Assembly: GCF_016862995.1 (NCBI RefSeq)
Contig: NZ_BOOA01000012.1
Coordinates: forward strand, 62,001-126,000
DNA from: Acrocarpospora phusangensis
Lineage (GTDB): Bacteria > Actinomycetota > Actinomycetes > Streptosporangiales > Streptosporangiaceae
Length of the DNA stretch: 64,000 nucleotides
Direction: 5' to 3'
A program made the translations under genes and the position numbers. Below, in pieces: positions 1-64,000 of this stretch. The notes under the pieces are model-generated. The model had not been told where the DNA came from and did no database searches. It was given only the letters and a program-made list of their open reading frames with translations. Position 1 is the stretch's first letter. Each line of letters opens with the position of its first letter.

Positions 1-3000
1 GGGGACATGAACAGGTTGACGACCGCGAAGAAGAGCAGCATGCGGCGGATGCCCAGGTGGCCCCAGGTGTAACGGAACCCCTCGATCATTTCGGTGAGTA
101 CGGATTCGCGGCGCTTCCAGGGCATCGTCCTGGGGAAGCGGATCAGCAGGACGACGATGATGGCGACGGTGTAGCTGGCGACGTCGATGGCGAGGATGCC
201 GCCGAGGCCGACGACGGAGAGCAGGCCGGCGGCGGCCAGGGGGACCACCAGTTGGGCGACGCCGGTGGCCATGCCGACCACTCCGTTCGCATGGCCCAGG
301 TAGCGTTTGGGCACCAGTTGCGGGATCGCTGAGCTGTACGCCACTCGCTGGAAGGTGAGCGAGATCGACAGGGAGACCAGCAGCGGGTAGATGTGCCAGA
401 TCTCCAGGTTCCCCGTCCAGACCAGGACGCCCAACGCCAATTGCGTGGATCCGGCCGCGATGTCGCTGGCGATCAGGACCACTCGGCGGTTGAACCTGTC
501 GACGACCGTTCCCGCCAGTGGCGCGACCAACAGTCCTGGCACCAACCCCAGCACCGAGAACAGCGCGAAGTTCGCCAGCGACCCCGTCGTCAGATAAATC
601 CAGATCGGAATCGCGAATTCCGTCAGCGCCGACCCGGTCATCGAAACCAACTGCCCGGCCGCCAACACCAGGAACCGCCGCATACTAGGCGCCGGCCCTT
701 CGCCAACCTCCGGGTTACTCGCCGTTATCCGGCGCCGTTCACGCAGGTGACGCCTCCCGCCGTACCGGCGCCAAATGTGCCCACGCCGCCCCCCACGCGC
801 CTTCTTAAGACCCTTTTCCCCAGCCCCCGCTTCTTCCTGATTCCCCGCTTCTTCCTGATTCCCCGTTTCTTCCTCAGCCCCCGTTTCTTTCTCAGCCCCC
901 GTTTCTTTCTCAGTCCTGGCCTTTTCCCCGGTCCCGGTCTCTTCCCCGGCCCCCGCCTCCGCCTCGGATCGGGCGGCTCCGCCGGCGCTATTCGCCGCGC
1001 CCTCGGCGATCAAGCCCGCAACGCCGGCCGCCGCTTCGGCGGGCGAGACAGCCGCCGGGCTGTCGATCAAGCCGTCGGTGTCGGTGTCGTAGGGGGTGCG
1101 CTTGGAGACGCCCTTCGAATTCGCCTCCGGTTTCCGCGCCGTGCCGGTAGCGGAGGACACTATGCCGTCGCCCGCTTCGGCGGGTGAGACGGCCGCCTGG
1201 CCGTCAATCGACCCTTCGGTGTCGGTGTCGTGGGGGGTGAGTCTGGAGATGCCTTCTAGCCACCAGGTTTCGGTGCCGGTGCGGGGGGGTGGAGGGGTGG
1301 TGAGGGTGGGGTGGGTGGTGGTGATGATGGTGGCTAGTTCTTGGGCGCGGTATTTGAGGAAATAGTGGGCGGCTTCGTCCAGGACTACGCAGGCGGCTAC
1401 CGGGGAGAGGCAGTGCCATTCTCGGTAGCGTTCCTGGTAGAACTCGACGACGGGGTCGCGTTCGCCGGCGACGGCGATGACGGGGGCGGAGAGCAGGGGG
1501 GCGCCTTCGTCGAAGAGGCGGGCGAAGTAGTGTTCGGCTTCGCGGGTGCCGCGGCGGCGGTTGCGGACGATCAGCTGGAGTTCTTCCTGGTCGAATTCGG
1601 AGACGTCCAGGCCGGCGGCCACGAGGCCGTTGATTCTGGCCTGGTCGCCGCCGAGATCTTCCAGCCATTCGGCGAATCGGGCGAAGAGGCCGCGGGGGCG
1701 GGCGAAGGGGAAGACGGCCCCCAGGTAGATGGCTTCGACGGGACGGCCCGCGGTTTCGAGGCGGCGGGCGATCTCGGCACAGAGGGTGGTGCCGACACCG
1801 CAGTGGCCGTACAGGACGATGGGGCCCTGGACGGTGGCGAGGATTTCGGCGGCGCAGGATTCGGCGACGTCGAGGAGGGCCTGGGGTTCTTCGCCGAGTT
1901 CGTGGCCGGGGACGGCGATGGAGTGCAGGGCCCAGTCCGCGGGGAGGGCGTCGGCGAGGGGCTTGTAGATGATGGCGCTGCCGCCGCCGTAGGGGGCGCA
2001 GATGACGGAGGCGGTGACCGGCCGGGCGGGGGTGAGCCGGTGGAGCAGCCCGGCCGCGCCGTCGCCGCCGGATTCGACCAGCCGGGCCAGTTCGCGGACG
2101 GTCGGATGCTTGAAGAGCTCCATGAGCGTGACCGGATGGCCGGCTTTGCGCATCCGGGCGACCACCTGCATGGCCAGCAGCGAATGCCCGCCCAGGTCGA
2201 AGAAGTCGTCGAGCACGCCGACCTGTTCGAGGCCGAGCACCGACGCCCAGATTCCGGCGACGGTCTCCTCGACGGGGGTTTCCGGCGCGACGAGAACGCC
2301 CTGTTCGGACCGGTTGTCCCCGGGATCGGGCAGGGCGGCGCGGTCGACCTTTCCGTGGGATTTGAGCGGCAACTGGTCGAGCCAGGTGTACCGGACGGGG
2401 ACCATGTAGTCCGGCAGCCGATCCTTCAGCCAGGAACGCAGTTCCGCCGCCGGCAGTTGCTCCGCGCCGACCAGGTACGCGACCAGGCGCTGGTCACGGA
2501 GTTCGACGACCGCCTGAGAAACGGCGGGATGCTCCGCCAGGACGGTCTCGACCTCGGTCAGTTCGACGCGGTAGCCGCGCACCTTGACCTGGAGGTCCTG
2601 GCGGCCGAGGAATTGCAGGACGCCGTCGTGGGACCAGCGGCCGAGGTCGCCGGTCCGGTACATGCGGGCGCCGGCGGAGCCGTACGGGTCGGGGAGGAAC
2701 CTGTCGGCGGTGAGCGCGGGGCGGCCGAGGTAGCCGCGGGCGAGCCGGTCGCCGCCCAGGTAGATCTCCCCGGGGACCCCGGCGGGGACCGGGCGCAGAC
2801 GTTCGTCCAGGACGTAGACCCGCGCGCCGGGCAGCGGCCGTCCGATCGGGAGGGCGGCCTGGCTGTCCACCCGTTCGGCGGGGACGGGGAAGGTGGTGAC
2901 GCCGACCGTGGTCTCGGTGGGGCCGTAGTGGTTGACCACCGCGCAGGGCCCGGTCGCGGCCAGGTCGCTCGCCCAGCCGACGGTGGAGGCTTCTCCGCCG

Positions 3001-5201
3001 AGGATCAGAAGTCTGGCCGGGAGCAGCTCGGAAGGTTCGGCCTCGGCCAGCAGCGCGGCCAGATGGGACGGCGTGATCTTGAGGTAGTCCGGCCGCGCCC
3101 GCCCGAAATATTCACATAAATCAGGGGCGGCGGTCTTCGGCGGGATCAGATGCAGGGTGCCGCCGCTCATCAGCGACAGATAGAACACCGTGACGCCGAA
3201 GTCGAAGGCCAGCGACTGCGGCAGCGCGAACACCCCGCCCGGCTCGACCGCGAACCGCTCGTACACCCCGGCCAGATAGACCAGCACCTCCCGGTGCTGC
3301 ACCGCGACGCCCTTCGGCCGCCCGGTCGTGCCCGAGGTGTAGATCACGTACGCCAGGTCGCCCGGCGTGACTCCGCTCTCCACCGGGGTGTCCGGCCAGC
3401 CGTCCGCCTCCGCGGGGACCTCGGTGACCCCGCCCGGCAGGGACCGTTCCGAAACCGCGACGCGGATCCCCGCGTCACCGATCATGTACGCGAGCCGGTC
3501 ATCCGGCTGCTCCGGATCGAGCGGCACATAGGCCGCCCCCGACTTGAGCACCCCGAGCAGCGCCACGGCCAGCTCAGCCGACTGCTCCAGGCAGACCGCG
3601 ACCCGATCGCCGGGCCGTACGCCGAGATCGCGGAGGCGATGCGCCAGCCGGTTCGCCCGCCGGTCGAGTTCGGCATATGTCAGGACCTGGGAGTCGAAGA
3701 CGACCGCGGGCGTGTCCCCAGGGACGAGCACTTCGTGCAGCAGGCGGCTCTCCAGCGGACGCGGCGCCGCCGAGGAACCCAGCGCCAGGACATGATCCCG
3801 CTCGGCCGCGTCCACCCAGTCCAGCTCCGACAGCCGCGTGTACGGATCGTCCGCCACCGCCCCCAGCAGCGTCCCCAGCGAGGACGCCATCCGGGCGACG
3901 GTCTCCTCTCGGAACAGGTCGGTGTTGTAGATGACGGTCCCGTCGAACTCCTCGCCCTGCTCCCACAGGTAGAGCGCCAGATCGAACCGGCTGACCGGGA
4001 TGTCCGCCCGGAACGGGACCACGCCCAGCCCGAGCGTGCCCGCGTCGTCCGGCACGTAGTTCTGCAGCGCGAACATCACCTGGAACACCGCCGACCGGCT
4101 GACGTCCCGCTCCACCTTCAGCTCGTTGACCAGCTGGTCGAACGGCATCTCCTGGTGCGCGTACGCGGCGAGGCAGTCGTCCCGCACCCGGATGAGGAAC
4201 TCGGCGAACGACGGATCGCCGGACAGGTCCGCCCGCATGGCCAGGGTGTTCACGAACATGCCCGCGAGCCCGTCCAGCTCCGGCAGGCCGCGCCCGCTGA
4301 CCGGCGTCCCGACCGCGAAGTCCCGCTGTCCCGACCACTTCCCCAGCAGCACCTGCAGCCCGGCCATCAGCACCATGTACGGCGTCGCCCCATGGCTGGC
4401 GGCCAGCTCGATGAGCGCCCCGCCCACCCGGGCGTCCAGCCGGAACCGGTAGTCCCGGCCTGCCGTGGTCTGCTCGGCCGGGCGCGGGAAGTCGGCGGGC
4501 AGTTCCAGCGGCGACACGCCCGCCAGCCGGTCCCGCCAGAAGGCGAGGTCCCGCTGGTGGGCCGGGGTGCCCTCGCGGGCCCGCTGCCAGATCGAGTGGT
4601 CGCCGTACTGGACGGGGAGCGGCCGGAGCGGGGACTCGCGGCCGTCGCGGAAGGCGGCGTGCAGGGTGATCAGCTCACGGAGGAGTATCTCCCCCGTCCA
4701 CCCGTCGGTGATCGAGTGGTGCGCCGAGATCAGCAGCACGTGGTCGTCGGACGCGCGGCGCATCAGCAGCACGCGCAGCAGCCCGCCGGCGGACAGGTCG
4801 AAGGTTTTGGCCAGGGCTTCGCCGATCAGCTCCCGCGCCGCTTCGTCGGAGTCGGCCTCGACCAGCCGGAACTCGGCGGAGGGCTCCTCGTCGATGACCA
4901 GTCCCGGCAGGCCGTCCTCGGAGGTGACGAAGCGCATGCGCAGGCTCTCGTGCCGCCGGGTGACCTCCGTGACCGCCCGCGCGAAAGCCTCGGCGTCCAG
5001 CTCGCCGCTGAGCCTGACCATGAACGGGATCGTGTACGCGGCCGTGCCCGGCCGGTACTGCTCCAGGAACCACAGCCGCTCCTGCGCGTGCGAGAGCGGA
5101 GGCGTCGTGCCGGGTGGGCGGGGAGTGATCGTGGTGGCCGCGACGCGCCGCTGGAGACGCTGGGCGAGGAGAGCCCTTTTCGCCGGGGAGAGACTGGTCA
5201 C
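1..5201 (-). CDS. NRPS (C-A-T-TE) fused to an MFS exporter, partial
   Basis: A single open frame runs from a GTG at 5201 off the left edge (at least 1733 residues). The order is a condensation domain (about 36-460, HHSITDG near 162), an adenylation domain (about 475-970, YTSGTTGRPKG with its Lys at 630, GKVDR near 950), a carrier domain (GGHSL, phosphopantetheine Ser 1007) and a thioesterase (about 1075-1310). A roughly 195-residue acidic/basic repeat linker follows, then an MFS transporter from about 1507 with motif GTVVDRFNRR. I checked that the A, T, TE and MFS motifs share one frame. The TE has GHCGVG, so Cys 1134 stands in the nucleophile place, with Asp near 1249 and His near 1278. The specificity residues read D-F-T-K-I-G-H-V-G plus Lys, which resembles aspartate codes (inference). 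One module plus exporter suggests synthesis, release and export of a small peptide, perhaps with other NRPS proteins outside the window. Confidence 0.93.
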   Translation of the reverse strand, partial: MTSLSPAKRALLAQRLQRRVAATTITPRPPGTTPPLSHAQERLWFLEQYRPGTAAYTIPFMVRLSGELDAEAFARAVTEVTRRHESLRMRFVTSEDGLPGLVIDEEPSAEFRLVEADSDEAARELIGEALAKTFDLSAGGLLRVLLMRRASDDHVLLISAHHSITDGWTGEILLRELITLHAAFRDGRESPLRPLPVQYGDHSIWQRAREGTPAHQRDLAFWRDRLAGVSPLELPADFPRPAEQTTAGRDYRFRLDARVGGALIELAASHGATPYMVLMAGLQVLLGKWSGQRDFAVGTPVSGRGLPELDGLAGMFVNTLAMRADLSGDPSFAEFLIRVRDDCLAAYAHQEMPFDQLVNELKVERDVSRSAVFQVMFALQNYVPDDAGTLGLGVVPFRADIPVSRFDLALYLWEQGEEFDGTVIYNTDLFREETVARMASSLGTLLGAVADDPYTRLSELDWVDAAERDHVLALGSSAAPRPLESRLLHEVLVPGDTPAVVFDSQVLTYAELDRRANRLAHRLRDLGVRPGDRVAVCLEQSAELAVALLGVLKSGAAYVPLDPEQPDDRLAYMIGDAGIRVAVSERSLPGGVTEVPAEADGWPDTPVESGVTPGDLAYVIYTSGTTGRPKGVAVQHREVLVYLAGVYERFAVEPGGVFALPQSLAFDFGVTVFYLSLMSGGTLHLIPPKTAAPDLCEYFGRARPDYLKITPSHLAALLAEAEPSELLPARLLILGGEASTVGWASDLAATGPCAVVNHYGPTETTVGVTTFPVPAERVDSQAALPIGRPLPGARVYVLDERLRPVPAGVPGEIYLGGDRLARGYLGRPALTADRFLPDPYGSAGARMYRTGDLGRWSHDGVLQFLGRQDLQVKVRGYRVELTEVETVLAEHPAVSQAVVELRDQRLVAYLVGAEQLPAAELRSWLKDRLPDYMVPVRYTWLDQLPLKSHGKVDRAALPDPGDNRSEQGVLVAPETPVEETVAGIWASVLGLEQVGVLDDFFDLGGHSLLAMQVVARMRKAGHPVTLMELFKHPTVRELARLVESGGDGAAGLLHRLTPARPVTASVICAPYGGGSAIIYKPLADALPADWALHSIAVPGHELGEEPQALLDVAESCAAEILATVQGPIVLYGHCGVGTTLCAEIARRLETAGRPVEAIYLGAVFPFARPRGLFARFAEWLEDLGGDQARINGLVAAGLDVSEFDQEELQLIVRNRRRGTREAEHYFARLFDEGAPLLSAPVIAVAGERDPVVEFYQERYREWHCLSPVAACVVLDEAAHYFLKYRAQELATIITTTHPTLTTPPPPRTGTETWWLEGISRLTPHDTDTEGSIDGQAAVSPAEAGDGIVSSATGTARKPEANSKGVSKRTPYDTDTDGLIDSPAAVSPAEAAAGVAGLIAEGAANSAGGAARSEAEAGAGEETGTGEKARTEKETGAEKETGAEEETGNQEEAGNQEEAGAGEKGLKKARGGRRGHIWRRYGGRRHLRERRRITASNPEVGEGPAPSMRRFLVLAAGQLVSMTGSALTEFAIPIWIYLTTGSLANFALFSVLGLVPGLLVAPLAGTVVDRFNRRVVLIASDIAAGSTQLALGVLVWTGNLEIWHIYPLLVSLSISLTFQRVAYSSAIPQLVPKRYLGHANGVVGMATGVAQLVVPLAAAGLLSVVGLGGILAIDVASYTVAIIVVLLIRFPRTMPWKRRESVLTEMIEGFRYTWGHLGIRRMLLFFAVVNLFMS

Positions 5202-5640
5202 ACGTGCTCCGGGTGAGAATCGGTCCGTCGCGCTGCGTCGTCATTCCCGGGGCTGAACATCCCTGAAAGGGTTGTTATCCCCGCTATCCCCACGGGCAAC
5301 ACGAATACCGCGCTCCCCGTCAGTCGTTCGAATGGGGACGCTCCCACGCCTCTCGCAGGCTAGGTATCGCCACACATGACGGTCAAGTATTCACCGATAT
5401 TTCATTACGATTCATGAATTTTCGGACAGGCCGGAGAAATGGCCTGCGGTTTCGGCCGGGGAATGCCGCGCGGACGCCGATACGCCTTGACAGCCCAGCC
5501 TGGGGGCATCGGCCCCACCCAAGATCACAAGCCCCAGGACCAGACGGAACTATCCAGATGCGGATTTTAACCACCATGTCGACTCTGCTCGGGTTTTCAC
5601 GGGGAGTAGTCAAATATGTCGTCATGGTGAGGGGATTCGG
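5202..5640. other. Divergent intergenic region between NRPS and deacetylase
   Basis: These 439 bp separate the divergent NRPS and polysaccharide deacetylase genes and must hold both promoters. Apart from the candidate NRPS promoter and a TTGACA near 5487, I see no RNA gene, repeat or convincing small gene. Local base composition is more AT-rich than in the neighbouring genes, as expected for a control region. Confidence 0.5.
5357..5386 (-). promoter_or_regulatory. Candidate promoter of the NRPS-MFS gene
   Basis: On the minus strand TTGACC (5386-5381) and TAGCCT (5362-5357) are 18 nt apart, a plausible sigma-70-type -35/-10 pair. It lies about 155 nt upstream of the GTG start, leaving a long leader. 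The -10 is weak apart from TA...T, so this is a suggestion only. Confidence 0.35.
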
Positions 5641-6666
5641 ATGAGAACCGTAGTACTGATAGCTGGGCTGGCCGTCCTGGCCGGATGTGGCACGGCCACC
5701 ACGGAGGCCAAGTCTCCGAAGGCCCCCGCCAAGGGGCCGGTCAAACAGGCCGGCGCGCGCCCGATGAACGCGGCGGCGGCCAAAGCCGTCAAGGCCAATG
5801 AACTGGGGCAGATCCCAGTGTTGATGTACCACCGGGTCATCGAGAACCCGGGCACTCAGGATGACCGTACGCCCGTCCAGTTCCGTACCGAGCTGGAGCG
5901 GCTGGCCAAGGAGAACTACGTCCCGATCACCGCCAGGGAGTACGTCACCGGCAAGATCGACATCCCGGCCGGCAAACACCCCGTCGTCCTGACATTTGAC
6001 GACTCCTCCCCGTCGCAGCTCACCTTGACCCACGACGGCACCCCGCTGCCCAACACCGCGGTCGGGATCATGCGGGAGGTGGCCGCCAAACACCCCGGCT
6101 TCCGCCCGGTCGCGACGTTCTACGTCACCCGCGACATGTTCGGCAAGCCGGACCGGGTCGAGCAGGCGCAGCTCATCGCCTGGCTCAAGAACAACGGCTT
6201 CGACATCGGCAACCACACCAAGGACCACCACAGCCTCTCCGGCAAGCCGCAGGAGCAGGTGGCCGCCGAGGTCGCCGCCGGCCACGAGCTGATCACCGCC
6301 CTGGACGGGCCCGCCCCGGCCAGCATCGCCCTGCCGTACGGGAACCAGCCGCGGACCAAGGCGTGGGCGCTCAAGGGCAAGAAGGACAAGGTGGCGTACG
6401 ACTACGGCGGCGTCTTCCTGGCGGGGTACACGCCCGCGCAGTCGCCGTACAGCAAGGAGTTCGACCCGGTGGGGATTCCGCGGATCAGGTCGATGGACAA
6501 GAAGGGCGACTGCCTGAAGTTCTGCTCGACCGCGTGGCTGGACTGGCTCCAGGCCAACCCCGACCAGCGCTACACCTCGGACGGCGACGCCCGTTCCGTG
6601 GCCATTCCGAAGTTCCAGCAGCCCATGGTGGCCAACAAGTTCGCCAGCCGTACGCTCACGTACTAG
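5641..6666 (+). CDS. Polysaccharide deacetylase lipoprotein (NodB fold)
   Basis: This 341-residue exported protein probably removes acetyl groups from a cell-wall or extracellular glycan. The N-terminus is a lipoprotein signal with lipobox LAGC, giving a lipidated Cys around residue 16, followed by a Lys/Ala/Pro-rich linker. The catalytic part shows the NodB signatures LTFDDSS (metal-binding Asp pair) and GNHTKDHHS, whose His-x3-His completes the metal site. LMYHRVIE near residue 60 is typical of the secreted branch. It is divergent from the NRPS gene and followed by a terminator hairpin, so it is probably monocistronic. The substrate cannot be told from sequence. Confidence 0.9.
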   Translation: MRTVVLIAGLAVLAGCGTATTEAKSPKAPAKGPVKQAGARPMNAAAAKAVKANELGQIPVLMYHRVIENPGTQDDRTPVQFRTELERLAKENYVPITAREYVTGKIDIPAGKHPVVLTFDDSSPSQLTLTHDGTPLPNTAVGIMREVAAKHPGFRPVATFYVTRDMFGKPDRVEQAQLIAWLKNNGFDIGNHTKDHHSLSGKPQEQVAAEVAAGHELITALDGPAPASIALPYGNQPRTKAWALKGKKDKVAYDYGGVFLAGYTPAQSPYSKEFDPVGIPRIRSMDKKGDCLKFCSTAWLDWLQANPDQRYTSDGDARSVAIPKFQQPMVANKFASRTLTY

Positions 6667-6673
6667 TCGTCAC

Positions 6674-6710
6674 GGGATCATGCTCGGCTTGTCCGGCCGA
6701 GCCTGATCCC
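6674..6710 (+). terminator. Terminator hairpin after the deacetylase gene
   Basis: GGGATCA-T-GCTCGGC pairs with GCCGAGC-C-TGATCCC around a short loop, and a GTTT run follows. The hairpin sits 8 bp after the TAG stop. Confidence 0.75.
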
Positions 6711-6808
6711 GCGTTTGCGTTCGGCCCGAGTAGGCCTCATGATCGTCTCCTCATGACGTGTACGACCCGGAAAGCTCGCCCTATGTCACAACTTGATATA
6801 GGCGAATT

Positions 6809-6825
6809 GACAACTTAAGGTTGTC
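6809..6825. promoter_or_regulatory. Palindromic operator abutting the start of the HTH/zinc protein
   Basis: GACAAC-TTAAG-GTTGTC is a perfect 6-bp inverted repeat with a 5-nt centre. It ends 2 bp before the ATG at 6828. Its position over the start codon region suggests autoregulation by the downstream HTH protein (inference). Confidence 0.5.
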
Positions 6826-6827
6826 TC

Positions 6828-7247
6828 ATGGAGCCAGCAGAGTTACTCGCGAAAGCGCGGGCGCGAGCCGCGAATCCCTCTGACCCGCTGGAAACCCTTG
6901 CCGCCGCGAGCGATCTGAGCCAGGAGCTGAGCCGGAGCGCCGACGCCCTGCTCGACCTGGCCGTGCACGACGCGCGGGCGGCGGGCACGTCCTGGACGGC
7001 GATCGGGGACCGGCTCGGGGTTTCCAAGCAGGCGGCGCGGAAGCGGTTCGCCAAACCGTTCACGCATCCGTTCGCGGCGCGGCGCACGCGCCGGGAGGCG
7101 GCATGCTCGTTCTGCCGCATGCCGCCGGGGCCGCGGGTGCACATGGTGCACGGCGAGGCCGGGCGGATATGCGAGCAGTGTGTGGCACTGGCCGGCGAGA
7201 TCGTGGCGGACCTGAAGGCGAAGGCCCGCCAGGATCAGCGGCACTGA
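6828..7247 (+). CDS. Small HTH protein with ClpX-type zinc ribbon
   Basis: This 139-residue protein has two recognisable parts. A helix-turn-helix around residues 50-75 (TSWTAIGDRLGVSKQAARKRF, split here as TSWTAIG and GVSKQAARKRF) resembles the HTH found in actinobacterial Clp-N-like regulators. The C-terminal half has CSFC and CEQC, a four-Cys ribbon like the zinc-binding domain of ClpX, but no AAA+ module. It may be a DNA-binding regulator or an adaptor. A palindrome overlaps its promoter or leader. There is hardly any Shine-Dalgarno sequence, so the mRNA may be nearly leaderless. Its stop abuts the kynureninase stop on the other strand. Confidence 0.75.
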   Translation: MEPAELLAKARARAANPSDPLETLAAASDLSQELSRSADALLDLAVHDARAAGTSWTAIGDRLGVSKQAARKRFAKPFTHPFAARRTRREAACSFCRMPPGPRVHMVHGEAGRICEQCVALAGEIVADLKAKARQDQRH

Positions 7248-8465
7248 TCAGGTGACGGTGAGGCGCTTCTGGTAGCGGTCCTCGCGCCAGAGCTCCTTGC
7301 TGAGCACCTCGGCCAGGGTGTTGGCGGCGTCGTAGACGTCGACGTACCGGAGATAGAGCGGGGCGAAGCCGAAGCGGATCAGGTCGGGTGCGCGGAAGTC
7401 GCCGTGCACGCCCATGTCGATCAGGGCGCGCATGATCGGATAGCCCTCCGGGTGGCGGAAGCTCACCTGGCTGCCCCGCTCTCCGGCGTGGCGGGGCGAG
7501 GCCAGCTCCAGCCCCAGGTGGTCGGTGAGCTCAATGAACAGCTCAGTGAGCGCCACGCTCTTGGCCCGTACCGCCCGCATGTCCACCTTCTCCCAGATCT
7601 CCAGGGAGGCGTTGAGCGCCGCGTAGGCGAGCACCGGCGGAGTGCCGGTGGCGAAGCGCCGCACGCCGGGCGCGGGCCGGTAGCCGGGCTCGAACTCGAA
7701 CGGGTTCGCGTGCCCGTGCCAGCCCGAGATCACGTTGCGGGCCGCCTCCTGGTGCCGCGGCGCCACATAGATGTACGCCGGCGCCCCCGGCCCCCCGTTC
7801 AGGTACTTGTACGTGCACCCGACCGCGAAGTCGGCCCCGGTGATGTCCACCAGGACCGCGCCCGTGGAATGGCAGAGGTCCCAGATCATGAGCGCCCCGG
7901 ACTCGTGCACCCGCCTGGTCACCTCGGCCATGTCCCGCACCGCGCCCGTACGGTAGTCCACGTGGGACAGCACCACCGCGGCCACGCCGGGGCCGAGGGC
8001 GTCCTCCAGCGGGGCCTGCGGGCCGATTTCCCGGATCTCCCGGCCGAAGGCCTGGGCGACGCCCTGCACGACGTACTGGTCGGTGGGGAAGTTCTCGCTG
8101 TCGGAGACGATGACGTTGCGGCCGGGCCGCAATGCCAGGGCGGCCGAGACCGCTTTGAAGATCATCATTGAGGTGCAGTCGGCGGCCAGCACCTCGCCGG
8201 GGCCCGCGCCGATCAGCGGGGCGATGCGGTCGCCGGTCGTCTCCGGCAGGTTCCACCACCCGGCGGTGTTCCAGCTGGCGCCCAGGTCCTGGCCCCATTC
8301 CGCGGTCACCGCGTGGGCCACCTTGGCGGCCGTACGGCGGGGCAGCGCGCCCAGGGAGTTGCCCAGGAGATAGACGACCCCGTCGGGCAGGACGAACTCG
8401 TCGCGGAAGTCGCTTATTGGATCAGCGGCGTCGAGCGCGGCACAGCCGGCGCGGGTGATACTCAT
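7248..8465 (-). CDS. kynU: Kynureninase
   Basis: A PLP enzyme that cleaves kynurenine to anthranilate and alanine in tryptophan breakdown or anthranilate supply. The 405-residue protein has the family hallmarks: LGNSLGALP near the N-terminus, the central VVLSHVDYRTG and DLCHSTGA segments, and the PLP-lysine segment GCTYKYLNGGPG. FGFAPLYLRY lies near the C-terminus. I chose the ATG at 8465 because GATGGGG lies just upstream; the frame stays open to 8522. No other kynurenine-pathway gene is in the window. The gene may serve anthranilate or NAD metabolism, or the peptide gene nearby. Confidence 0.93.
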   Translation of the reverse strand: MSITRAGCAALDAADPISDFRDEFVLPDGVVYLLGNSLGALPRRTAAKVAHAVTAEWGQDLGASWNTAGWWNLPETTGDRIAPLIGAGPGEVLAADCTSMMIFKAVSAALALRPGRNVIVSDSENFPTDQYVVQGVAQAFGREIREIGPQAPLEDALGPGVAAVVLSHVDYRTGAVRDMAEVTRRVHESGALMIWDLCHSTGAVLVDITGADFAVGCTYKYLNGGPGAPAYIYVAPRHQEAARNVISGWHGHANPFEFEPGYRPAPGVRRFATGTPPVLAYAALNASLEIWEKVDMRAVRAKSVALTELFIELTDHLGLELASPRHAGERGSQVSFRHPEGYPIMRALIDMGVHGDFRAPDLIRFGFAPLYLRYVDVYDAANTLAEVLSKELWREDRYQKRLTVT

Positions 8466-8827
8466 GTACCCCATCATCCCCGTAAATTTCCTGACTCGAC
8501 CAGTGTGACGGGGGGTGGCCACTGGAGAAAAATGCCCGAAGTGCCGTCATGATCATGGTCGGGCGCCCGGCAGAATCGACCACAAAGCGTCACAGATCAT
8601 TCTAGGGACGAGACCACGCAGAGTGACATCCTCCCGAGATCACGCCCGCCGCGCCCGTCTCCTCCCGACTCGATCGTTCAAGGCGTCCCCGAGCGCCACA
8701 CCTCCGACCAGGCGAAGATCTGTACGGGCCCTTGCCAAAAGGCCAGCTTCCGGTAACTTCTTCGCCGGAGCAGGGCCGAGGGACACCCGGGACGAACGAT
8801 CATCCAGCGAGCCAAAAGGACACAGTC
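8466..8827. other. Divergent intergenic region kynU / VanZ-like gene
   Basis: These 362 bp contain the promoters of two divergent genes. I can see a weak inverted repeat CCAGTG...CACTGG at 8500-8525, just upstream of kynU, and a 10-bp palindrome CATGATCATG near 8547. Neither can be assigned to a known regulator. No small gene is supported. Confidence 0.4.
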
Positions 8828-9379
8828 ATGTTGCTGGCATGGCGTATGTGGGGACATATCATTCTTTTCAGCCTTTTGGCGCTCCCCGTCGCGCTCCTGA
8901 CCGCCTATTTGATCGGGAGACAACGCGCTAGTTCGGGCATCCGGCACCCCTTCCGGACACCCCTGGCTGATGCCCTTTCCGTTACCGGAACCCTCCCCTG
9001 GCTGTGGATGATTCTCACTCCCGGTAACGTCCGGGAGCCCGCCAGGAGCCTCAGCCTGACCCCCTTCCGCGATCTGGCCACCCTCGCCGAGGGGTTTACT
9101 GGCACGCTGATCGCGCAGGTGGGAGGCAACCTCCTGGTGTTCGCCACACTCGGCGCGATGCTCCCGATCCGCTCCCCCGCGCTGGCCCGGCTGTCCCGGG
9201 TGGCCGCCGTCGCGGCGGGCTCGTCTCTCATCGTGGAATCGCTTCAGTATGCTTTAGGCCTCCACCGTGTGTCGTCGATCGATGACATTCTGCTGAACAC
9301 CACGGGTGCCGTTCTGGCCGCAATCATGACTATGCGTTGGTGGGCCCAGCCAATACCGGAGGGGACCGTTCCACGATAA
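8828..9379 (+). CDS. VanZ family membrane protein
   Basis: This 183-residue integral membrane protein has about four to five hydrophobic segments. The VanZ signature is at the C-terminal end: GGNLLVFATLG, ESLQYALG and SIDDILLNTTGAVLA. VanZ-like proteins are linked to low-level teicoplanin resistance in the Van cluster, but most chromosomal members have no proven role. The ATG at 8828 was chosen because AAAAGGA precedes it by 7 nt; upstream in-frame sequence is not hydrophobic and looks like leader. There is no other van gene nearby. Confidence 0.85.
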   Translation: MLLAWRMWGHIILFSLLALPVALLTAYLIGRQRASSGIRHPFRTPLADALSVTGTLPWLWMILTPGNVREPARSLSLTPFRDLATLAEGFTGTLIAQVGGNLLVFATLGAMLPIRSPALARLSRVAAVAAGSSLIVESLQYALGLHRVSSIDDILLNTTGAVLAAIMTMRWWAQPIPEGTVPR

Positions 9380-9530
9380 CGGTCTGCATAAATACCACTG
9401 GATCGCCACATGAGCACGATCCGCTAAAAATAGGCACGGGACCAACCAACAACTCTGTGCGATCGTGGACAAGACGGGGCAAGTTCTCTGGAGACGCTAA
9501 CTCCCCGTTGGTGACAGAGGGTGATCAAAC

Positions 9531-10283
9531 GTGACGGAATCCCCGGTGCATCACGAGCCCCCCATTTATCGGCGTATCGCCGACAGTCTGCGCAGTCAGA
9601 TCCTGTCGGGCGAACTCCGAGATGGGGATCGGCTACCGGGCGAGAACGCACTCATGTCGGAGTACGGCATCGCGCGCGCCACCGCACGGCAGGCGCTCGC
9701 CGTACTGATCAATGAGGGTTTGGCGGTGCCGCGTCGAGGTTCGGGGGTCTACGTGAGGCTGTTTCGGCCAATCAGACGACATGGTTCACGACGGCTCTCC
9801 CGCGAACAGTGGGGGCAGGGCCGGGCGATCTGGGATTCGGACACCCGGGGTCGCGCGTACACGGTGGACGAGGTCCACATCGAGCGGCTGCCCTCGGCCG
9901 AGGAGATCGGCCGGGTGCTCGACTCCGACGAGGTCTGGGTCCGGCGGCGGCGCTACTCGGTGGACGGCCGTCCCGTCCAGCTGGCCGCGTCCCACTTTCC
10001 GGCCGACCTCGTGGAGGGCACCGCGATCACCCTTCCGGACACCGGGCCCGGCGGTGTGTACGCCCGGTTAGGCGACCTCGGCTACTCGCCGGTCCACTTC
10101 ACCGAGGAGGTGCGGGCCCGGATGCCCGCCCCCCACGAGTCCGAGCTGCTCCGCCTGCCCGCGGGCAACCCCATCCTGATCGTGGCGCGCACGGCCTACA
10201 CCTCGGGAGGCATCCCGGTCGAGCTCAACGAGATGACCATGGACGCCGCCGCGTATGTACTTCAGTACGACTTCGACGCGTAG
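9531..10283 (+). CDS. GntR/HutC-family transcriptional regulator with UTRA domain
   Basis: This 250-residue repressor-type protein starts at a GTG. The N-terminal winged helix (about 10-75) shows SLRSQILSGELRDGDRLPGE and ARATARQAL, the classic GntR signature. The C-terminal part (about 95-245) is a UTRA effector-binding domain ending ELNEMTMDAAAYVLQYDFDA, which places it in the HutC branch. The ligand is unknown. Directly downstream lie two overlapping palindromes and a small conserved gene, so that gene is the best candidate target. About 150 bp of AT-richer DNA upstream probably holds its own promoter. Confidence 0.9.
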   Translation: MTESPVHHEPPIYRRIADSLRSQILSGELRDGDRLPGENALMSEYGIARATARQALAVLINEGLAVPRRGSGVYVRLFRPIRRHGSRRLSREQWGQGRAIWDSDTRGRAYTVDEVHIERLPSAEEIGRVLDSDEVWVRRRRYSVDGRPVQLAASHFPADLVEGTAITLPDTGPGGVYARLGDLGYSPVHFTEEVRARMPAPHESELLRLPAGNPILIVARTAYTSGGIPVELNEMTMDAAAYVLQYDFDA

Positions 10284-10290
10284 GTCAAGT

Positions 10291-10323
10291 AGACAAGTCC
10301 AGCGATAGATGGACCTGTCTATC
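10291..10323. promoter_or_regulatory. Overlapping palindromes, candidate GntR operator
   Basis: AGACAAGTCCA (10291-10301) and TGGACCTGTCT (10310-10320) form 11-bp arms with one mismatch. GATAGA (10304-10309) and TCTATC (10318-10323) form a second repeat sharing the same bases. Placed between the GntR gene and the next small gene, they look like an operator; the binder is inferred. Confidence 0.45.
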
Positions 10324-10449
10324 CCGATCATTGATTTCTCTAGAGATGTCCCGCACCTTGAGGTTGAGACGTCAAGTTCTCGCGGTCCAGATCGGCATGG
10401 ATTCGTGGGAGAAACCCCCTGGGCGACTCGGCGAGGGAAAGGTGGGCGG

Positions 10450-10668
10450 ATGTCCTTTGACCGGCATCTTGCCGAGATTGCCCGCGAGTATCCGGAATGG
10501 ACAATCTGGCGGAGCGATGCGGGCCGGTGGTGGGCCACCCGGCACCACCCGCTCACCTCCGTTCAGCGGGAAGCCGGCTGCGCGATGACCATCGACGCGG
10601 ATGAACCGGAGGGGTTGCGCGAGCAACTGCACGAACAGGAGGAACGTGCCAAGTCCGCGGACCCTTGA
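10450..10668 (+). CDS. Small conserved actinobacterial protein, 72 aa
   Basis: I chose the ATG at 10450, which follows a purine-rich GGAAAGGTGGGCGG stretch; an upstream in-frame ATG exists at 10309. The protein is rich in Arg, Glu and aromatic residues (REYPEWTIWRSDAGRWWATR) and ends in a charged helix. I recall similar small proteins beside HTH or GntR regulators in actinomycetes, but no function is known to me. It is the likely target of the palindromes upstream. Confidence 0.65.
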   Translation: MSFDRHLAEIAREYPEWTIWRSDAGRWWATRHHPLTSVQREAGCAMTIDADEPEGLREQLHEQEERAKSADP

Positions 10669-10974
10669 CCCAACCCTTGAGCGCGGAAGCCCCCGACCCG
10701 ATCGGGGGCGGGGGCTTCCGCTTTCAAGGGTTCCGATACCCCCGTGGGGGCGCTGCCGCTGGTGCCAACCAAAGGCGCCTCCACGGGTACCACATCTGAC
10801 CGATGCCAACTGAACAGCCACGGGACGGGGACCAGGACGGAGCGCCCGCCGCTGTCCGTGCGGCGGCGGGCGCTCGACCAGTGCGGCTCTCGACGATGAC
10901 GATGACGTGCGTCTCCCCGAAGTCCGTGAAGTCCGCGAAGTCCCAGAAGTCCCCGGCGCCCAGGGCCTCCGGGA
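10669..10974. other. Convergent intergenic region with three hairpins
   Basis: Besides the hairpin at 10672-10732, CCCGTGGGGGCGC (10741-10753) pairs with GCGCCTCCACGGG (10775-10787) with one mismatch. GAGCGCCCGCCGC (10840-10852) also pairs with GCGGCGGGCGCTC (10863-10875). The last may terminate the DivIVA-like gene coming from the right. A 9-bp direct repeat of GAAGTCC occurs four times at 10919-10952. No gene is supported here. Confidence 0.55.
10672..10732. terminator. Long two-step hairpin terminator
   Basis: AACCCTTGA pairs with TCAAGGGTT as an outer stem, and GCGGAAGCCCCC pairs with GGGGGCTTCCGC as the inner stem. It begins 3 bp after the stop of the 72-aa gene. About 21 base pairs make it unusually strong, though no U-run is seen. 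Confidence 0.7.
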
Positions 10975-12030
10975 TCAGGCGCGGAACGGCGGCGTGTCGT
11001 CCGGCGCGGCCGCGCGCAGGCGGGCGGCCTCCTCCGGCATCCCGTCGAGGCCGCGGGCGGGCTGGACCGGCTCGGGGCGGACGGCCTCGGGGGCCTGCTC
11101 CTGGGCGGGGGCGGGCTGCCGTGCCGGGTTGGTCGCGGACGACTCCTCGGGCTCGTTGAAGCCCTCGTCGTTGAAGCCCTCGCCGGAGAAGTCCTCCTTG
11201 AACTCCTCCTCCACCACCGACGGCGCCGGCGGCAGCACGGACGCCTCGTCGATCAGCGGGCCCGCGCTGGACTCACGCTGCAGCAGGTCGCCCAGGACCG
11301 CGCCGATCTCGTTGAGGCGGCGCACCACCTCGGTGTGGGTGTCGGTCAGGTAGACCACCCGGCGGCCGGTGTGCTCGTCCAGGGTCGTGGCCCGGCGCTG
11401 CGCGGAGGTGAGCGTGCTGGTCGAGACCGCCTGCGCGTCCGACACCAGCCGCTCGGCCTCGTGCTTGGCCGCGGTCACCCGGCGGTCGGCCTCGGAGCGG
11501 GCGTCCCGCAGCGTGTCCTCGGCCTCGGCGCTGGCCGTGGCCACCTTCTCCTCGGCCTCGGCCCCGGCCTGCGAGAGCAGCCGCTCGGCCGACGCGGTCG
11601 CGTCGTGGATGCGGCGCTCGGCCTCCTCCTGGGCGGCGGTCCTGATCGACTCGGCCTGCTCGCGGGCGGCGTTCACCAGCCGCTCGGCCTCGGCCGCGGC
11701 CTGGTCCCTGACCTTGGAGGCGTCGTTCTGGGACGCCTCCTTGTTGGCGGCGGCCTCCTCGTGGGCCAGCTTGAGGATCTGGCTCAGCCGCTCGCCCAGC
11801 TCGTCCGGGTTCTGCGGGGACTCGGTCAGCTTGCGGCGCGCGTCGGCCAGCTCCAGCCGGCTCTGCTCGGCCTGGTCGATCGTCCGGGCCAGCCGCTCCT
11901 CGAGATCACGGATCTGGTTGCGGCTGCGGATCATGTAGTCGTGGACCTGGCGACGGCTGTAGCCACGCATGACGACTTCGAAGGAGTCGTCGCTCATGAG
12001 GTCGGGGAAATTATCTGTCTGGTTCGTCAT
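10975..12030 (-). CDS. DivIVA-domain coiled-coil protein (Scy/FilP-like)
   Basis: This 351-residue cytoskeleton-type protein has a short DivIVA-like head (about 14-60, SFEVVMRGYSRRQVHDYM). A long alanine/glutamate-rich coiled coil (about 60-250) follows with repeated A-E-A-E-R-L heptads, and then a Pro/Glu-rich disordered tail. Relatives in Streptomyces organise polar growth and have been annotated as cellulose-binding proteins. I infer a scaffold at growing tips or septa. The start ATG is preceded by a GGGCCC stretch with little true Shine-Dalgarno sequence. It is divergent from the carbonic anhydrase-like gene. Confidence 0.8.
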   Translation of the reverse strand: MTNQTDNFPDLMSDDSFEVVMRGYSRRQVHDYMIRSRNQIRDLEERLARTIDQAEQSRLELADARRKLTESPQNPDELGERLSQILKLAHEEAAANKEASQNDASKVRDQAAAEAERLVNAAREQAESIRTAAQEEAERRIHDATASAERLLSQAGAEAEEKVATASAEAEDTLRDARSEADRRVTAAKHEAERLVSDAQAVSTSTLTSAQRRATTLDEHTGRRVVYLTDTHTEVVRRLNEIGAVLGDLLQRESSAGPLIDEASVLPPAPSVVEEEFKEDFSGEGFNDEGFNEPEESSATNPARQPAPAQEQAPEAVRPEPVQPARGLDGMPEEAARLRAAAPDDTPPFRA

Positions 12031-12176
12031 GAAGGGCCCTGGGGAGTCGAAAGGCGGAACGACACGTCAGGACACGACTTTCCTGCTATCCGACCCGCAT
12101 CGCAACCTGAACGCCGCAGCTCCTTGCGGAAATATCCGACACTGCGCGTGTCGGGCGCGTAACCGCGCGTGCGATC

Positions 12177-12719
12177 ATGTATGGCATGCCGTTCATCGCC
12201 GCACTCGACAGTGACGACAGCCCTTCAATCGATCCAACGGCCTGGCTCGCGCCCGGGGTGGTGGTGGTCGGCCAGGTGCGGATCGGCAGGTCCGCCAATG
12301 TCTGGTACGGCTCGGTGCTGCGCGGCGACGACGAGCGGGTCGAGGTGGGCGCCGAGTGCAACATCCAGGACCTGTGCTGCCTCCACTCGGACCCGGGCGA
12401 GCCGGCCGTCCTGGAGGACCGGGTGAGCCTGGGCCACAAGGCCACGGTGCACGGCGCGTGCGTGGCGTCGGGCGCGCTGGTCGGCATCGGCGCGATCGTC
12501 ATGAACGGCGCGAGCGTCGGCGCGGGCACCCTGGTCGCCGCCGGGGCCCTGGTCCCGCCGGGAGCCAAGATCCCCGACGGGGTGCTGGTGGCGGGCGTGC
12601 CCGGCCGGATCATCCGGGAGCTCACCGACGAGGACCGCGCGACCTTCGCCGAGACCCCGGACCGCTACCTGGCCAAGGCCGAGCGCCACCGCGCTAGCCG
12701 ACCCATGCCCCGGTGGTGA
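12177..12719 (+). CDS. Gamma-carbonic anhydrase family protein
   Basis: A left-handed beta-helix hexapeptide protein of 180 residues, with many [LIV]-G-x4 turns. The metal ligands are visible: His in CCLHSDPG and the two His of GHKATVHGA. RGDDERVEVGAECNIQDLC is the typical gamma-CA core. It may hydrate CO2, but many members of this family lack proven activity. The start is ATG 12177 or ATG 12186, and neither has a clear Shine-Dalgarno sequence. Its last 26 bp overlap the convergent mannosyltransferase gene. Confidence 0.88.
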   Translation: MYGMPFIAALDSDDSPSIDPTAWLAPGVVVVGQVRIGRSANVWYGSVLRGDDERVEVGAECNIQDLCCLHSDPGEPAVLEDRVSLGHKATVHGACVASGALVGIGAIVMNGASVGAGTLVAAGALVPPGAKIPDGVLVAGVPGRIIRELTDEDRATFAETPDRYLAKAERHRASRPMPRW

Positions 12720-13866
12720 AGTTCCCGACGTTGATCGCCATCACCGGCGCCGCCACGGCCAGATAGGCCATGAACACCCAGGGCCGCCGCGACCCGGTCA
12801 GCCCCACCGCGATGTAGAGCGGCCACCACAGCAGCGAGGCGCGCCCCACGGACATGTAGAACGACGACATGGCCAGCAGCGCCACCGCCTGCGGCGCGAG
12901 GTACGCGAACTCGGCCCACCGCCGCCGCCCCAGCTGCCAGAGCATCAGCAGCACCAGGACGAGCGCGGCCAGGATCTCCTCCCGGTAGGAGGTCTGCAGC
13001 GCGCCCTCCTCCAGCGAGCGGTTCCAGGTGTTCACGAACGTCTGCCAGGGCCACTCCGCGTACCGCCCCCAGTACTCGGCCTCGACGTTCTTCCACTCCA
13101 TCCAGTCCCCGGTCCGCGCCCACTGGAACAGCATGTACGCGACGACCGGCAGCCCCGGCACGACCAGCCACGGCAGCGTGCGCCACCCCCGGGCCCGCAG
13201 CCCGTTCTCGGCGGTCAGGAACATCACGGCCAGCCCGAGCGCCAGGAAGAGCCCGGAGATGCGGATGCAGGAGGCCAGCGCGGCGACCACCATCGCCTGC
13301 TCCCACCTGCCGCGCCGCGCCAGCAGCCAGGCGGGCACGGCCAGCGCCAGGAAGGGCGCCTCGGAGTAGCCGGCCAGCAGGAACACGGCGAACGGGCTCA
13401 GGAAGAAGGCGATCACCGTCCAGATGCCGGTGCCCTCCCGGTAGGAGTCGCTGAGCCGCGACAGCGCCACCGCCACGACCGCGCTGGCGACCAGGGAGAC
13501 CAGCACGATGGCCAGGCTCCAGTCCTCGATCCCCAGGTGCAGGATGCGCAGCACGAACGGGAGCCCGGGGAAGAAGGCGGCCAGCTTGGGCGCGTCGGTC
13601 ATGCCGGGCGAGCCGTCGTAGCCCCACTGGGCGATGATGATGAAGTTGTCGGCGTCCCACGGCGTGAGCCGGTCCAGCAGCGGGGCCTCGGTCCGGCCGG
13701 GCGCGGCCAGGACCATGTAGATGTAGGTCCCGATGTGCCAGAAGAACCAGACCAGCAGGGCATGGCGGTCGGACGCCGAGCCCAGCCACCGGGGCAGCGG
13801 TCGCGCCGGCGCCGTCTCATCCTCTGATACGGCCTGGGCCTGCCGGGTCTCGGTCACGAAGGACAT
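12694..13866 (-). CDS. PIG-V-like membrane mannosyltransferase
   Basis: This roughly 390-residue protein has about nine to ten membrane segments and a GT-C type layout. WDADNFIIIAQWGYD near the N-terminus resembles the WDxxxY-type first-loop motif of PIG-V-like mannosyltransferases, and LAAFFPGLPFVLR and AGYSEAPFLAL are further family hallmarks. It probably uses a polyprenyl-phosphate sugar to mannosylate a lipid or protein on the outer face. The ATG at 13866 was preferred; the frame is open to 13923. The gene overlaps the convergent carbonic anhydrase gene by 26 bp. Confidence 0.8.
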   Translation of the reverse strand: MSFVTETRQAQAVSEDETAPARPLPRWLGSASDRHALLVWFFWHIGTYIYMVLAAPGRTEAPLLDRLTPWDADNFIIIAQWGYDGSPGMTDAPKLAAFFPGLPFVLRILHLGIEDWSLAIVLVSLVASAVVAVALSRLSDSYREGTGIWTVIAFFLSPFAVFLLAGYSEAPFLALAVPAWLLARRGRWEQAMVVAALASCIRISGLFLALGLAVMFLTAENGLRARGWRTLPWLVVPGLPVVAYMLFQWARTGDWMEWKNVEAEYWGRYAEWPWQTFVNTWNRSLEEGALQTSYREEILAALVLVLLMLWQLGRRRWAEFAYLAPQAVALLAMSSFYMSVGRASLLWWPLYIAVGLTGSRRPWVFMAYLAVAAPVMAINVGNFTTGAWVG

Positions 13867-13950
13867 GGAAGTGGATGGCCAGGAAGCATGCCAAGAGTGT
13901 AGAGCCGACGAATCCCAGGTCATTTGCGTTTCCGCAGGTCAGACGCATGA

Positions 13951-15387
13951 ATGTTTCACGGCTTCTGTCCAGCCGAGTCCGGATATTGGAATGGGCAGGG
14001 CGGGCGGAAGTTCTACCATGACGGAGTGCACTGGGATGGCTTCGCCTCGATGGAACGCGATGTGCGCGCCATGGTCGCCGATCCCCGGTGGCCGCTGACG
14101 GGCGCGCCCACCCGGGCCGACGCCATCGCCCGTCGTGCCCTGGCGACCGCGGACGGCGTCTGCTGGCTGTTCGGCGCGTACGCCCGCTGGTACCGCCTCG
14201 ACCCCGACGGCCAGTGGCACCTGTCGGCGCCCCCGGCGGGCTCGCCCATCCGGGGCAACACCCGTCCGGTCACCGTGCCCATTCCGTACTGGGTCGTGCC
14301 CACGGGGCCGGACTTCTCGGTGGACCGGGGCTCCACGCAGGCGTTCGTGGGCCCGGACGTGCCGGCCGAGGTGACCGAGCGGATCCGCGCGCTGATCATC
14401 GCCCACCGGGGCCTGCGCCGCGAGGACTTCCCGCTCACCGGCGGCCCGTTCCGCGAGGTCTTCGCCGCCGAGGTGGCCAGCACGGTGGCGGCCGTCTGGG
14501 GCACGGTCATGTGGTGCGCGTACGCCCCCGCCTTCGACGGCAACGAGGTCATCCTGTCCATGTTCGGGGAGTTCCTGGCCCGGCCGCTGCCCGGCGACGA
14601 GTTCGTCCGCTGGCTCCCCCCGGTCACCCTCACCGACCTGGTCGACCTGTACGCGGAGCGCTGCCGCTCCGGCTTCCCCGACGCCGGGCTCCAGCTGGCC
14701 GGGCTGATGGCGCAGACGGCGCACGTGCTGCGCGCCGACGCCCGGTTCCGGCCGAGGGCGACCGCGCTGATCGCCATGATCGAGCCGCTGCTCACCCAGC
14801 CGTGGCTGGACCACACCGCGCTCCAGTCGGGCGCGGTGGCGCACAGCTGGCTGCTGCGCTGCCCGGCCAACCTGGCCGCCGCCGCGCTGTCGGAGACCTC
14901 GCCGGGGGACCACTTCCGGCACGTCTTCTACGACCTGGTGGAGGCGCTGGCGTACACGGCGGAGACGGGGGCGGATCCGCGGCAGGTGGCGGCCGCGCTG
15001 CTGGCGGCGGACGTGGCCGCGGTCTCCACCGACGCGGTGACATATCTGTACCCGTGGATGGACGACGGCATCCGGCAGGCGCTGTACGCGGCGCTGGCCG
15101 AGCCGGGGCACACGCTGCGCGACTGCTGGCCGGTCGACGGGCTGCTGCCGCCCGCCCTGACGCCGCCGGACCGGTCCACCGCGGCCGCGCTGCTCGGGGC
15201 GGCCTACGCGACCGGTCTGGCCTGGTGTGAGCTGGCCGGGGCGACCCCGCCGACGACGGGTTTCCCGGTGGCCGCGGCCGTCGGGCAGTGCCTGGTGCAC
15301 AACCGGGACGACTTGCCCCGCGAGCCCACGACGACCCCACGCAAACGGGTCACAGAGACCACTTCCGACTGGCTCTACTCCAGCTAA
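13951..15387 (+). CDS. Hypothetical protein, 478 aa
   Basis: I do not recognise a family. The protein is soluble, Ala/Leu/Arg-rich, with no signal peptide or membrane segment. Two parts are apparent: residues about 30-210 with many Trp/Tyr and beta-type segments (GVCWLFGAYARWYRLD), and about 215-440 made of amphipathic helices resembling helical repeats. The start is uncertain: ATG 13951 gives a Gly/Tyr-rich N-terminus, while ATG 14050 (MERDVRAMVADPRW) would remove it. Strong third-position GC supports a real gene. It is divergent from the PIG-V-like gene. Confidence 0.7.
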   Translation: MFHGFCPAESGYWNGQGGRKFYHDGVHWDGFASMERDVRAMVADPRWPLTGAPTRADAIARRALATADGVCWLFGAYARWYRLDPDGQWHLSAPPAGSPIRGNTRPVTVPIPYWVVPTGPDFSVDRGSTQAFVGPDVPAEVTERIRALIIAHRGLRREDFPLTGGPFREVFAAEVASTVAAVWGTVMWCAYAPAFDGNEVILSMFGEFLARPLPGDEFVRWLPPVTLTDLVDLYAERCRSGFPDAGLQLAGLMAQTAHVLRADARFRPRATALIAMIEPLLTQPWLDHTALQSGAVAHSWLLRCPANLAAAALSETSPGDHFRHVFYDLVEALAYTAETGADPRQVAAALLAADVAAVSTDAVTYLYPWMDDGIRQALYAALAEPGHTLRDCWPVDGLLPPALTPPDRSTAAALLGAAYATGLAWCELAGATPPTTGFPVAAAVGQCLVHNRDDLPREPTTTPRKRVTETTSDWLYSS

Positions 15388-15607
15388 CCGGATAGGTCCC
15401 ACTTACCCCACAAATACGGATATTTCATCCTTTAGCAATACCGCCTCGATGACCTCGGGAAATTCATCGAATTGTGATCTCAGAATCCGGGAAATGGTCA
15501 GTGCAGGGGTGCCCGGCGTCAGGAATGGTCCCGATGGGCCATGTCGCGCCACGACACACGGACGTAACCTCGAAGAGGGTGTGGGCTGCGGAAGGAAGGA
15601 CAGCGCG

Positions 15608-15769
15608 GTGGGGCACGACGACTTGGACTCTCGGGTCCATGACCGTGTCGCGTTGGACGAGATCGCGCTCTACGCCGAGGTGCTGGCGGCCGTGAACTAC
15701 ACGGATGACCGACTGACCTTGGAGGAGCTCGACAACGCGCTCGGGTTGCGGACTTCGGCGAGCCGCTGA
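15608..15769 (+). CDS. Small acidic conserved protein, 53 aa
   Basis: A GTG start preceded by GGAAGGAAGG gives a 53-residue acidic protein with HDRVALDEIALYAEVLAA and a C-terminal LEELDNAL helix. Proteins of this type are widespread in Streptomyces-like genomes; no function is known to me. The gene is followed within 20 bp by a textbook terminator, which supports it as a separately transcribed unit. The 220 bp upstream, back to the preceding gene, hold its promoter. Confidence 0.75.
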   Translation: MGHDDLDSRVHDRVALDEIALYAEVLAAVNYTDDRLTLEELDNALGLRTSASR

Positions 15770-15785
15770 AGTCATTGACGAACTG

Positions 15786-15821
15786 ATCCCGGACTCCGAA
15801 TGGGGTCCGGGATAGTTTTTT
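15786..15821 (+). terminator. Rho-independent terminator
   Basis: ATCCCGGACTCC pairs with GGGGTCCGGGAT around a GAAT loop, and the tail AGTTTTTT follows. It lies 16 bp after the 53-aa gene. Confidence 0.9.
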
Positions 15822-15877
15822 CACGGGGTACGGCGGGGTCTCCTACACGGCGTGGGGACTAGTCTCCGGACCTCTTA

Positions 15878-16951
15878 TCACACGCGGGAGCGCAGGCCGT
15901 ACATGAGTTCCTGCCAGCGGGCCGCGACGGCCGGGGCCGCGTGGGGGGCGGCCGACTCCAGGGCGCCCGCCGCGAGGGTCATGCGGCGGCGTTCGTCGTC
16001 CACCAGAGAGAGCAGAGCGGCCGCGTACGCCTCCGTGCCACCCTCCCCGTCGGAGACCAGGATGCTGTCCCTGCCGGGGCGTACGAACTCGCTCAGGCCG
16101 CGTGGGCCGTCGAAGCCGACCACGGGCACGCCGCAGCCGAGGGCCTCCACCACGGTCATGCCGAGCACCTCGTGGCGGGACGGCACGGCCACGATGGACG
16201 CCTTGGCGAACTCGCCGGGCAGGTCGGGGGTGGTGCCCATGAAGTACACGTGGTTGTGCAGGCTGAGTTCGGCGACCAGGGCGCGCAGGCGCTTCTCCTC
16301 CGAGCCGGCGCCGTAGAGGCGCAGCCGCCAGTCGGGGCGCTTGTCGGCGACCACGGCGAAGGCCCGTACCAGACGGTCGAAGGCTTTGGGGGCGACCCAG
16401 CGGCCGCCCGCGCTGATGATGCGGTTGTCCATCCGGGACCGCGGCCAGGGGCCCGCCGGGAGGGCGTCCGGGATGGTGTGCACGGAGAGCTCGTCGTCGA
16501 GCAGGCGGGACCACTCGTCGCGGCCGGCCTCGGTGTTGGTGACCACGGCGTCCAGGCGCGGGTAGAACCGCCGGACCGGTCCAGGGACCGCGGGGCGGCT
16601 CCATTCGCGGGCGATCCTGATGGTCTCGCGCGGCGCGTACCGGGCGGACTGCACGCTCAGCCCGGGGCGGGCGGTGATCAGGACGTCGGCGCGGACCGCG
16701 CGCAGGGCCCGCCAGAGCGCGACCTCGGTGCGGACCTGGCCGCGCGGCAGCAGATGGCGGCCGGGGCGGGCGTCGACCAGCCAGCGCAGCTTGATCCGGC
16801 CGTCGATCGGGAAGAACGGGGTGTCCCTGGTGCGCTTGACGCTGATGATCTCGACGTCCTGGCGGCCCGCGAGGGCGGCGGCCAGATTGAGCGTGGCCCG
16901 GACGTCGCCGCGCATCCCGTAGGCCGAGGGCACCAGGAACGTGATCTTCAC
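15878..16951 (-). CDS. Glycosyltransferase family 4 (GT-B)
   Basis: A 357-residue retaining glycosyltransferase of the GT4 type. The N-terminal Rossmann half begins MKITFLVPSAYGMRGDVRAT. The C-terminal nucleotide-sugar site is shown by the GGRWVAPKAFDRLVRAF segment, RLYGAGSEEKRL and the E-x7-E motif in VEALGCGVPVVGFDGPRG. It is probably cytoplasmic and works on a cell-wall polymer or lipid-linked glycan. Its start overlaps the stop of the upstream gene at 16948 by 4 bp, so the two are co-transcribed and probably co-translated. The acceptor is unknown. Confidence 0.9.
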   Translation of the reverse strand: MKITFLVPSAYGMRGDVRATLNLAAALAGRQDVEIISVKRTRDTPFFPIDGRIKLRWLVDARPGRHLLPRGQVRTEVALWRALRAVRADVLITARPGLSVQSARYAPRETIRIAREWSRPAVPGPVRRFYPRLDAVVTNTEAGRDEWSRLLDDELSVHTIPDALPAGPWPRSRMDNRIISAGGRWVAPKAFDRLVRAFAVVADKRPDWRLRLYGAGSEEKRLRALVAELSLHNHVYFMGTTPDLPGEFAKASIVAVPSRHEVLGMTVVEALGCGVPVVGFDGPRGLSEFVRPGRDSILVSDGEGGTEAYAAALLSLVDDERRRMTLAAGALESAAPHAAPAVAARWQELMYGLRSRV

Positions 16952-17760
16952 GCCGCGCTCATCCCCTGGCCGACTTCGAGGCGGAGCTGGTCGTCGGCGG
17001 TGAAGCTGGGTTTGATGGGCACGCCGTCCACGCGGGTGGCCGGATAGTGCACCCTGCGGCGTTTGCCCTCCACGTCGTCCAGGCTCGCGCCGAGCGCCAG
17101 CGGCCCGTCCAGGCCGTCCACCTCCAGCGACGGCTCCCAGACGCCCTGCGAGTCCGGCATCGCGGCCAGCACGTCGCAGAGCGAGAGCGCGGCGTGGAAG
17201 CGCACGCCCTGCACGGTGGCGGTGGCGACCACCTGGGCGTCCTGGTCGTCGCTGTGGCGCAGCGCCAGCCGGGCGGTGTGATGCTGGTCGTCGTCGGTCA
17301 GGCCGGTGTACGCCAGCAGCCCGGTCACCTCGAACCGGCCCTCCCGGAACCAGACCGCCCGCACGTCCGCGATCGGCCCCGCCTCGGCGATCTTGATGGC
17401 CAGGTAGCCGTTGCGGGTCCGGTAGGCCCGGTAGGCCATGGTGCGGCGGTCCAGCGCGTACGCGTCGAGGCGGTCGAGGGAGAAGCCCGGGTCCACGCTC
17501 TGCATGCGGGTGCGCGGGCCGTCCTGCTGGAGGTAGGCGTCCCAGCGGCCGGGCAGCAGGGCGAGCGGCCCGAGGGAGACGGCCACGCTCGCCTCGCGGG
17601 CGCGGCGGCCCGGCGTGCCGAGCATGACCCGGCGTTCGGCTCCGCTGCCCCGGTGGCGGAGCACCAGCTGGGTCCCCGCGGCCAAAGGTTCTTCGATGGC
17701 CATCTTCAGGGAGAGGACGTCGGCCAGGGTTACCTCAGCATCGGTGACCACCACACCCAC
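16948..17760 (-). CDS. Uncharacterised protein coupled to a GT4 glycosyltransferase
   Basis: This 270-residue protein is beta-rich, with no signal peptide or membrane segment. Clear hydrophobic/charged beta strands occur through residues 20-200 (VSLGPLALLPGRWDAYL, RNGYLAIKIAEAG). I recall similar stretches as accessory domains in actinobacterial teichoic-acid-type transferases, but I cannot name a domain with confidence. The 4-bp overlap with the glycosyltransferase start argues for a shared job in glycan or wall-polymer assembly. Confidence 0.7.
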   Translation of the reverse strand: MGVVVTDAEVTLADVLSLKMAIEEPLAAGTQLVLRHRGSGAERRVMLGTPGRRAREASVAVSLGPLALLPGRWDAYLQQDGPRTRMQSVDPGFSLDRLDAYALDRRTMAYRAYRTRNGYLAIKIAEAGPIADVRAVWFREGRFEVTGLLAYTGLTDDDQHHTARLALRHSDDQDAQVVATATVQGVRFHAALSLCDVLAAMPDSQGVWEPSLEVDGLDGPLALGASLDDVEGKRRRVHYPATRVDGVPIKPSFTADDQLRLEVGQGMSAA

Positions 17761-17888
17761 CGTTCAGCCCCCTCCCCGTTGATTGAGCCAACGTTGAGGT
17801 TACCGTGATTTCCCCGTTATGTGGAGAAGTGGGGGTGTATATGGCCGCGCTCCCAGGGACACGAGGAGTGCCCCGGGAAGCGGAGGCC

Positions 17889-19994
17889 TCACGAGACTGG
17901 TTTGACGGACTTGATGAGGAGTTGAGCCACGTCGACCACCTCAAGACTGTTCTTGGCGGCACCGGTGTTCTTCTTCTCGTTGATCGCGTCGCCGAGCATG
18001 ACCAGACAGAAGGGGCACGCGGTGGAGACCGTGTCCGGATCGGTGGTCAGCGCCTCGTCCACGCGCTCGGTGTTGATGCGCTTGCCGATGCGCTCCTCCA
18101 TCCACATGCGCGCGCCGCCGGCGCCGCAGCAGAAGCCGCGGTCCTTGCAGCGGTGCATCTCCTGCGTCTGCACGCCCGGCACCTTGGCCATGATGTCGCG
18201 CGGCTGCGCGTAGACCTTGTTGTGGCGGCCGAGGAAACAGGGGTCGTGGTAGGTGATCTTCTCCTCGATCGGCGTGATCGGGGTGAGCCTCCCCTCCTCG
18301 ACCAGGTGGGCCAGGAGCTGCGTGTGGTGCACGACCTCGTAGTTCCCGCCCAGCTGCGGATACTCGTTGGCGAGCGTGTTGAAGCAGTGCGGGCAGGTGG
18401 CGACGATCTTCTTGACGCCGGCCTCGTTGAGGGTCTCGATGTTCTGCTGGGCGAGCATGTTGAACAGGAACTCCATGCCGAGGCGGCGGGCCGGGTCGCC
18501 CGTACAGGCCTCCATGGGGCCGAGCACGGCGAACTTGACGCCCGCGATGTGCAGGAGCTCGGCCACCGCCTTGGTGGTGCGCTTGGCGCGGTCCTCCAGC
18601 GCTCCGGCGCAGCCCACCCAGAACAGGTACTCGGCGTCGGCCGGCATCTTGTCCTCGACGATCTCGACCTCGAAGTCGAGTTCGGCCACCCAGTCGGCCC
18701 GCTTCATCTCGGACATGCCCCACGGGTTGCCCTTGTTCTCCAGGTTCTTCAGCATCACCCCCGCCTCGGAGGGGAACGCCGACTCGATCATGACCTGGTA
18801 GCGGCGCATGTCCAGGATGTGGTCGATGTGCTCGATGTCCACCGGGCACTGCTCGACGCACGCGCCGCAGTTGGTGCACGACCAGAGCACGTCCGGGTGG
18901 ATCACGCCCTCCTCGCCGACGAGCGGCTTCTCCAGCAGGGCCAGCACGTCCTCACCCTGGTGCGACCGCTGCTCCTCGCTCATCATCAGGTACGGCGCGA
19001 CCTTGAACGCGTGATCCCGCTGATCCAGGATGAGCATCTTCGGCGACAGCGGCTTGTCGGTGATCCAGGCCGGGCACTGGGACTGGCAGCGCCCGCACTC
19101 GGTACAGGTGTAGAAGTCGAGGAAGTCCTTCCAGGTGGCGTCGGTCAGCTTGCCGCGGCCGAACGCGTCCACCTCCGGGTCGGCCTCCTCGAAGTCCAGC
19201 ACCTTGCCGCCGCTGCGCATCTCCTGGGCGGGCCCGAGACCGTCCGGGCGCCGGGAGAACAGCACGTTCAGCGGCGCGGAGAAGATGTGCAGGTGCTTGG
19301 AGTGCACCACGATCAGCAGGAACACCAGCATGACGCCGATGTGCAGGAGCAGCGCGATCTCTTCCAGCAGCGCGCTCGCCGGCAGGACCTTGGCCACCGT
19401 CTGGCTGACGAAGGCCCCCGACTCGTACGGGAAGTTGCCGGTCCTGACGGCGGCTGCGCGGGCCAGGAACAGCGTCCAGATCACATTGAAGATCATGAAC
19501 AGGATCAGCCACGCGCCGCTCAGGTGCGAGCCGGAGAAGCGGGACCCGCGGCCGAGCTTCTTCGGCGAGTTCTTGATCCGGATGGCCGCGAAGGCGGCCA
19601 GGCCGAGCAGGCAGGCGAGCGCGATGAAATCCTGCAGGAAACCCAGCACCGGCCAGGTCCCGATCAGCGGGATGTGGAAGTCAGGGCGGCCCGTGACGGC
19701 ACCCTGGATGATCGCGCCGTACGCCTCGATATAGACCGTCAGCAGGATGATGAACGCCCACATGACGAAGAAGTGGGCCACCCCGGACGGCGTCCATTTA
19801 AGCAGTTTCTTCTGGCCGAAAACCTCGACCAGCTGGGCTTTCAGTTCGGCGCCCGCGTGCTTCCTGGCGTACTCGACGCGGTGCGGGGCGGGTTGGCCGA
19901 CCGTGGCCAGCCGGTAGAGGAACAGCACGCGACGGGCGGCCAGGGCGACCACAGTCACCGTCATGACCAGCCCGATGATCGCTACCAAGAGCAT
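17889..19994 (-). CDS. Membrane Fe-S oxidoreductase, heterodisulfide reductase-like
   Basis: This 701-residue electron carrier has about five membrane helices in residues 1-250. Two ferredoxin-type clusters follow, CTECGRCQSQCP and CTNCGACVEQCP, and then two CCG domains (GCAGALEDRA...ACTGDPARR, and HDPCFLGRHN...FCCGAGG). This is the HdrD/GlpC-like layout with an NarI-like membrane part. It probably passes electrons between a cytoplasmic dehydrogenase and quinones, but the donor is unknown. It is the only gene in its transcription unit, and no acyl-CoA dehydrogenase lies next to it here. Confidence 0.88.
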   Translation of the reverse strand: MLLVAIIGLVMTVTVVALAARRVLFLYRLATVGQPAPHRVEYARKHAGAELKAQLVEVFGQKKLLKWTPSGVAHFFVMWAFIILLTVYIEAYGAIIQGAVTGRPDFHIPLIGTWPVLGFLQDFIALACLLGLAAFAAIRIKNSPKKLGRGSRFSGSHLSGAWLILFMIFNVIWTLFLARAAAVRTGNFPYESGAFVSQTVAKVLPASALLEEIALLLHIGVMLVFLLIVVHSKHLHIFSAPLNVLFSRRPDGLGPAQEMRSGGKVLDFEEADPEVDAFGRGKLTDATWKDFLDFYTCTECGRCQSQCPAWITDKPLSPKMLILDQRDHAFKVAPYLMMSEEQRSHQGEDVLALLEKPLVGEEGVIHPDVLWSCTNCGACVEQCPVDIEHIDHILDMRRYQVMIESAFPSEAGVMLKNLENKGNPWGMSEMKRADWVAELDFEVEIVEDKMPADAEYLFWVGCAGALEDRAKRTTKAVAELLHIAGVKFAVLGPMEACTGDPARRLGMEFLFNMLAQQNIETLNEAGVKKIVATCPHCFNTLANEYPQLGGNYEVVHHTQLLAHLVEEGRLTPITPIEEKITYHDPCFLGRHNKVYAQPRDIMAKVPGVQTQEMHRCKDRGFCCGAGGARMWMEERIGKRINTERVDEALTTDPDTVSTACPFCLVMLGDAINEKKNTGAAKNSLEVVDVAQLLIKSVKPVS

Positions 19995-20049
19995 GGCTCC
20001 TCCATATCCGACACTCGACCACCATAGAACAATGCTCTGTAGATATCGC

Positions 20050-20643
20050 TCAGGGGTCGACGTAACGCTGGATCGTGGGGGCGAGCAGGGCGACGATCTC
20101 CTCGGGGTCGGCCGAGGCCATCGGCTCCAGGCGCAGGATGTGGCGGCCCATGACCATGCCGAACATCTGCGCGAAGGCTGCCTCCATGCGCAGTAACGGG
20201 ATGTCGAGCGCGGCGGCGATCCGGCCCAGGATGGCCTCCACCATGAACTCGCGGAGCATCGCGACCGCCTGCTCGTTGGCGACCGCGGTCCGGATCAGCG
20301 CCAGCACCGGCTCGCGGGCCTGCGGATCGGCGGTGAGGTTGAGCACGAAACGGACCAGCCGCTCGCCCATCTCCTCCCGCGGGCCCGACACCACATAGGG
20401 CACGACCACGGAGGGGTCCATGGGCAGCCGCATGGCCGCCACGAACACGCCCTCCTTCGTGTCGAAGTAGTGGTGCACCAGCGCGGGGTCCACGCCTGCC
20501 GCGCGGGCGATGCCGCGGATGGTCGCCTTGTCGAAGCCCTTCTCGGCGAAGATCGTGCGGGCGGCGGTCAGGATCTGGCCCCGCGTGTCGGAGATCCCCG
20601 GCCTGCGCCCAGGACGCCGGCCGGGACCGCGTGGTTCGCTCAC
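20050..20643 (-). CDS. TetR-family regulator
   Basis: This 197-residue repressor has its HTH at about residues 18-65 (AARTIFAEKGFDKATIRGIA, then GVDPALVHHYFDTKEG). The C-terminal ligand domain is Met- and Leu-rich. The GTG start at 20643 overlaps the TGA stop of the upstream methyltransferase by 4 bp, so the regulator is translated as the end of a methyltransferase/TIM-barrel operon. An Arg/Pro-rich N-terminal arm precedes the HTH. The effector is unknown. Confidence 0.88.
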   Translation of the reverse strand: MSEPRGPGRRPGRRPGISDTRGQILTAARTIFAEKGFDKATIRGIARAAGVDPALVHHYFDTKEGVFVAAMRLPMDPSVVVPYVVSGPREEMGERLVRFVLNLTADPQAREPVLALIRTAVANEQAVAMLREFMVEAILGRIAAALDIPLLRMEAAFAQMFGMVMGRHILRLEPMASADPEEIVALLAPTIQRYVDP

Positions 20644-21482
20644 GCCCCCTCCGTCAGGCCCACGGCCAGCTGCTTCAGCTCCCGCAGGCCGGTTGGCTCG
20701 GTCAGGGCGGGCGGCTCCCGGTGGGTGAGCGGTTTGACGCCGACCGCCAGGTAGACGCGCATCGGGATGGTCATGTCGCCGTCCGGGAAGACCCGGAGGA
20801 GCTCGCCGCGCTCCCGGGCGATCAGCTCGTCGGCGGCGGTCTCCGGCATGGCCGCCACGTACGAGTGCGAGCGCAGGTCGGTCAGGAAGTCCTCCACGTG
20901 GACGTGGCGCGTCCAGTGCACCCACGTCTCCGACACGCGGAGCCCGGCGGCGGCCATCGCGGCCCCGATCGGCGGCATGCTCCAGCCCGGCTGGGCCGGT
21001 CCGGTGTAGCCCGGCAGGTCGGCCAGGCGCACCTGGCAGGCGGCCAGCCAGTCGGCCTTGCCCGCGTCCACGGTGTTCCACCAGCCGGCCACCGCGCCGC
21101 CCGGGCGGGCCACCCGGATCGCCTCGGCGATCGACACCGCGCGGTCCAGCCAGTGCCAGGACTGGGCGTACGTGACCAGGTCGGCCGTGCCGTCCCGGAG
21201 CGGGAGGGCGTTGCCGTCGGCCAGCAGGGCGGCGCCCGCCGTACGGGAACGGAGGAAGGCGAGCATGCGGGCGGCGCGGTCCACCGCGACCACGCGGACG
21301 CCGCGATCGAGCAGCCCGCGGGTGGAGATCCCAGTGCCGGCGCCCACGTCGACGGCGAAGGCGCCCTCGAACCGGATGCCGGACAGTTCGGTCAGTGCCG
21401 CATAGAGGGCAGGCGGATATTCCGGGCGCGCGGCGTCATACGCCTCCGCCACCCGGTCGACGTCGAAGACCTGGTGGCTCAT
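20640..21482 (-). CDS. Class I SAM-dependent methyltransferase
   Basis: This 280-residue enzyme carries SAM motif I AVDVGAGTGISTRGLL (about 42-57), motif II with VVAVD, and the post-I acidic residue. DGTADLVTYAQSWHWLD marks motif III of the methyltransferase-11 group. FDVDRVAEAYDAARPEYP at the start resembles enzymes annotated as ubiquinone/menaquinone or small-molecule methyltransferases, and the substrate is not predictable. It ends in a 4-bp overlap with the TetR gene and lies 13 bp after the TIM-barrel gene. Confidence 0.88.
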   Translation of the reverse strand: MSHQVFDVDRVAEAYDAARPEYPPALYAALTELSGIRFEGAFAVDVGAGTGISTRGLLDRGVRVVAVDRAARMLAFLRSRTAGAALLADGNALPLRDGTADLVTYAQSWHWLDRAVSIAEAIRVARPGGAVAGWWNTVDAGKADWLAACQVRLADLPGYTGPAQPGWSMPPIGAAMAAAGLRVSETWVHWTRHVHVEDFLTDLRSHSYVAAMPETAADELIARERGELLRVFPDGDMTIPMRVYLAVGVKPLTHREPPALTEPTGLRELKQLAVGLTEGA

Positions 21483-21495
21483 CTCTCGTCGCGGC

Positions 21496-22368
21496 TCATC
21501 TCTTCGCGGAGGAGGCGGCGAAGTGGAGCCGGGCGAAGGCCAGCGCCTCGGCCAGGTCGTCGATCCGCTCGGTCCGGCCGACCGCCCTCCTCGTGTTGAT
21601 CTCCAGCACGATCAGACCACCATAGCCCGCGTTCGCCAGCCGCTCCAGCATCGGGGCGCAGGGCTGGTTGCCGCGGCCGGGCACCAGATGCTCGTCCTTG
21701 TTGGTGATCCCGCTCCCGTCGGCCAGGTGCAGGTGGGCGAGGCGGTCGCCCAGCTTGGCCGCCATCTCCATGGCGTCGGACCCCGACACCGCGGTGTGCG
21801 ACAGGTCCAGCGTCACCTGCGGGAAGTCGTGCTCCACCGGGTTCCAGTCCGGCGCGTACGGCACCACCTCGCTGCCCCGGGCCCGCAGCGGGAACATGTT
21901 CTCCACCGCGAACACGATGTCGGTCTCCTCCCGCATCCGGGCCAGGCCGATCTCGAAGTCCCGCGCGTAGTCGCGCTGCCAGCGGAACGGCGGATGCACC
22001 ACCACGGTCTGCGCGCCCAGCCGCTGCGCCGCGTCCCTGGCCCGCTCCAGCTTGGCCCACGGGTCGCGCCCCCACACCCGCTGGGTGACCAGCAGGCAGG
22101 GCGCGTGCACGGCCAGGATGGGCAGCTCGTAATGGTCGCGCAGCCGCTCCAGGACCTCCACGTCCTGGCTGACCGGATCCTGCCCCACCATGATCTCGAC
22201 ACCGTCGTAGCCGAGCCGCGAGGCCAGCTCGAACGCGTCGGGAGTCCGCTCCGGATAGACCGACGCGGTGGACAGCGCGATCTTGGCATTCGGGACCCGC
22301 ACGACATCCCGCCGCGCGCCGTCCGCGGGTTCGTCTCCGCCGATGTAGGTCCGCTCGCCGGGGCTCAT
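21496..22368 (-). CDS. Sugar phosphate isomerase/epimerase-like TIM barrel
   Basis: An AP-endonuclease-2/xylose-isomerase-like barrel of up to 290 residues. Strand ends carry metal-type residues: [54 protein letters not shown] and VLEINTRR. This pattern is typical of sugar isomerases and epimerases of unknown substrate. ATG 22368 has a good GGGGAG upstream. Conserved homology seems to begin at [16 protein letters not shown], so GTG 22302 is an alternative start. It heads an operon with a methyltransferase and a TetR regulator. Confidence 0.85.
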
Positions 22369-22462
22369 TCCCGGCTCCCCACCCTGGCGCTGGCTCGCTC
22401 GCTCACCATTCCAGACTAAGCGAGCGAACTCGCGAAGCGGCCTAGCCGCCTATCGTGGTGCG

Positions 22463-23161
22463 ATGCCGCGTATCGCGAAGGGGGCCGTGCCCAGCCCCAA
22501 CATCTGGCACAACCCCCAGATCTACGAGCTGGAGAACCGCGCCGTGGACCCCGACGGCGTGATCGACACCGCCATCCGCTCGGTACGCCCCTGGACCGGC
22601 GCCACCATCCTCGACATCGGCTGTGGCACCGGCTACCACCTGCCCGGATACGCCTCCGACGCCGCCCGCGTGATCGGCGTCGAACCCCATCCGGACCTGG
22701 CCGCCCTCGCCACCCGCCGCTGCGCCGCCCTCCCCAACGTGACCGTCCAGGTCGCCGCCGCGCAGTCGCTGCCCGTCCCTGACGCGTCCGTGGACGTGGC
22801 CATCGCGCGCTGGGCCTACTTCTTCGGGCCCGGCTGCGAACCCGGCCTCAAAGAGCTCTCCAGGGCCGTCCGCCGCGGCGGCGCCGCGTTCGTCGTCGAC
22901 CTGGACGCCTCCCGGGGCTCCTTCGGCGAATGGTTCCGCGCCGCCGTCCCCGCCTACTCCCCCCGCCTCATCGAGGACTTCTGGTCCCGCCAGGGCTGGA
23001 ACCGCCTCGAACTCACCCCCCGCATGGCCTTCACCCGCCGCCCCGACCTCGAAGCTGTCCTCCGCATCGAGTTCACCCCGGCCGTCTCCCAGCGCGCCAT
23101 CACCGAAACCGAAGGCCTCGAATTCCCCTACCCCACCCTCCTCCGCTGGCGCCTCTTCTAA
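22463..23161 (+). CDS. Class I SAM-dependent methyltransferase
   Basis: This 232-residue methyltransferase has motif I ILDIGCGTGYHLPGY (about 48-62), the acidic end of strand 2 at GVEPHPDLA, and motif III VDVAIARWAYFFGPGCEPGL. It is cytoplasmic with an unknown substrate. It is divergent from the TIM-barrel operon; 94 bp between them hold both promoters. Its 3' end faces the large repeat region before radA, with no obvious terminator of its own. Confidence 0.87.
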   Translation: MPRIAKGAVPSPNIWHNPQIYELENRAVDPDGVIDTAIRSVRPWTGATILDIGCGTGYHLPGYASDAARVIGVEPHPDLAALATRRCAALPNVTVQVAAAQSLPVPDASVDVAIARWAYFFGPGCEPGLKELSRAVRRGGAAFVVDLDASRGSFGEWFRAAVPAYSPRLIEDFWSRQGWNRLELTPRMAFTRRPDLEAVLRIEFTPAVSQRAITETEGLEFPYPTLLRWRLF

Positions 23162-23291
23162 CCGGTACGGCCGCGGGCGAAGCGTTGGGGTGGCTCACCT
23201 GACGTAGACGGGCTCGACCAGGTCCAGAGGGAGTTGGAACCCACCCTGACCAAGGCTCAGACAGTCCGGGCTTCGCACGAGGGGCGGGAGA

Positions 23292-23854
23292 GGTGGTTCC
23301 CCCACCCGCCCTCGAATCCCGCGCGCTTCGCACCCATGTCCTCAAGCCTGCGGCCCAGCCCCGGCAAGGGCGCGGCGAAGCCCTGGTGGTTCCCCCACCC
23401 ACCCTCCCGCAGGCTTCGGCCACACCCCATTCCCTCAGGCCTGCAGCCCAGCCCCGGCATGGGCGCGGCGGAGCCCTGGTGGTTCCCCCACCCATCCACC
23501 CGCAGGCTTCGGCCACACCCCATTCCCTCAAGCCTGCAGCCCAGCCCCGGCATGGGCGCGGCGGAGCCCTGGTGGTTCCCCCACCCACCCTCCCGCAGGC
23601 TTCGCCCCACACCTCATTCCCTCAAGCCTGCAGCCGAGCCCCGGCATGGGCGGGGCGAAGCCCTGGTGGTCTCCCACCCGCCCTCGAACCCCGCGCGCTT
23701 CGCGCACCCATGTCTCAAGCCTGCAGCCCAGCCCCAGCAGGGGCGGGGCAGAGCCCTGGTGGTTCCCCCACCCACCCACCCACGGGCTTCGCCCCACACC
23801 TCATTCCCTCAAGCCTGCGGCCGAGCCCGAGTATGGGCGGGGCGGGCGGAGCCC
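23292..23854. repeat. Six tandem copies of a 93-bp repeat
   Basis: Copies begin with GGTGG at 23292, 23385, 23478, 23571, 23665 and 23758, so the period is 93 (once 94). Conserved blocks are GGTGGTTCCCCCACCC, GCAGGCTTCG, CCTCAAGCCTGCAGCC and CGGCATGGGCG. Copies 1 and 5 share a variant middle part (CCCTCGAA...GCGCGCTTCGC). Minus-strand G-runs such as GGGTGGGTGGGTGGGGG in copy 6 can form quadruplexes. Confidence 0.9.
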
Positions 23855-23861
23855 GCAGAAA

Positions 23862-24341
23862 GGGATGGGTGGGGTGGGAGAACCATCGCAGGCAACGCCG
23901 GGCGTGCCAGCGAACGCCCGAAGAGGAAGCGCCAGCCCGACAAAGGGTGGGTGGGAACCCACCGGCAAACAACGGATGGGAACCCACCGGAAGATCTCGT
24001 CTGGCAAGCGGCCGTGGGCCGGCATCCCGCCCGGATGCCCGCTCGGTGAGCGCGCCGCGCAGCGGCAACAAGGGTGGGTGGGTGGGGAGAACCACCGCAG
24101 GCAGCCGGCACGCCGGAAGAGGGCAGAGCGCCAGCTCAACAAGGGTGGGTGGGAACCCACCGGCAAACAACGGATGGGAAACCACCGGAAGATCTCGTCT
24201 GGCAAGCGTCCGTGGGCCGGCATCCCGCCCGGATGCCCGCTCGGTGAGCGCGCCGCGCAGCGGCAATAAGGGTGGGTGGGTGGGAGAACCACCGCAGGCA
24301 ACCGGCACGCCGGAAGAGAGCAGAGCGCCGACTCGAAAAGG
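23862..24341. repeat. Two and a half tandem copies of a 198-bp repeat
   Basis: Full copies start at 23945 and 24143 with GGGTGGGTGGGAACCCACC, preceded by a partial copy from 23862. Each full copy contains GGAAGATCTCGTCTGGCAAG, then GGTGAGCGCGCCGCGCAG, then a four-run G block with GAGAACCACCGCAGGC. The last block is the reverse complement of the core of the 93-bp array. Confidence 0.88.
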
Positions 24342-24415
24342 GGTGAGAACCACCTCTCCCGCCCTCGTGAGGTTCGTGAGGGGAGATTGTCGGTGGGGGG
24401 CGGTAGCCTCCGGGC

Positions 24416-25843
24416 GTGGGTAAAGCTGCGAAGCCTTCGTATCGGTGTGGCGAGTGTGGCTGGGTGGCCGCCAAGTGGGTGGGGCGCTGTGGGGAGTGCC
24501 AGGCCTGGGGGACGGTCGAGGAGGCGGGAGCCCGGCAAGGGGTGACCGTCGTCAAGGGCGGGGCCGTGTCGGCGCCTGCCGTACCGATCGGGCAGGTGAA
24601 GGCGGAGACCGCGCACGCGCGGCCGACGGGAGTGGGCGAGCTGGACCGGGTGCTGGGCGGTGGCCTGGTGCCGGGCGCGGTGGTGCTGCTCGCGGGCGAG
24701 CCCGGGATCGGCAAGTCGACACTGCTGCTGGAGGCGGCCGCGAAGACGGCGCGGCATGACACGGTCCTCTACGTCACCGGCGAAGAGTCGGCGTCCCAGG
24801 TCCGGATGCGTGCCGATCGCATCGGCGCCATCCAGGACAACCTCTATCTCGCCGCGGAAACCGACCTCGCCGCCCTGGTCACCCACGTGGAGAAGGTCCA
24901 GCCACGGCTCCTGATCGTGGACTCGGTGCAGACGATCGGCTCCCAGGAGGCCACCGGCGTCCCCGGCGGCGTCACCCAGGTCCGCGAGGTGGCCGGCAAC
25001 ATCACCCGCCTGGCCAAGGAACGCGGCATGTCCACCGTCCTGGTCGGCCACGTCACCAAGGACGGCTCCATCGCCGGCCCCCGAGTCCTGGAACACCTCG
25101 TCGACGTGGTCCTCCACTTCGAAGGCGACCGCAACTCCCGCCTCAGAATGGTCCGCGCCATCAAGAACAGGTTCGGCCCCATCGAGGAGGTCGGCTGCTT
25201 CGACCTGCACGAACGCGGCATCACCGGCATCACCGACCCCAGCGGCCTGTTCATCTCCCGCCACCCGGAACCCGTCCCCGGCACCTGCGTCACGGTCACG
25301 ATCGAGGGCACCCGCCCGATCCCGGCGGAACTCCAGGCCCTCGTGGGCCCGACCGAGGCCCCCCAGCCCCGCCGGACCTCCTCCGGCCTCGACTCGTACC
25401 GCGTCGCCATGGTCCTCGCCGTCATGGAACGCCGCCTCAACGCCAAAATCGGCAAATGCGACGTCTTCACGGCCACCGTCGGCGGCATCCGGCTCACCGA
25501 CCCCGCCGTGGATCTCGCCCTCATGCTCTCGGTCGTCAGCGCGGCCGGCGACAAACCCCTCCCCCACGGCCTGGTCGCCTTAGGCGAGGTGGGCCTGGCC
25601 GGTGAGCTCCGCCCGGTGCGCGACGTCCGCCGCCGCCTGGCCGAGGCGGCCCGGCTCGGTTTCACCCGCGCCCTCGTCCCTACCGGCTCGCTCGCGGGGG
25701 ATACCCTCAAACTCGAACCCGCCCCCTCCCGGGGCGACCTGGTCGCGGTCCGCCCCTCCCGGACGCGTACCACGAACTTCTCACCAGGCTTCGACGTTAC
25801 AGAGGCAGAGAACGTCTGGGACGCCTTGACGCACATCCGGTGA
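24416..25843 (+). CDS. radA: DNA repair protein RadA
   Basis: This 475-residue RecA-like branch-migration helicase begins at a GTG. An N-terminal four-Cys zinc finger (YRCGECGWVAAKWVGRCGEC) is followed by the ATPase core with Walker A GEPGIGKST (about 95-105), the RadA-specific KNRFG motif, and a C-terminal Lon-like domain (about 300-455). It helps process recombination intermediates. disA follows about 120 bp downstream, the usual actinobacterial pair; RadA is reported to inhibit DisA in mycobacteria. The start lies about 50 bp beyond the repeat region, so that region may affect radA transcription. Confidence 0.97.
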   Translation: MGKAAKPSYRCGECGWVAAKWVGRCGECQAWGTVEEAGARQGVTVVKGGAVSAPAVPIGQVKAETAHARPTGVGELDRVLGGGLVPGAVVLLAGEPGIGKSTLLLEAAAKTARHDTVLYVTGEESASQVRMRADRIGAIQDNLYLAAETDLAALVTHVEKVQPRLLIVDSVQTIGSQEATGVPGGVTQVREVAGNITRLAKERGMSTVLVGHVTKDGSIAGPRVLEHLVDVVLHFEGDRNSRLRMVRAIKNRFGPIEEVGCFDLHERGITGITDPSGLFISRHPEPVPGTCVTVTIEGTRPIPAELQALVGPTEAPQPRRTSSGLDSYRVAMVLAVMERRLNAKIGKCDVFTATVGGIRLTDPAVDLALMLSVVSAAGDKPLPHGLVALGEVGLAGELRPVRDVRRRLAEAARLGFTRALVPTGSLAGDTLKLEPAPSRGDLVAVRPSRTRTTNFSPGFDVTEAENVWDALTHIR

Positions 25844-25960
25844 GCAACCAGTTACCTAGGTAAACTGGGCGGTGCCTTGGGTCTGCTGAGTTGGGCAGGC
25901 CTGCGGCGAAGGCGGATAGACCGTCTGGGCGCAGAGACACGACCAGCGGGGGTCACTGAC

Positions 25961-27049
25961 GTGCACAATGACAAAGCCCGGGATGAGCGCCGCAGAGCCA
26001 CACTGGCTGCCCTCGCCCCCGGAACAGCGCTCCGCGACGGGCTCGAACGCATCCTGCGCGGTCACACCGGCGGCCTGATCGTCCTGGGGTACGACGACAA
26101 GGTCGAGGAACTCTGCACGGGCGGCTTCGAACTGGACGTGGAGTTCGCCGCCACCCGGCTCCGCGAGCTCGCCAAGATGGACGGCGCGATCGTCCTCAAC
26201 GGCGACGACCTGCGCATTCTCCGGGCGGCCGTGCATCTGGTGCCGGATCCGGGCATCCCCACGGACGAGTCCGGCACCCGCCACAGGACCGCCCAGCGGG
26301 TGGCCCGGCAGACCGCGCACCCGGTCATCGCGATCAGCAAGTCGATGCGCATCATCGCGCTCTACCTGGACGGGGTTCGTTACGTCCTGGAGGAGTCGGC
26401 CGCGATCCTCTCCAAGGCCAACCAGGCCCTGGCCACCCTCGAACGCTACAAGATGCGCCTGGACGAGGTCTCCGGCACGCTGTCCGCCCTGGAGATCGAG
26501 GACCTGGTCACCGTCCGCGACGTCTCGGCGGTCGTGCAGCGCCTCGAAATGGTCCGCCGGATCTCGGTGGAGATCGAGGGATACGTCGTCGAACTGGGCA
26601 CGGACGGCCGGCTGATCTCGCTCCAGCTGGACGAGCTGGTCGGCGGCGTGGAGGAGGACCGCGCCCTCACCATCCGCGACTACATGCCCGCCCCTCAGCA
26701 CAACCGCCGCCCGCGCCGCTTCACCGAGGCCATGGACGACCTGGACAGCCTCTCCGCCCTGGACCTGCTGGACCTCACCCGGGTGGCGCAGATCCTCGGC
26801 CACACCGGCCCCGACCCGCTGGACAGCGCGGTCAGCCCTCGCGGCTTCCGGCTGCTGGCCCGCGTCCCCCGCCTGCCCACCACGATCGTGGACCGCCTGG
26901 TCGACCACTTCGGCGGCCTGCAGAAACTCCTGGCCGCCAGCATCGACGACCTCCAGGTGGTGGGCGGCGTGGGCGAGACCCGCGCCAGAAACGTCCGCGA
27001 GAGCCTCTCCCGCCTCGCCGAGTCCTCGATCCTCGAGCGGTACGTCTAG
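25961..27049 (+). CDS. disA: DisA, diadenylate cyclase / DNA integrity scanner
   Basis: Makes c-di-AMP from two ATP and scans DNA branch points. The 362-residue protein has the DAC domain (about 20-150) with the catalytic MDGAIVL and the GTRHRTA motif. A helical linker and a C-terminal helix-hairpin-helix part (about 300-355, [20 protein letters not shown]) follow. GTG 25961 was chosen because AGCGGGGG lies 8 nt before it and the DAC domain starts just after; the frame is open back to 25877. Its stop touches the stop of the convergent lipoprotein-like gene. Confidence 0.96.
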
Positions 27050-27745
27050 CTACTTCAGGTGGAACACGTTGCGGGAGCTCTTCAGGCTCCCGATGCGGGC
27101 GAGCGCGACATAGGTGCCCTTGTGCGCGGACGGCGCTTTCGCGGCGCAGTCGAGCACGGAACGCGTACGCGGCCAGAGGATGGTGCGGACGAACGGCACG
27201 CCCCGGTGCAGCAGCTGGCGGTCGATGCCTTCGCCGGCCACGCAGTCGGCCGTGGACCAGACGCGCTCCCCGCCGGTGGAGATGCGCATCTCCAGCGTGC
27301 GCGGCCCCAGGTCGGCCACGCAGGCGACGTCGCCGATGTTGACGACCGTGAGCAGGAAGCCCGGGTCCTCGGCGCCCCGGTAGGTCTCCTGGTTGGCGCG
27401 CAGGCTGATGACCAGGTCCTTGCCTTCGCAGGGGTCGCCGTTCCTGCGGGCGGGCGCGGGCTTGGGCGATCCTGACGCGGGGCTCGATCCGGGCGACGGG
27501 CTGCCGAAGGGCGTCGGCGACGGGGCGGGCGCGGAGAACTTGGGCGACGGCAGCGAGACGACCATGGCGTCGGTCCCGCCCGACCCCGCCTTCGTGGCGG
27601 TGGTCGGCTTGTCCGTACCGCTCGCGCAGGCCCAGGCCACCACGGCGACCACCACCAGCATGCCGGTGAGCACCGACACCCGGCGACGCCAGTAGACGTC
27701 ACCACCCTCGACTCCGACATCACCACGGAACGTGTCCGGATCCAT
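27050..27745 (-). CDS. Membrane-anchored secreted protein of unknown function
   Basis: This roughly 231-residue protein has a cytoplasmic N-terminus (about 1-24), one membrane helix (VLTGMLVVVAVVAWACASG) that could also be read as a lipoprotein signal with WACASG, and a Pro/Ser-rich wall-spanning stretch (about 70-105). An extracellular beta-sandwich-like domain with four Cys follows (DPCEGKD, VACVADLG, ADCVAGEG, VLDCAAK). Such domains are common in actinobacterial exported proteins. I know no specific role. The start is ATG 27745 or ATG 27766. Confidence 0.75.
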   Translation of the reverse strand: MDPDTFRGDVGVEGGDVYWRRRVSVLTGMLVVVAVVAWACASGTDKPTTATKAGSGGTDAMVVSLPSPKFSAPAPSPTPFGSPSPGSSPASGSPKPAPARRNGDPCEGKDLVISLRANQETYRGAEDPGFLLTVVNIGDVACVADLGPRTLEMRISTGGERVWSTADCVAGEGIDRQLLHRGVPFVRTILWPRTRSVLDCAAKAPSAHKGTYVALARIGSLKSSRNVFHLK

Positions 27746-27846
27746 ACGGCCAGTATGGAGAGTCATGGTCAGCTCATCTTCGCGCCTCGCCGTACGAGAT
27801 CCAGATGCGGAGTTTGTACGGTGTCACACACCGCTAGAGTCTGACC

Positions 27847-28707
27847 GTGACTCTTCATGCCCCGATCCTCGACTGGTACGCGGAGCACAACAGAGATCTT
27901 CCCTGGCGCCGGCCCGAGGCGACCCCGTGGGGAATCCTGGTCAGCGAGATCATGCTGCAGCAGACCCCCGTCGTGCGGGTGCTGCCGATCTGGGAGGACT
28001 GGCTGGCCCGCTGGCCCACCCCGGAAGCCCTGGCCAAGGAGCCGCCCGGCGAGGCCGTACGGCACTGGGGGCGGCTGGGTTATCCCCGGCGCGCCCTGAA
28101 CCTGCACGCCTGCGCGAAGGCGATCACGACCGAGTTCGCCGGCACCGTCCCCGCCACGTACGACGAGCTCCGCACCCTCCCCGGCATCGGCGACTACACG
28201 GCCGCCGCCGTGGCCAGCTTCGCGTACGGCGCCCGCCACGCCGTCCTGGACACCAACGTCCGCCGGGTACTCGCCCGCGCGGTCCGCGGCGAGGAGTTCC
28301 CACCGACCGCGACGACCGCCCCGGAGCGCAAACTCGCCGAATCCCTCATCCCGCCCGTGGACGCCCCCCGCTGGGCGGTCGCGGTGATGGAACTGGGCGC
28401 CCTCGTCTGCACGGCCCGCTCCCCGCGGTGCGCCGACTGCCCGGTGGCCGCCCGCTGCCAGTGGCTGCTGACCGGCAAGCCCGCCCACGACGGCCCGCCC
28501 CGCCGCGGCCAGACCTACGCCGGCACCGACCGCCAGTGCCGCGGCGCCCTGCTCGCCGTGCTGCGCGACGCCCCCGGCCCGGTCCCGAAGGCCGCCCTCG
28601 ACGCCGCCTGGTCCAACCACGCCCAGCGGGAGCGCGCCCTCGACGGACTGCTCACCGACGGCCTGGCCGAGCTCCTCGACAACGATTTCTACGGCCTGCC
28701 CAGCTGA
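27847..28707 (+). CDS. mutY: A/G-specific adenine glycosylase MutY
   Basis: Removes adenine mispaired with 8-oxoguanine. The 286-residue protein starts at a GTG and has MLQQTPVVRVLPIWEDW, the helix-hairpin-helix LPGIGDYTAAAVASFAYG with the following VLDTNVRRVLAR (catalytic Asp), and an iron-sulfur loop (CTARSPRCADCPVAARC). The MutT-like C-terminal domain of the E. coli enzyme is much reduced, which I believe is usual for actinobacterial MutY. It is divergent from the membrane-anchored gene. Confidence 0.96.
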   Translation: MTLHAPILDWYAEHNRDLPWRRPEATPWGILVSEIMLQQTPVVRVLPIWEDWLARWPTPEALAKEPPGEAVRHWGRLGYPRRALNLHACAKAITTEFAGTVPATYDELRTLPGIGDYTAAAVASFAYGARHAVLDTNVRRVLARAVRGEEFPPTATTAPERKLAESLIPPVDAPRWAVAVMELGALVCTARSPRCADCPVAARCQWLLTGKPAHDGPPRRGQTYAGTDRQCRGALLAVLRDAPGPVPKAALDAAWSNHAQRERALDGLLTDGLAELLDNDFYGLPS

Positions 28708-28733
28708 CCCCCAAAAGTGTTTCGCGCCACGGG

Positions 28734-28754
28734 GTGTAGTACTACACTGTGTAG
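28734..28754. promoter_or_regulatory. Triple half-site palindrome upstream of eboE-like gene
   Basis: GTGTAGT-ACTACAC (28734-28747) is a perfect 14-bp palindrome. CTACAC-T-GTGTAG (28742-28754) reuses its right half as a second palindrome. The layout resembles BlaI/MecI-type operators (TAC...GTA dyads), but no such regulator is in the window. It lies 237 bp before the gene. Confidence 0.45.
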
Positions 28755-28990
28755 AGCGAATTCGGTTCAGTCCCACCCAAGTGGATCACAAGTTGCCGTT
28801 CTTACGGTGGGATCACTGTCGACGTCACCCGCGCGGCTTACGGCTGAATCAGCTGCGGGGTGGACGCGTAGTCCGGTGCACGAGAGCAAGCTCGCCGTAC
28901 CGGGCCGGATTCCCGGCACGGAGGGACTCGTGTCCCATGCGGCCAGGACAGGTCATGTGGGGCAATGAGTCGGAAGCTTGGAGGCAATCG

Positions 28991-29926
28991 ATGCGGCTGC
29001 GCCACGACGACGGGACGCTCGTTCACCTGGCCTACAACGCGGGCGTGCATCCCGCGGAGGACCTGGAGAACCTGATCGCCCACCTGACCCGCTACGCGGT
29101 GCCCGTACGCAGGCGCCTGGGCGTGGACCGGCTGGGCATCGGCCTGTGGCTGGCGCCCCCGGTGGCGGACCACCTCATCGCCGACCGCATCGAGCTGGTC
29201 CGGCTCCGCCGCTCCTTGGAGGAGCGCGGCCTGGAGGTGGTGAGCCTCAACGGCACCGGCGGCCGCAACCAGGAGGCCCCCGGCCCCGACTGGGCCAAGC
29301 CCGAGCGTTACCGCTACACCATGGCGCTGGCGAAGATCCTCGCCTTCCTGCTGCCCGAGGACGTGCGCTTCGGCAGCATCTCCACGATCCCGATCGGCTG
29401 GCGCCGCGACTGGCCGGCCGACCTGCACTCCATCGCCTCCCGCCGGCTGGAGCGCCTCTCCCGCGAGCTGCGCGGCCTGTCCAGCGTGACCGGCAAGACC
29501 ATCAGGGTCGGCTTCGAGCCGTGGCCCGGCTGCGTGCTGGAGACGACCGAGCAGGCCCTGCAGCGCGTCTGCGGCATCGACTCCGAGCACCTCGGCGTCT
29601 GCCTGGACGCCTGCCACCTCTCCTGCGGCGCCGAGGAGACCGCCTCCGCGCTGCGCGGCCTGGCCCAGGCCGGCGCGCCGGTCGTCAAACTCGGCCACGT
29701 GCACAACCACAGCCAGGAGATCCCCAGCACCCAGCCGGTGCTCCAGGACACGCTCACCGCCCTGCTGTCCGGCGCGGTCAACGGCAGCGCCCACATCGAG
29801 GTGGAGGCCCACGACTGGACGGCGCCGAAAAACAAAGGCCCGGCCGCGCTGGTGGCCCGCCTGGCGGACGATCTCGACTGGACCCGGCAAAATCTGACGG
29901 CCTTGGGGCTCAAACTCGCCGCATAG
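28991..29926 (+). CDS. eboE: EboE-like TIM-barrel protein
   Basis: This 311-residue protein begins MRLRHDDGTLVHLAYNAGVHPAEDL (first residues MRLRHDDGTLVHLAY), which is the EboE signature. EboE is a xylose-isomerase-like barrel in the Ebo cluster, thought to be involved in metabolite traffic or prenyl precursor export to the periplasm. Metal-type residues occur in FEPWPG, CLDACHLSC, KLGHVHNHS and IEVEAHDWT. ATG 28991 has GGAGG 7 nt upstream. It appears shorter than typical EboE, and no eboA, eboB, eboC or eboF is near, so the role may have diverged. Confidence 0.75.
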   Translation: MRLRHDDGTLVHLAYNAGVHPAEDLENLIAHLTRYAVPVRRRLGVDRLGIGLWLAPPVADHLIADRIELVRLRRSLEERGLEVVSLNGTGGRNQEAPGPDWAKPERYRYTMALAKILAFLLPEDVRFGSISTIPIGWRRDWPADLHSIASRRLERLSRELRGLSSVTGKTIRVGFEPWPGCVLETTEQALQRVCGIDSEHLGVCLDACHLSCGAEETASALRGLAQAGAPVVKLGHVHNHSQEIPSTQPVLQDTLTALLSGAVNGSAHIEVEAHDWTAPKNKGPAALVARLADDLDWTRQNLTALGLKLAA

Positions 29927-30034
29927 GTGCTATTCACCACACTTATTCCGCTCATACCAATGTGTCGCCAGATGAGCACACGATCGCTACACAATACGCA
30001 CATTTCGGTTGCAAGCACGGGTTGAGCGCAATGT

Positions 30035-30075
30035 AAAGCGCCCCCCGCCTCCGTTGCGGAGGCGAGGGGCGCTTT
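30035..30075. terminator. Bidirectional terminator between eboE-like gene and clpC
   Basis: AAAGCGCCCC-CCGCCTCC pairs with GGAGGCGAGGGGCGCTTT around GTTGC. AAA and TTT flank both sides, so it can stop transcription from either convergent gene. It begins 10 bp after the clpC stop. Confidence 0.9.
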
Positions 30076-30085
30076 ACCGTTTCAA

Positions 30086-32590
30086 TTACTTTTGGATCGT
30101 CTCAACGATCGACGCGGCGGAGTCAGGCACCTGAGGGGTCTTGTTTTCACCGACGAAGGTGAAGACCGCGGCCTCGCCTTCGCCTTCGATGTCGATTTTG
30201 ACGATCTGGCCGGGGCGGAGTTCCCCGTACAGGATTTTCTCGGAGAGGGTGTCTTCGAGTTCCCGCTGGATCGTGCGGCGGAGCGGGCGCGCCCCGAGCA
30301 CGGGGTCGTAGCCGCGGTCGGCCAGCAGCTGCTTGGCGGCCGGGGTCAGGTCGAGACCCATGTCCCGGTCCTTGAGGCGGGCGTCCACCTGGGCCAGCAT
30401 CAGGTCGACGATCTTGATGATCTCGCCCATGGTCAGCTGGTGGAAGACCACCGTGTCGTCGACACGGTTGAGGAACTCGGGCCGGAAGTGCTGCTTGAGC
30501 TCCTCCTGGACCTTCGCCTTCATCCGGTCGTAGTTGCCCTCGACGTCGTTGTTCTTCGCGAACCCGACCCCGATGCCCTTGGAGATGTCCCTGGTCCCGA
30601 GGTTGGTCGTCATGATGATGACGGTGTTCTTGAAGTCCACCACGCGGCCCTGGGCGTCGGTCAGGCGACCGTCCTCCAGGATCTGGAGCAGCGAGTTGAA
30701 GATGTCCGGGTGGGCCTTCTCGATCTCGTCGAACAGGACCACGGAGAACGGCTTGCGCCGCACCTTCTCGGTGAGCTGGCCACCCTCCTCGTACCCGACG
30801 TAGCCGGGCGGGGAGCCGAAGAGCCGGGAGACCGTGTGCTTCTCCATGAACTCGGACATGTCCAGCATGATCAGCGCGTCCTCGTCCCCGAACAGGAACT
30901 CGGCCAGCGCCTTGGAGAGCTCGGTCTTACCGACACCGGACGGACCGGCGAAGATGAACGAGCCACCCGGGCGGCGCGGGTCCTTCAGACCGGCGCGGGT
31001 ACGGCGGATCGAGCGGGACAGGCCCTTGATGGCGTCGTCCTGGCCGATGATCCGCTTGTGCAGCTCGTCCTCCATGCGGAGCAGTCGCTGGGACTCCTCC
31101 TCGGTCAGCTTGAAGACCGGGATGCCGGTGGCGGTCGCGAGCACCTCGGCGATGAGCTCCTCGGTGACCTCGGCCACGACGTCCATGTCGCCGGCCTTCC
31201 ACTCCTTCTCCCGGCGCTCCCGCTTGATCTGGAGCTGCTTCTCCTGGTCGCGCAGGGCGGCGGCCTTCTCGAAGTCCTGCGCGTCGATCGCGGACTCCTT
31301 GTCCCGGCGCACGTTCGCGATCTTCTCGTCGTACTCGCGCAGGTCCGGCGGGGCGGTCATCCGGCGGATGCGCATCCGGGAGCCGGCCTCGTCGATGAGG
31401 TCGATCGCCTTGTCCGGCAGGAACCGGTCGCTGATGTACCGGTCGGCCAGCTGGGCCGCGGCCACCAGGGCGCCGTCGGTGATGGAGACGCGGTGGTGCG
31501 CCTCGTACCGGTCGCGCAGGCCCTTGAGGATCTCGATGGTGTGCGACAGCGACGGCTCGGCCACCTGGATGGGCTGGAACCGGCGCTCCAGCGCCGCGTC
31601 CTTCTCCAGGTGCTTGCGGTACTCGTCGAGGGTGGTCGCGCCGATGGTCTGCAGCTCGCCGCGGGCCAGCATCGGCTTGAGGATGCTGGCGGCGTCGATC
31701 GCGCCCTCGGCGGCGCCCGCGCCCACGAGCGTGTGCAGCTCGTCGATGAACAGGATGATGTCCCCGCGGGTGCGGATCTCCTTGAGCACCTTCTTCAGGC
31801 GCTCCTCGAAGTCGCCCCGGTAGCGGGAGCCCGCCACCAGCGCGCCCAGGTCGAGCGTGTAGAGCTGCTTGTCCTTCAGCGTCTCCGGGACCTCGCCCTT
31901 GACGATCTTCTGGGACAGGCCCTCCACCACGGCCGTCTTACCGACGCCGGGCTCGCCCACCAGCACGGGGTTGTTCTTGGTACGGCGGGACAGCACCTGC
32001 ATGACCCGCTCGATTTCCTTCTCCCGGCCGATCACCGGGTCCAGCTTGCCCTCCCGGGCCGCCTGGGTCAGGTTGCGGCCAAACTGGTCAAGCACCAGGG
32101 AGGTGGACGGCGCGGCCTCCTGCGGGCCACCCGCCGCCGCGGGCTCCTTGCCCTGGTAACCGTGCAGCAACTGGATGACCTGCTGCCGCACCCTGTTCAG
32201 ATCCGCGCCCAGCTTCACCAGCACCTGGGCCGCCACACCCTCACCCTCGCGGATGAGCCCGAGCAGGATGTGCTCGGTGCCGATGTAGTTGTGACCCAGC
32301 TGCAGGGCTTCACGGAGCGACAGCTCAAGGACCTTCTTGGCCCGTGGGGTGAAGGGAATGTGCCCCGACGGTGCCGACTGGCCCTGGCCGATGATCTCCT
32401 CGACCTGCTGACGCACGCCTTCAAGACTGATGCCCAGGCTCTCCAGAGCCTTGGCGGCAACGCCTTCACCTTCATGGATCAAGCCAAGAAGAATGTGCTC
32501 AGTACCGATGTAGTTGTGGTTGAGCATCCGGGCCTCTTCTTGGGCCAGGACGACAACCCGACGCGCACGGTCGGTGAACCTTTCGAACAT
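30086..32590 (-). CDS. clpC: ATP-dependent Clp protease ATPase subunit ClpC
   Basis: This 834-residue AAA+ unfoldase feeds ClpP. It has two N-terminal Clp-N repeats (about 1-145), a first ATPase domain with GEPGVGKT, and a UVR-containing middle domain (about 420-455, [16 protein letters not shown]). A second ATPase domain has GPSGVGKT, and a D2-small domain lies at the end. ATG 32590 ([11 protein letters not shown]) was chosen because GAGGAG lies 7 nt upstream; the frame extends to 32605. A candidate ClgR site and ECF promoter lie about 135-180 bp upstream. Confidence 0.97.
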
Positions 32591-32723
32591 CTCGTCGCTC
32601 CTCACAGAGCGGTCGGACGCGCCCGGATGTTCCGGCCCCGTCGTTCCGCATGCCAGCTCTGGCCCGGTGACCGCTTCTATGAGAGAAGACGTTCCCCTGG
32701 CGCAGGGCGTTCACCCTCCATCC

Positions 32724-32769
32724 AACTACCGATCGGGGGCCAGGTGTTCCCGATACGCCGCAAGCGAAC
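32724..32769 (-). promoter_or_regulatory. Candidate ClgR box and SigR/SigH-like promoter of clpC
   Basis: On the minus strand GTTCGC-N5-GCG (32769-32756, GTTCGCTTGCGGCG) fits the Streptomyces ClgR consensus as I know it. Four bases later GGGAAC (32751-32746) and GTT (32726-32724) are 19 nt apart, like promoters of thiol-stress ECF sigma factors. An activator box just upstream of -35 is a sensible arrangement. Confidence 0.55.
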
Positions 32770-32863
32770 GACGTTTATTACCTGATAACGCGATCGTGCG
32801 GCCATGCCGGCCGTCAGGAGAACCGGCGACCGGCATAACCGCACGATCAAGATAGCGGCGGAG

Positions 32864-33205
32864 TTAGTGCGCCGCGTCGTAGGCCTCGACGATCGAGGCG
32901 GCAATCCGGCCGCGCTCGCTCACCGGGTGGTTGTTCGCCTTGGCCCAGGCGCGGATCTCCGCGCTCTTCTCCCGGGTCATGGCCCGCTGAGTCCCACCGC
33001 TTCCACGACGACGGCCCCGCGTTGACCCGCTTTCGCCCTTGCGGGCGCTGGAGACGAAAGGCGCCAGGGCTTCCCGAAGCTTCTTGGCGTTGCTGTCGCT
33101 CAGGTCAATCTCATATGGCAGGCCGTCAATCGCGAAGGTGACCGTCTCATTGGCCTCGCCACCATCGAGGTCGTCGATGAGAATCACCTGCGTGTGCTTG
33201 GCCAT
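32864..33205 (-). CDS. lsr2: Nucleoid-associated protein Lsr2
   Basis: This 113-residue H-NS-like protein silences AT-rich, often acquired DNA. The N-terminal oligomerisation part (about 1-60) begins MAKHTQVILIDDLDGGEANE. A basic linker of RGRRRGSGG type follows. The C-terminal DNA-binding domain carries the AT-hook-like RGR in VSERGRIAASI. ATG 33205 has AAAGGA 8 nt upstream. It lies about 100 bp past the clpC promoter on the same strand and 88 bp from the small membrane protein gene. Confidence 0.97.
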   Translation of the reverse strand: MAKHTQVILIDDLDGGEANETVTFAIDGLPYEIDLSDSNAKKLREALAPFVSSARKGESGSTRGRRRGSGGTQRAMTREKSAEIRAWAKANNHPVSERGRIAASIVEAYDAAH

Positions 33206-33293
33206 CCGGCAATCCTTTCGCAGAGCATAGTTTGATTCGTCAGCCAAACATATACCCAGTTACCCCGGATGACAATTCGCGCTCACAGTATTC

Positions 33294-33443
33294 TCAGGGA
33301 AGGGTCTTCTCGGATGGCTCTTCTCCCGGTTCGCGCCTTCTGCGGAGCCCGGCGGCGTCCGATCGCAGCAACTTAAGTACGCCGTACACCACTGCCGCGC
33401 CCACCAAGAGCGGCGGTATGAGCGCCGAGATTACCTCAGTCAT
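33294..33443 (-). CDS. Small single-pass membrane protein, 49 aa
   Basis: ATG 33443 is preceded by GGAGTGATGAGGA. The 49-residue product has one membrane helix (LIPPLLVGAAVVYGVLKLL) near the N-terminus, then a basic RRRRE patch and an acidic tail, so N-out/C-in by the positive-inside rule. It sits upstream of lsr2 on the same strand with 88 bp between. Function is unknown. Support comes from the ribosome-binding site and the coherent helix only. Confidence 0.6.
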   Translation of the reverse strand: MTEVISALIPPLLVGAAVVYGVLKLLRSDAAGLRRRREPGEEPSEKTLP

Positions 33444-33624
33444 TCCTCATCACTCCTTGGGGGGGTCTACCCCGGCCGGATTCAACCGGAAGCCCTGTAA
33501 ATAGGGGGGAACCGATGCCGAGTGACCGTCGTGTACGGCTGTCCATAGCCGTCACCGCGCGGAGAGTATCCTCTGCGGTGGTCAGAACGCTTACCCGATA
33601 GAACAAAATCGTACCCAGGAATGA

Positions 33625-33657
33625 CAGTGGGGCGACCGCCGGGCGGTCACCCCACTG
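33625..33657 (-). terminator. Terminator hairpin after the first RDD gene
   Basis: CAGTGGGG-C-GACCGCC pairs with GGCGGTC-A-CCCCACTG, about 15 base pairs with one mismatch, 20 bp beyond the stop of the gene at 33678. No long U-run is present. Confidence 0.7.
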
Positions 33658-33677
33658 GTTGGCACGTCCTTGGCGGA

Positions 33678-34457
33678 CTACAGCTTCACCACGACGGTGC
33701 CGGCGACCTTGTCGTGAATCGCCTGCTGGAGCGGCTTGTCCCAGAGCGGCCACAGGCCGTTGACCAGCATGAACAGGCCGGCCAGCGCGTTCAGCGCGAA
33801 GTTGAAGCCGAGCAGCTGCGGGCCGAACAGCACGCCGATGCGCTTGGCCAGGGTCTCGGTGTCCAGACCTCCGTGAACGCTCCCGCCGAGCTTCACGACG
33901 CGGATCTTCATGACCTTCTTGCCGATTGTCTGACCGTCCCGCGAGACCATGAAGAACTCGTATGCGGAGTAGAGCAGGAAGCCCACGATGGCCGCGATCA
34001 GCAGGCCGAGGAACGACGGAGTCGACACGGTTGTAGTTGTGCCGAGGAACTCGATGGTCTCCTCAGTGGAGAACATGCTCGTGATGATCCGGCTGACAAT
34101 GAGCAAGTTGATCACACCGAGGATAACGCCGTCGATGAGTCGCGCGACCAAACGCTGCCACCACTCGGCAAGTGGCGCCGGGACTCCCGGCGGGAGTGGC
34201 ATGCCCATCGGGGAGTTGTAGGCCCCCGCCGACGGGTATCCACCGGGCTGCTGGTAAGCGCCGGGCTGCTGGTAAGCGCCGGGCTGCTGATATCCACCAG
34301 GCTGCTGTTGCTGATAACCACCAGGCTGCTGCTGATATCCACCAGGGGGCGGGTATCCGCCTTGGGGTGGGGGGTATCCGCCTTGAGGCGGCGGGTATCC
34401 ACCCGGAGGGGGAACCGAGCCATACGGGTTCTGGCCGGGGGGAGGTTCCGGGTTCAT
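33678..34457 (-). CDS. RDD family membrane protein with Pro/Gly/Gln-rich head
   Basis: The 259-residue protein has a disordered N-terminal part (about 1-85) of PPPGGY- and GGYQQ-type repeats. An RDD domain with three membrane helices follows, starting [19 protein letters not shown] (the R...D of RDD) and ending with the [13 protein letters not shown] motif. RDD proteins are poorly understood; some act in ion exchange. The start is ATG 34457 with AGAGG upstream. It is a paralogue of the next gene upstream on the same strand. Confidence 0.88.
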
Positions 34458-34585
34458 TTGGCTACCTCTCGTGACATCTATGGGGACTAGGTGTTCTAGG
34501 TCCCATCGCACGGTAGCAGTAACCCGTTACGGCTTTTGCGGTGTTATTTCGGATCGAACGGAGCGAACACGCTGCGTGCACGAAA

Positions 34586-34617
34586 GCGGGGCCAATGGTT
34601 CGTTCCATCGGCCCCGC
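34586..34617 (-). terminator. Terminator hairpin between the two RDD genes
   Basis: GCGGGGCCAATGG pairs with CCATCGGCCCCGC (one mismatch) around TTCGTT. It lies 27 bp beyond the stop of the gene at 34645 and separates the two RDD genes into different transcription units. Confidence 0.7.
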
Positions 34618-34644
34618 CCGGTTCTTTGCCGCGGCTCTATGTCA

Positions 34645-35958
34645 CTATTTGACCTTGACGACCACCGTGCTCGCCGCCTTGTCGAGAACCGACTGCTGGA
34701 ACGGCTTATCCCAGAGGGGCCAGAGCAGACCCACGAGCCAGTACAGGTACACCAGCCACGCGCCAATGACGCGGATTCCGGGAATCCAGGTCAGCACCAA
34801 CGGCCCGGCCAGCGCGCCCGCGCGGCGCAAGGCGGCGTCATTGTCGAGACCACCCTCAAGACGGCCGCCGATGCGCACCACCTTGATTCCCATAATGATC
34901 TTACCGAGCGTTTGACCGCGCTGCTTCAGCATGAGGAATTCGTAGCCGAACAGCACGAGTGTGGTGATGAGCGCGGGCACCAGGTAGACGAGGAACGAAC
35001 CCCGGGTGACCGTCTGGGTCTCGATATCGAAACGATCGGTGGCCGCCCAAATGCCGCCCGCGATGATTCCGAGCGCGATGAGCACGACGGCGTAGAGCGC
35101 TCCATCGATGAGGCGCGCCACCAGACGCTGCCACCATTCGGCGAGCGGCGCGGGCGCGCCCGCGGGAATGGGCGCGGGACCGTAGCCGGCTCCGTAGCCG
35201 CCCTGCGGGCCGTAGCCGTAGCCCTGGTACTGGGGGCCGTAGCCCGGCGGGGGCTGCTGCGGGTAGCCCTGGCCGTAGCCGGGCTGCTGGGCGTAGGCCG
35301 GCTGCCCCTGCTGCGGGTGGCCGTAGCCGGGCTGCGCCTGACCGGGCTGGGTGTGGCCGGGCTGGGTCTGCCCGTAGCCCGGCTGCTGCCCGTAAGGCTG
35401 CCCGTGGGGCTGCCCGGCCGGTTGGCCGCCCGGCTGCTGGCCGTAGGGCTGCCCGCCCGCCTGCTGCGGGTAGCCGGGCTGGGCGTAGCCGGGCTGCGTG
35501 TGCGACTGCTGGCCGTACTGCTGCTCCTGGCTGTAGCCCTGCTGGCCGTAGCCCTGCCCATAGCCCTGACCGTAGCCCTGGCCGGGCTGGGACTGGCCGT
35601 AGCCCTGCCCGTAGCCGCCCTGCCCATAACCCTGGCCGTAGCCCGGCTGGCCGTTGCCCGGCTGGGGCTGCTGTGGGGGCTGCTGAGAGGGCTGCTGTGG
35701 GGGCTGCTGGCCCGGTTGGGCGGGTGGCCGCGGGTAGCCCTGGCCGTAGGCTCCGGTGCCGCCCGCCTGTCCGTACGCCCCTGACTGCGGCGGGCCGTAC
35801 ACGGGACGGGAGCCGGTGCCCGCGGCGGGGTTGCGGCTCATGATGGTGACGTCGGGATCGAATTCCGGCGCGGGCTGTTCCGCGCCCTGCTCCCCGCGCT
35901 CGGGCGGCGGCACGTCGCCGGTCGAGTCGTCCTGCGGGTACGGCGGCTGGGTGCTCAC
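34645..35958 (-). CDS. RDD membrane protein with long YGQ-rich low-complexity domain
   Basis: This 437-residue protein has an acidic start (about 1-55) and a very unusual Gly/Tyr/Gln/Pro domain (about 60-265) built of GYGQ, GQGYGQ and PGYGQ units. The RDD membrane domain (about 270-435) starts [19 protein letters not shown] and ends with [17 protein letters not shown]. The head resembles prion-like or phase-separating sequences in composition. It should face the cytoplasm if the first helix inserts as in other RDD proteins. Function is unknown. Confidence 0.88.
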
Positions 35959-36072
35959 CGTGTCACCTCACTTCTCGTTCGAGCGTGGGCACACGTCAGA
36001 CACACACGCTTGACACGCACAAAGTTGCCGGTGCCATTCCACTGTCATTCTTCCCCCTGGTTACGCCTCTAG

Positions 36073-36618
36073 TCAGATTGGCGGCCTGAGGTGCAGAATC
36101 ATGCGCGTGTTGCCCAGCGTGTTGGGCTTGACGTGCTCCAGGTCGAGGAATTCGGCGACGCCTTCGTCATAGGAGGCGAGCAGCTCCGCGTACACCTCGG
36201 GCGAGACCGGCGTGCCGTTGATGGGCACGAATCCGTGCCGGGCGAAGAACTCCACCTCGAAGGTGAGGCAGAACACGCGCCGCACCCCGAGTTCGCGCGC
36301 GGTGTCGATGAGCGCGGCGACGATCCGGTGTCCCAGGCCGAGCCGCCGGGAGCCGGGGTCGACCGCGACCGTCCGGATCTCCGCCAGGTCCTCCCAGAGC
36401 ACGTGCAGCGCCCCGCAGCCGACCACCACGCCGTCCACCTCGGCGACCCAGAACTCCTGCACGTCCTCGTAGAGGGTGACCGTGGACTTCTTGAGCAGCC
36501 GTCGCTCCGCGCCCGAGTACGAGTCCACGAACTTCCGGATGACCCGGACGTCGTGCGTACGCGCCCGGCGCACCACCACGGACTGAGGGACCGCCTGCTC
36601 CACCGACTCCGCCACCAT
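36073..36618 (-). CDS. Amino-acid N-acetyltransferase (GNAT; ArgA-like)
   Basis: A 181-residue GNAT-fold enzyme. SVVVRRARTHDVRVIRKFVD opens the domain, EIRTVAVDPGSRRLGLGHRI carries the acetyl-CoA P-loop (R/Q-x2-G-x-G/A type), and FARHGFVPINGTPVSPEVY is typical of the short N-acetylglutamate synthases of actinobacteria, used in arginine biosynthesis. ATG 36618 puts 15 residues before the domain; ATG 36654 is possible. No arg genes are adjacent, so the glutamate specificity is family-based inference. Confidence 0.82.
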   Translation of the reverse strand: MVAESVEQAVPQSVVVRRARTHDVRVIRKFVDSYSGAERRLLKKSTVTLYEDVQEFWVAEVDGVVVGCGALHVLWEDLAEIRTVAVDPGSRRLGLGHRIVAALIDTARELGVRRVFCLTFEVEFFARHGFVPINGTPVSPEVYAELLASYDEGVAEFLDLEHVKPNTLGNTRMILHLRPPI

Positions 36619-36845
36619 GCTGAGCAGCGTAGTAGGCCGCGGTGAGCGGCCCATGATTAACGGGCGTACCGAAATACCGATGCGTCGCGGAAGGTGCCCG
36701 GGCGCCTACTTTCCGTTGAGATCACGCGTGACCTGGACGTGATCGTTCAGATGCGCAATCTAGACCAGAATTCTGCGTTCCGGTTGAGGACGAACCGGGC
36801 GTGCACTAATGTCCAGCGGGACCACGGCCCTGGAGAGGAGATTGC

Positions 36846-37820
36846 TTGCGCACTCGATTCCTCGGGCGGCTCGCCTTCGTGGGCATCGCACTCGCCGTCA
36901 TCACCGTCGGCGCGCCGATAGTTTCGGCCACCGCGGACCCCGAGCCCACCCTCAAAGAGCTGACCGAAGAGGTGGAGAACCTTTACATCGAGATCGAAAC
37001 GCTCACCGAGGAGTACAACGGCGAGAAGATCCGCCTCAAGGAGGCCGAGCGCGCGGCCCAGCTCGCCAAGACCACGCTCACCAAGAGCGAGGCCGACCTG
37101 GAGGAGCGCCGCCGCAAGGCCAGCCTGTTCGCGCAGAACTCCTACATGACCGGTGGCGCCGCGACCGCCTTCGGCCTGATGGGCTCCGCGGACCCGGACC
37201 GGTACCTGGACATCGCCTCCACGACGTACGCGCTGCAGCTCCAGACCGGCGAGGAGGTGCTCCAGGTCGAGAAGGCCATGGAGACCGCCAAGCGCGCCCG
37301 CGCGGGCGCCAAGGCCCGCCAGGACGAGGTGGCGAAGCTGATCAAGAGCATCGACACCCGGCAGGACAAGATCCGCAGACTGATCAAGAAGACCGAGGGC
37401 TCGCTCTACCGCCAGGTCGCGGGCAAGGTCAGCCGCGCCACCCGGCTCTCCCTGCCGGTGGTCGGCGACGGCAAGGCCGCGCAGGCGGTCAGGTGGGCGC
37501 TCACCCAGCAGCTCAAGCCGTACGTGTGGGGGGCCGAGGGCCCGAACTCCTACGACTGCTCCGGCCTGGTGATGGCCGCCTACCAGCGGGTGGGCATCAG
37601 CCTGCCGCACTACACCGGCGACCAGTGGACGGCCGGCACCCACATCAAGCGCGAGGACCTGCGCCCCGGCGACCTGGTGTTCTTCTACAACGACCTGCAC
37701 CACGTGGGCATGTACATCGGCGGCGGCTACATGGTGCACGCGCCGCGCACCGGCGACGTCGTCCGGGTGGCCGCGATCGGCAACCGCCCCTTCGCGGGCG
37801 CGGTCCGTATCGCCGACTGA
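36846..37820 (+). CDS. Secreted NlpC/P60 peptidoglycan endopeptidase
   Basis: This 324-residue exported cell-wall hydrolase starts at a TTG with GGAGAGGAG upstream. It has a signal peptide (about 1-30, cleavage near SATA-DP), a long coiled coil (about 33-200) as in RipA-like proteins, and a C-terminal NlpC/P60 domain. The catalytic Cys is in SYDCSGLVM, the His in HHVGMYIGGG, and the polar third residue near MVHAPRTGD. It cleaves stem peptides; the coiled coil probably blocks or targets the enzyme. It is a paralogue of the gene at 62129-63352. Confidence 0.92.
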   Translation: MRTRFLGRLAFVGIALAVITVGAPIVSATADPEPTLKELTEEVENLYIEIETLTEEYNGEKIRLKEAERAAQLAKTTLTKSEADLEERRRKASLFAQNSYMTGGAATAFGLMGSADPDRYLDIASTTYALQLQTGEEVLQVEKAMETAKRARAGAKARQDEVAKLIKSIDTRQDKIRRLIKKTEGSLYRQVAGKVSRATRLSLPVVGDGKAAQAVRWALTQQLKPYVWGAEGPNSYDCSGLVMAAYQRVGISLPHYTGDQWTAGTHIKREDLRPGDLVFFYNDLHHVGMYIGGGYMVHAPRTGDVVRVAAIGNRPFAGAVRIAD

Positions 37821-37895
37821 GCCGACCGAGCGGACCGAGCGGACCGAGCGAGTTCGGGCAGGGGATGGGATCTGATCCCGCCGGTGAGGGCGGGA

Positions 37896-38135
37896 TCAGA
37901 TCAGACGGCGGCGAGCCGCCCAGGCGACCGCCTCGATCGCGGTCGCGACGCCAATCCGATCGCAGATACCCCGGAGCCTGCGCCGGACCGTGCGGCCGCT
38001 CACATCCAGCCGACGGCCCACCCGGTCCACCGTGACGCCTTTCGCCAGTTCGGCGAGAAGCAGCAGTTCATCGTCGGTTAGACCGGCACGCTCCATGTCC
38101 AGATCACTCCGGGCAACCACCTCAGAAAACGACAT
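37896..38135 (-). CDS. LuxR-type HTH-only protein, 79 aa
   Basis: The 79-residue protein is essentially one LuxR/GerE-like helix-turn-helix: LTDDELLLLAELAKGVTVD, then VGRRLDVSGRTVRRRLRGIC. There is no receiver or ligand domain. GAGAGGGG precedes ATG 38135. It could regulate alone or partner with another regulator. A TetR gene lies divergently 119 bp away, so the two may share a control region. Confidence 0.75.
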   Translation of the reverse strand: MSFSEVVARSDLDMERAGLTDDELLLLAELAKGVTVDRVGRRLDVSGRTVRRRLRGICDRIGVATAIEAVAWAARRRLI

Positions 38136-38254
38136 CGTGAGCCCCTCTCCCACGACGAATGATTTTCGCCACCCTTGGGGAAGGTAAACGCCGCTGCGAA
38201 AGGTCGTCAAGCAGCCGCATTGACATAGCAATGACTACGTGAACTACTGGGGCC

Positions 38255-38890
38255 ATGCCGCCGCCCCGGAGAAGCGGGCCCGACCCGGCGCGGCTGACGC
38301 GTGCGGAGACTAAGGCGCGCACCCGGGCCCTGCTGCTGGACGCGGCCGCGGACGTCTTCGCCGAGCAGGGTTTCGCCGGCGCCTCGGTGGAGGAGATCGC
38401 CCGCCGGGCGGGTTTCACGATCGGCGCGCTCTACGCGCACTTCCCCGGCAAGGACGACCTGTTCCTCACCCTGTTCGAGGAGCACGTCTCGCACCACCTG
38501 GAGAACGCGGCACGCATCGCGGGCGGTGACGACGTGCTGGCCACGTTCGGGGCGTACCTCACCGAGGTGGCGGACGAGCACGCCGCGTGGAGCATGCTGG
38601 AGCTGGAGTTCCTGCGGTACGCGCTGCCCCGGCCCGAGCTGCTGGCCCGGCTGGCCGAACGCTGGCGGGTGCCCAGGGACACGATCGCCGAGCTGGCGGG
38701 CGGGGGCCTGTTCGGGGCGAACGGGGACCCGCGGGCCGTGGCCACGGTGATCATGGCGCTGTTCGAAGGGCTGGTGCTCCAGCGCAGGATCGACAGGGCC
38801 GCCGTCCCGGCGGCCCTGTTCTCCGACGCCCTGCGCTGGCTCGCCCGCGGCCTCGTGAGCGAGAAGGCGGGCGAGACCCGGCCCGGCTAG
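38255..38890 (+). CDS. TetR-family regulator
   Basis: This 211-residue regulator has its HTH at about residues 20-70 (LLLDAAADVFAEQGFAGASV, then GFTIGALYAHFPGKDDLF). The C-terminal domain resembles the AcrR-like group, and the ligand is unknown. It stands alone, divergent from the LuxR-type gene. Its TAG stop overlaps the lysS stop on the other strand in the same CTAG. Confidence 0.9.
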   Translation: MPPPRRSGPDPARLTRAETKARTRALLLDAAADVFAEQGFAGASVEEIARRAGFTIGALYAHFPGKDDLFLTLFEEHVSHHLENAARIAGGDDVLATFGAYLTEVADEHAAWSMLELEFLRYALPRPELLARLAERWRVPRDTIAELAGGGLFGANGDPRAVATVIMALFEGLVLQRRIDRAAVPAALFSDALRWLARGLVSEKAGETRPG

Positions 38891-40383
38891 GTGGGCCGCA
38901 CCAGCGGGAACAGGATCGTCTCCCGGATGTTCTTGCCGGTGAACGCCATGATCAGGCGGTCGATGCCGACCCCGAGACCGCCGGTGGGGGGCATCGCGTA
39001 CTCCAGCGCCTGCAGGAAGTCCTCGTCCAGCTGCATGGCGTCCGGATCGCCGCCCGCGGCCAGCAGGGACTGCTCGGTGAGGCGGCGGCGCTGCTCGATC
39101 GGGTCCACCAGCTCCGAGTAGGCGGTGCCCAGCTCGGTGCCGAAGCCGATCAGGTCCCACTTCTCGGTCAGCAGCGGGTTGTCCCGGTGCTGGCGGGTCA
39201 GCGGCGAGGTCTCCAGCGGGTAGTCCATGACGAACGTGGGCTGGATCAGCGTGTGCTCGATCAGCGCCTCGAAGATCTCCTGGACCAGCTTGCCCGAGCC
39301 CCACTTGGGGTCCCAGTGGATCTCCCGCTGGTCGGCGTACTTGCGCAGCTGCTCCAGCGAGGTGTCGGTGGTGATCTCCTGGCCGAGGGCCTGGGAGACC
39401 GAGCCGTACAGGGTGATCCTGGGCCATTCGGGCAGGCCGAGGTCGACCTCGTGCTCGCCGTGGGTGACCACGGAGGTGCCCAGGGCGGCCTGCACGGCCT
39501 TCTGGATCATCCGCTGGGTCAGGTCGGCCATGTCGTTGTAGTCGAGATACGTGCCGTACGCCTCCAGCATCGTGAACTCGGGGTTGTGCGTCGCGTCCGC
39601 GCCCTCGTTGCGGAAGTTGCGGTTCATCTCGAAGACCTTCTCGATGCCGCCGACCACGAGCCGCTTCAGGTAGAGCTCGATCGCGATGCGCAGGTAGAGC
39701 TCCATCCCGCCGTACGCGTTGATCTGCGTCTTGAACGGCCGGGCGCTCGCGCCCCCGTGGATGGGCTGGAGCATCGGCGTCTCGACCTCGAGGTAGCCCT
39801 CCTCGTGCCAGAAGTCGCGGACCGCGCGCACGGTGGCACTCCGCACGTACGCCATCCGGCGGGCTTCCTCGTTGACGATGAGGTCCACGTAGCGGAGCCG
39901 GACCCGGGCTTCGGGGTCGCTCAGGCCGGCGTGCTTCTCCGGCAGCGGGCGCAGGCACTTGGAGGTGATCCGCCAGCTCTCCGCCATGATCGAGAGCTCA
40001 CCGCGGCGGGAGGTGACGACCTCGCCCTCGATGCCGACGTGGTCGCCCAGGTCGACGTCGCGCTTCCAGGCGGCCAGTGACTCCTCGCCCAGCCGGTCCA
40101 GCGAGAGCATGATCTGCAGGTCGCCGGAGCCGTCCCGGATGGTGGCGAAGCAGAGTTTGCCGCCGATGCGCGACAGCATCACCCGCCCGACGACGCCGAC
40201 GTGGTCGCCGGTGGCCGCGCCGGGCTCCAGCTCGGCGTATTTCTCCCGGATTTCGGCGTTGGTCGCCGTCCGGGGAAACGTCACGGGGTAGGGGTCGACG
40301 CCTTCGGCCCGCAGCCGGTCCAGCTTGTCGCGCCGGACGCGCATCTGCTCGGGAAGGTCGATCTGCTCATCGCTCACGGACAC
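38887..40383 (-). CDS. lysS: Lysyl-tRNA synthetase, class II
   Basis: This 498-residue enzyme charges tRNA-Lys. The N-terminal OB-fold anticodon domain (about 55-160) is followed by the class II core: motif 1 around FWHEEGYLEVETPMLQP, motif 2 FEMNRNFRNEGADATHNPEF, and motif 3 GLGVGIDRLIMAFTG. ATG 40383 begins MSVSDEQIDLPEQMRVRRDK, as usual for this family. It lies on the same strand as, but well upstream of, the lsr2-clpC region, an arrangement I know from other actinomycetes. A class I LysRS is not seen. Confidence 0.97.
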   Translation of the reverse strand: MSVSDEQIDLPEQMRVRRDKLDRLRAEGVDPYPVTFPRTATNAEIREKYAELEPGAATGDHVGVVGRVMLSRIGGKLCFATIRDGSGDLQIMLSLDRLGEESLAAWKRDVDLGDHVGIEGEVVTSRRGELSIMAESWRITSKCLRPLPEKHAGLSDPEARVRLRYVDLIVNEEARRMAYVRSATVRAVRDFWHEEGYLEVETPMLQPIHGGASARPFKTQINAYGGMELYLRIAIELYLKRLVVGGIEKVFEMNRNFRNEGADATHNPEFTMLEAYGTYLDYNDMADLTQRMIQKAVQAALGTSVVTHGEHEVDLGLPEWPRITLYGSVSQALGQEITTDTSLEQLRKYADQREIHWDPKWGSGKLVQEIFEALIEHTLIQPTFVMDYPLETSPLTRQHRDNPLLTEKWDLIGFGTELGTAYSELVDPIEQRRRLTEQSLLAAGGDPDAMQLDEDFLQALEYAMPPTGGLGVGIDRLIMAFTGKNIRETILFPLVRPT

Positions 40384-40509
40384 AAAGATTACCGAGTCGC
40401 GGCAAGCGGAATTGCAAGCCGCGTGCTAGCGGGCGGCAGGGCCGGTGAAAGGGCGTGCGCGTATTCATGTATCACACCCCCAAGGGTGCCCCCGAGAAGG
40501 AGCACAGAA

Positions 40510-40974
40510 ATGAAGCGCATGACCCGAGCGATGGTAGCTCTGGCCGCGGGCGCCACCGCCGCGGTCCTCGCTCTCCCCTCCGCCGCGAACGCCAACCCCG
40601 CCAACGAGTGGGGCCCGTACTACTCGCACAACGACCTGGCCCGGGTGAAGGGCACCATCGACATCACCTGGAACCAGCACCAGACCATCAACCGCGTCGA
40701 CGTCACCGGCCAGCTCTGGGACGACGACAACCGCTACTACAAGCACGGCGGCAAGTGCGCCTACGTGAAGTTCCAGGTCTCCAACCTGTTCAGCCACCAC
40801 TTCTACACGGTCAAGAAGTACAAGCACTGCGGCTACGGCACCGCCAAGCACTTCGCGTTCGGCAAGAAGGGGGTCAGCAGCCTGCGTTTCAAGGTCTGCC
40901 AGATTCACCACAAGTCCGGGAAGCTGTCCAGCTGCAGCGACTGGAACTACCTCTACACCGTCGAAAGCGAGTGA
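40510..40974 (+). CDS. Small secreted protein of unknown function
   Basis: This 154-residue exported protein has a clear Sec signal (about 1-28, cleavage near ANA-NP). The mature part is rich in Lys, His, Tyr and Trp, with four Cys (GGKCAYV, YKHCGYG, FKVCQIH, LSSCSDW) that could form two disulfides. AAGGAG lies 7 nt before ATG 40510. I do not recognise a family. The His and Lys content might suit metal or polyanion binding, but that is speculation. Confidence 0.8.
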   Translation: MKRMTRAMVALAAGATAAVLALPSAANANPANEWGPYYSHNDLARVKGTIDITWNQHQTINRVDVTGQLWDDDNRYYKHGGKCAYVKFQVSNLFSHHFYTVKKYKHCGYGTAKHFAFGKKGVSSLRFKVCQIHHKSGKLSSCSDWNYLYTVESE

Positions 40975-40988
40975 TCCATATAGATCGG

Positions 40989-41025
40989 GAGCCCGCTCTT
41001 TCCGGGAGAACCGGAAAGGCGGGCT
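40989..41025. terminator. Hairpin between secreted protein gene and coaX
   Basis: GAGCCCGC-TC-TTTCCGG pairs with CCGGAAA-G-GCGGGCTC around GAGAA. It lies between the stops of two convergent genes and can serve both. Confidence 0.8.
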
Positions 41026-41026
41026 C

Positions 41027-41809
41027 TCACGCTGTGTTGCGGGCGTAGATGAGGCGCAGGCCGATCAGGGTCAGCCAGGGCTCGTGCTCGTCGATCGTCC
41101 TGGCCTCGTTGACGACCAGCGGCGCGCCGGGTCCGGTGGCGACCACGGTCACGTCCTCGGGGTCGTCGGCCAGCTCGGCGGACATGCGCTCCACGATGCC
41201 GTCCACCAGGCCGGCGAAGCCGTAGATGATGCCGGACTGCAGGGCCTCCACGGTGTTCTTGGCGATCACCTGGCGGGGGCGGATGAGCTCGACCTTGTGC
41301 AGCTGGGCGCCGGCGGTGGCCAGGGCGTCCACGGAGATCTCCAGGCCGGGGGCGGTCACCGCGCCCACGTACTCGCCGCGGGCCGAGACGGCGTCGAAGG
41401 AGGTGGCGGTGCCGAAGTCGACGATGACGCAGGGGCCGCCGTACAGGGTGGTGGCCGCCAGGGCGTTGACGATGCGGTCGCTGCCGACCTCCTTGGGGTT
41501 GTCCATCCGGACCGGGACCCCGGTGCGCACACCCGGTTCGACGACGACGGTGGTGACGTCGCCGTAGTAGCGGCGCGACATCTCCCGCATCTCGTTCAGC
41601 ACCGATGGAACGGTCGAACAGATGGCCAGCCCGGCGATGTCCGCGTTTTTCAGGATCGGTGACTGGGACAGCAGGCCCTGGAGGACCACCGCGATCTCGT
41701 CGGCGGTCCTGCGCGGGTCGGTGGCGATGCGCCAGTGCTCAAGGACGTCCTCACCCTCGAACAGGCCAAGCACCGTGTGGGTGTTGCTGACGTCGATGGT
41801 GAGCAGCAT
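41027..41809 (-). CDS. coaX: Type III pantothenate kinase
   Basis: Phosphorylates pantothenate in the first step of CoA synthesis. The 260-residue ASKHA-fold protein starts MLLTIDVSNTHTVLGLF with the phosphate-binding DVSNTHT. It has GSDRIVNALAA (the G-x-D-R motif) and VIVDFGTATSFDAV. ATG 41809 gives the conserved family start; the frame is open to 41842. It lies 7 bp after the nadB-nadC stop and ends the pantothenate/NAD operon. Confidence 0.95.
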   Translation of the reverse strand: MLLTIDVSNTHTVLGLFEGEDVLEHWRIATDPRRTADEIAVVLQGLLSQSPILKNADIAGLAICSTVPSVLNEMREMSRRYYGDVTTVVVEPGVRTGVPVRMDNPKEVGSDRIVNALAATTLYGGPCVIVDFGTATSFDAVSARGEYVGAVTAPGLEISVDALATAGAQLHKVELIRPRQVIAKNTVEALQSGIIYGFAGLVDGIVERMSAELADDPEDVTVVATGPGAPLVVNEARTIDEHEPWLTLIGLRLIYARNTA

Positions 41810-41816
41810 CCCCTGA

Positions 41817-44270
41817 TTATGCACCACGAAGATCCAAAGCAATATCGAGAGCGGGCGCGGAATGTGTGAGCGCCCCCACGGCGAGGTAATCCACTCCGGT
41901 CTCGGCCACCGCGCGGGCCACCTCCAGGGTCAGGCCGCCGCTGGACTCCAGCCGGGCCCGGCCGGCGACCAGCCGTACCGCCTCGGCCAGTTCCGGGACG
42001 GTGAAGTTGTCCAGCAGGATCTCGTCCGCGCCTTCGGCCAGCACCGGCTCGATCTGGTCGATCCGGTCCACCTCGACCTCGATGGCGATACCCGGATAGG
42101 TACGGCGGACCGCCCGGAACGCCTCGGCCACACCGCCCGCGGCCAGCACGTGGTTGTCCTTGATCAGGGCGGCGTCGTAGAGGCCCATCCGGTGGTTGAC
42201 GCCGCCGCCGCAGCGCACCGCGTACTTCTCCAGGGCGCGCAGGCCGGGGAGGGTCTTGCGGCTGTCCCGTACGCGGGCGCCGGTGCCGTCGATGGCGCGC
42301 ACCCAGAGGCGGGTCTGGGTGGCGATGCCGGACAGGTGGGTGAGGAAGTTGAGCGCCGTGCGCTCCATCGTGAGCAGGGCCCGGGTCCTGCCGCGCACGG
42401 TGAGGAGCACGTCGCCGCGGCGCACCTCGTCCCCGTCCTCGGCCAGGCGCTCCACCTGGAGGCCGGCCCGCCGGAAGACGGTCTCGGCGACCGGGAGCCC
42501 GGCGACCACGCCGTCCCGGCGCGCCACCACGTCGGCCACCGACTCCTGGTCGGCCGGGATGGTGGCGGCCGAGGTCACGTCCTCGCCGTCGGCCAGGTCC
42601 TCGCGGAGGGCCGCGGCCACCAGGTGCTCCACGTCGAGGGCGTCGGAGGATCGCATGCTGAGTTCACCCTTCTCGGTGAGGGTCAGATCGATGTGGCGGA
42701 GCCACTGGTCGTCGCGGCGCTCGGGATGGTCCTCGCGCCAGTGCGAGCCGCGGGTCTCCTCGCGTACGCCTGCCGCCACGGTCAGGGCGGTGGCGACCGT
42801 GTGCAGGTTGGTGGCCTCCCAGGACTCCGTACAGGGCTCGACGGCGACGGGGGTCCAGCGGGCGTCGGCCAGGGCGCGGCGCACGGCGGCCAGGGACCCG
42901 CGGCTGCGCAGCACCCCGGCGCCCTGGCTCATGAACGCCTGCACCCGCCCGCGGGTACGGGGGTCCACCAGGCCGTCGGCGCGGTCGTCGGCGGGGTCCC
43001 GGGGCGGACGCCGTACGGCGATGAGGTCGGAGGCGATGCGCTCGGCGAAGACCAAGCCCTCCAGGAGGGAGTTGGAGGCCAGGCGGTTGGCGCCGTGCAC
43101 GCCGGTGCAGGCCACCTCGCCGCAGGCGTACAGGCCGGGCACGGTGGTCCTGCCCCTCAGGTCGGTACGGACTCCGCCGCTGGCGTAGTGCGCGGCCGGG
43201 GCGACCGGGATGAGGTCGGTGACGGGGTCGATGCCGTGCTCGCGGCAGACCGCCAGGATGGTCGGGAACCTGGCCTGCCACTTCTCCGCGCCGAAGTGCC
43301 GCGCGTCCAGGTAGACATGGTCCGCGCCGGTCTCCGCCATGCGGCGCATGATGGCCTTGGCCACCACGTCGCGGGGGGCCAGGTCGGCGAGCTCGTGCAC
43401 GCCGGCCATGAACCGTTCCCCGGCCGCGTCCACCAGCACCGCGCCCTCGCCGCGCACGGCCTCGGAGACGAGCGGCTGCTGCCCGGTGGAGCCCTCGCCC
43501 AGCCAGAGCACGGTGGGGTGGAACTGCACGAACTCCAGGTCCCTGACGGTCGCCCCGGCGCGCAGCGCGAGGGCCACGCCGTCCCCGGTGGAGACGACCG
43601 GGTTGGTGGTGGCCGCGTAGACCTGTCCCATGCCGCCGCTGGCCAGCACGACGGCCCCGGCCCTGATCGCGCCGACGCCGTCGCGGGCGCCCTCGCCCAT
43701 CACGTGCAGGGTGACTCCGCAGGCGGCGCCGTCGGCGTCCTTGAGCAGGTCGAGCGCGAGCGCGTGCTCGATCACCTCGATCCTGGGCTCGTGCGCGGCC
43801 GCCTCGATGAGGGCCCGCTGCACCTCGGCCCCGGTGGCGTCGCCGCCCGCGTGCACGATCCGGTTGCGGCGGTGGCCGCCCTCCCGGGTGAGCTGGAGTT
43901 CGCCGTCGGCGTCCCGGTCGAACCGGGCGCCGTGCTCCATCAGCCGTTTGAGCGCGTCGGGGCCCTCGGTGACCAGCACCCGGACGGCCTCCTCGTCGCA
44001 CAGGCCGGCGCCCGCGAGCAGGGTGTCCCGGAGATGCTCCGCCGGGGTGTCGTCCGGGTCGAGCACGGCGGCGATGCCGCCCTGGGCCCACTGGGTGGAC
44101 CCGGCGGAGAGCACGTCCTTGGTGACGACGAGGACCCGGCCCTCCGGGGAGAGCTCGGTGTAGCGCAGCGCCACGGTGAGCCCGGCGATGCCCGATCCGA
44201 CCACGACCACATCCGCCGTCACCGTCCAGCCGGGTGCGGGTGCCGTCAGCTTCCGTGGCATGGTCGTCAT
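41817..44270 (-). CDS. nadB-nadC: Fused L-aspartate oxidase / nicotinate-nucleotide pyrophosphorylase
   Basis: An 817-residue fusion of two NAD-synthesis enzymes. Residues about 1-535 are NadB: FAD motif VVVGSGIAGLTVALR, STQWAQGGIAA, EFVQFHPT, and the helical C-domain. Residues about 545-817 are NadC: RDSRKTLPGLRALEKYAV, GGGVNHRMGLYDAALIKDNH and LDNFTVPEL. I checked that the junction (near 42660, EKGELSMRSSDAL) has no stop. An internal ATG at 42656 with GAAGGG upstream could give free NadC. Normally the two genes are separate and adjacent. NadA is not in the window. Confidence 0.95.
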   Translation of the reverse strand: MTTMPRKLTAPAPGWTVTADVVVVGSGIAGLTVALRYTELSPEGRVLVVTKDVLSAGSTQWAQGGIAAVLDPDDTPAEHLRDTLLAGAGLCDEEAVRVLVTEGPDALKRLMEHGARFDRDADGELQLTREGGHRRNRIVHAGGDATGAEVQRALIEAAAHEPRIEVIEHALALDLLKDADGAACGVTLHVMGEGARDGVGAIRAGAVVLASGGMGQVYAATTNPVVSTGDGVALALRAGATVRDLEFVQFHPTVLWLGEGSTGQQPLVSEAVRGEGAVLVDAAGERFMAGVHELADLAPRDVVAKAIMRRMAETGADHVYLDARHFGAEKWQARFPTILAVCREHGIDPVTDLIPVAPAAHYASGGVRTDLRGRTTVPGLYACGEVACTGVHGANRLASNSLLEGLVFAERIASDLIAVRRPPRDPADDRADGLVDPRTRGRVQAFMSQGAGVLRSRGSLAAVRRALADARWTPVAVEPCTESWEATNLHTVATALTVAAGVREETRGSHWREDHPERRDDQWLRHIDLTLTEKGELSMRSSDALDVEHLVAAALREDLADGEDVTSAATIPADQESVADVVARRDGVVAGLPVAETVFRRAGLQVERLAEDGDEVRRGDVLLTVRGRTRALLTMERTALNFLTHLSGIATQTRLWVRAIDGTGARVRDSRKTLPGLRALEKYAVRCGGGVNHRMGLYDAALIKDNHVLAAGGVAEAFRAVRRTYPGIAIEVEVDRIDQIEPVLAEGADEILLDNFTVPELAEAVRLVAGRARLESSGGLTLEVARAVAETGVDYLAVGALTHSAPALDIALDLRGA

Positions 44271-44354
44271 CGCGAGCCCCTTTCGTCAACATGACGATAA
44301 CGCCTCGCGTGCCGGGAAAACTTCCCGGGGCACCCTGCCGGGCATCGATCCAGG

Positions 44355-45203
44355 TCAGCCCAGCGTGAGCACCACGTTGTCGATCAGCCGGGTGGTCCCC
44401 ACCTTGGCGGCCACCGCCAGGATCGCCTCACCCCGGTGATCTTCCGCCACCTCGGTGAAGGTGGCCGGGTCGACCAGCGCCAGATAGTCCAGCAGCAGCG
44501 GCGGATCCAGCCGCGCCGCCGTCTCCAGCACCGCCCGCGCCGCGTCCTTGATCCGCTCCGGCCCCCGCTGTACGGCTCCCGCCCGCAGCGCCCTCGACAA
44601 GTTGAGCGCCGTCGCCCGATCGTCCGCCGACAGATACCGGTTCCGGCTGGACAACGCCAGCCCGTCGCCCTCCCGTACGGTGGGACCGCCCACGATCTCG
44701 ATCGGCAGGTCCAGGTCGGCCACCATGCGCCGGATGAGCGCCAGCTGCTGGGCGTCCTTCTGGCCGAACACCGCCACGTCCGGCTGGACGAGGTTGAACA
44801 GCTTCAGCACCACGGTCAGCACGCCGTCGAAATGCTCGGGCCGAAACGCGCCCTCGACGACCGAGCCCATCGCCCCCGCCGACACGGACACCTGCCGGTC
44901 GGGCAGGTACATGTCCGCCACCGCCGGCGCGAAGACCACCCGGACGCCCTCCTCCGCGCAGACCGCCAGGTCGGCCTCGAAGGTCCGCGGATATCGGCTG
45001 AAATCCTCATTCGGCCCGAACTGGAGAGGGTTCACGAAGACGCTGACCACCACGTGGTCGGCCTGCTCCCCGGCCAGCCGGATCAGCGACCGGTGGCCCT
45101 CGTGCAGGGCGCCCATGGTGGGGACCAGCGCGTACCGGCCGCGCCCGGTGGCCTCTCTGGCCTTGGTGAGCTCGGCCCGGTTCCCGGTGACGATCACGTC
45201 CAT
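44355..45203 (-). CDS. panC: Pantothenate synthetase
   Basis: Joins pantoate and beta-alanine using ATP. The 282-residue protein has VPTMGALHEGHRSLIR (nucleotide-binding HIGH-like segment), VFVNPLQFGPNEDFSRYPR, VLKLFNLVQPDVAVFGQKD and LALSSRNRYLS. ATG 45203 has GGGAGG upstream and overlaps the end of the preceding gene by 10 bp. panD, often just downstream in other actinomycetes, is absent: only 84 bp lie between panC and nadB-nadC. Confidence 0.96.
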   Translation of the reverse strand: MDVIVTGNRAELTKAREATGRGRYALVPTMGALHEGHRSLIRLAGEQADHVVVSVFVNPLQFGPNEDFSRYPRTFEADLAVCAEEGVRVVFAPAVADMYLPDRQVSVSAGAMGSVVEGAFRPEHFDGVLTVVLKLFNLVQPDVAVFGQKDAQQLALIRRMVADLDLPIEIVGGPTVREGDGLALSSRNRYLSADDRATALNLSRALRAGAVQRGPERIKDAARAVLETAARLDPPLLLDYLALVDPATFTEVAEDHRGEAILAVAAKVGTTRLIDNVVLTLG

Positions 45204-46084
45204 ATGTTGCCTCCCAGGGCGTCCAGCAGCAGCTCGGCGGCCTCCGGCTTGAGCAGCCCGGCGGCGAGCGCCCGGTCCGCGGTCAGCCGGGCGAGCGCGA
45301 TGTAGGCGTCGGCCGCCTCCGGCGCGGCCAGGATGAGCGCGTCCACGTGCTTGCGCACGGTTCCGGCGTCCCCGCGCACGACCGGACCGGTCAGTCCGTT
45401 GATGCCGAGCCTGAGCACGTTGTCGAGCGCCGCCCCCAGCAGCGGCCCGAGCATGCGGCCCGGATGTTCCACGCCGATCCCGGCGAGCAGGTCCTGCGAC
45501 TCCGCGACCAGGGTGACCATGTGGTTGGCCGCCCCCGCGATGGCCGCGTGGTAGAGCGCCCGGTCGGCGTCGGCGATCCAGACCGGCTCGCCGCCCATCT
45601 CGATCACCAGCGCCTCGGCCACCGGCCGCAGCGGCGGCGGCGAGGTCACCCCGAACGAGCACCCGGTGAGCCGGTTCAGGTCGTCGCCCCGGCCGGTGAA
45701 GGTCATCACGGGGTGCAGCGCCAGCGGCACCGCGCCCGCCTCCACCGCGGGCCCGAGCACACCGAGGCCGAACGCGCCGCTCGCGTGCACGAGCAGCTTG
45801 CCGCGCAGATCCACCCCGGTCGCGGCCAGGCCGGCGACCAGGCCGGGCAGCACGTCGTCCGGAACGGTCAGCAAGATCAGCTCGGCCCGCTCGATCACCC
45901 GGTCGGGCCTGGTCAGCTCCACGCCCAGCGTCTCGGCGGCACGCAGGCGCGAGGCGTCCGAGACCCCGCTGGCGGCCACCACCCGATGACCCGCCTGCAT
46001 CAACGCGGCCCCGAGAACGGAACCCACCCGACCGGCTCCGAGCACCCCCACGGCCAACCGCGCGGGGCGATCGCTTGTGTCCAT
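45194..46084 (-). CDS. Rossmann-fold DUF2520 protein, putative pantoate-pathway reductase
   Basis: This 296-residue protein has an N-terminal NAD(P) domain (VGVLGAGRVGSVLGAALMQAG, G-x-G-x2-G) and a helical C-terminal domain typical of DUF2520. It resembles 6-phosphogluconate/ketopantoate-reductase-type enzymes. Its fixed place before panC suggests it could reduce ketopantoate; this is inference from position and fold. GGGAGG lies before ATG 46084. It opens the operon running to coaX; about 290 bp upstream hold the divergent promoters. Confidence 0.82.
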   Translation of the reverse strand: MDTSDRPARLAVGVLGAGRVGSVLGAALMQAGHRVVAASGVSDASRLRAAETLGVELTRPDRVIERAELILLTVPDDVLPGLVAGLAATGVDLRGKLLVHASGAFGLGVLGPAVEAGAVPLALHPVMTFTGRGDDLNRLTGCSFGVTSPPPLRPVAEALVIEMGGEPVWIADADRALYHAAIAGAANHMVTLVAESQDLLAGIGVEHPGRMLGPLLGAALDNVLRLGINGLTGPVVRGDAGTVRKHVDALILAAPEAADAYIALARLTADRALAAGLLKPEAAELLLDALGGNIWT

Positions 46085-46371
46085 GCCGTCCTCCCGCTCG
46101 CCAGAGTAACGGGGAGGGGTGAATAACCATGGCAAGGGGAGCGGGCGCGGGCTCTGGTGTCTGCTCAGGCACCAGCCGCCCCACGCCCACCAGACCGGTC
46201 ATCCGCCGATTGACCGGCCACATCGTGCATTCCCCTTCGCCGTGGGTGGCCGGACCGCGCCCGCTGGGGGAGCGGGCCGGGACGGCCGCCGACACATGGC
46301 AACGGTACCGCAAAGAAAGCACAGGTCGTGGTCACTCGACTACCCTGCGTGTCGCGATATGGTCAACCGTT

Positions 46372-47292
46372 GTGTGGGTCAGGTGGCGGGAGGCGATGGG
46401 CCGGGCGCTCTACGGGCCGGGCGGCTTCTACCTGCGGGAACGTCCGCACCGCCACTTCCGCACCTCGGTGCACGCCTCTCCCGTGTTCGGCCGGGCCGTC
46501 GCCCGGCTGCTCGGCGAGGTGGACGAGCGCCTCGGGCGGCCGCCGCTGATCGAGTTCGTGGACATGGGGGCGGGTGACGGCCTGCTGGCCGCCCAGGTGC
46601 TGGCGGGCGCCCCGGCCGATCTCGCCGGGCGGCTGCGGGTGACCGCCGTCGATCTGAGTTCCCGGCCGGAGGGGCTCGACGAGCGGATCCGGTGGGCGGA
46701 TGCCGTACCGGACGGGGTGACGGGGCTGATTTTCGCCAACGAGTGGCTGGACAACGTTCCGGTGGACGTGGCCGAGTGGACCGAGGAGGGGCCCCGGCTG
46801 GTGCTGGTCGATCCGGCGACCGGGGCGGAGCGGCTGACCGACCTGGATGAGCGGGACCGGGAGTGGCTGGCGCGCTGGTGGCCGGAAGGGGAGCGGGCCG
46901 AGATCGGGTGGCCGCGCGAGGAGGCGTGGTCCGGGCTGATCGGCGGACTCGCCGCCGGGATGGCCGTGGCCGTGGACTACGCGCACGTCAGGAGCGACCG
47001 GCCGCCATTGGGCACCCTGGCCGGTTACCGGGACGGTTCGTGGGTGCCGCCGGTGCCGGACGGCTCCTGCGACCTCACCGCGCACGTGGCGATGGACTCC
47101 TGCGCGGGCACGCTCACCACCCAGCGCGAGGCCCTGCTGCGCCTCGGCGTCCGGGGGGAACGGCCGCCGCTCGACCAGGCGGCCACGGATCCGGCCGGCT
47201 ACCTGCGCGCGCTGGCGGCGGCCTCGGAGGCGGCCGAGCTGATCGACCGGGAAGGGCTGGGCGCGTTCGGCTGGCTGTCATGGATACGGTAA
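46372..47292 (+). CDS. MidA/NDUFAF7-like SAM methyltransferase
   Basis: This roughly 306-residue enzyme starts at GTG 46372 (VWVRWREAMGRALYGPGGFY). MGRALYGPGGFY and HFRTSVHASPVFGRAVARLL are the family opening, SAM motif I is FVDMGAGDGLLAAQV, and FANEWLDNVPVDV is the conserved post-SAM segment. Mitochondrial NDUFAF7 dimethylates an Arg of NDUFS2, the NuoD counterpart. A nuoD2 gene lies only 3.3 kb downstream here, so a similar substrate is plausible. Its end overlaps the KhtT-like gene. Confidence 0.88.
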   Translation: MWVRWREAMGRALYGPGGFYLRERPHRHFRTSVHASPVFGRAVARLLGEVDERLGRPPLIEFVDMGAGDGLLAAQVLAGAPADLAGRLRVTAVDLSSRPEGLDERIRWADAVPDGVTGLIFANEWLDNVPVDVAEWTEEGPRLVLVDPATGAERLTDLDERDREWLARWWPEGERAEIGWPREEAWSGLIGGLAAGMAVAVDYAHVRSDRPPLGTLAGYRDGSWVPPVPDGSCDLTAHVAMDSCAGTLTTQREALLRLGVRGERPPLDQAATDPAGYLRALAAASEAAELIDREGLGAFGWLSWIR

Positions 47293-47780
47293 ACGGTGTG
47301 GAGATCGAACAGACTGCGCTACCAGGCATCGGACTCAAACACGAGTTCACCACCCACACCGGCCGCCGGATCGGGGTCGTCTCGCACCGCACCGGTCGCC
47401 GGGACCTCATCATCTACGACAAGTCCGATCCCGACCGCGCGTGCGAGACCGTGCAGCTCAACGACGACGAGGCGGACGCGCTGGTCGAGCTGCTCGGCGC
47501 GCCCAGGATCGTGCAGCGCCTCAACGCCCTGCACCGCGAGGTGGAGGGTCTGGTGAGCGTACAGCTGCCGATCACGCCGGGCTCGCCGTACGACGGGAGG
47601 GCCATGGGCGACGCGGCCATCAGGACCAGGACGGGCGCCTCGGTGGTCGCCGTGGTCCGGGGCGGGCAGGTCAACGCCAGCCCGACGCCCGACTTCCGGT
47701 TCGCCGCCGGAGACGTCGTCGTCGTGGTGGGAGACGAGGAGAACACCGCGGCCGTCGCCAACATCCTCACCGACGGTTAG
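47280..47780 (+). CDS. KhtT-like regulatory subunit (TrkA-C domain)
   Basis: This 166-residue cytoplasmic protein has an N-terminal part of the KhtT type (ALPGIGLKHEFTTHTGRRIG, DDEADALVELLGAPRI) and a C-terminal TrkA-C/RCK-C domain (about 85-160, GASVVAVVRGGQVNASPTPD, GDVVVVVGDEEN). In Bacillus, KhtT gates the K+/H+ antiporter KhtU. ATG 47280 overlaps the previous gene by 13 bp; GTG 47298 is an alternative. The antiporter follows 8 bp downstream. C-di-AMP binding by this family is known elsewhere, and disA is in this window. Confidence 0.85.
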   Translation: MDTVNGVEIEQTALPGIGLKHEFTTHTGRRIGVVSHRTGRRDLIIYDKSDPDRACETVQLNDDEADALVELLGAPRIVQRLNALHREVEGLVSVQLPITPGSPYDGRAMGDAAIRTRTGASVVAVVRGGQVNASPTPDFRFAAGDVVVVVGDEENTAAVANILTDG

Positions 47781-47788
47781 GCCACCGC

Positions 47789-48970
47789 GTGCCCGCTTTT
47801 ATCGCATCTTCGGAATCTGTCGCGATCCTCTTCCTCGAGCTCGGCGGGGTCATCCTGGCTCTCGGCGTGCTCGGCGCGCTGGCGCTCCGCGCCGGCATCT
47901 CCCCCATTCCCCTGTACCTGGTCGCCGGTCTGGCGTTCGGGCAGGGTGGTTTCCTCCCCCTCGCTACCAGCGAGGAGTTCATCCGGGTAGGCGCCGAACT
48001 GGGCGTCATCCTGCTGCTTCTCACCCTCGGCCTGGAGTACAACGCCGACGAGTTAGTGACCAGCCTGCGGAGCAACGCCCGAGGCGGCCTGGTGGACCTC
48101 GTCCTGAACGCCGCTCCCGGCGCGATCGCCGCACTGCTGCTCGGCTGGGGCCCGGTCGGGGCCGTGGCCATGGCGGGTGTGACGTATGCCACCTCGTCCG
48201 GCATCACCGCCAAGGTCCTGTCCGACCTGGGGTGGATCGGTAACCGGGAGACCCCCGTGGTGCTCTCACTGCTGGTCTTCGAGGACCTCACCATGGCCCT
48301 CTACCTGCCCATCCTGACCGCGCTGCTGGCCGGGGCCGGACTGCTGACCGGTTCCATCACCGTGGCCGTGGCGCTCGCCACCGTCACCGTCGTGCTGGTG
48401 GTCGCGCTCAAGTTCGGCAACCTGATCGAGAAGTTCGTGGCCAGCCCCAACTCCGAGGTGCTGCTGCTCAAGGTCATCGGCCTGGCGCTCCTGGTCGCCG
48501 GCATCGCCCAGGAGCTCCAGGTGTCGGCGGCGGTCGGCGCGTTCCTGGTGGGCATCGCCCTGTCCGGCGAGCTGGCGCACGAGACGCGCACCCTGCTCAT
48601 GCCCATCCGGGACCTGTTCGCGGCGGTGTTCTTCGTCTTCTTCGGCCTGCAGACCGACCCGGCGAAGATCCTCCCGGTGGCCGGCCTGGCTCTGGTGCTG
48701 GCCGTGGTCAGCATGATCACCAAGCTGCTGACCGGCGTGTACGCGGCCCGCAGGGCCGGGATCGGCCGGGCGGGACGGGTCCGCGCCGGCATCGCCCTCA
48801 TTCCCCGCGGCGAGTTCAACATCGTCATCGCCGGCCTCGCGGTGGGGGCGGGCGTGCATCCCGACCTCGGACCGCTGGCCGCCGGTTACGTGCTGATCCT
48901 GGCCGCCTTCGGGCCGCTGGCGGCGCGGGCCATCCAGCCGCTGGTCACGGCCATCGCCAACCGCGCCTAG
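47789..48970 (+). CDS. CPA2-type cation/proton antiporter (KhtU-like)
   Basis: A 393-residue membrane protein with about 12-13 helices. LTLGLEYNADEL, VTYATSSGITAKVLSDL and SLLVFEDLTMALYLPIL are typical CPA2 segments, the last with the carboxylate of the ion site. AVFFVFFGLQTDP is the KefB/KhtU hallmark. It probably exchanges K+ (or Na+) for H+. Unlike KefB/C it lacks a fused RCK domain, which the preceding gene supplies. GTG 47789 is the chosen start. Its TAG shares CTAG with the convergent P450 stop. Confidence 0.9.
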   Translation: MPAFIASSESVAILFLELGGVILALGVLGALALRAGISPIPLYLVAGLAFGQGGFLPLATSEEFIRVGAELGVILLLLTLGLEYNADELVTSLRSNARGGLVDLVLNAAPGAIAALLLGWGPVGAVAMAGVTYATSSGITAKVLSDLGWIGNRETPVVLSLLVFEDLTMALYLPILTALLAGAGLLTGSITVAVALATVTVVLVVALKFGNLIEKFVASPNSEVLLLKVIGLALLVAGIAQELQVSAAVGAFLVGIALSGELAHETRTLLMPIRDLFAAVFFVFFGLQTDPAKILPVAGLALVLAVVSMITKLLTGVYAARRAGIGRAGRVRAGIALIPRGEFNIVIAGLAVGAGVHPDLGPLAAGYVLILAAFGPLAARAIQPLVTAIANRA

Positions 48971-50169
48971 ACGGTCACGCGCAACGACTCCAGGCCCCGG
49001 ATCACGAAGCCGGGCTTCCAGGCGGGCTCCTCGGCGAGAGTCAGATTCGCGTCGAGGAGCGCGCCGAAGGATTCGATCAGCTCCACCCTGGCCAGCGGCG
49101 CGCCGAGGCAGAAGTGGATGCCCGCCCCGAACGAGATGTGTGGGTTGTCGGCGCGGCCGACGTCCAGCCGGTCGGGGTCGGCGAACGCCTCGGGGTCGCG
49201 GTTGGCGGAGCCGAACAGCAGCGCGACCTCGACCCCGCGCGGGATGCGTACGCCGCCGACCTCGATGTCCTCCAGCACCCAGCGCTCGAACATCTGGAGT
49301 GGGGTGTCCCAGCGCAGCAGCTCTTCGACGGCGGTCGGCAGCAGCGACCGGTCGGCGCGCAGACGCTCGAGTTCGTCCGGGTTGCGGAACAGCGACCACC
49401 AGCCGTTGCCGGTCACGTTCACGGTCGCCTCGTGGCCGGCGTTGAGCAGGAGCACGCAGGTGCCGACCAGTTCGTCCTCGCTGAGCCTGTCGCCCCCGTC
49501 CACGACCTGGGCGAGCGCGCTGATCAGGTCGTCGCCGGGCTCGTCCCGCCGGGTCCTGGCCAGGTCGCGCAGGTAGTCGCCGAACTCCTGGGCGGCGCGT
49601 ACGGCCGTGTGCTGGACTTCCAGGCTGGGGTTGAGCTCGTACATGCCGCAGATGTCGGCCGACCACGGGCGGAGCAGATGCCGGTCCCGCTCGGGCACGC
49701 CGAGCATCTCGGCGATGACGGTCACCGGGAGCGGCTCGGCCACCTCGCTGATCAGGTCGCCGCCGCCCCGCTCGACCAGCCCCTCGGCCAGTTCGGCGGC
49801 GATCTTCCTGATCCGCGGGCGGAGCGACTCGACCATGCGCGGCGTGAACGCCTTGGAGACCAGCCGGCGCAGCCGGGTGTGCACGGGTGGCTCCACGTCG
49901 AGCATGCCGGCCCGGATCACCCGCCAGAACGGCTCCTGGAACTCCGGCTCCGGCTCCCTGCCGAAGGCTTCGTGGGTGGCCGTGTGGAGATACGAGCGCC
50001 CCAGGCGGCGGTCCCGGAGCAGGGCGTTGACATCGGCGTGCCGGGCGACCAGCCACTGGCCGGTCGGCTCGAAGAAGCTCACGGGGTCATTGACGCGCAG
50101 GTCGGCGTACACGTCGTACGGGTGGGCCACGAAGGACGGATTCCAGGGATCAAACCTCACAAACCACAT
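48967..50169 (-). CDS. Cytochrome P450
   Basis: A 400-residue bacterial P450. The heme loop is FGAGIHFCLGAPLARVELI (Cys ligand at about 350). The K-helix E-x-x-R is in AVEELLRWDTP. The I-helix reads LLLNAGHEATVN: the acid is kept, the first Thr of the usual pair is Ala, and the second is kept, a variant seen in other actinobacterial P450s. No ferredoxin or reductase gene is adjacent, so electrons must come from elsewhere. The substrate is unknown. Confidence 0.94.
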   Translation of the reverse strand: MWFVRFDPWNPSFVAHPYDVYADLRVNDPVSFFEPTGQWLVARHADVNALLRDRRLGRSYLHTATHEAFGREPEPEFQEPFWRVIRAGMLDVEPPVHTRLRRLVSKAFTPRMVESLRPRIRKIAAELAEGLVERGGGDLISEVAEPLPVTVIAEMLGVPERDRHLLRPWSADICGMYELNPSLEVQHTAVRAAQEFGDYLRDLARTRRDEPGDDLISALAQVVDGGDRLSEDELVGTCVLLLNAGHEATVNVTGNGWWSLFRNPDELERLRADRSLLPTAVEELLRWDTPLQMFERWVLEDIEVGGVRIPRGVEVALLFGSANRDPEAFADPDRLDVGRADNPHISFGAGIHFCLGAPLARVELIESFGALLDANLTLAEEPAWKPGFVIRGLESLRVTV

Positions 50170-50337
50170 GCTAAGCGCGCGTCCCGGGTGCGTCCGGTCC
50201 GGGCGGTGGGTTATAGCCCGGCGTTAGGTCATGAGTGCCAGCGCACAGCCCCGGCTTGCTGGCCGGCAACCCTCGCGTCCGCGGCGGGGTGCCCCGGGTG
50301 AGGACCAGGCCCGTCGCGGCATGCGGCGGGCAAGCGC

Positions 50338-50585
50338 GTGGCCGACGAGGCCCTGGCCGAGATCGAGGGCCCGGCCCTGCTGGTCGTCACCGCGGCCTCC
50401 GACGTCACCGGGGAGCTGTGGCCGATCGCCGGGCTCGCCCACATCGCGCACCGGCGCGGCGCGCGGATCGCCGTCGACGCCGCTGGTACCGCACGCCTGC
50501 GAGCATCTCGGGATCGGGAGTACCGACGAGCGCATCGATCGGCTGCTGGACGCCCTGCGCCTGTTCGTGATCCTTCGGGCGTGGG
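50338..50585 (+). pseudogene. Remnant of a class V aminotransferase (cysteine desulfurase-like)
   Basis: In one frame (from 50338) [20 protein letters not shown] and [12 protein letters not shown] match the centre of class V aminotransferases, where the last Asp binds PLP. The PLP-lysine region is missing. From about 50480 a different frame reads [24 protein letters not shown], like the C-terminal end of the same family. A deletion plus frameshift explains this. The upstream part of the gene is not recognisable, so only a fragment remains before nuoD2. Confidence 0.5.
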
Positions 50586-50596
50586 AGCATGAAAAG

Positions 50597-51766
50597 GTGA
50601 GCGAGCCACAGGAGATCGTCGTCGGTGTCGGCGCGGGGGCCTCGGCAGTGCCGGGCAAGGAGCTCGCGACCGAGGATATGGTGCTCAACATCGGGCCCCA
50701 GCATCCGTCCACGCACGGGGTGCTGCGGCTGCGGCTGACCCTGGACGGGGAGCGCATCGCCACCGCGGAACCGATCATCGGATACATGCACCGGGGCGCG
50801 GAGAAGCTGTTCGAGGTGCGCGACTACCGGCAGATCATCGTGCTGGCCAACCGGCACGACTGGCTGTCGGCGTTCGCCAACGAGTTGGGTGTCGTGCTCG
50901 CGGTGGAGCGCATGCTGGGCATGGAGGTGCCGGTCCGGGCGGTGTGGGCGCGTACGCTCCTGGCCGAGCTGAACCGGGTGCTCAACCACCTGATGTTCCT
51001 GGGGTCGTACCCGCTCGAACTCGGCGCGATCACCCCCGTGTTCTACGCGTTCCGGGAGCGGGAGACCATCCAGGCGGTGATGGAGGAGATCTCCGGCGGG
51101 CGCATGCACTACATGTTCAACCGGGTCGGCGGGCTCAAGGAGGACCTGCCGCTCGGCTGGCTGGAGCGCACCGGCCAGGCCGTCGCCGACGTGCGCCGCC
51201 GCCTGCCCGACATCGAGAACCTGATCATGGGCAACGAGATCTTCCTCGCCCGCACCACCGGCGTCGGCGCGCTCGACCGCGAGACCATCCTCCAGTACGG
51301 CGTGAGCGGCCCGATCGCCCGCGCCTCCGGCGTCGACTTCGACCTGCGGCGGGACGAGCCGTACCTGGCCTACGGGGAGCTGCCGGTCAAGGTGGTCACC
51401 CGCTCGGCCGGGGACTGCCACGCCCGCTTCGAGGTGCTGCTGGACCAGCTGAAGGTCTCCCTGGACCTGGCCGACGCCTGCCTGGAACGCCTCCGCGCCC
51501 TCCCGCCCGGCCCGATCAACCAGCGCCTGCCGAAGATCCTCAAAGCCCCGGAGGGCCACACGTACGCGTGGACGGAGAGCCCGCTCGGGCTCAACGGCTA
51601 CTACCTGGTCTCCCGCGGCGAGAAGACGCCGTGGCGGCTCAAACTGCGCAGCGCGTCCTACAACAACATCCAGGTCCTGCGGGAGATGCTCCCCGGCAAC
51701 CTGGTCTCCGACATGGTCGCCATCCTCGGCTCCATGTTCTTCGTCGTCGGCGACATCGACAAGTGA
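50597..51766 (+). CDS. nuoD2: NuoD-like subunit, stand-alone paralogue (NuoD2)
   Basis: A 389-residue homologue of the 49-kDa subunit of complex [27 protein letters not shown] and [19 protein letters not shown] are canonical, and [18 protein letters not shown] and [15 protein letters not shown] mark the C-terminal end. The His of PSTHG, which helps bind quinone, is present. The quinone Tyr segment (normally DYLSP/DYVSP) is DWLSA, so the Tyr is Trp. No other nuo gene is here. GTG 50597 is preceded by GAAAAG. A nuoD2 in this neighbourhood is known from Streptomyces. Confidence 0.9.
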
Positions 51767-51767
51767 T

Positions 51768-52220
51768 CTAGTCGTCGTCGCGTTTCGTTTTGTCGGGAAC
51801 CCGGCAGCTGAACTCCAGGTAGAGCGCGGCGCAGATCAGCAGCACACAGGAGATGAACGAGCCGCCCGCGATGAACGCGTCCTGACGCGGGTCCGGCACG
51901 TCGATCATCTCCACCGTGTGGATGATGAAGCCGCCGAAGACCCCGGCGAAGACCGAGCCCGCGTACGCGGTCGCCTTGGCCAGGGCGGCCAGGCGGGCCA
52001 CCGCCAGCGGTTCGACCGGCTTGGTGCCCTCTCTCCTGGCGATCCTGGCCCGGGTCAGCCAGCCCGTGTAGGCCTCGCCGATGGCCAGCAGGAGCAGGGT
52101 GGGGATCGCCGTCCACGGCAGCGCCGGGATGGTGTGGTAGACCGGCTTCAGCATGCCCCAGGTGAGGATGGCGAACACCACCACCAGACCGACGAGGACG
52201 CCAGGATTGCTGGGCTTCAC
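51768..52220 (-). CDS. DUF3180 membrane protein
   Basis: This 150-residue protein has four membrane helices (about 8-25, 35-52, 80-102, 118-138) and a charged C-terminus. It belongs to the DUF3180 group regularly found after folK in actinobacteria. It is separated from folK by 10 bp and ends the folate operon. No function is known to me. Its stop lies 1 bp from the nuoD2 stop on the other strand. Confidence 0.85.
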   Translation of the reverse strand: MKPSNPGVLVGLVVVFAILTWGMLKPVYHTIPALPWTAIPTLLLLAIGEAYTGWLTRARIARREGTKPVEPLAVARLAALAKATAYAGSVFAGVFGGFIIHTVEMIDVPDPRQDAFIAGGSFISCVLLICAALYLEFSCRVPDKTKRDDD

Positions 52221-52230
52221 GGGGGCGCTC

Positions 52231-52731
52231 CTAGGCGGGGGGCTGTAGCGAGAGGTCGGCGCGGAGACGTACCCCGCTCTGGTCCAGGCCGGCGAGCAGG
52301 GCCACCACCAGGCCGCGCCCGGGCAGCACGGCGGCGCGGTCGGCCTGCGCCCACGGCACCAGCACGAACGCGCGCTCGTGGGCGCGCGGATGCGGCAAAG
52401 TCAGCTCCGGGTCGTCGCTGGTCAGGTCGCCGACCATGATCAGGTCCACGTCGAGGGTACGCGGCCCCCAGCGCTCCCTGCGCTCCCGGCCGAAGGCGTC
52501 CTCGATGCTCAGCGCGCGCTCCAGGATGGTCCTCGGCTCCGGCATGCCCTCCGCGATCACCACCGCGTTCAGGTACGCCCCCTGCGCGGGACCGCCCACC
52601 GGATCCGTCTCGTACACCGGCGAGACCGCCACGAAGGACAGGCCGGGCGCGTCGAACAGCGCGTCCACCGCGCCCTGCAGGTTCTCCATCCGGCGCCCCA
52701 GGTTGCTGCCCAGGGCCAGCACGACCCTCAC
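52231..52731 (-). CDS. folK: 6-hydroxymethyl-dihydropterin pyrophosphokinase
   Basis: Transfers pyrophosphate from ATP to the pterin alcohol in folate synthesis. The 166-residue protein shows LALGSNLGRRMENLQGAV, SPVYETDPVGGPAQG, and the signature RWGPRTLDVDLIMVGD with its metal-binding Asp pair, then LPHPRAHERAFVLVPWAQ. Its ATG overlaps the folB stop by 4 bp (translational coupling). Confidence 0.97.
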   Translation of the reverse strand: MRVVLALGSNLGRRMENLQGAVDALFDAPGLSFVAVSPVYETDPVGGPAQGAYLNAVVIAEGMPEPRTILERALSIEDAFGRERRERWGPRTLDVDLIMVGDLTSDDPELTLPHPRAHERAFVLVPWAQADRAAVLPGRGLVVALLAGLDQSGVRLRADLSLQPPA

Positions 52732-53087
52732 GGCCGGGACCGCCGCACGGTCACCACCACGTCGGCGAACGGCACCGGGATCGGCGCGGCCGGCTTGTGC
52801 ACGCGGATCTCGGCCGACTCCACCAGGTCATGCCTGAGGCAGGCCTGCGCCAGCCGGTCGGCGAGGGTCTCGATCAGGTTCACCGGCTCGCCGGAGACGA
52901 TCGCGGCCAGCTCCCCCGCCAGCGCGCCGTAGTCGACCGTCTTGCTCAGGTCGTCACTCGCCGCGGCCGGCGCGGTGTCCAGGAAGAGGGTGGCGTCCAC
53001 GACGAACTCCTGGCCGAGCTCCCGCTCCGCCGGCAGGCAGCCGTGCCGCCCGCGCGCCCGGACCCCCCGCAGGGCCACGCTATCCAT
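52728..53087 (-). CDS. folB: Dihydroneopterin aldolase
   Basis: A 119-residue enzyme that converts dihydroneopterin to hydroxymethyl-dihydropterin. VALRGVRARGRHGCLPAERE carries the substrate-binding start. SKTVDYGALAGELAAIVSGE and LIETLADRLAQACL include the conserved Tyr and Glu, and the family Lys occurs near the C-terminus (HKPAAPIPVPFADV). It overlaps the NTF2-like gene upstream by 8 bp and folK downstream by 4 bp. Confidence 0.95.
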   Translation of the reverse strand: MDSVALRGVRARGRHGCLPAERELGQEFVVDATLFLDTAPAAASDDLSKTVDYGALAGELAAIVSGEPVNLIETLADRLAQACLRHDLVESAEIRVHKPAAPIPVPFADVVVTVRRSRP

Positions 53088-53505
53088 CGGTGTCCTCCTC
53101 CTCGTCGTCGGTCTGCAGCACCGGCGAACCGTGGTGGTGCCACAGCCGCCAGCCCGTCGGCGTGCGGACGTAGGTGTTGGTGGCCACCACCCGGCCGGCC
53201 GCGAACCCCGTGTCGTCCGAGTCGGCGGCGGTCAGGATGTTCTCCGCGCAGGTCAGCACGGCCACGTCCCCGAGCACCGTGGTGTTCACGTCGGTCAGCA
53301 CGAACTGGATGTACGGCGTGTTCGCCATGATCAGCGCCCACGACCGGAGCACCTCCGAGCGCCCGCTCAGCAGCGGCCAGCCGGGGTGCACGCACATCGC
53401 CACCCGGTTCCCGGCGTCCTCCACCCAGATCTCGGACATACGATCCAGATCGGCGCTCTCAATCGCGGCGTAGAACGCCTGATTGACATCCTCAACGTCC
53501 TTCAT
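53080..53505 (-). CDS. NTF2-like (SnoaL-type) protein inside the folate operon
   Basis: A 141-residue cone-shaped NTF2-like fold: an N-terminal helix (VNQAFYAAIESADLDRMSEI), WVEDAGNRVAMCVHPGWPLL, GRSEVLRSWALIMAN, then the long beta strands ending TPTGWRLWHHHGSPVL. It overlaps folP by 14 bp and folB by 8 bp, so it is firmly part of the operon. Family members are enzymes or ligand binders. A pterin-related role is possible but unproven. Confidence 0.82.
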   Translation of the reverse strand: MKDVEDVNQAFYAAIESADLDRMSEIWVEDAGNRVAMCVHPGWPLLSGRSEVLRSWALIMANTPYIQFVLTDVNTTVLGDVAVLTCAENILTAADSDDTGFAAGRVVATNTYVRTPTGWRLWHHHGSPVLQTDDEEEDTDG

Positions 53506-54376
53506 CTGCGCCCCTCGCCGGTCGCGGATCTCTGGCCGCCCGCCACGCCGCGGCGACCCGCACCGCGTCCGCGTTGGGCCTGACGTCGTGCACCCGGACG
53601 CACCAGGCGCCGTCCCGGGCGGCGAGCGCCGTGACCGCCAGGGTCGCGTCGTCGCTCCGGTCGAAGGGTCTCGGTTCACCGTCCCGGCCGGCCAGCAGTC
53701 GCCCGAGGAAACGTTTGCGGGACGCCCCGATGATCAGCGGGGGCCCCAGTTCGGTCAGCCGCGCCATCCCGGCCAGCAGCTCCCAGTTGTGCTCGGGATG
53801 CTTGGAGAAGCCCAGCCCCGGGTCCAGGATGATCTGCTCTTCCCGTACGCCTTCGGCCAGCACCGAGTCCACCCGCTTGCGCAGCTCCTCGGACACCTCG
53901 GTGACCACGTCGGCGTAGATGGCCCGGCTCTCCATGTCCCTGCTGTGCCCGCGCCAGTGCATCACCACGTACGGCACGCCGGCCGCGGCCACCACCCGCG
54001 GCATCACCGGATCGGCCAGGCCGCCGCTCACGTCGTTGACCAGCCGGGCCCCCGCCTGCACGGCCATCTCGGCCACCTCGGCCCGCATGGTGTCCACGCT
54101 GACGGTGACGCCCTCCTGGCTGAGCGTCCTGATCACCGGTTCGACCCGGCGCAACTCCTCGTCGAGGGAGACCCGGGCCGCGCCCGGCCGGGTGGACTCG
54201 CCGCCGACGTCCACGATGTCGGCGCCCTCCGCCACCAGTTCGAGCCCGTGCGCGATCGCCGCGTCCACGTCGAACCAGAGCCCGCCGTCGGAGAAGGAGT
54301 CAGGCGTGACATTGACCACGCCCATGACCAGGCACCGCCCACGATCGGGCAGCCCCGGCACGGTACCCGTGGTCAT
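53492..54376 (-). CDS. folP: Dihydropteroate synthase
   Basis: Condenses pterin pyrophosphate with p-aminobenzoate; it is the sulfonamide target. The 294-residue TIM barrel shows VMGVVNVTPDSFSDGG, IVDVGGESTRPGA, VSVDTMRAEVA, LVNDVSGG, ILDPGLGFSKHPEHNWELL and GASRKRFLG. ATG 54376 has GAGGAG upstream; the frame is open to 54427. folE lies 94 bp upstream. Confidence 0.97.
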   Translation of the reverse strand: MTTGTVPGLPDRGRCLVMGVVNVTPDSFSDGGLWFDVDAAIAHGLELVAEGADIVDVGGESTRPGAARVSLDEELRRVEPVIRTLSQEGVTVSVDTMRAEVAEMAVQAGARLVNDVSGGLADPVMPRVVAAAGVPYVVMHWRGHSRDMESRAIYADVVTEVSEELRKRVDSVLAEGVREEQIILDPGLGFSKHPEHNWELLAGMARLTELGPPLIIGASRKRFLGRLLAGRDGEPRPFDRSDDATLAVTALAARDGAWCVRVHDVRPNADAVRVAAAWRAARDPRPARGADEGR

Positions 54377-54470
54377 ATCTCGCTCCTCACCCGTCGTGCA
54401 CCCCAAGCCTAGGCGCTCACCCGACACCGCCGGTCCGCGGGTACGGCCTCCGGAAGACCCGCCGCTCCGG

Positions 54471-55055
54471 TCAGCGCGCGTTGATCAGCGACATCGCCTC
54501 GGCGCGCGTTTTGTCGTCATCCCGGAAGATGCCGCGCACGGCCGAAGTGATCGTTTTCGCGCCTGGCTTGCGGACGCCGCGCATGGCCATGCACATGTGC
54601 TCGGCCTCCACCACGACGATCGTGCCGCGCGGTTCGAGGACCTCCATCAGCGCGTCCGCGATCTGGGAGGTCATGCGCTCCTGGACCTGGGGGCGGCGGG
54701 CGAACACGTCCACCAGCCTGGCCAGCTTGCTCAGGCCGGTCACCTGGCCCTTCCCGTTCGGGATGTAGCCCACGTGGGCTACCCCGTGGAAGGGGACCAG
54801 GTGGTGTTCGCAGGTGCTGTAGACCTCGATGTCGCGGACCAGGACCATCTCGTCGTGGCCGGCGTCGAAGATCGTCGTGAGCGCGTCCTGGGGAATCTGG
54901 CCCAGGCCCGCGAACTGCTCCGCGTAGGCCCGGGCCACCCGCGCCGGGGTGTCGAGCAGGCCGTCCCGATCGGGATCCTCCCCGATGGCGAGGAGGATCT
55001 CCCGGACGGCCCTTTCGATCCGAGCGTGGTCGATCTGCAGAGGCTCAGCCCCCAC
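54471..55055 (-). CDS. folE: GTP cyclohydrolase I
   Basis: First step of folate synthesis, GTP to dihydroneopterin triphosphate. The 194-residue protein shows [20 protein letters not shown], the zinc segment [20 protein letters not shown] (Cys and His ligands), [20 protein letters not shown], and the second Cys in [16 protein letters not shown]. The GTG start lies 2 bp after the ftsH stop, so the two are co-transcribed. Confidence 0.97.
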
Positions 55056-55057
55056 TA

Positions 55058-57079
<2,022 letters not shown>

Positions 57080-57338
57080 CCGATGCGGAACCCTGGCGGG
57101 CCCGTCCCTTCCCTGACTAAGGCCTGGCCCCCCTCGTGAGAAGGGGGTTGCGGCATCTTCAGCCGCCTCAACTGACTACCCAGAGGTATCCCTGCGTTAT
57201 CAGAAGGTACACCGACCTGACCGCACAGGGTCACTGCCCGGCCAGGCCCGGTATTGCCTCCAACGTACGTCAGGGAGGCGCGTGTTCCCCGACCTGGGAG
57301 CAAATAACGCGCACTCGGCGGGCTACTTCGCTAAGGGC

Positions 57339-57896
57339 TTACTCGCCGCCGTAGACATGGGGGGCGAGCGTGCCTATGAACGGCAGGTTCCGGTACCGCT
57401 CCGCGTAGTCGAGCCCATACCCGATGACAAACTCGTTGGGGATGTCGAAGCCCACATATTTCACATCGATCGGCACCTTCACCGCGTCTGGTTTGCGGAG
57501 GAGCGCGCAGATCTCGGCGGATGCCGGATTACGCGACTGGAGGTTGTTCAGCAACCAGGACAAGGTCAGTCCCGAGTCGATGATGTCCTCCACCACCAGG
57601 ACGTGCCGGTTGGCGATATCGGTGTCGAGGTCCTTGAGCACCCGTACGACACCGGAGGACTTGGTGCCCGCGCCGTAGGACGAAACGGCCATCCAGTCCA
57701 TCTGCACGGGAACGTGAAGCGCTCTGGCCAGGTCTGCCATGATCATGACGGCGCCCTTGAGGACGCCGACGATCAGCAGATCCTTCCCGGCGTAGTCCGC
57801 GTCGATCTGGCCGGCGAGTTCTTTGATCTTGGCCTGGAGCTCGTCTTCGGAAATGAGGACGTTGGACAGGTCCCTGCCCATGTCGGCTGCATCCAC
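57339..57896 (-). CDS. hpt: Hypoxanthine phosphoribosyltransferase
   Basis: Salvages hypoxanthine and guanine with PRPP. The 185-residue protein shows [20 protein letters not shown], the flexible-loop [11 protein letters not shown], the PRPP motif [18 protein letters not shown], and [23 protein letters not shown] 57896 was chosen because AAGGA lies 9 nt upstream; ATG 57881 is possible. It is 11 bp after tilS and probably in one operon with it. Confidence 0.96.
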
Positions 57897-57907
57897 CTGC
57901 GGATTCC

Positions 57908-58885
57908 TTACGAGAGGTTGCTGGCGAATATCAGGGTGCCATACCGCCGAACCGCCCCGACCCCCCCGGGCAGGTCCACCGCGCGCTGGCCGCGCCACTC
58001 GGTGACCAGGCGCTCCACCTCCTCGATGTGCACGGCCGCCAGCGCGCTCGCCGGCACCCCCGCCGCCACCGCCGCGCGCTGGATCACCCGCCGCCGGACC
58101 GCGCCCGGCAGCCGCGCCAGCACGGCCACGTCCAGCCCGGCGCCCAGCCCGCGCGCCTCCGCGTAGGCCGCGTCCGCCCAGTCGTCCAGCGCGTCCGCGT
58201 CGTCCCGGCACAGCCGTGCGGTCCTGGCCAGCGCCTCAGCCACTCCCGGCCCCAGCGTGGCCTCCAGCACCGGCAGGGCCTCGCTCCTGACCCGCGCCCG
58301 GGTGAACGCCTGGTCGACGTTGTGCGGGTCCTTCCACGGCTCCAGCCCCAGCGCCGCACACGCCTGCTCCGTCCGCGTACGGCTCACGCCCAGCAACGGC
58401 CGCCGATACCTGCCGAACCGCTCCGGCATGCCCGCCAGCGACCGGCTCCCGCTCCCCCGGGACAGCCGCATGAGCACGGTCTCGGCCTGGTCGTTGAGGG
58501 TGTGCCCGAGCAGCACGACGGCCGCGCCCAGGCGGGTGGCGGCCTCGTCCAGGGCCCGGTAGCGGACGTCCCTGGCGGCGGCCTCGGGACCGCCGGCGCG
58601 GCCCACGGTCACGGTCAGCAGTTCGGCGGGGTCGAGGCCGAGGGCGGGCGCGAGCCGTACCAGGTCGTGAGCGCGTTCGGCCGAGCCGGGCTGGAGGCCG
58701 TGGTCGACCGTGAGCAGGCCGGCGCGCAGGCCGAGCCGCGGCGCGGCGAAGCCCAGGCAGGCGGCCAGCGCGAGGGAGTCGGCGCCGCCGCTGCACGCGA
58801 CCAGCGCGAGCGCGCCGGGCTCAAGGCCGGTCAGCGAAGCCCGGACGGCCCGGCGCACGTCGGCGACGGCAGGATGCGGCCCCAT
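57908..58885 (-). CDS. tilS: tRNA(Ile)-lysidine synthetase
   Basis: Makes lysidine at position 34 of tRNA-Ile(CAU). The 325-residue protein has the PP-loop [15 protein letters not shown] (about 27-41), VDHGLQPGS, and [20 protein letters not shown], then [20 protein letters not shown] and [17 protein letters not shown]. The C-terminal domain is short, as usual in actinobacteria. It lies 30 bp after the metalloprotease gene. Confidence 0.95.
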
Positions 58886-58915
58886 GCCGCCATTCTGGAC
58901 CCTGCGGCCCCTCGG

Positions 58916-60031
58916 CTACTCCGGACGATGGGGCTCGTCCCCGTTCGGGGACGCCGAGCCGTTCTGCCCGGGGAGCGCGTTGGAGCCGAGGACGCGGCGC
59001 ATCCACAGCTGCGGGTCGGCGATCTCCTCGCGGGAGGGCAGCGTGTTCGGGGAGGTCCAGACGCGGTTGAAACCCGCCATCCCGGCCTCGGCGACCACGG
59101 ACTTCACGAAGACGGAACCCTCCGCATACTGCTTCATCTTGAGTTCGAGGCCGAGCAGGCGGCGGATGATCTGGTCGAACCGGGAGCCGCTGCCGCGGCG
59201 GCGCTGGAACTTGGCGCGGATGTCGGCGACCGAGGGGACCACGCCGGGGCCGACCGCGTCCATGACGTAGTCGCCGTGACCCTCGACGAGGGTCATCACG
59301 GCGGTGACACGGTCCAGGATGGCCTTCTGCTCGGGCGTCTGGATGGCCTCGATGATGTTGCCCTCGCCGCCCCTGAAGGCGTCGGCGACCGCGTCGGTCA
59401 CGTCGCGCATGCGGTTGAGCAGGGTGGACAGGTCCAGGTCGGAGATGGTGAGGAACTCCGTCATCTGGGACTGGAGGTACTCACGCAGCCACGGCACGCC
59501 GGTGAACTGCACCCGGTGGGTCTCCTCGTGCAGGCAGACCCAGAGCCGGAAGTCGCGCGGATCCACGCCCAGCTCCCGCTCGGCGTGCACGATGTTGGGC
59601 GCGACCAGCGTCAACCGGCCGGTCGGGGCGTTGCCGTCGGGGTCCGGCGGCAGGAACAGCTCGTACTGCCCCAGCACCCGGGAGGCCAGGAACGCCAGGA
59701 CGGCGCCCACCTCCACGCCGGTGATCCGGGACCCGACCGCGCTCACGATGCCGGGCATGTTGCTGCCGACCTTCTCGGTCAGCGGCTCCAGGACGACCTT
59801 GAAACCTTCCACGTTGGCCCGGATCCAGCCGGGCCGGTCCACCACGGTGGCCTCCTCCGGCGGCGCCGAGTCGATGCCGGTGAACTCCTTGACGTGGCCT
59901 TCCGCCTCGCGGGACAGCCGGCGGAGCTCCGCGACGGCTTGCCTGGCCTCGTCCCGGCTCACCTGCGGTCCCGGGCGGACCAGACGCACCCCGGTGGCGA
60001 CGGCGAGATCCCAATCGATTACTGCGGGCAT
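58916..60031 (-). CDS. Zinc-dependent metalloprotease family protein (DUF2342)
   Basis: This 371-residue protein has a HExxH-like zinc site, LWVCLHEETHRVQFTGVPWL, and the later EGHGDYVMDAVG with a probable third ligand. It belongs to the group once annotated as F420-biosynthesis-associated and found between tilS and dac in actinobacteria. No signal peptide is present, so it is cytoplasmic. The natural substrate is not known to me. ATG 60031 (MPAVIDWDLAVATGVRL) is the conserved start. Confidence 0.88.
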   Translation of the reverse strand: MPAVIDWDLAVATGVRLVRPGPQVSRDEARQAVAELRRLSREAEGHVKEFTGIDSAPPEEATVVDRPGWIRANVEGFKVVLEPLTEKVGSNMPGIVSAVGSRITGVEVGAVLAFLASRVLGQYELFLPPDPDGNAPTGRLTLVAPNIVHAERELGVDPRDFRLWVCLHEETHRVQFTGVPWLREYLQSQMTEFLTISDLDLSTLLNRMRDVTDAVADAFRGGEGNIIEAIQTPEQKAILDRVTAVMTLVEGHGDYVMDAVGPGVVPSVADIRAKFQRRRGSGSRFDQIIRRLLGLELKMKQYAEGSVFVKSVVAEAGMAGFNRVWTSPNTLPSREEIADPQLWMRRVLGSNALPGQNGSASPNGDEPHRPE

Positions 60032-60090
60032 TGCTCGCTCACCGCTCCCTTTTCGCTGCGTTCCGCATGTCCCCACCGTATGTCGTGCCG

Positions 60091-61479
60091 TTACGCCGCG
60101 CGCGACACGATCGTGGCGAGCTTGTCAAGCGCCTCGATCGTCCTCGCCGGGTTGGCCACGTCGTTGGCCATGAAGGCGAAGCTGAGCAACCGGCCGTCCC
60201 CGGTGTAGACCAGGCCGGTCAACGTGTTCACTCCGTTGAGCGTGCCCGTCTTGGCGCGGACCAACCCGGCTCCGGCCCGCGAGTCGGACTGGTCGTATCT
60301 GTCGTGAAGTGTGCCCGTATATCCGGCGACGGGGAGGCCACTCAGCAGGGTGCGCAGCTCGGGGTGCTTCGGCGAAGCGGCGAGGGCGATCAGTTTGGCC
60401 AGCGCGGCCGGGGTGATCCGGTTGCTGGTGGACAGGCCGCTGCCGTCGTGCACCTCGACGCCCTGGTCCGCGCCCAGCCTGGCCAGCACCTGGTGTACGG
60501 CCTGGGCCTGGCCGGCGAACGTGTGCGGGAGCCTCTCGCTGATCGCGACCTGGCGGGCGAGGGCCTCGGCCAGGTCGTTGTCGCTGAGGGTGAGCATGCG
60601 CTCGACCAGCTGGTAGACGGGGGCCGACTCGACGCGGGCGAGTTCCGGGGAGCCGGGCTTGGCCGTACCGGGGCGGATGTTGTCGTTGACCTTGATGCCG
60701 GCCTTTTCGAGCAGGGCGGCGAAGGCGGTGGCCGTGGCCAGCGGCGGGTCGGCGGAGCGGGCGTCCATCTCCGGCGAGACCCGGCCCTCGTCGATGGCCA
60801 GCGCGGTCACCGGGGCGGCGCTGCCCTCCGGCACGTACGTCGGCTTCCACCCGGGCGCGGTCTTCGGCCCGTCGAACAGGGAGGCGTCATAGCGGAGCGA
60901 GACCGACTTGGTCCCCGAGGCCCTGAGCGCCTTCGCGGTCCGCGCCGCCAGCGTGGCGAGCGTCGCCGGACGCGGGTAGATCCGCTTCTTGGGGTCGGCC
61001 TTCGGCCCGGCCAGGGTCGGGTCGCCGCCCCCGATGAGGGCGATCGAGGTGCCGCCCGTACGGACGACTCTGGTGGCCAGGCGGGTGTCCGCGCCGACGG
61101 AGGCCAGCGCGGCGACCCCGGTCACGACCTTGGTCGTGGAGGCCGGGGTGAGGGCCGTCGACGCGGACGAGTCGAACAGGGTTTCGCCGGTCTCGGTGTC
61201 CAGGACGGCGCCGGCCATCTTTCCGCCCACCGCCGGGTCCCCCAGAGCATCGCCGAGCAGGGCGCTCAAAGTACCCTTGGCCGGGAGAGGTCCTTCGTCC
61301 GCCGCGCCAACCAGCACGGGGCCCGCGGTGACGATCGGGGTGGGAGTCGGTTCCGGCGCTGCGGTCGGGACCGGCAGTTGTTCGGTGCCGTGTGCGATCA
61401 GATAGACGCCCACGGCGATGGCGAACGCCTGCAGCAGGCCGAGGGTGAGCAACACCACCCAGCGCTCGCGTCGCACCAC
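60091..61479 (-). CDS. dacB: D-alanyl-D-alanine carboxypeptidase/endopeptidase (PBP4 type)
   Basis: This 462-residue class C penicillin-binding protein is anchored by one N-terminal helix (about 8-28). The catalytic motifs are S-x-x-K in TPASTTKVVTG (about residue 113), S-x-N in TLSDNDLAEAL and K-T-G in VRAKTGTLNGV, with the S13-family insertion between the first two. It trims or cleaves peptidoglycan cross-links outside the membrane. The gene is divergent from ppa, with 142 bp between the two starts. Confidence 0.95.
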   Translation of the reverse strand: MVRRERWVVLLTLGLLQAFAIAVGVYLIAHGTEQLPVPTAAPEPTPTPIVTAGPVLVGAADEGPLPAKGTLSALLGDALGDPAVGGKMAGAVLDTETGETLFDSSASTALTPASTTKVVTGVAALASVGADTRLATRVVRTGGTSIALIGGGDPTLAGPKADPKKRIYPRPATLATLAARTAKALRASGTKSVSLRYDASLFDGPKTAPGWKPTYVPEGSAAPVTALAIDEGRVSPEMDARSADPPLATATAFAALLEKAGIKVNDNIRPGTAKPGSPELARVESAPVYQLVERMLTLSDNDLAEALARQVAISERLPHTFAGQAQAVHQVLARLGADQGVEVHDGSGLSTSNRITPAALAKLIALAASPKHPELRTLLSGLPVAGYTGTLHDRYDQSDSRAGAGLVRAKTGTLNGVNTLTGLVYTGDGRLLSFAFMANDVANPARTIEALDKLATIVSRAA

Positions 61480-61621
61480 ATGACCTCTTCCTGATATACG
61501 CCCACCAAATAGGATGCGCTCCCCCTGGACCTCCCATGATGGCCCAGGTCAGGCGTTTCTTATTAAACGAGACACTAATGCCACCTCGGGGCCGCCCGGG
61601 GTGCTGAGCGGAGGAACCGCA

Positions 61622-62113
61622 GTGGAATTCGACGTCCTCGTTGAGATTCCCAAGGGGCAGCGGAACAAGTACGAAGTGGACCACGCGACCGGGCGCATCC
61701 GCCTGGACCGCATGCTGTTCACCTCCACCCAATACCCCGCAGACTACGGCTTCATCGAAAACACCCTCGGCGAGGACGGCGACCCCCTCGACGCCCTCGT
61801 CCTCCTCCAAGAGCCCACCTTCCCCGGCTGCCTCATCCGCTGCCGCGCCGTCGGCATGTTCCGGATGACCGACGAGAAGGGCGGCGACGACAAGGTCCTC
61901 TGCGTGCCCTCCACCGACCCCCGGAGCGAGCACATCCGCGACATCCACCACGTCCCCGAGTTCGACCGGCTGGAGATCCAGCACTTCTTCGAGGTCTACA
62001 AGGACCTGGAGCCCGGCAAGTCGGTCGAAGGCGCGAACTGGGTCGGCCGGGTCGAGGCCGAACTGGAGATCGAGCGTTCGATCAAGCGCGCCCAGACCGA
62101 ACCCGAGCACTGA
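61622..62113 (+). CDS. ppa: Inorganic pyrophosphatase
   Basis: A 163-residue family I pyrophosphatase, soluble and Mg-dependent. [34 protein letters not shown] (with the D-G-D-P-L-D metal site) and [15 protein letters not shown] are diagnostic. The GTG at 61622 has GGAGG 7 nt before it; the open frame extends back to 61514 without a conserved start. It is convergent with the NlpC/P60 gene, 15 bp between stops. Confidence 0.97.
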
Positions 62114-62128
62114 GCCGGGGCCGGCATG

Positions 62129-63352
62129 TCAGGCTGGGCGGGTGGCCCCCACCAGGTCGCGGCGCCACATCGAGGCGATGCGGACCACGTCTCCCGTCTG
62201 GGGGGCGTGGACCATCTGGCCCCGGCCGATGAAGATGCCGACGTGATGGATCGTTCCCGGATCGTCGGACACCCGGCCGAAGAAGAGCAGGTCGCCCGGG
62301 CGTAGCTCGCCGAGCGGCACGTGCGGGCCTGACGTCCACTGGGTGCCCGTCCAGTGGTCGAGGTTGACTCCGGCCTGTTGCCAGGCCCGCATGCTCAGGC
62401 CGGAGCAGTCGAAGCCGGCCGGGCCGTCGGCCGCCCAGACATACGGTTTGCCGAGCTGGTCGAGGGCCCACCGGGCGGCCACACCGCCCATGGCCGACGC
62501 CGAGACCGCCCCCGGTGCGGCCGCGCCGGGGGCGACCGCCGCGCGTGCCCACTTGGGGGCGGACCCCACCCGGAGGGCGCTCGCCGCCAGGCGTTTGGCC
62601 TCGCGTTCCCGCTGGATGCGCTCCACCTTGGAGCGGGCCGCGTCCAGGCGCTCCTCCAGGGTGGCCTGCTCCTTCTTGATGGCCTTGGTCTCTTTGAGCT
62701 GCTCTTCGACCGCTTTGGCGGCGGCTTCCTTGAGGCGTTCCGCCTCGTTGGCGGCGGACTGGCGTTCCCGCAGGGCGCTGGCCGCCTGGGCTTGCAGGAT
62801 GGCGTGGACCTGCTGGGAGTCGTGCAGCTTCTTCATGGTGGCGGACTGCTCGTCGCCGATCTGGCTGAGCAGGCTGGCCCGGCGCAGGAAATCGGCGCCC
62901 TCGCCGACGACCGCGACGAACGGGCGGTTGACGTCGAGCGTGCCGTACGTGTCCGCGGCGATCGCGGCCACCTGGCGGCGGGCCACCTCGACCTGGGCTT
63001 CCGCGCCCTGGAGGTCGGCGGTGAGTGACTCGTGGCGGGCGGTGGCGTCGCGGAGGCGTACGAGTTCGCCGTTGTAGGCCTCAACGAGGCGTTCGGCGGT
63101 GGCGGCGAGATCCTGGAGGCGGGATTCGGCCGTGGCCAGTTTGAGCTGGGTACGGCCGAGGTCGCGTGACCGTTGCTCGACCTGGTCGCGGGCTTCGGCC
63201 ATCTCGGATTTGTCGTCTTTGTCATGAGTGGATTTGTCGCGAGTGGCTTTGTCGCGAGCAGCTTTGTCGCGATCGGCGGCGACCGGGGACCCGCCGACGG
63301 CCACGATGAGAACGCCGATCATGGCGATCAGCATCGACCTGTGCAGTGGCAT
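62129..63352 (-). CDS. Secreted NlpC/P60 peptidoglycan endopeptidase, coiled-coil type
   Basis: This 407-residue exported protein has a signal peptide (about 1-27, cleavage near VAA-DR) and a run of RDKA/RDKS repeats (about 28-48). A long coiled coil (about 50-250) and a C-terminal NlpC/P60 domain (about 290-405) follow. The catalytic Cys is in GFDCSGLSM, and His in IHHVGIFIGRG. The coiled coil is longer than that of the paralogue at 36846. ATG 63352 has AAGGGG upstream. It probably splits stem peptides during growth or septation. Confidence 0.92.
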   Translation of the reverse strand: MPLHRSMLIAMIGVLIVAVGGSPVAADRDKAARDKATRDKSTHDKDDKSEMAEARDQVEQRSRDLGRTQLKLATAESRLQDLAATAERLVEAYNGELVRLRDATARHESLTADLQGAEAQVEVARRQVAAIAADTYGTLDVNRPFVAVVGEGADFLRRASLLSQIGDEQSATMKKLHDSQQVHAILQAQAASALRERQSAANEAERLKEAAAKAVEEQLKETKAIKKEQATLEERLDAARSKVERIQREREAKRLAASALRVGSAPKWARAAVAPGAAAPGAVSASAMGGVAARWALDQLGKPYVWAADGPAGFDCSGLSMRAWQQAGVNLDHWTGTQWTSGPHVPLGELRPGDLLFFGRVSDDPGTIHHVGIFIGRGQMVHAPQTGDVVRIASMWRRDLVGATRPA

Positions 63353-63674
63353 GAAAGTCCCCTTCCGTCCCTCCACCCCCAGCGTTCCCATCGATCACAC
63401 CCTGCACACATATTGATCACTCAGAGTAGTCATGGAGGGCGCGATATGCCCTCCAAAGGGCTCTCGGCGGCGTAGAGGCCCCAACAGAACGGGTCTGGCG
63501 CTGGTACAGCGCGAACTGGCTGCCTGCGTCAACGGCGCCCGGATAACGGCGAGAAGCGGCTGCCCCAGTTCATCCTGTTAGGCGCTCTTACGGGCTCCGA
63601 GGGCTTACGGCTCTCCACCCTCGTCGGCCAGGACCGCCGTTCCTGGCCTATCGCATGAGGGGCAGACTGACGCC
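63353..63674. other. Intergenic region before the FetB-like gene
   Basis: These 322 bp contain the promoter of the NlpC/P60 gene on the minus strand and that of the FetB-like gene on the plus strand. I see no RNA gene or repeat, and no small gene that I can support. Confidence 0.4.
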
Positions 63675-64000
63675 GTGGGTTCGTCGTTGATCTCCGTCAC
63701 GCCGCTGCTGCCGGTTGCGCTGCTCGTGCTGGTCTTCGTGGGCGCCGTCACGGCATGGGTTGGGAGGCTGGGGCACGGCACGGCTGTGGTGACGGCCTGC
63801 CTCCGAGCGGTGGTTCAGCTCGGTGCGGTGTCTGCGTTGATCACCTGGGTGGTCACGCTGCCGGTGGCCGTCGCGGGGTTCGTCCTTCTTATGTACGGCG
63901 TCGCGACCTTCACCGCGGGACGACGGATCACGACGGGACGACGGGTGTGGTGGGCCGGGTTGCCGATCGCGGTCGGGACGGTGCCCGTGCTGGCGACCCT
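63675..64000 (+). CDS. FetB-like ABC permease (UPF0014), partial
   Basis: A GTG at 63675 opens a frame that runs off the right edge (108 residues seen). There are about three to four hydrophobic helices. ACLRAVVQLGAVSALITWVV and LLMYGVATFTAGRRIT fit the UPF0014/FetB family of permeases, implicated in metal (iron) export in E. coli. The C-terminal half and any ATPase partner lie outside the window, so the call rests on the N-terminal part only. Confidence 0.65.
   Translation, partial: MGSSLISVTPLLPVALLVLVFVGAVTAWVGRLGHGTAVVTACLRAVVQLGAVSALITWVVTLPVAVAGFVLLMYGVATFTAGRRITTGRRVWWAGLPIAVGTVPVLAT

Follow-up and report, generated by a model that had tools for sequence, protein, structure and literature searches.

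The 1.1-kb island in front of radA in Acrocarpospora phusangensis is probably a local expansion of a mosaic intergenic repeat family

In the literature considered here, interspersed palindromic repeats are described mainly for proteobacteria and a number of other phyla, with a link between the REPIN type and RAYT transposases. REPINs are doublets of REP sequences, which lie outside genes in tens of copies, form tandem clusters and leave singlets as remnants (excerpts of PMC3116915). In BIMEs the motifs alternate in orientation; some of the tabulated REPs bear GTGG, and some REPs of Haemophilus have stems of the GGTGGG/CCCACC type (excerpts of PMC2817692). REPs of the CGTC type are described without a dedicated transposase, and the source names phyla other than the one studied here, the word 'actinobacteria' being absent from its main text (PMC3733652). 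A literature search covering titles and abstract openings found no publications on repeats in Acrocarpospora. The MIRU-type repeats of mycobacteria are intergenic tandem units of ~50-100 bp in an actinobacterium.

Here we describe an island of 1.1 kb (23276-24369) with two internal arrays, inverted ends and no recognised gene, located in front of radA in a window of 64,000 nt from Acrocarpospora phusangensis (source genome: 9.11 Mb, 219 contigs). With a probability of about 0.75, we read it as a locally expanded member of a mosaic, non-autonomous intergenic repeat family that is genus-specific and REPIN/BIME-like. The family unit consists of a 20-bp box, GGTGGTTCTCCCACCCACCC, plus exchangeable spacers. 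Its short motif, inverted pairs, extragenic position, tens of copies and tandem clusters resemble REPINs, but the own genome is without a Y1 match and the family spacers are long and mosaic, in contrast to the REPIN/RAYT system. The mosaic of one motif and several spacer types between genes, as seen in the spacer grouping, is BIME-like, whereas the same-orientation runs, facing inward from each side without alternation, are not. Because a Y1 transposase in the own genome and alternating orientation were both looked for and neither was found, the family is not filed here as REPIN or BIME. It shares with the GTAG/CGTC-tagged REPs the character of a hairpin repeat, but the foot of the box carries neither GTAG nor CGTC. 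The box begins with GGTGG, lacks the GTAG tag and has a stem of just 5 bp; a GGTGGGAACCCACC variant in the island resembles the GGTGGG/CCCACC-type stems of Haemophilus. Compared by description, MIRU and the island family are both tandem units between genes in an actinobacterium, and we know of no inward two-sided rule for MIRU. With an actinobacterial family of strong inward bias, several spacers per box and a repeat-rich genome without a Y1 match, the spread or persistence of such repeats without RAYT becomes testable in five sequenced species.

The island follows a methyltransferase gene (22463-23161, + strand; an ORF that also precedes radA in relatives) after a left flank of 114 bp (23162-23275). 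The nearest named relatives of this methyltransferase are from Acrocarpospora macrocephala (83%) and A. corrugata (80%). On the other side, 46 bp separate the island from the GTG start codon (24416) of radA (24416-25843, + strand; ORF and homology), close to the 50 bp given in a preliminary description of this DNA. The same description had seen no recognisable gene inside the island. In agreement with this, a home-made codon-usage gene caller found none between the methyltransferase gene and radA, and Rfam returned four matches up to E=1, all far under the gathering scores; the several mechanical ORFs in the gap are expected given the G+C content. The near-perfect inverted ends could also be confirmed by reading the sequence: the left arm (23276-23299, + strand, 24 nt, CACGAGGGGCGGGAGAGGTGGTTC) and the right arm (24347-24369, - strand, 23 nt, reverse complement CACGAGGGCGGGAGAGGTGGTTC) differ by one additional G in the left copy. 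In the repeat search the island ends appeared as an ungapped 25-nt inverted pair with 88% complementarity.

Two arrays in opposite orientation, likewise part of the preliminary description, were recovered by TRF. The left array (23292-23845, + strand) has a period of 93 with 5.9 copies and 81% matches (alternative solution: period 187, 3.0 copies, 84%), the right array (23914-24329, - strand) a period of 198 with 2.1 copies and 94% matches. At up to four mismatches, a fuzzy box scan resolves the island into eight 20-bp boxes, five rightward and then three leftward. Boxes 1 to 5 are on the + strand at 23292-23311, 23385-23404, 23478-23497, 23571-23590 and 23758-23777, with a shortened box at 23665-23679 recognised by eye; boxes 6 to 8 are on the - strand at 23868-23887, 24077-24096 (four mismatches) and 24274-24293 (zero mismatches). 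With this number the island tops the 102 islands of the sampled stretches, most of which were picked for containing boxes or island matches, and the runner-up has six. Among the 151 spacers compared, the five from the left array cluster solely with one another. The right array is a duplicated module pair, as seen in the own-genome matches and the spacer grouping, and its modules resemble other own-genome sites at 85-91%. This composition supports the earlier suggestion of repeated internal duplication. Furthermore, the island holds eight G-quadruplex-type motifs, whereas 300 dinucleotide shuffles averaged 1.38 and never exceeded 5. On the - strand they lie at 23765-23781 and at 23299, 23392, 23578 and 23673, on the + strand at 24270-24284 (GGGTGGGTGGGTGGG), 23862 and 24072. 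The exact count of GGGTGGGTGGGTGGG in the own genome is 55, which says little by itself because the reversed control is the identical string.

The consensus box folds into a 5-bp stem with a C-tract behind it, but 32 of 200 shuffles fold equally well. Five island segments were also folded; z was -3.08 and -2.26 for two that clearly beat the shuffles, and -0.39, -0.83 and -0.92 for the others, which did not. Perfect hairpins (stem at least 5, loop 3-5) are present in 76 of 125 spacers, compared to 24.4 expected from shuffles, and their stems differ in sequence from copy to copy; the fold of the 60 nt past the box is weak (mean z -0.48). Grouping of 151 spacers, drawn from 165 boxes after short or N-containing ones had been dropped, resulted in ten groups and 54 singletons. 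The largest group contains 53 spacers from four of the five genomes, the other nine are smaller.

The family is dispersed in the own genome, where 66 matches to the island were found at E<=0.001, the island itself counted. In this genome (G000) and in four Acrocarpospora congeners (G001 to G004), the 16-bp core of the box occurs at up to one mismatch in 45, 8, 16, 70 and 55 copies, in comparison to one match of the reversed control over all five genomes. The exact core is found in all five (14, 1, 2, 22 and 14 copies) and, within a survey of 150 genomes sampled from the larger group, in two of the 145 other family genomes with one copy each, so that the family is nearly limited to the genus in this sample. 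Phage and plasmid records gave zero matches to the island, and the exact 20-mer is absent from viral contigs. Scanning 1.38 Mb of stretches from the five genomes, most of them picked for containing copies, for the box yielded 133 boxes against 2 control matches at up to three mismatches, and 165 against 26 at up to four; about one in six of the latter (~26/165) may be chance matches. A strict pattern, which returned 44 sites and missed many copies, was replaced by this fuzzy scan. Various boxes lie within ~100 bp or less of contig ends in G000 to G004; the assemblies may break at boxes, so the copy numbers may be underestimated.

The boxes are clearly biased towards intergenic DNA: 152 of the 165 lie outside called genes, at a non-coding share of 17.5% of the sequence. 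This number was 149 or 142 under farther gene starts, 142 being the most generous case. Two flanking genes could be assigned to 71 of the 102 islands (the others are genic in 10 cases and at stretch ends in 21), with 46 in co-directional, 21 in tail-to-tail and 4 in head-to-head gaps. Divergent gaps are therefore underrepresented (4/71 islands vs 162/615 background gaps, p=3e-5), also with extended starts (4/69 vs 123/546, p=7e-4; 4/65 vs 123/545, p=0.001).

The orientation of the boxes is biased, too. Both orientations are present in just 15 of the 102 islands at up to four mismatches, and 14 of the 15 switches run > then < (p=0.001; 10 of 11 for boxes with up to three mismatches), with a single island of the order < >. 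One-sided islands point inward, with the box head toward the nearer gene, in 48 of 58 cases (p=4.5e-7; 46/56 and 42/53 under two alternative gene-start rules), and 10 of the 58 point outward. With most boxes directed inward from the gene on either side, islands tend toward inverted ends. Boxes facing the 3' end of a gene are within 120 bp of it in 38 of 77 cases, compared to 7 of 51 for those facing a 5' end; with farther starts the latter value becomes 14/51 (p=0.017) or 11/50 (p=0.003). The home-made gene caller clips starts, by 126 bp in the case of radA, and the farthest-start rule restores the radA start. With farthest in-frame starts, all placement results are weaker and of the same sign. 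Altogether, the placement of the boxes fits promoter avoidance.

Gap lengths jump between species at the sites compared. The methyltransferase-radA gap measures 1254 bp in the window, 284 bp in G003, 57 bp in G002, 34 bp in G004 and 31 bp in G001; it holds > and < boxes in G003 and one box in G002. A uniform gap in all relatives together with a lack of other copies, which the preliminary description had named as evidence against a mobile origin, is excluded by these lengths and by the dispersed copies. The sister species G003 and G004, which share 95.2% identity across 4.0 kb of the radA locus, differ in their radA gaps, meaning that one of them gained the island or the other lost it after their split. 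On the tree of the five genomes, the pattern at radA requires a gain plus a loss, or several gains. Comparable differences were found elsewhere. The site at 55.1-55.6 kb of the own contig contains family modules without a scored box and is near empty in G003 and G001, and the one at 57.4-57.8 kb has 385 bp compared to 22 and -10 bp in the same two genomes. At site A, G003 has ~255 bp where G004, G002 and G000 have 1-10 bp. Site B is occupied in G004, is shortened to a left-pointing end in G003 and is near empty in G000 and G002; site C was left out of the counts with its flanks split. As a counterexample, a box-less gap of G002 (1698 bp) is longer than the own L188 gap (1109 bp). Besides radA, seven sites are common to two species (G003-G004: five, G000-G002: one, G000-G003: one), in a sample of stretches fetched around boxes, which favours shared sites. 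These two-species sites indicate that much of the island content is inherited.

Target duplications at filled and empty sites, proposed earlier as a mark to look for, were not seen by eye at radA, at the own 55-kb and 57-kb sites or at sites A and B. There is also no end common to all copies. As the inserts include non-family flank and show no target duplication by eye, part of the turnover may come from deletions that removed entire intergenic regions. The outer inverted repeat itself was searched with CACGAGGGCGGGAGAGGTGGTTC at up to three mismatches and has a single occurrence in the five Acrocarpospora genomes, namely this island; the left arm escapes the ungapped search owing to its extra G. 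Only the inner GGTGGTTC of the outer inverted repeat is derived from the family. The outer 15-16 bp of the island ends match each other inverted; the preferred reading is a local inverted copy, for which template switching between two boxes would be a plausible source. Inward boxes are common to islands, and the outer 23-nt end is private to the one at radA. Of the non-autonomous mobile element considered in the preliminary description, the gene-less dispersed family and the near-empty congener sites (31 and 34 bp) hold up, but the 23-24-nt repeat as the end of the element does not.

Searching for Y1 transposases (PF01797) gave zero matches in the own genome, in a search whose control matched in 5 of 14 genomes. 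All four congeners have matches (11 altogether), which we take to be IS200-type rather than RAYT. The surroundings of seven of these were scanned, leaving out four in G001: five are without a box in the stretch, a degraded copy lies 1.6 kb from two boxes and another one 2.2 kb from a weak box. Since all four congeners carry Y1 genes, the driver may have been a Y1 enzyme that is distant or has since been lost, and the family may be a repeat population that lost its transposase or that was spread by another enzyme. The longest ORFs of 10 among 23 long gaps presumably include some ordinary missed genes and, judged by eye, none that is transposase-like. One Y1 transposase gene (G001, contig 116, 168077-168436) is located in the radA-disA gap within ~1.9 kb of extra DNA; it is absent from this gap in the other four genomes.

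Between the island and radA we found TTGTCGGTG-GGGGGCGG-TAGCCT (24387-24409, + strand, spacer N8), by pattern match an exact fit to the PafBC-type RecA-NDp promoter consensus tTGTCRgtg-8 nt-TannnT (excerpt of PMC5656591). According to excerpts of further studies, PafBC acts through the RecA-NDp motif (PMC6789036, PMC8223512), and the radA-disA operon of Mycobacterium is induced in the RecA-independent response (PMC3900455). In 80 of 83 loci, a set that includes the window and the four congeners, a looser pattern, TGTC-N10-14-TANNNT, lies close to the start of radA, versus 0.3% of shuffles; of the three loci without it, one (L124) has a radA match that starts inside the gene, so that the promoter region is not covered. 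In the two shortest congeneric gaps, the promoter-like sequence makes up nearly everything. The GTG of radA starts 7 nt past the final base of TAGCCT, a distance that suggests a leaderless transcript. The repeat comes within 20 bp of this conserved predicted DNA-damage promoter and leaves it untouched, so that the predicted damage-response promoter of radA looks intact outside the island. Direct disruption of radA-disA expression is therefore unlikely, and the island could possibly keep read-through of the methyltransferase gene from reaching radA.

Several other explanations have to be weighed against a local expansion of the repeat family. The inverted ends and the near-empty sites in G004 and G001 would also suit a discrete MITE-type element that is bounded by the 23-24-nt inverted repeats and was inserted before radA. 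We consider this very unlikely in view of the single occurrence of the end sequence in five genomes, the missing target duplication and the interior modules that match other sites; moreover, the short gaps of G004 and G001 lack the 114-bp left flank of the island as well. An old piece of intergenic DNA that was merely deleted in the relatives is still less credible. The lone box at the same place in G002 and the sites shared by two species speak for such a remnant, but the dozens of dispersed copies, genus-limited in the sample, do not, nor does site A, where G003 alone is filled while its sister G004 and two others are near empty.

A functional element is an improbable explanation, too, though the excess of G-quadruplex-type motifs and the closeness of 3'-facing boxes to genes would be in line with hairpins and G-quadruplexes that stop read-through, insulate or tune radA-disA. 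The distance difference is explained equally well by promoter avoidance, two congeners do without the island at radA, and the RecA-NDp-like sequence is intact. In co-directional gaps, inward one-sided islands lie near 3' ends in 15 cases and near 5' ends in 16; without an excess at 3' ends in these gaps, a strand-specific role as terminator was rejected. Somewhat more room, albeit as a tentative and rather doubtful idea, may be given to a two-ended intergenic repeat of a new kind. Here, boxes with hairpin and G-quadruplex/i-motif would mark the inner side of gene ends, with interchangeable hairpin cassettes on both sides, spread by a non-Y1 enzyme and confined to one actinobacterial genus.

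If the island is a local expansion of the family, as we prefer to read it, each unit would be made up of a box, in which a 5-bp hairpin can form ahead of a C-tract (G-quadruplex-type on the opposite strand), and then a replaceable spacer, which has a short hairpin in most copies. On the left side a 93-bp unit private to the island would have been amplified, and on the right side a dispersed two-module unit would have been doubled. Growth may have occurred by slippage or unequal exchange, and copying in trans may have been carried out by a past or unknown enzyme.

Repeats of other types were also observed. The g3 stretch of G003 (contig 12, start 120001) contains a different ~120-bp repeat (GGCTTGGCCGCC...GGCGCGGCCAAGCC) in two near-identical copies at ~55360-55490 and 57465-57580, which are missing from the matching own gaps. 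In the window, runs of tandem repeats of 12-36 bp are located at 816-956, 34243-34400 and 35269-35709.
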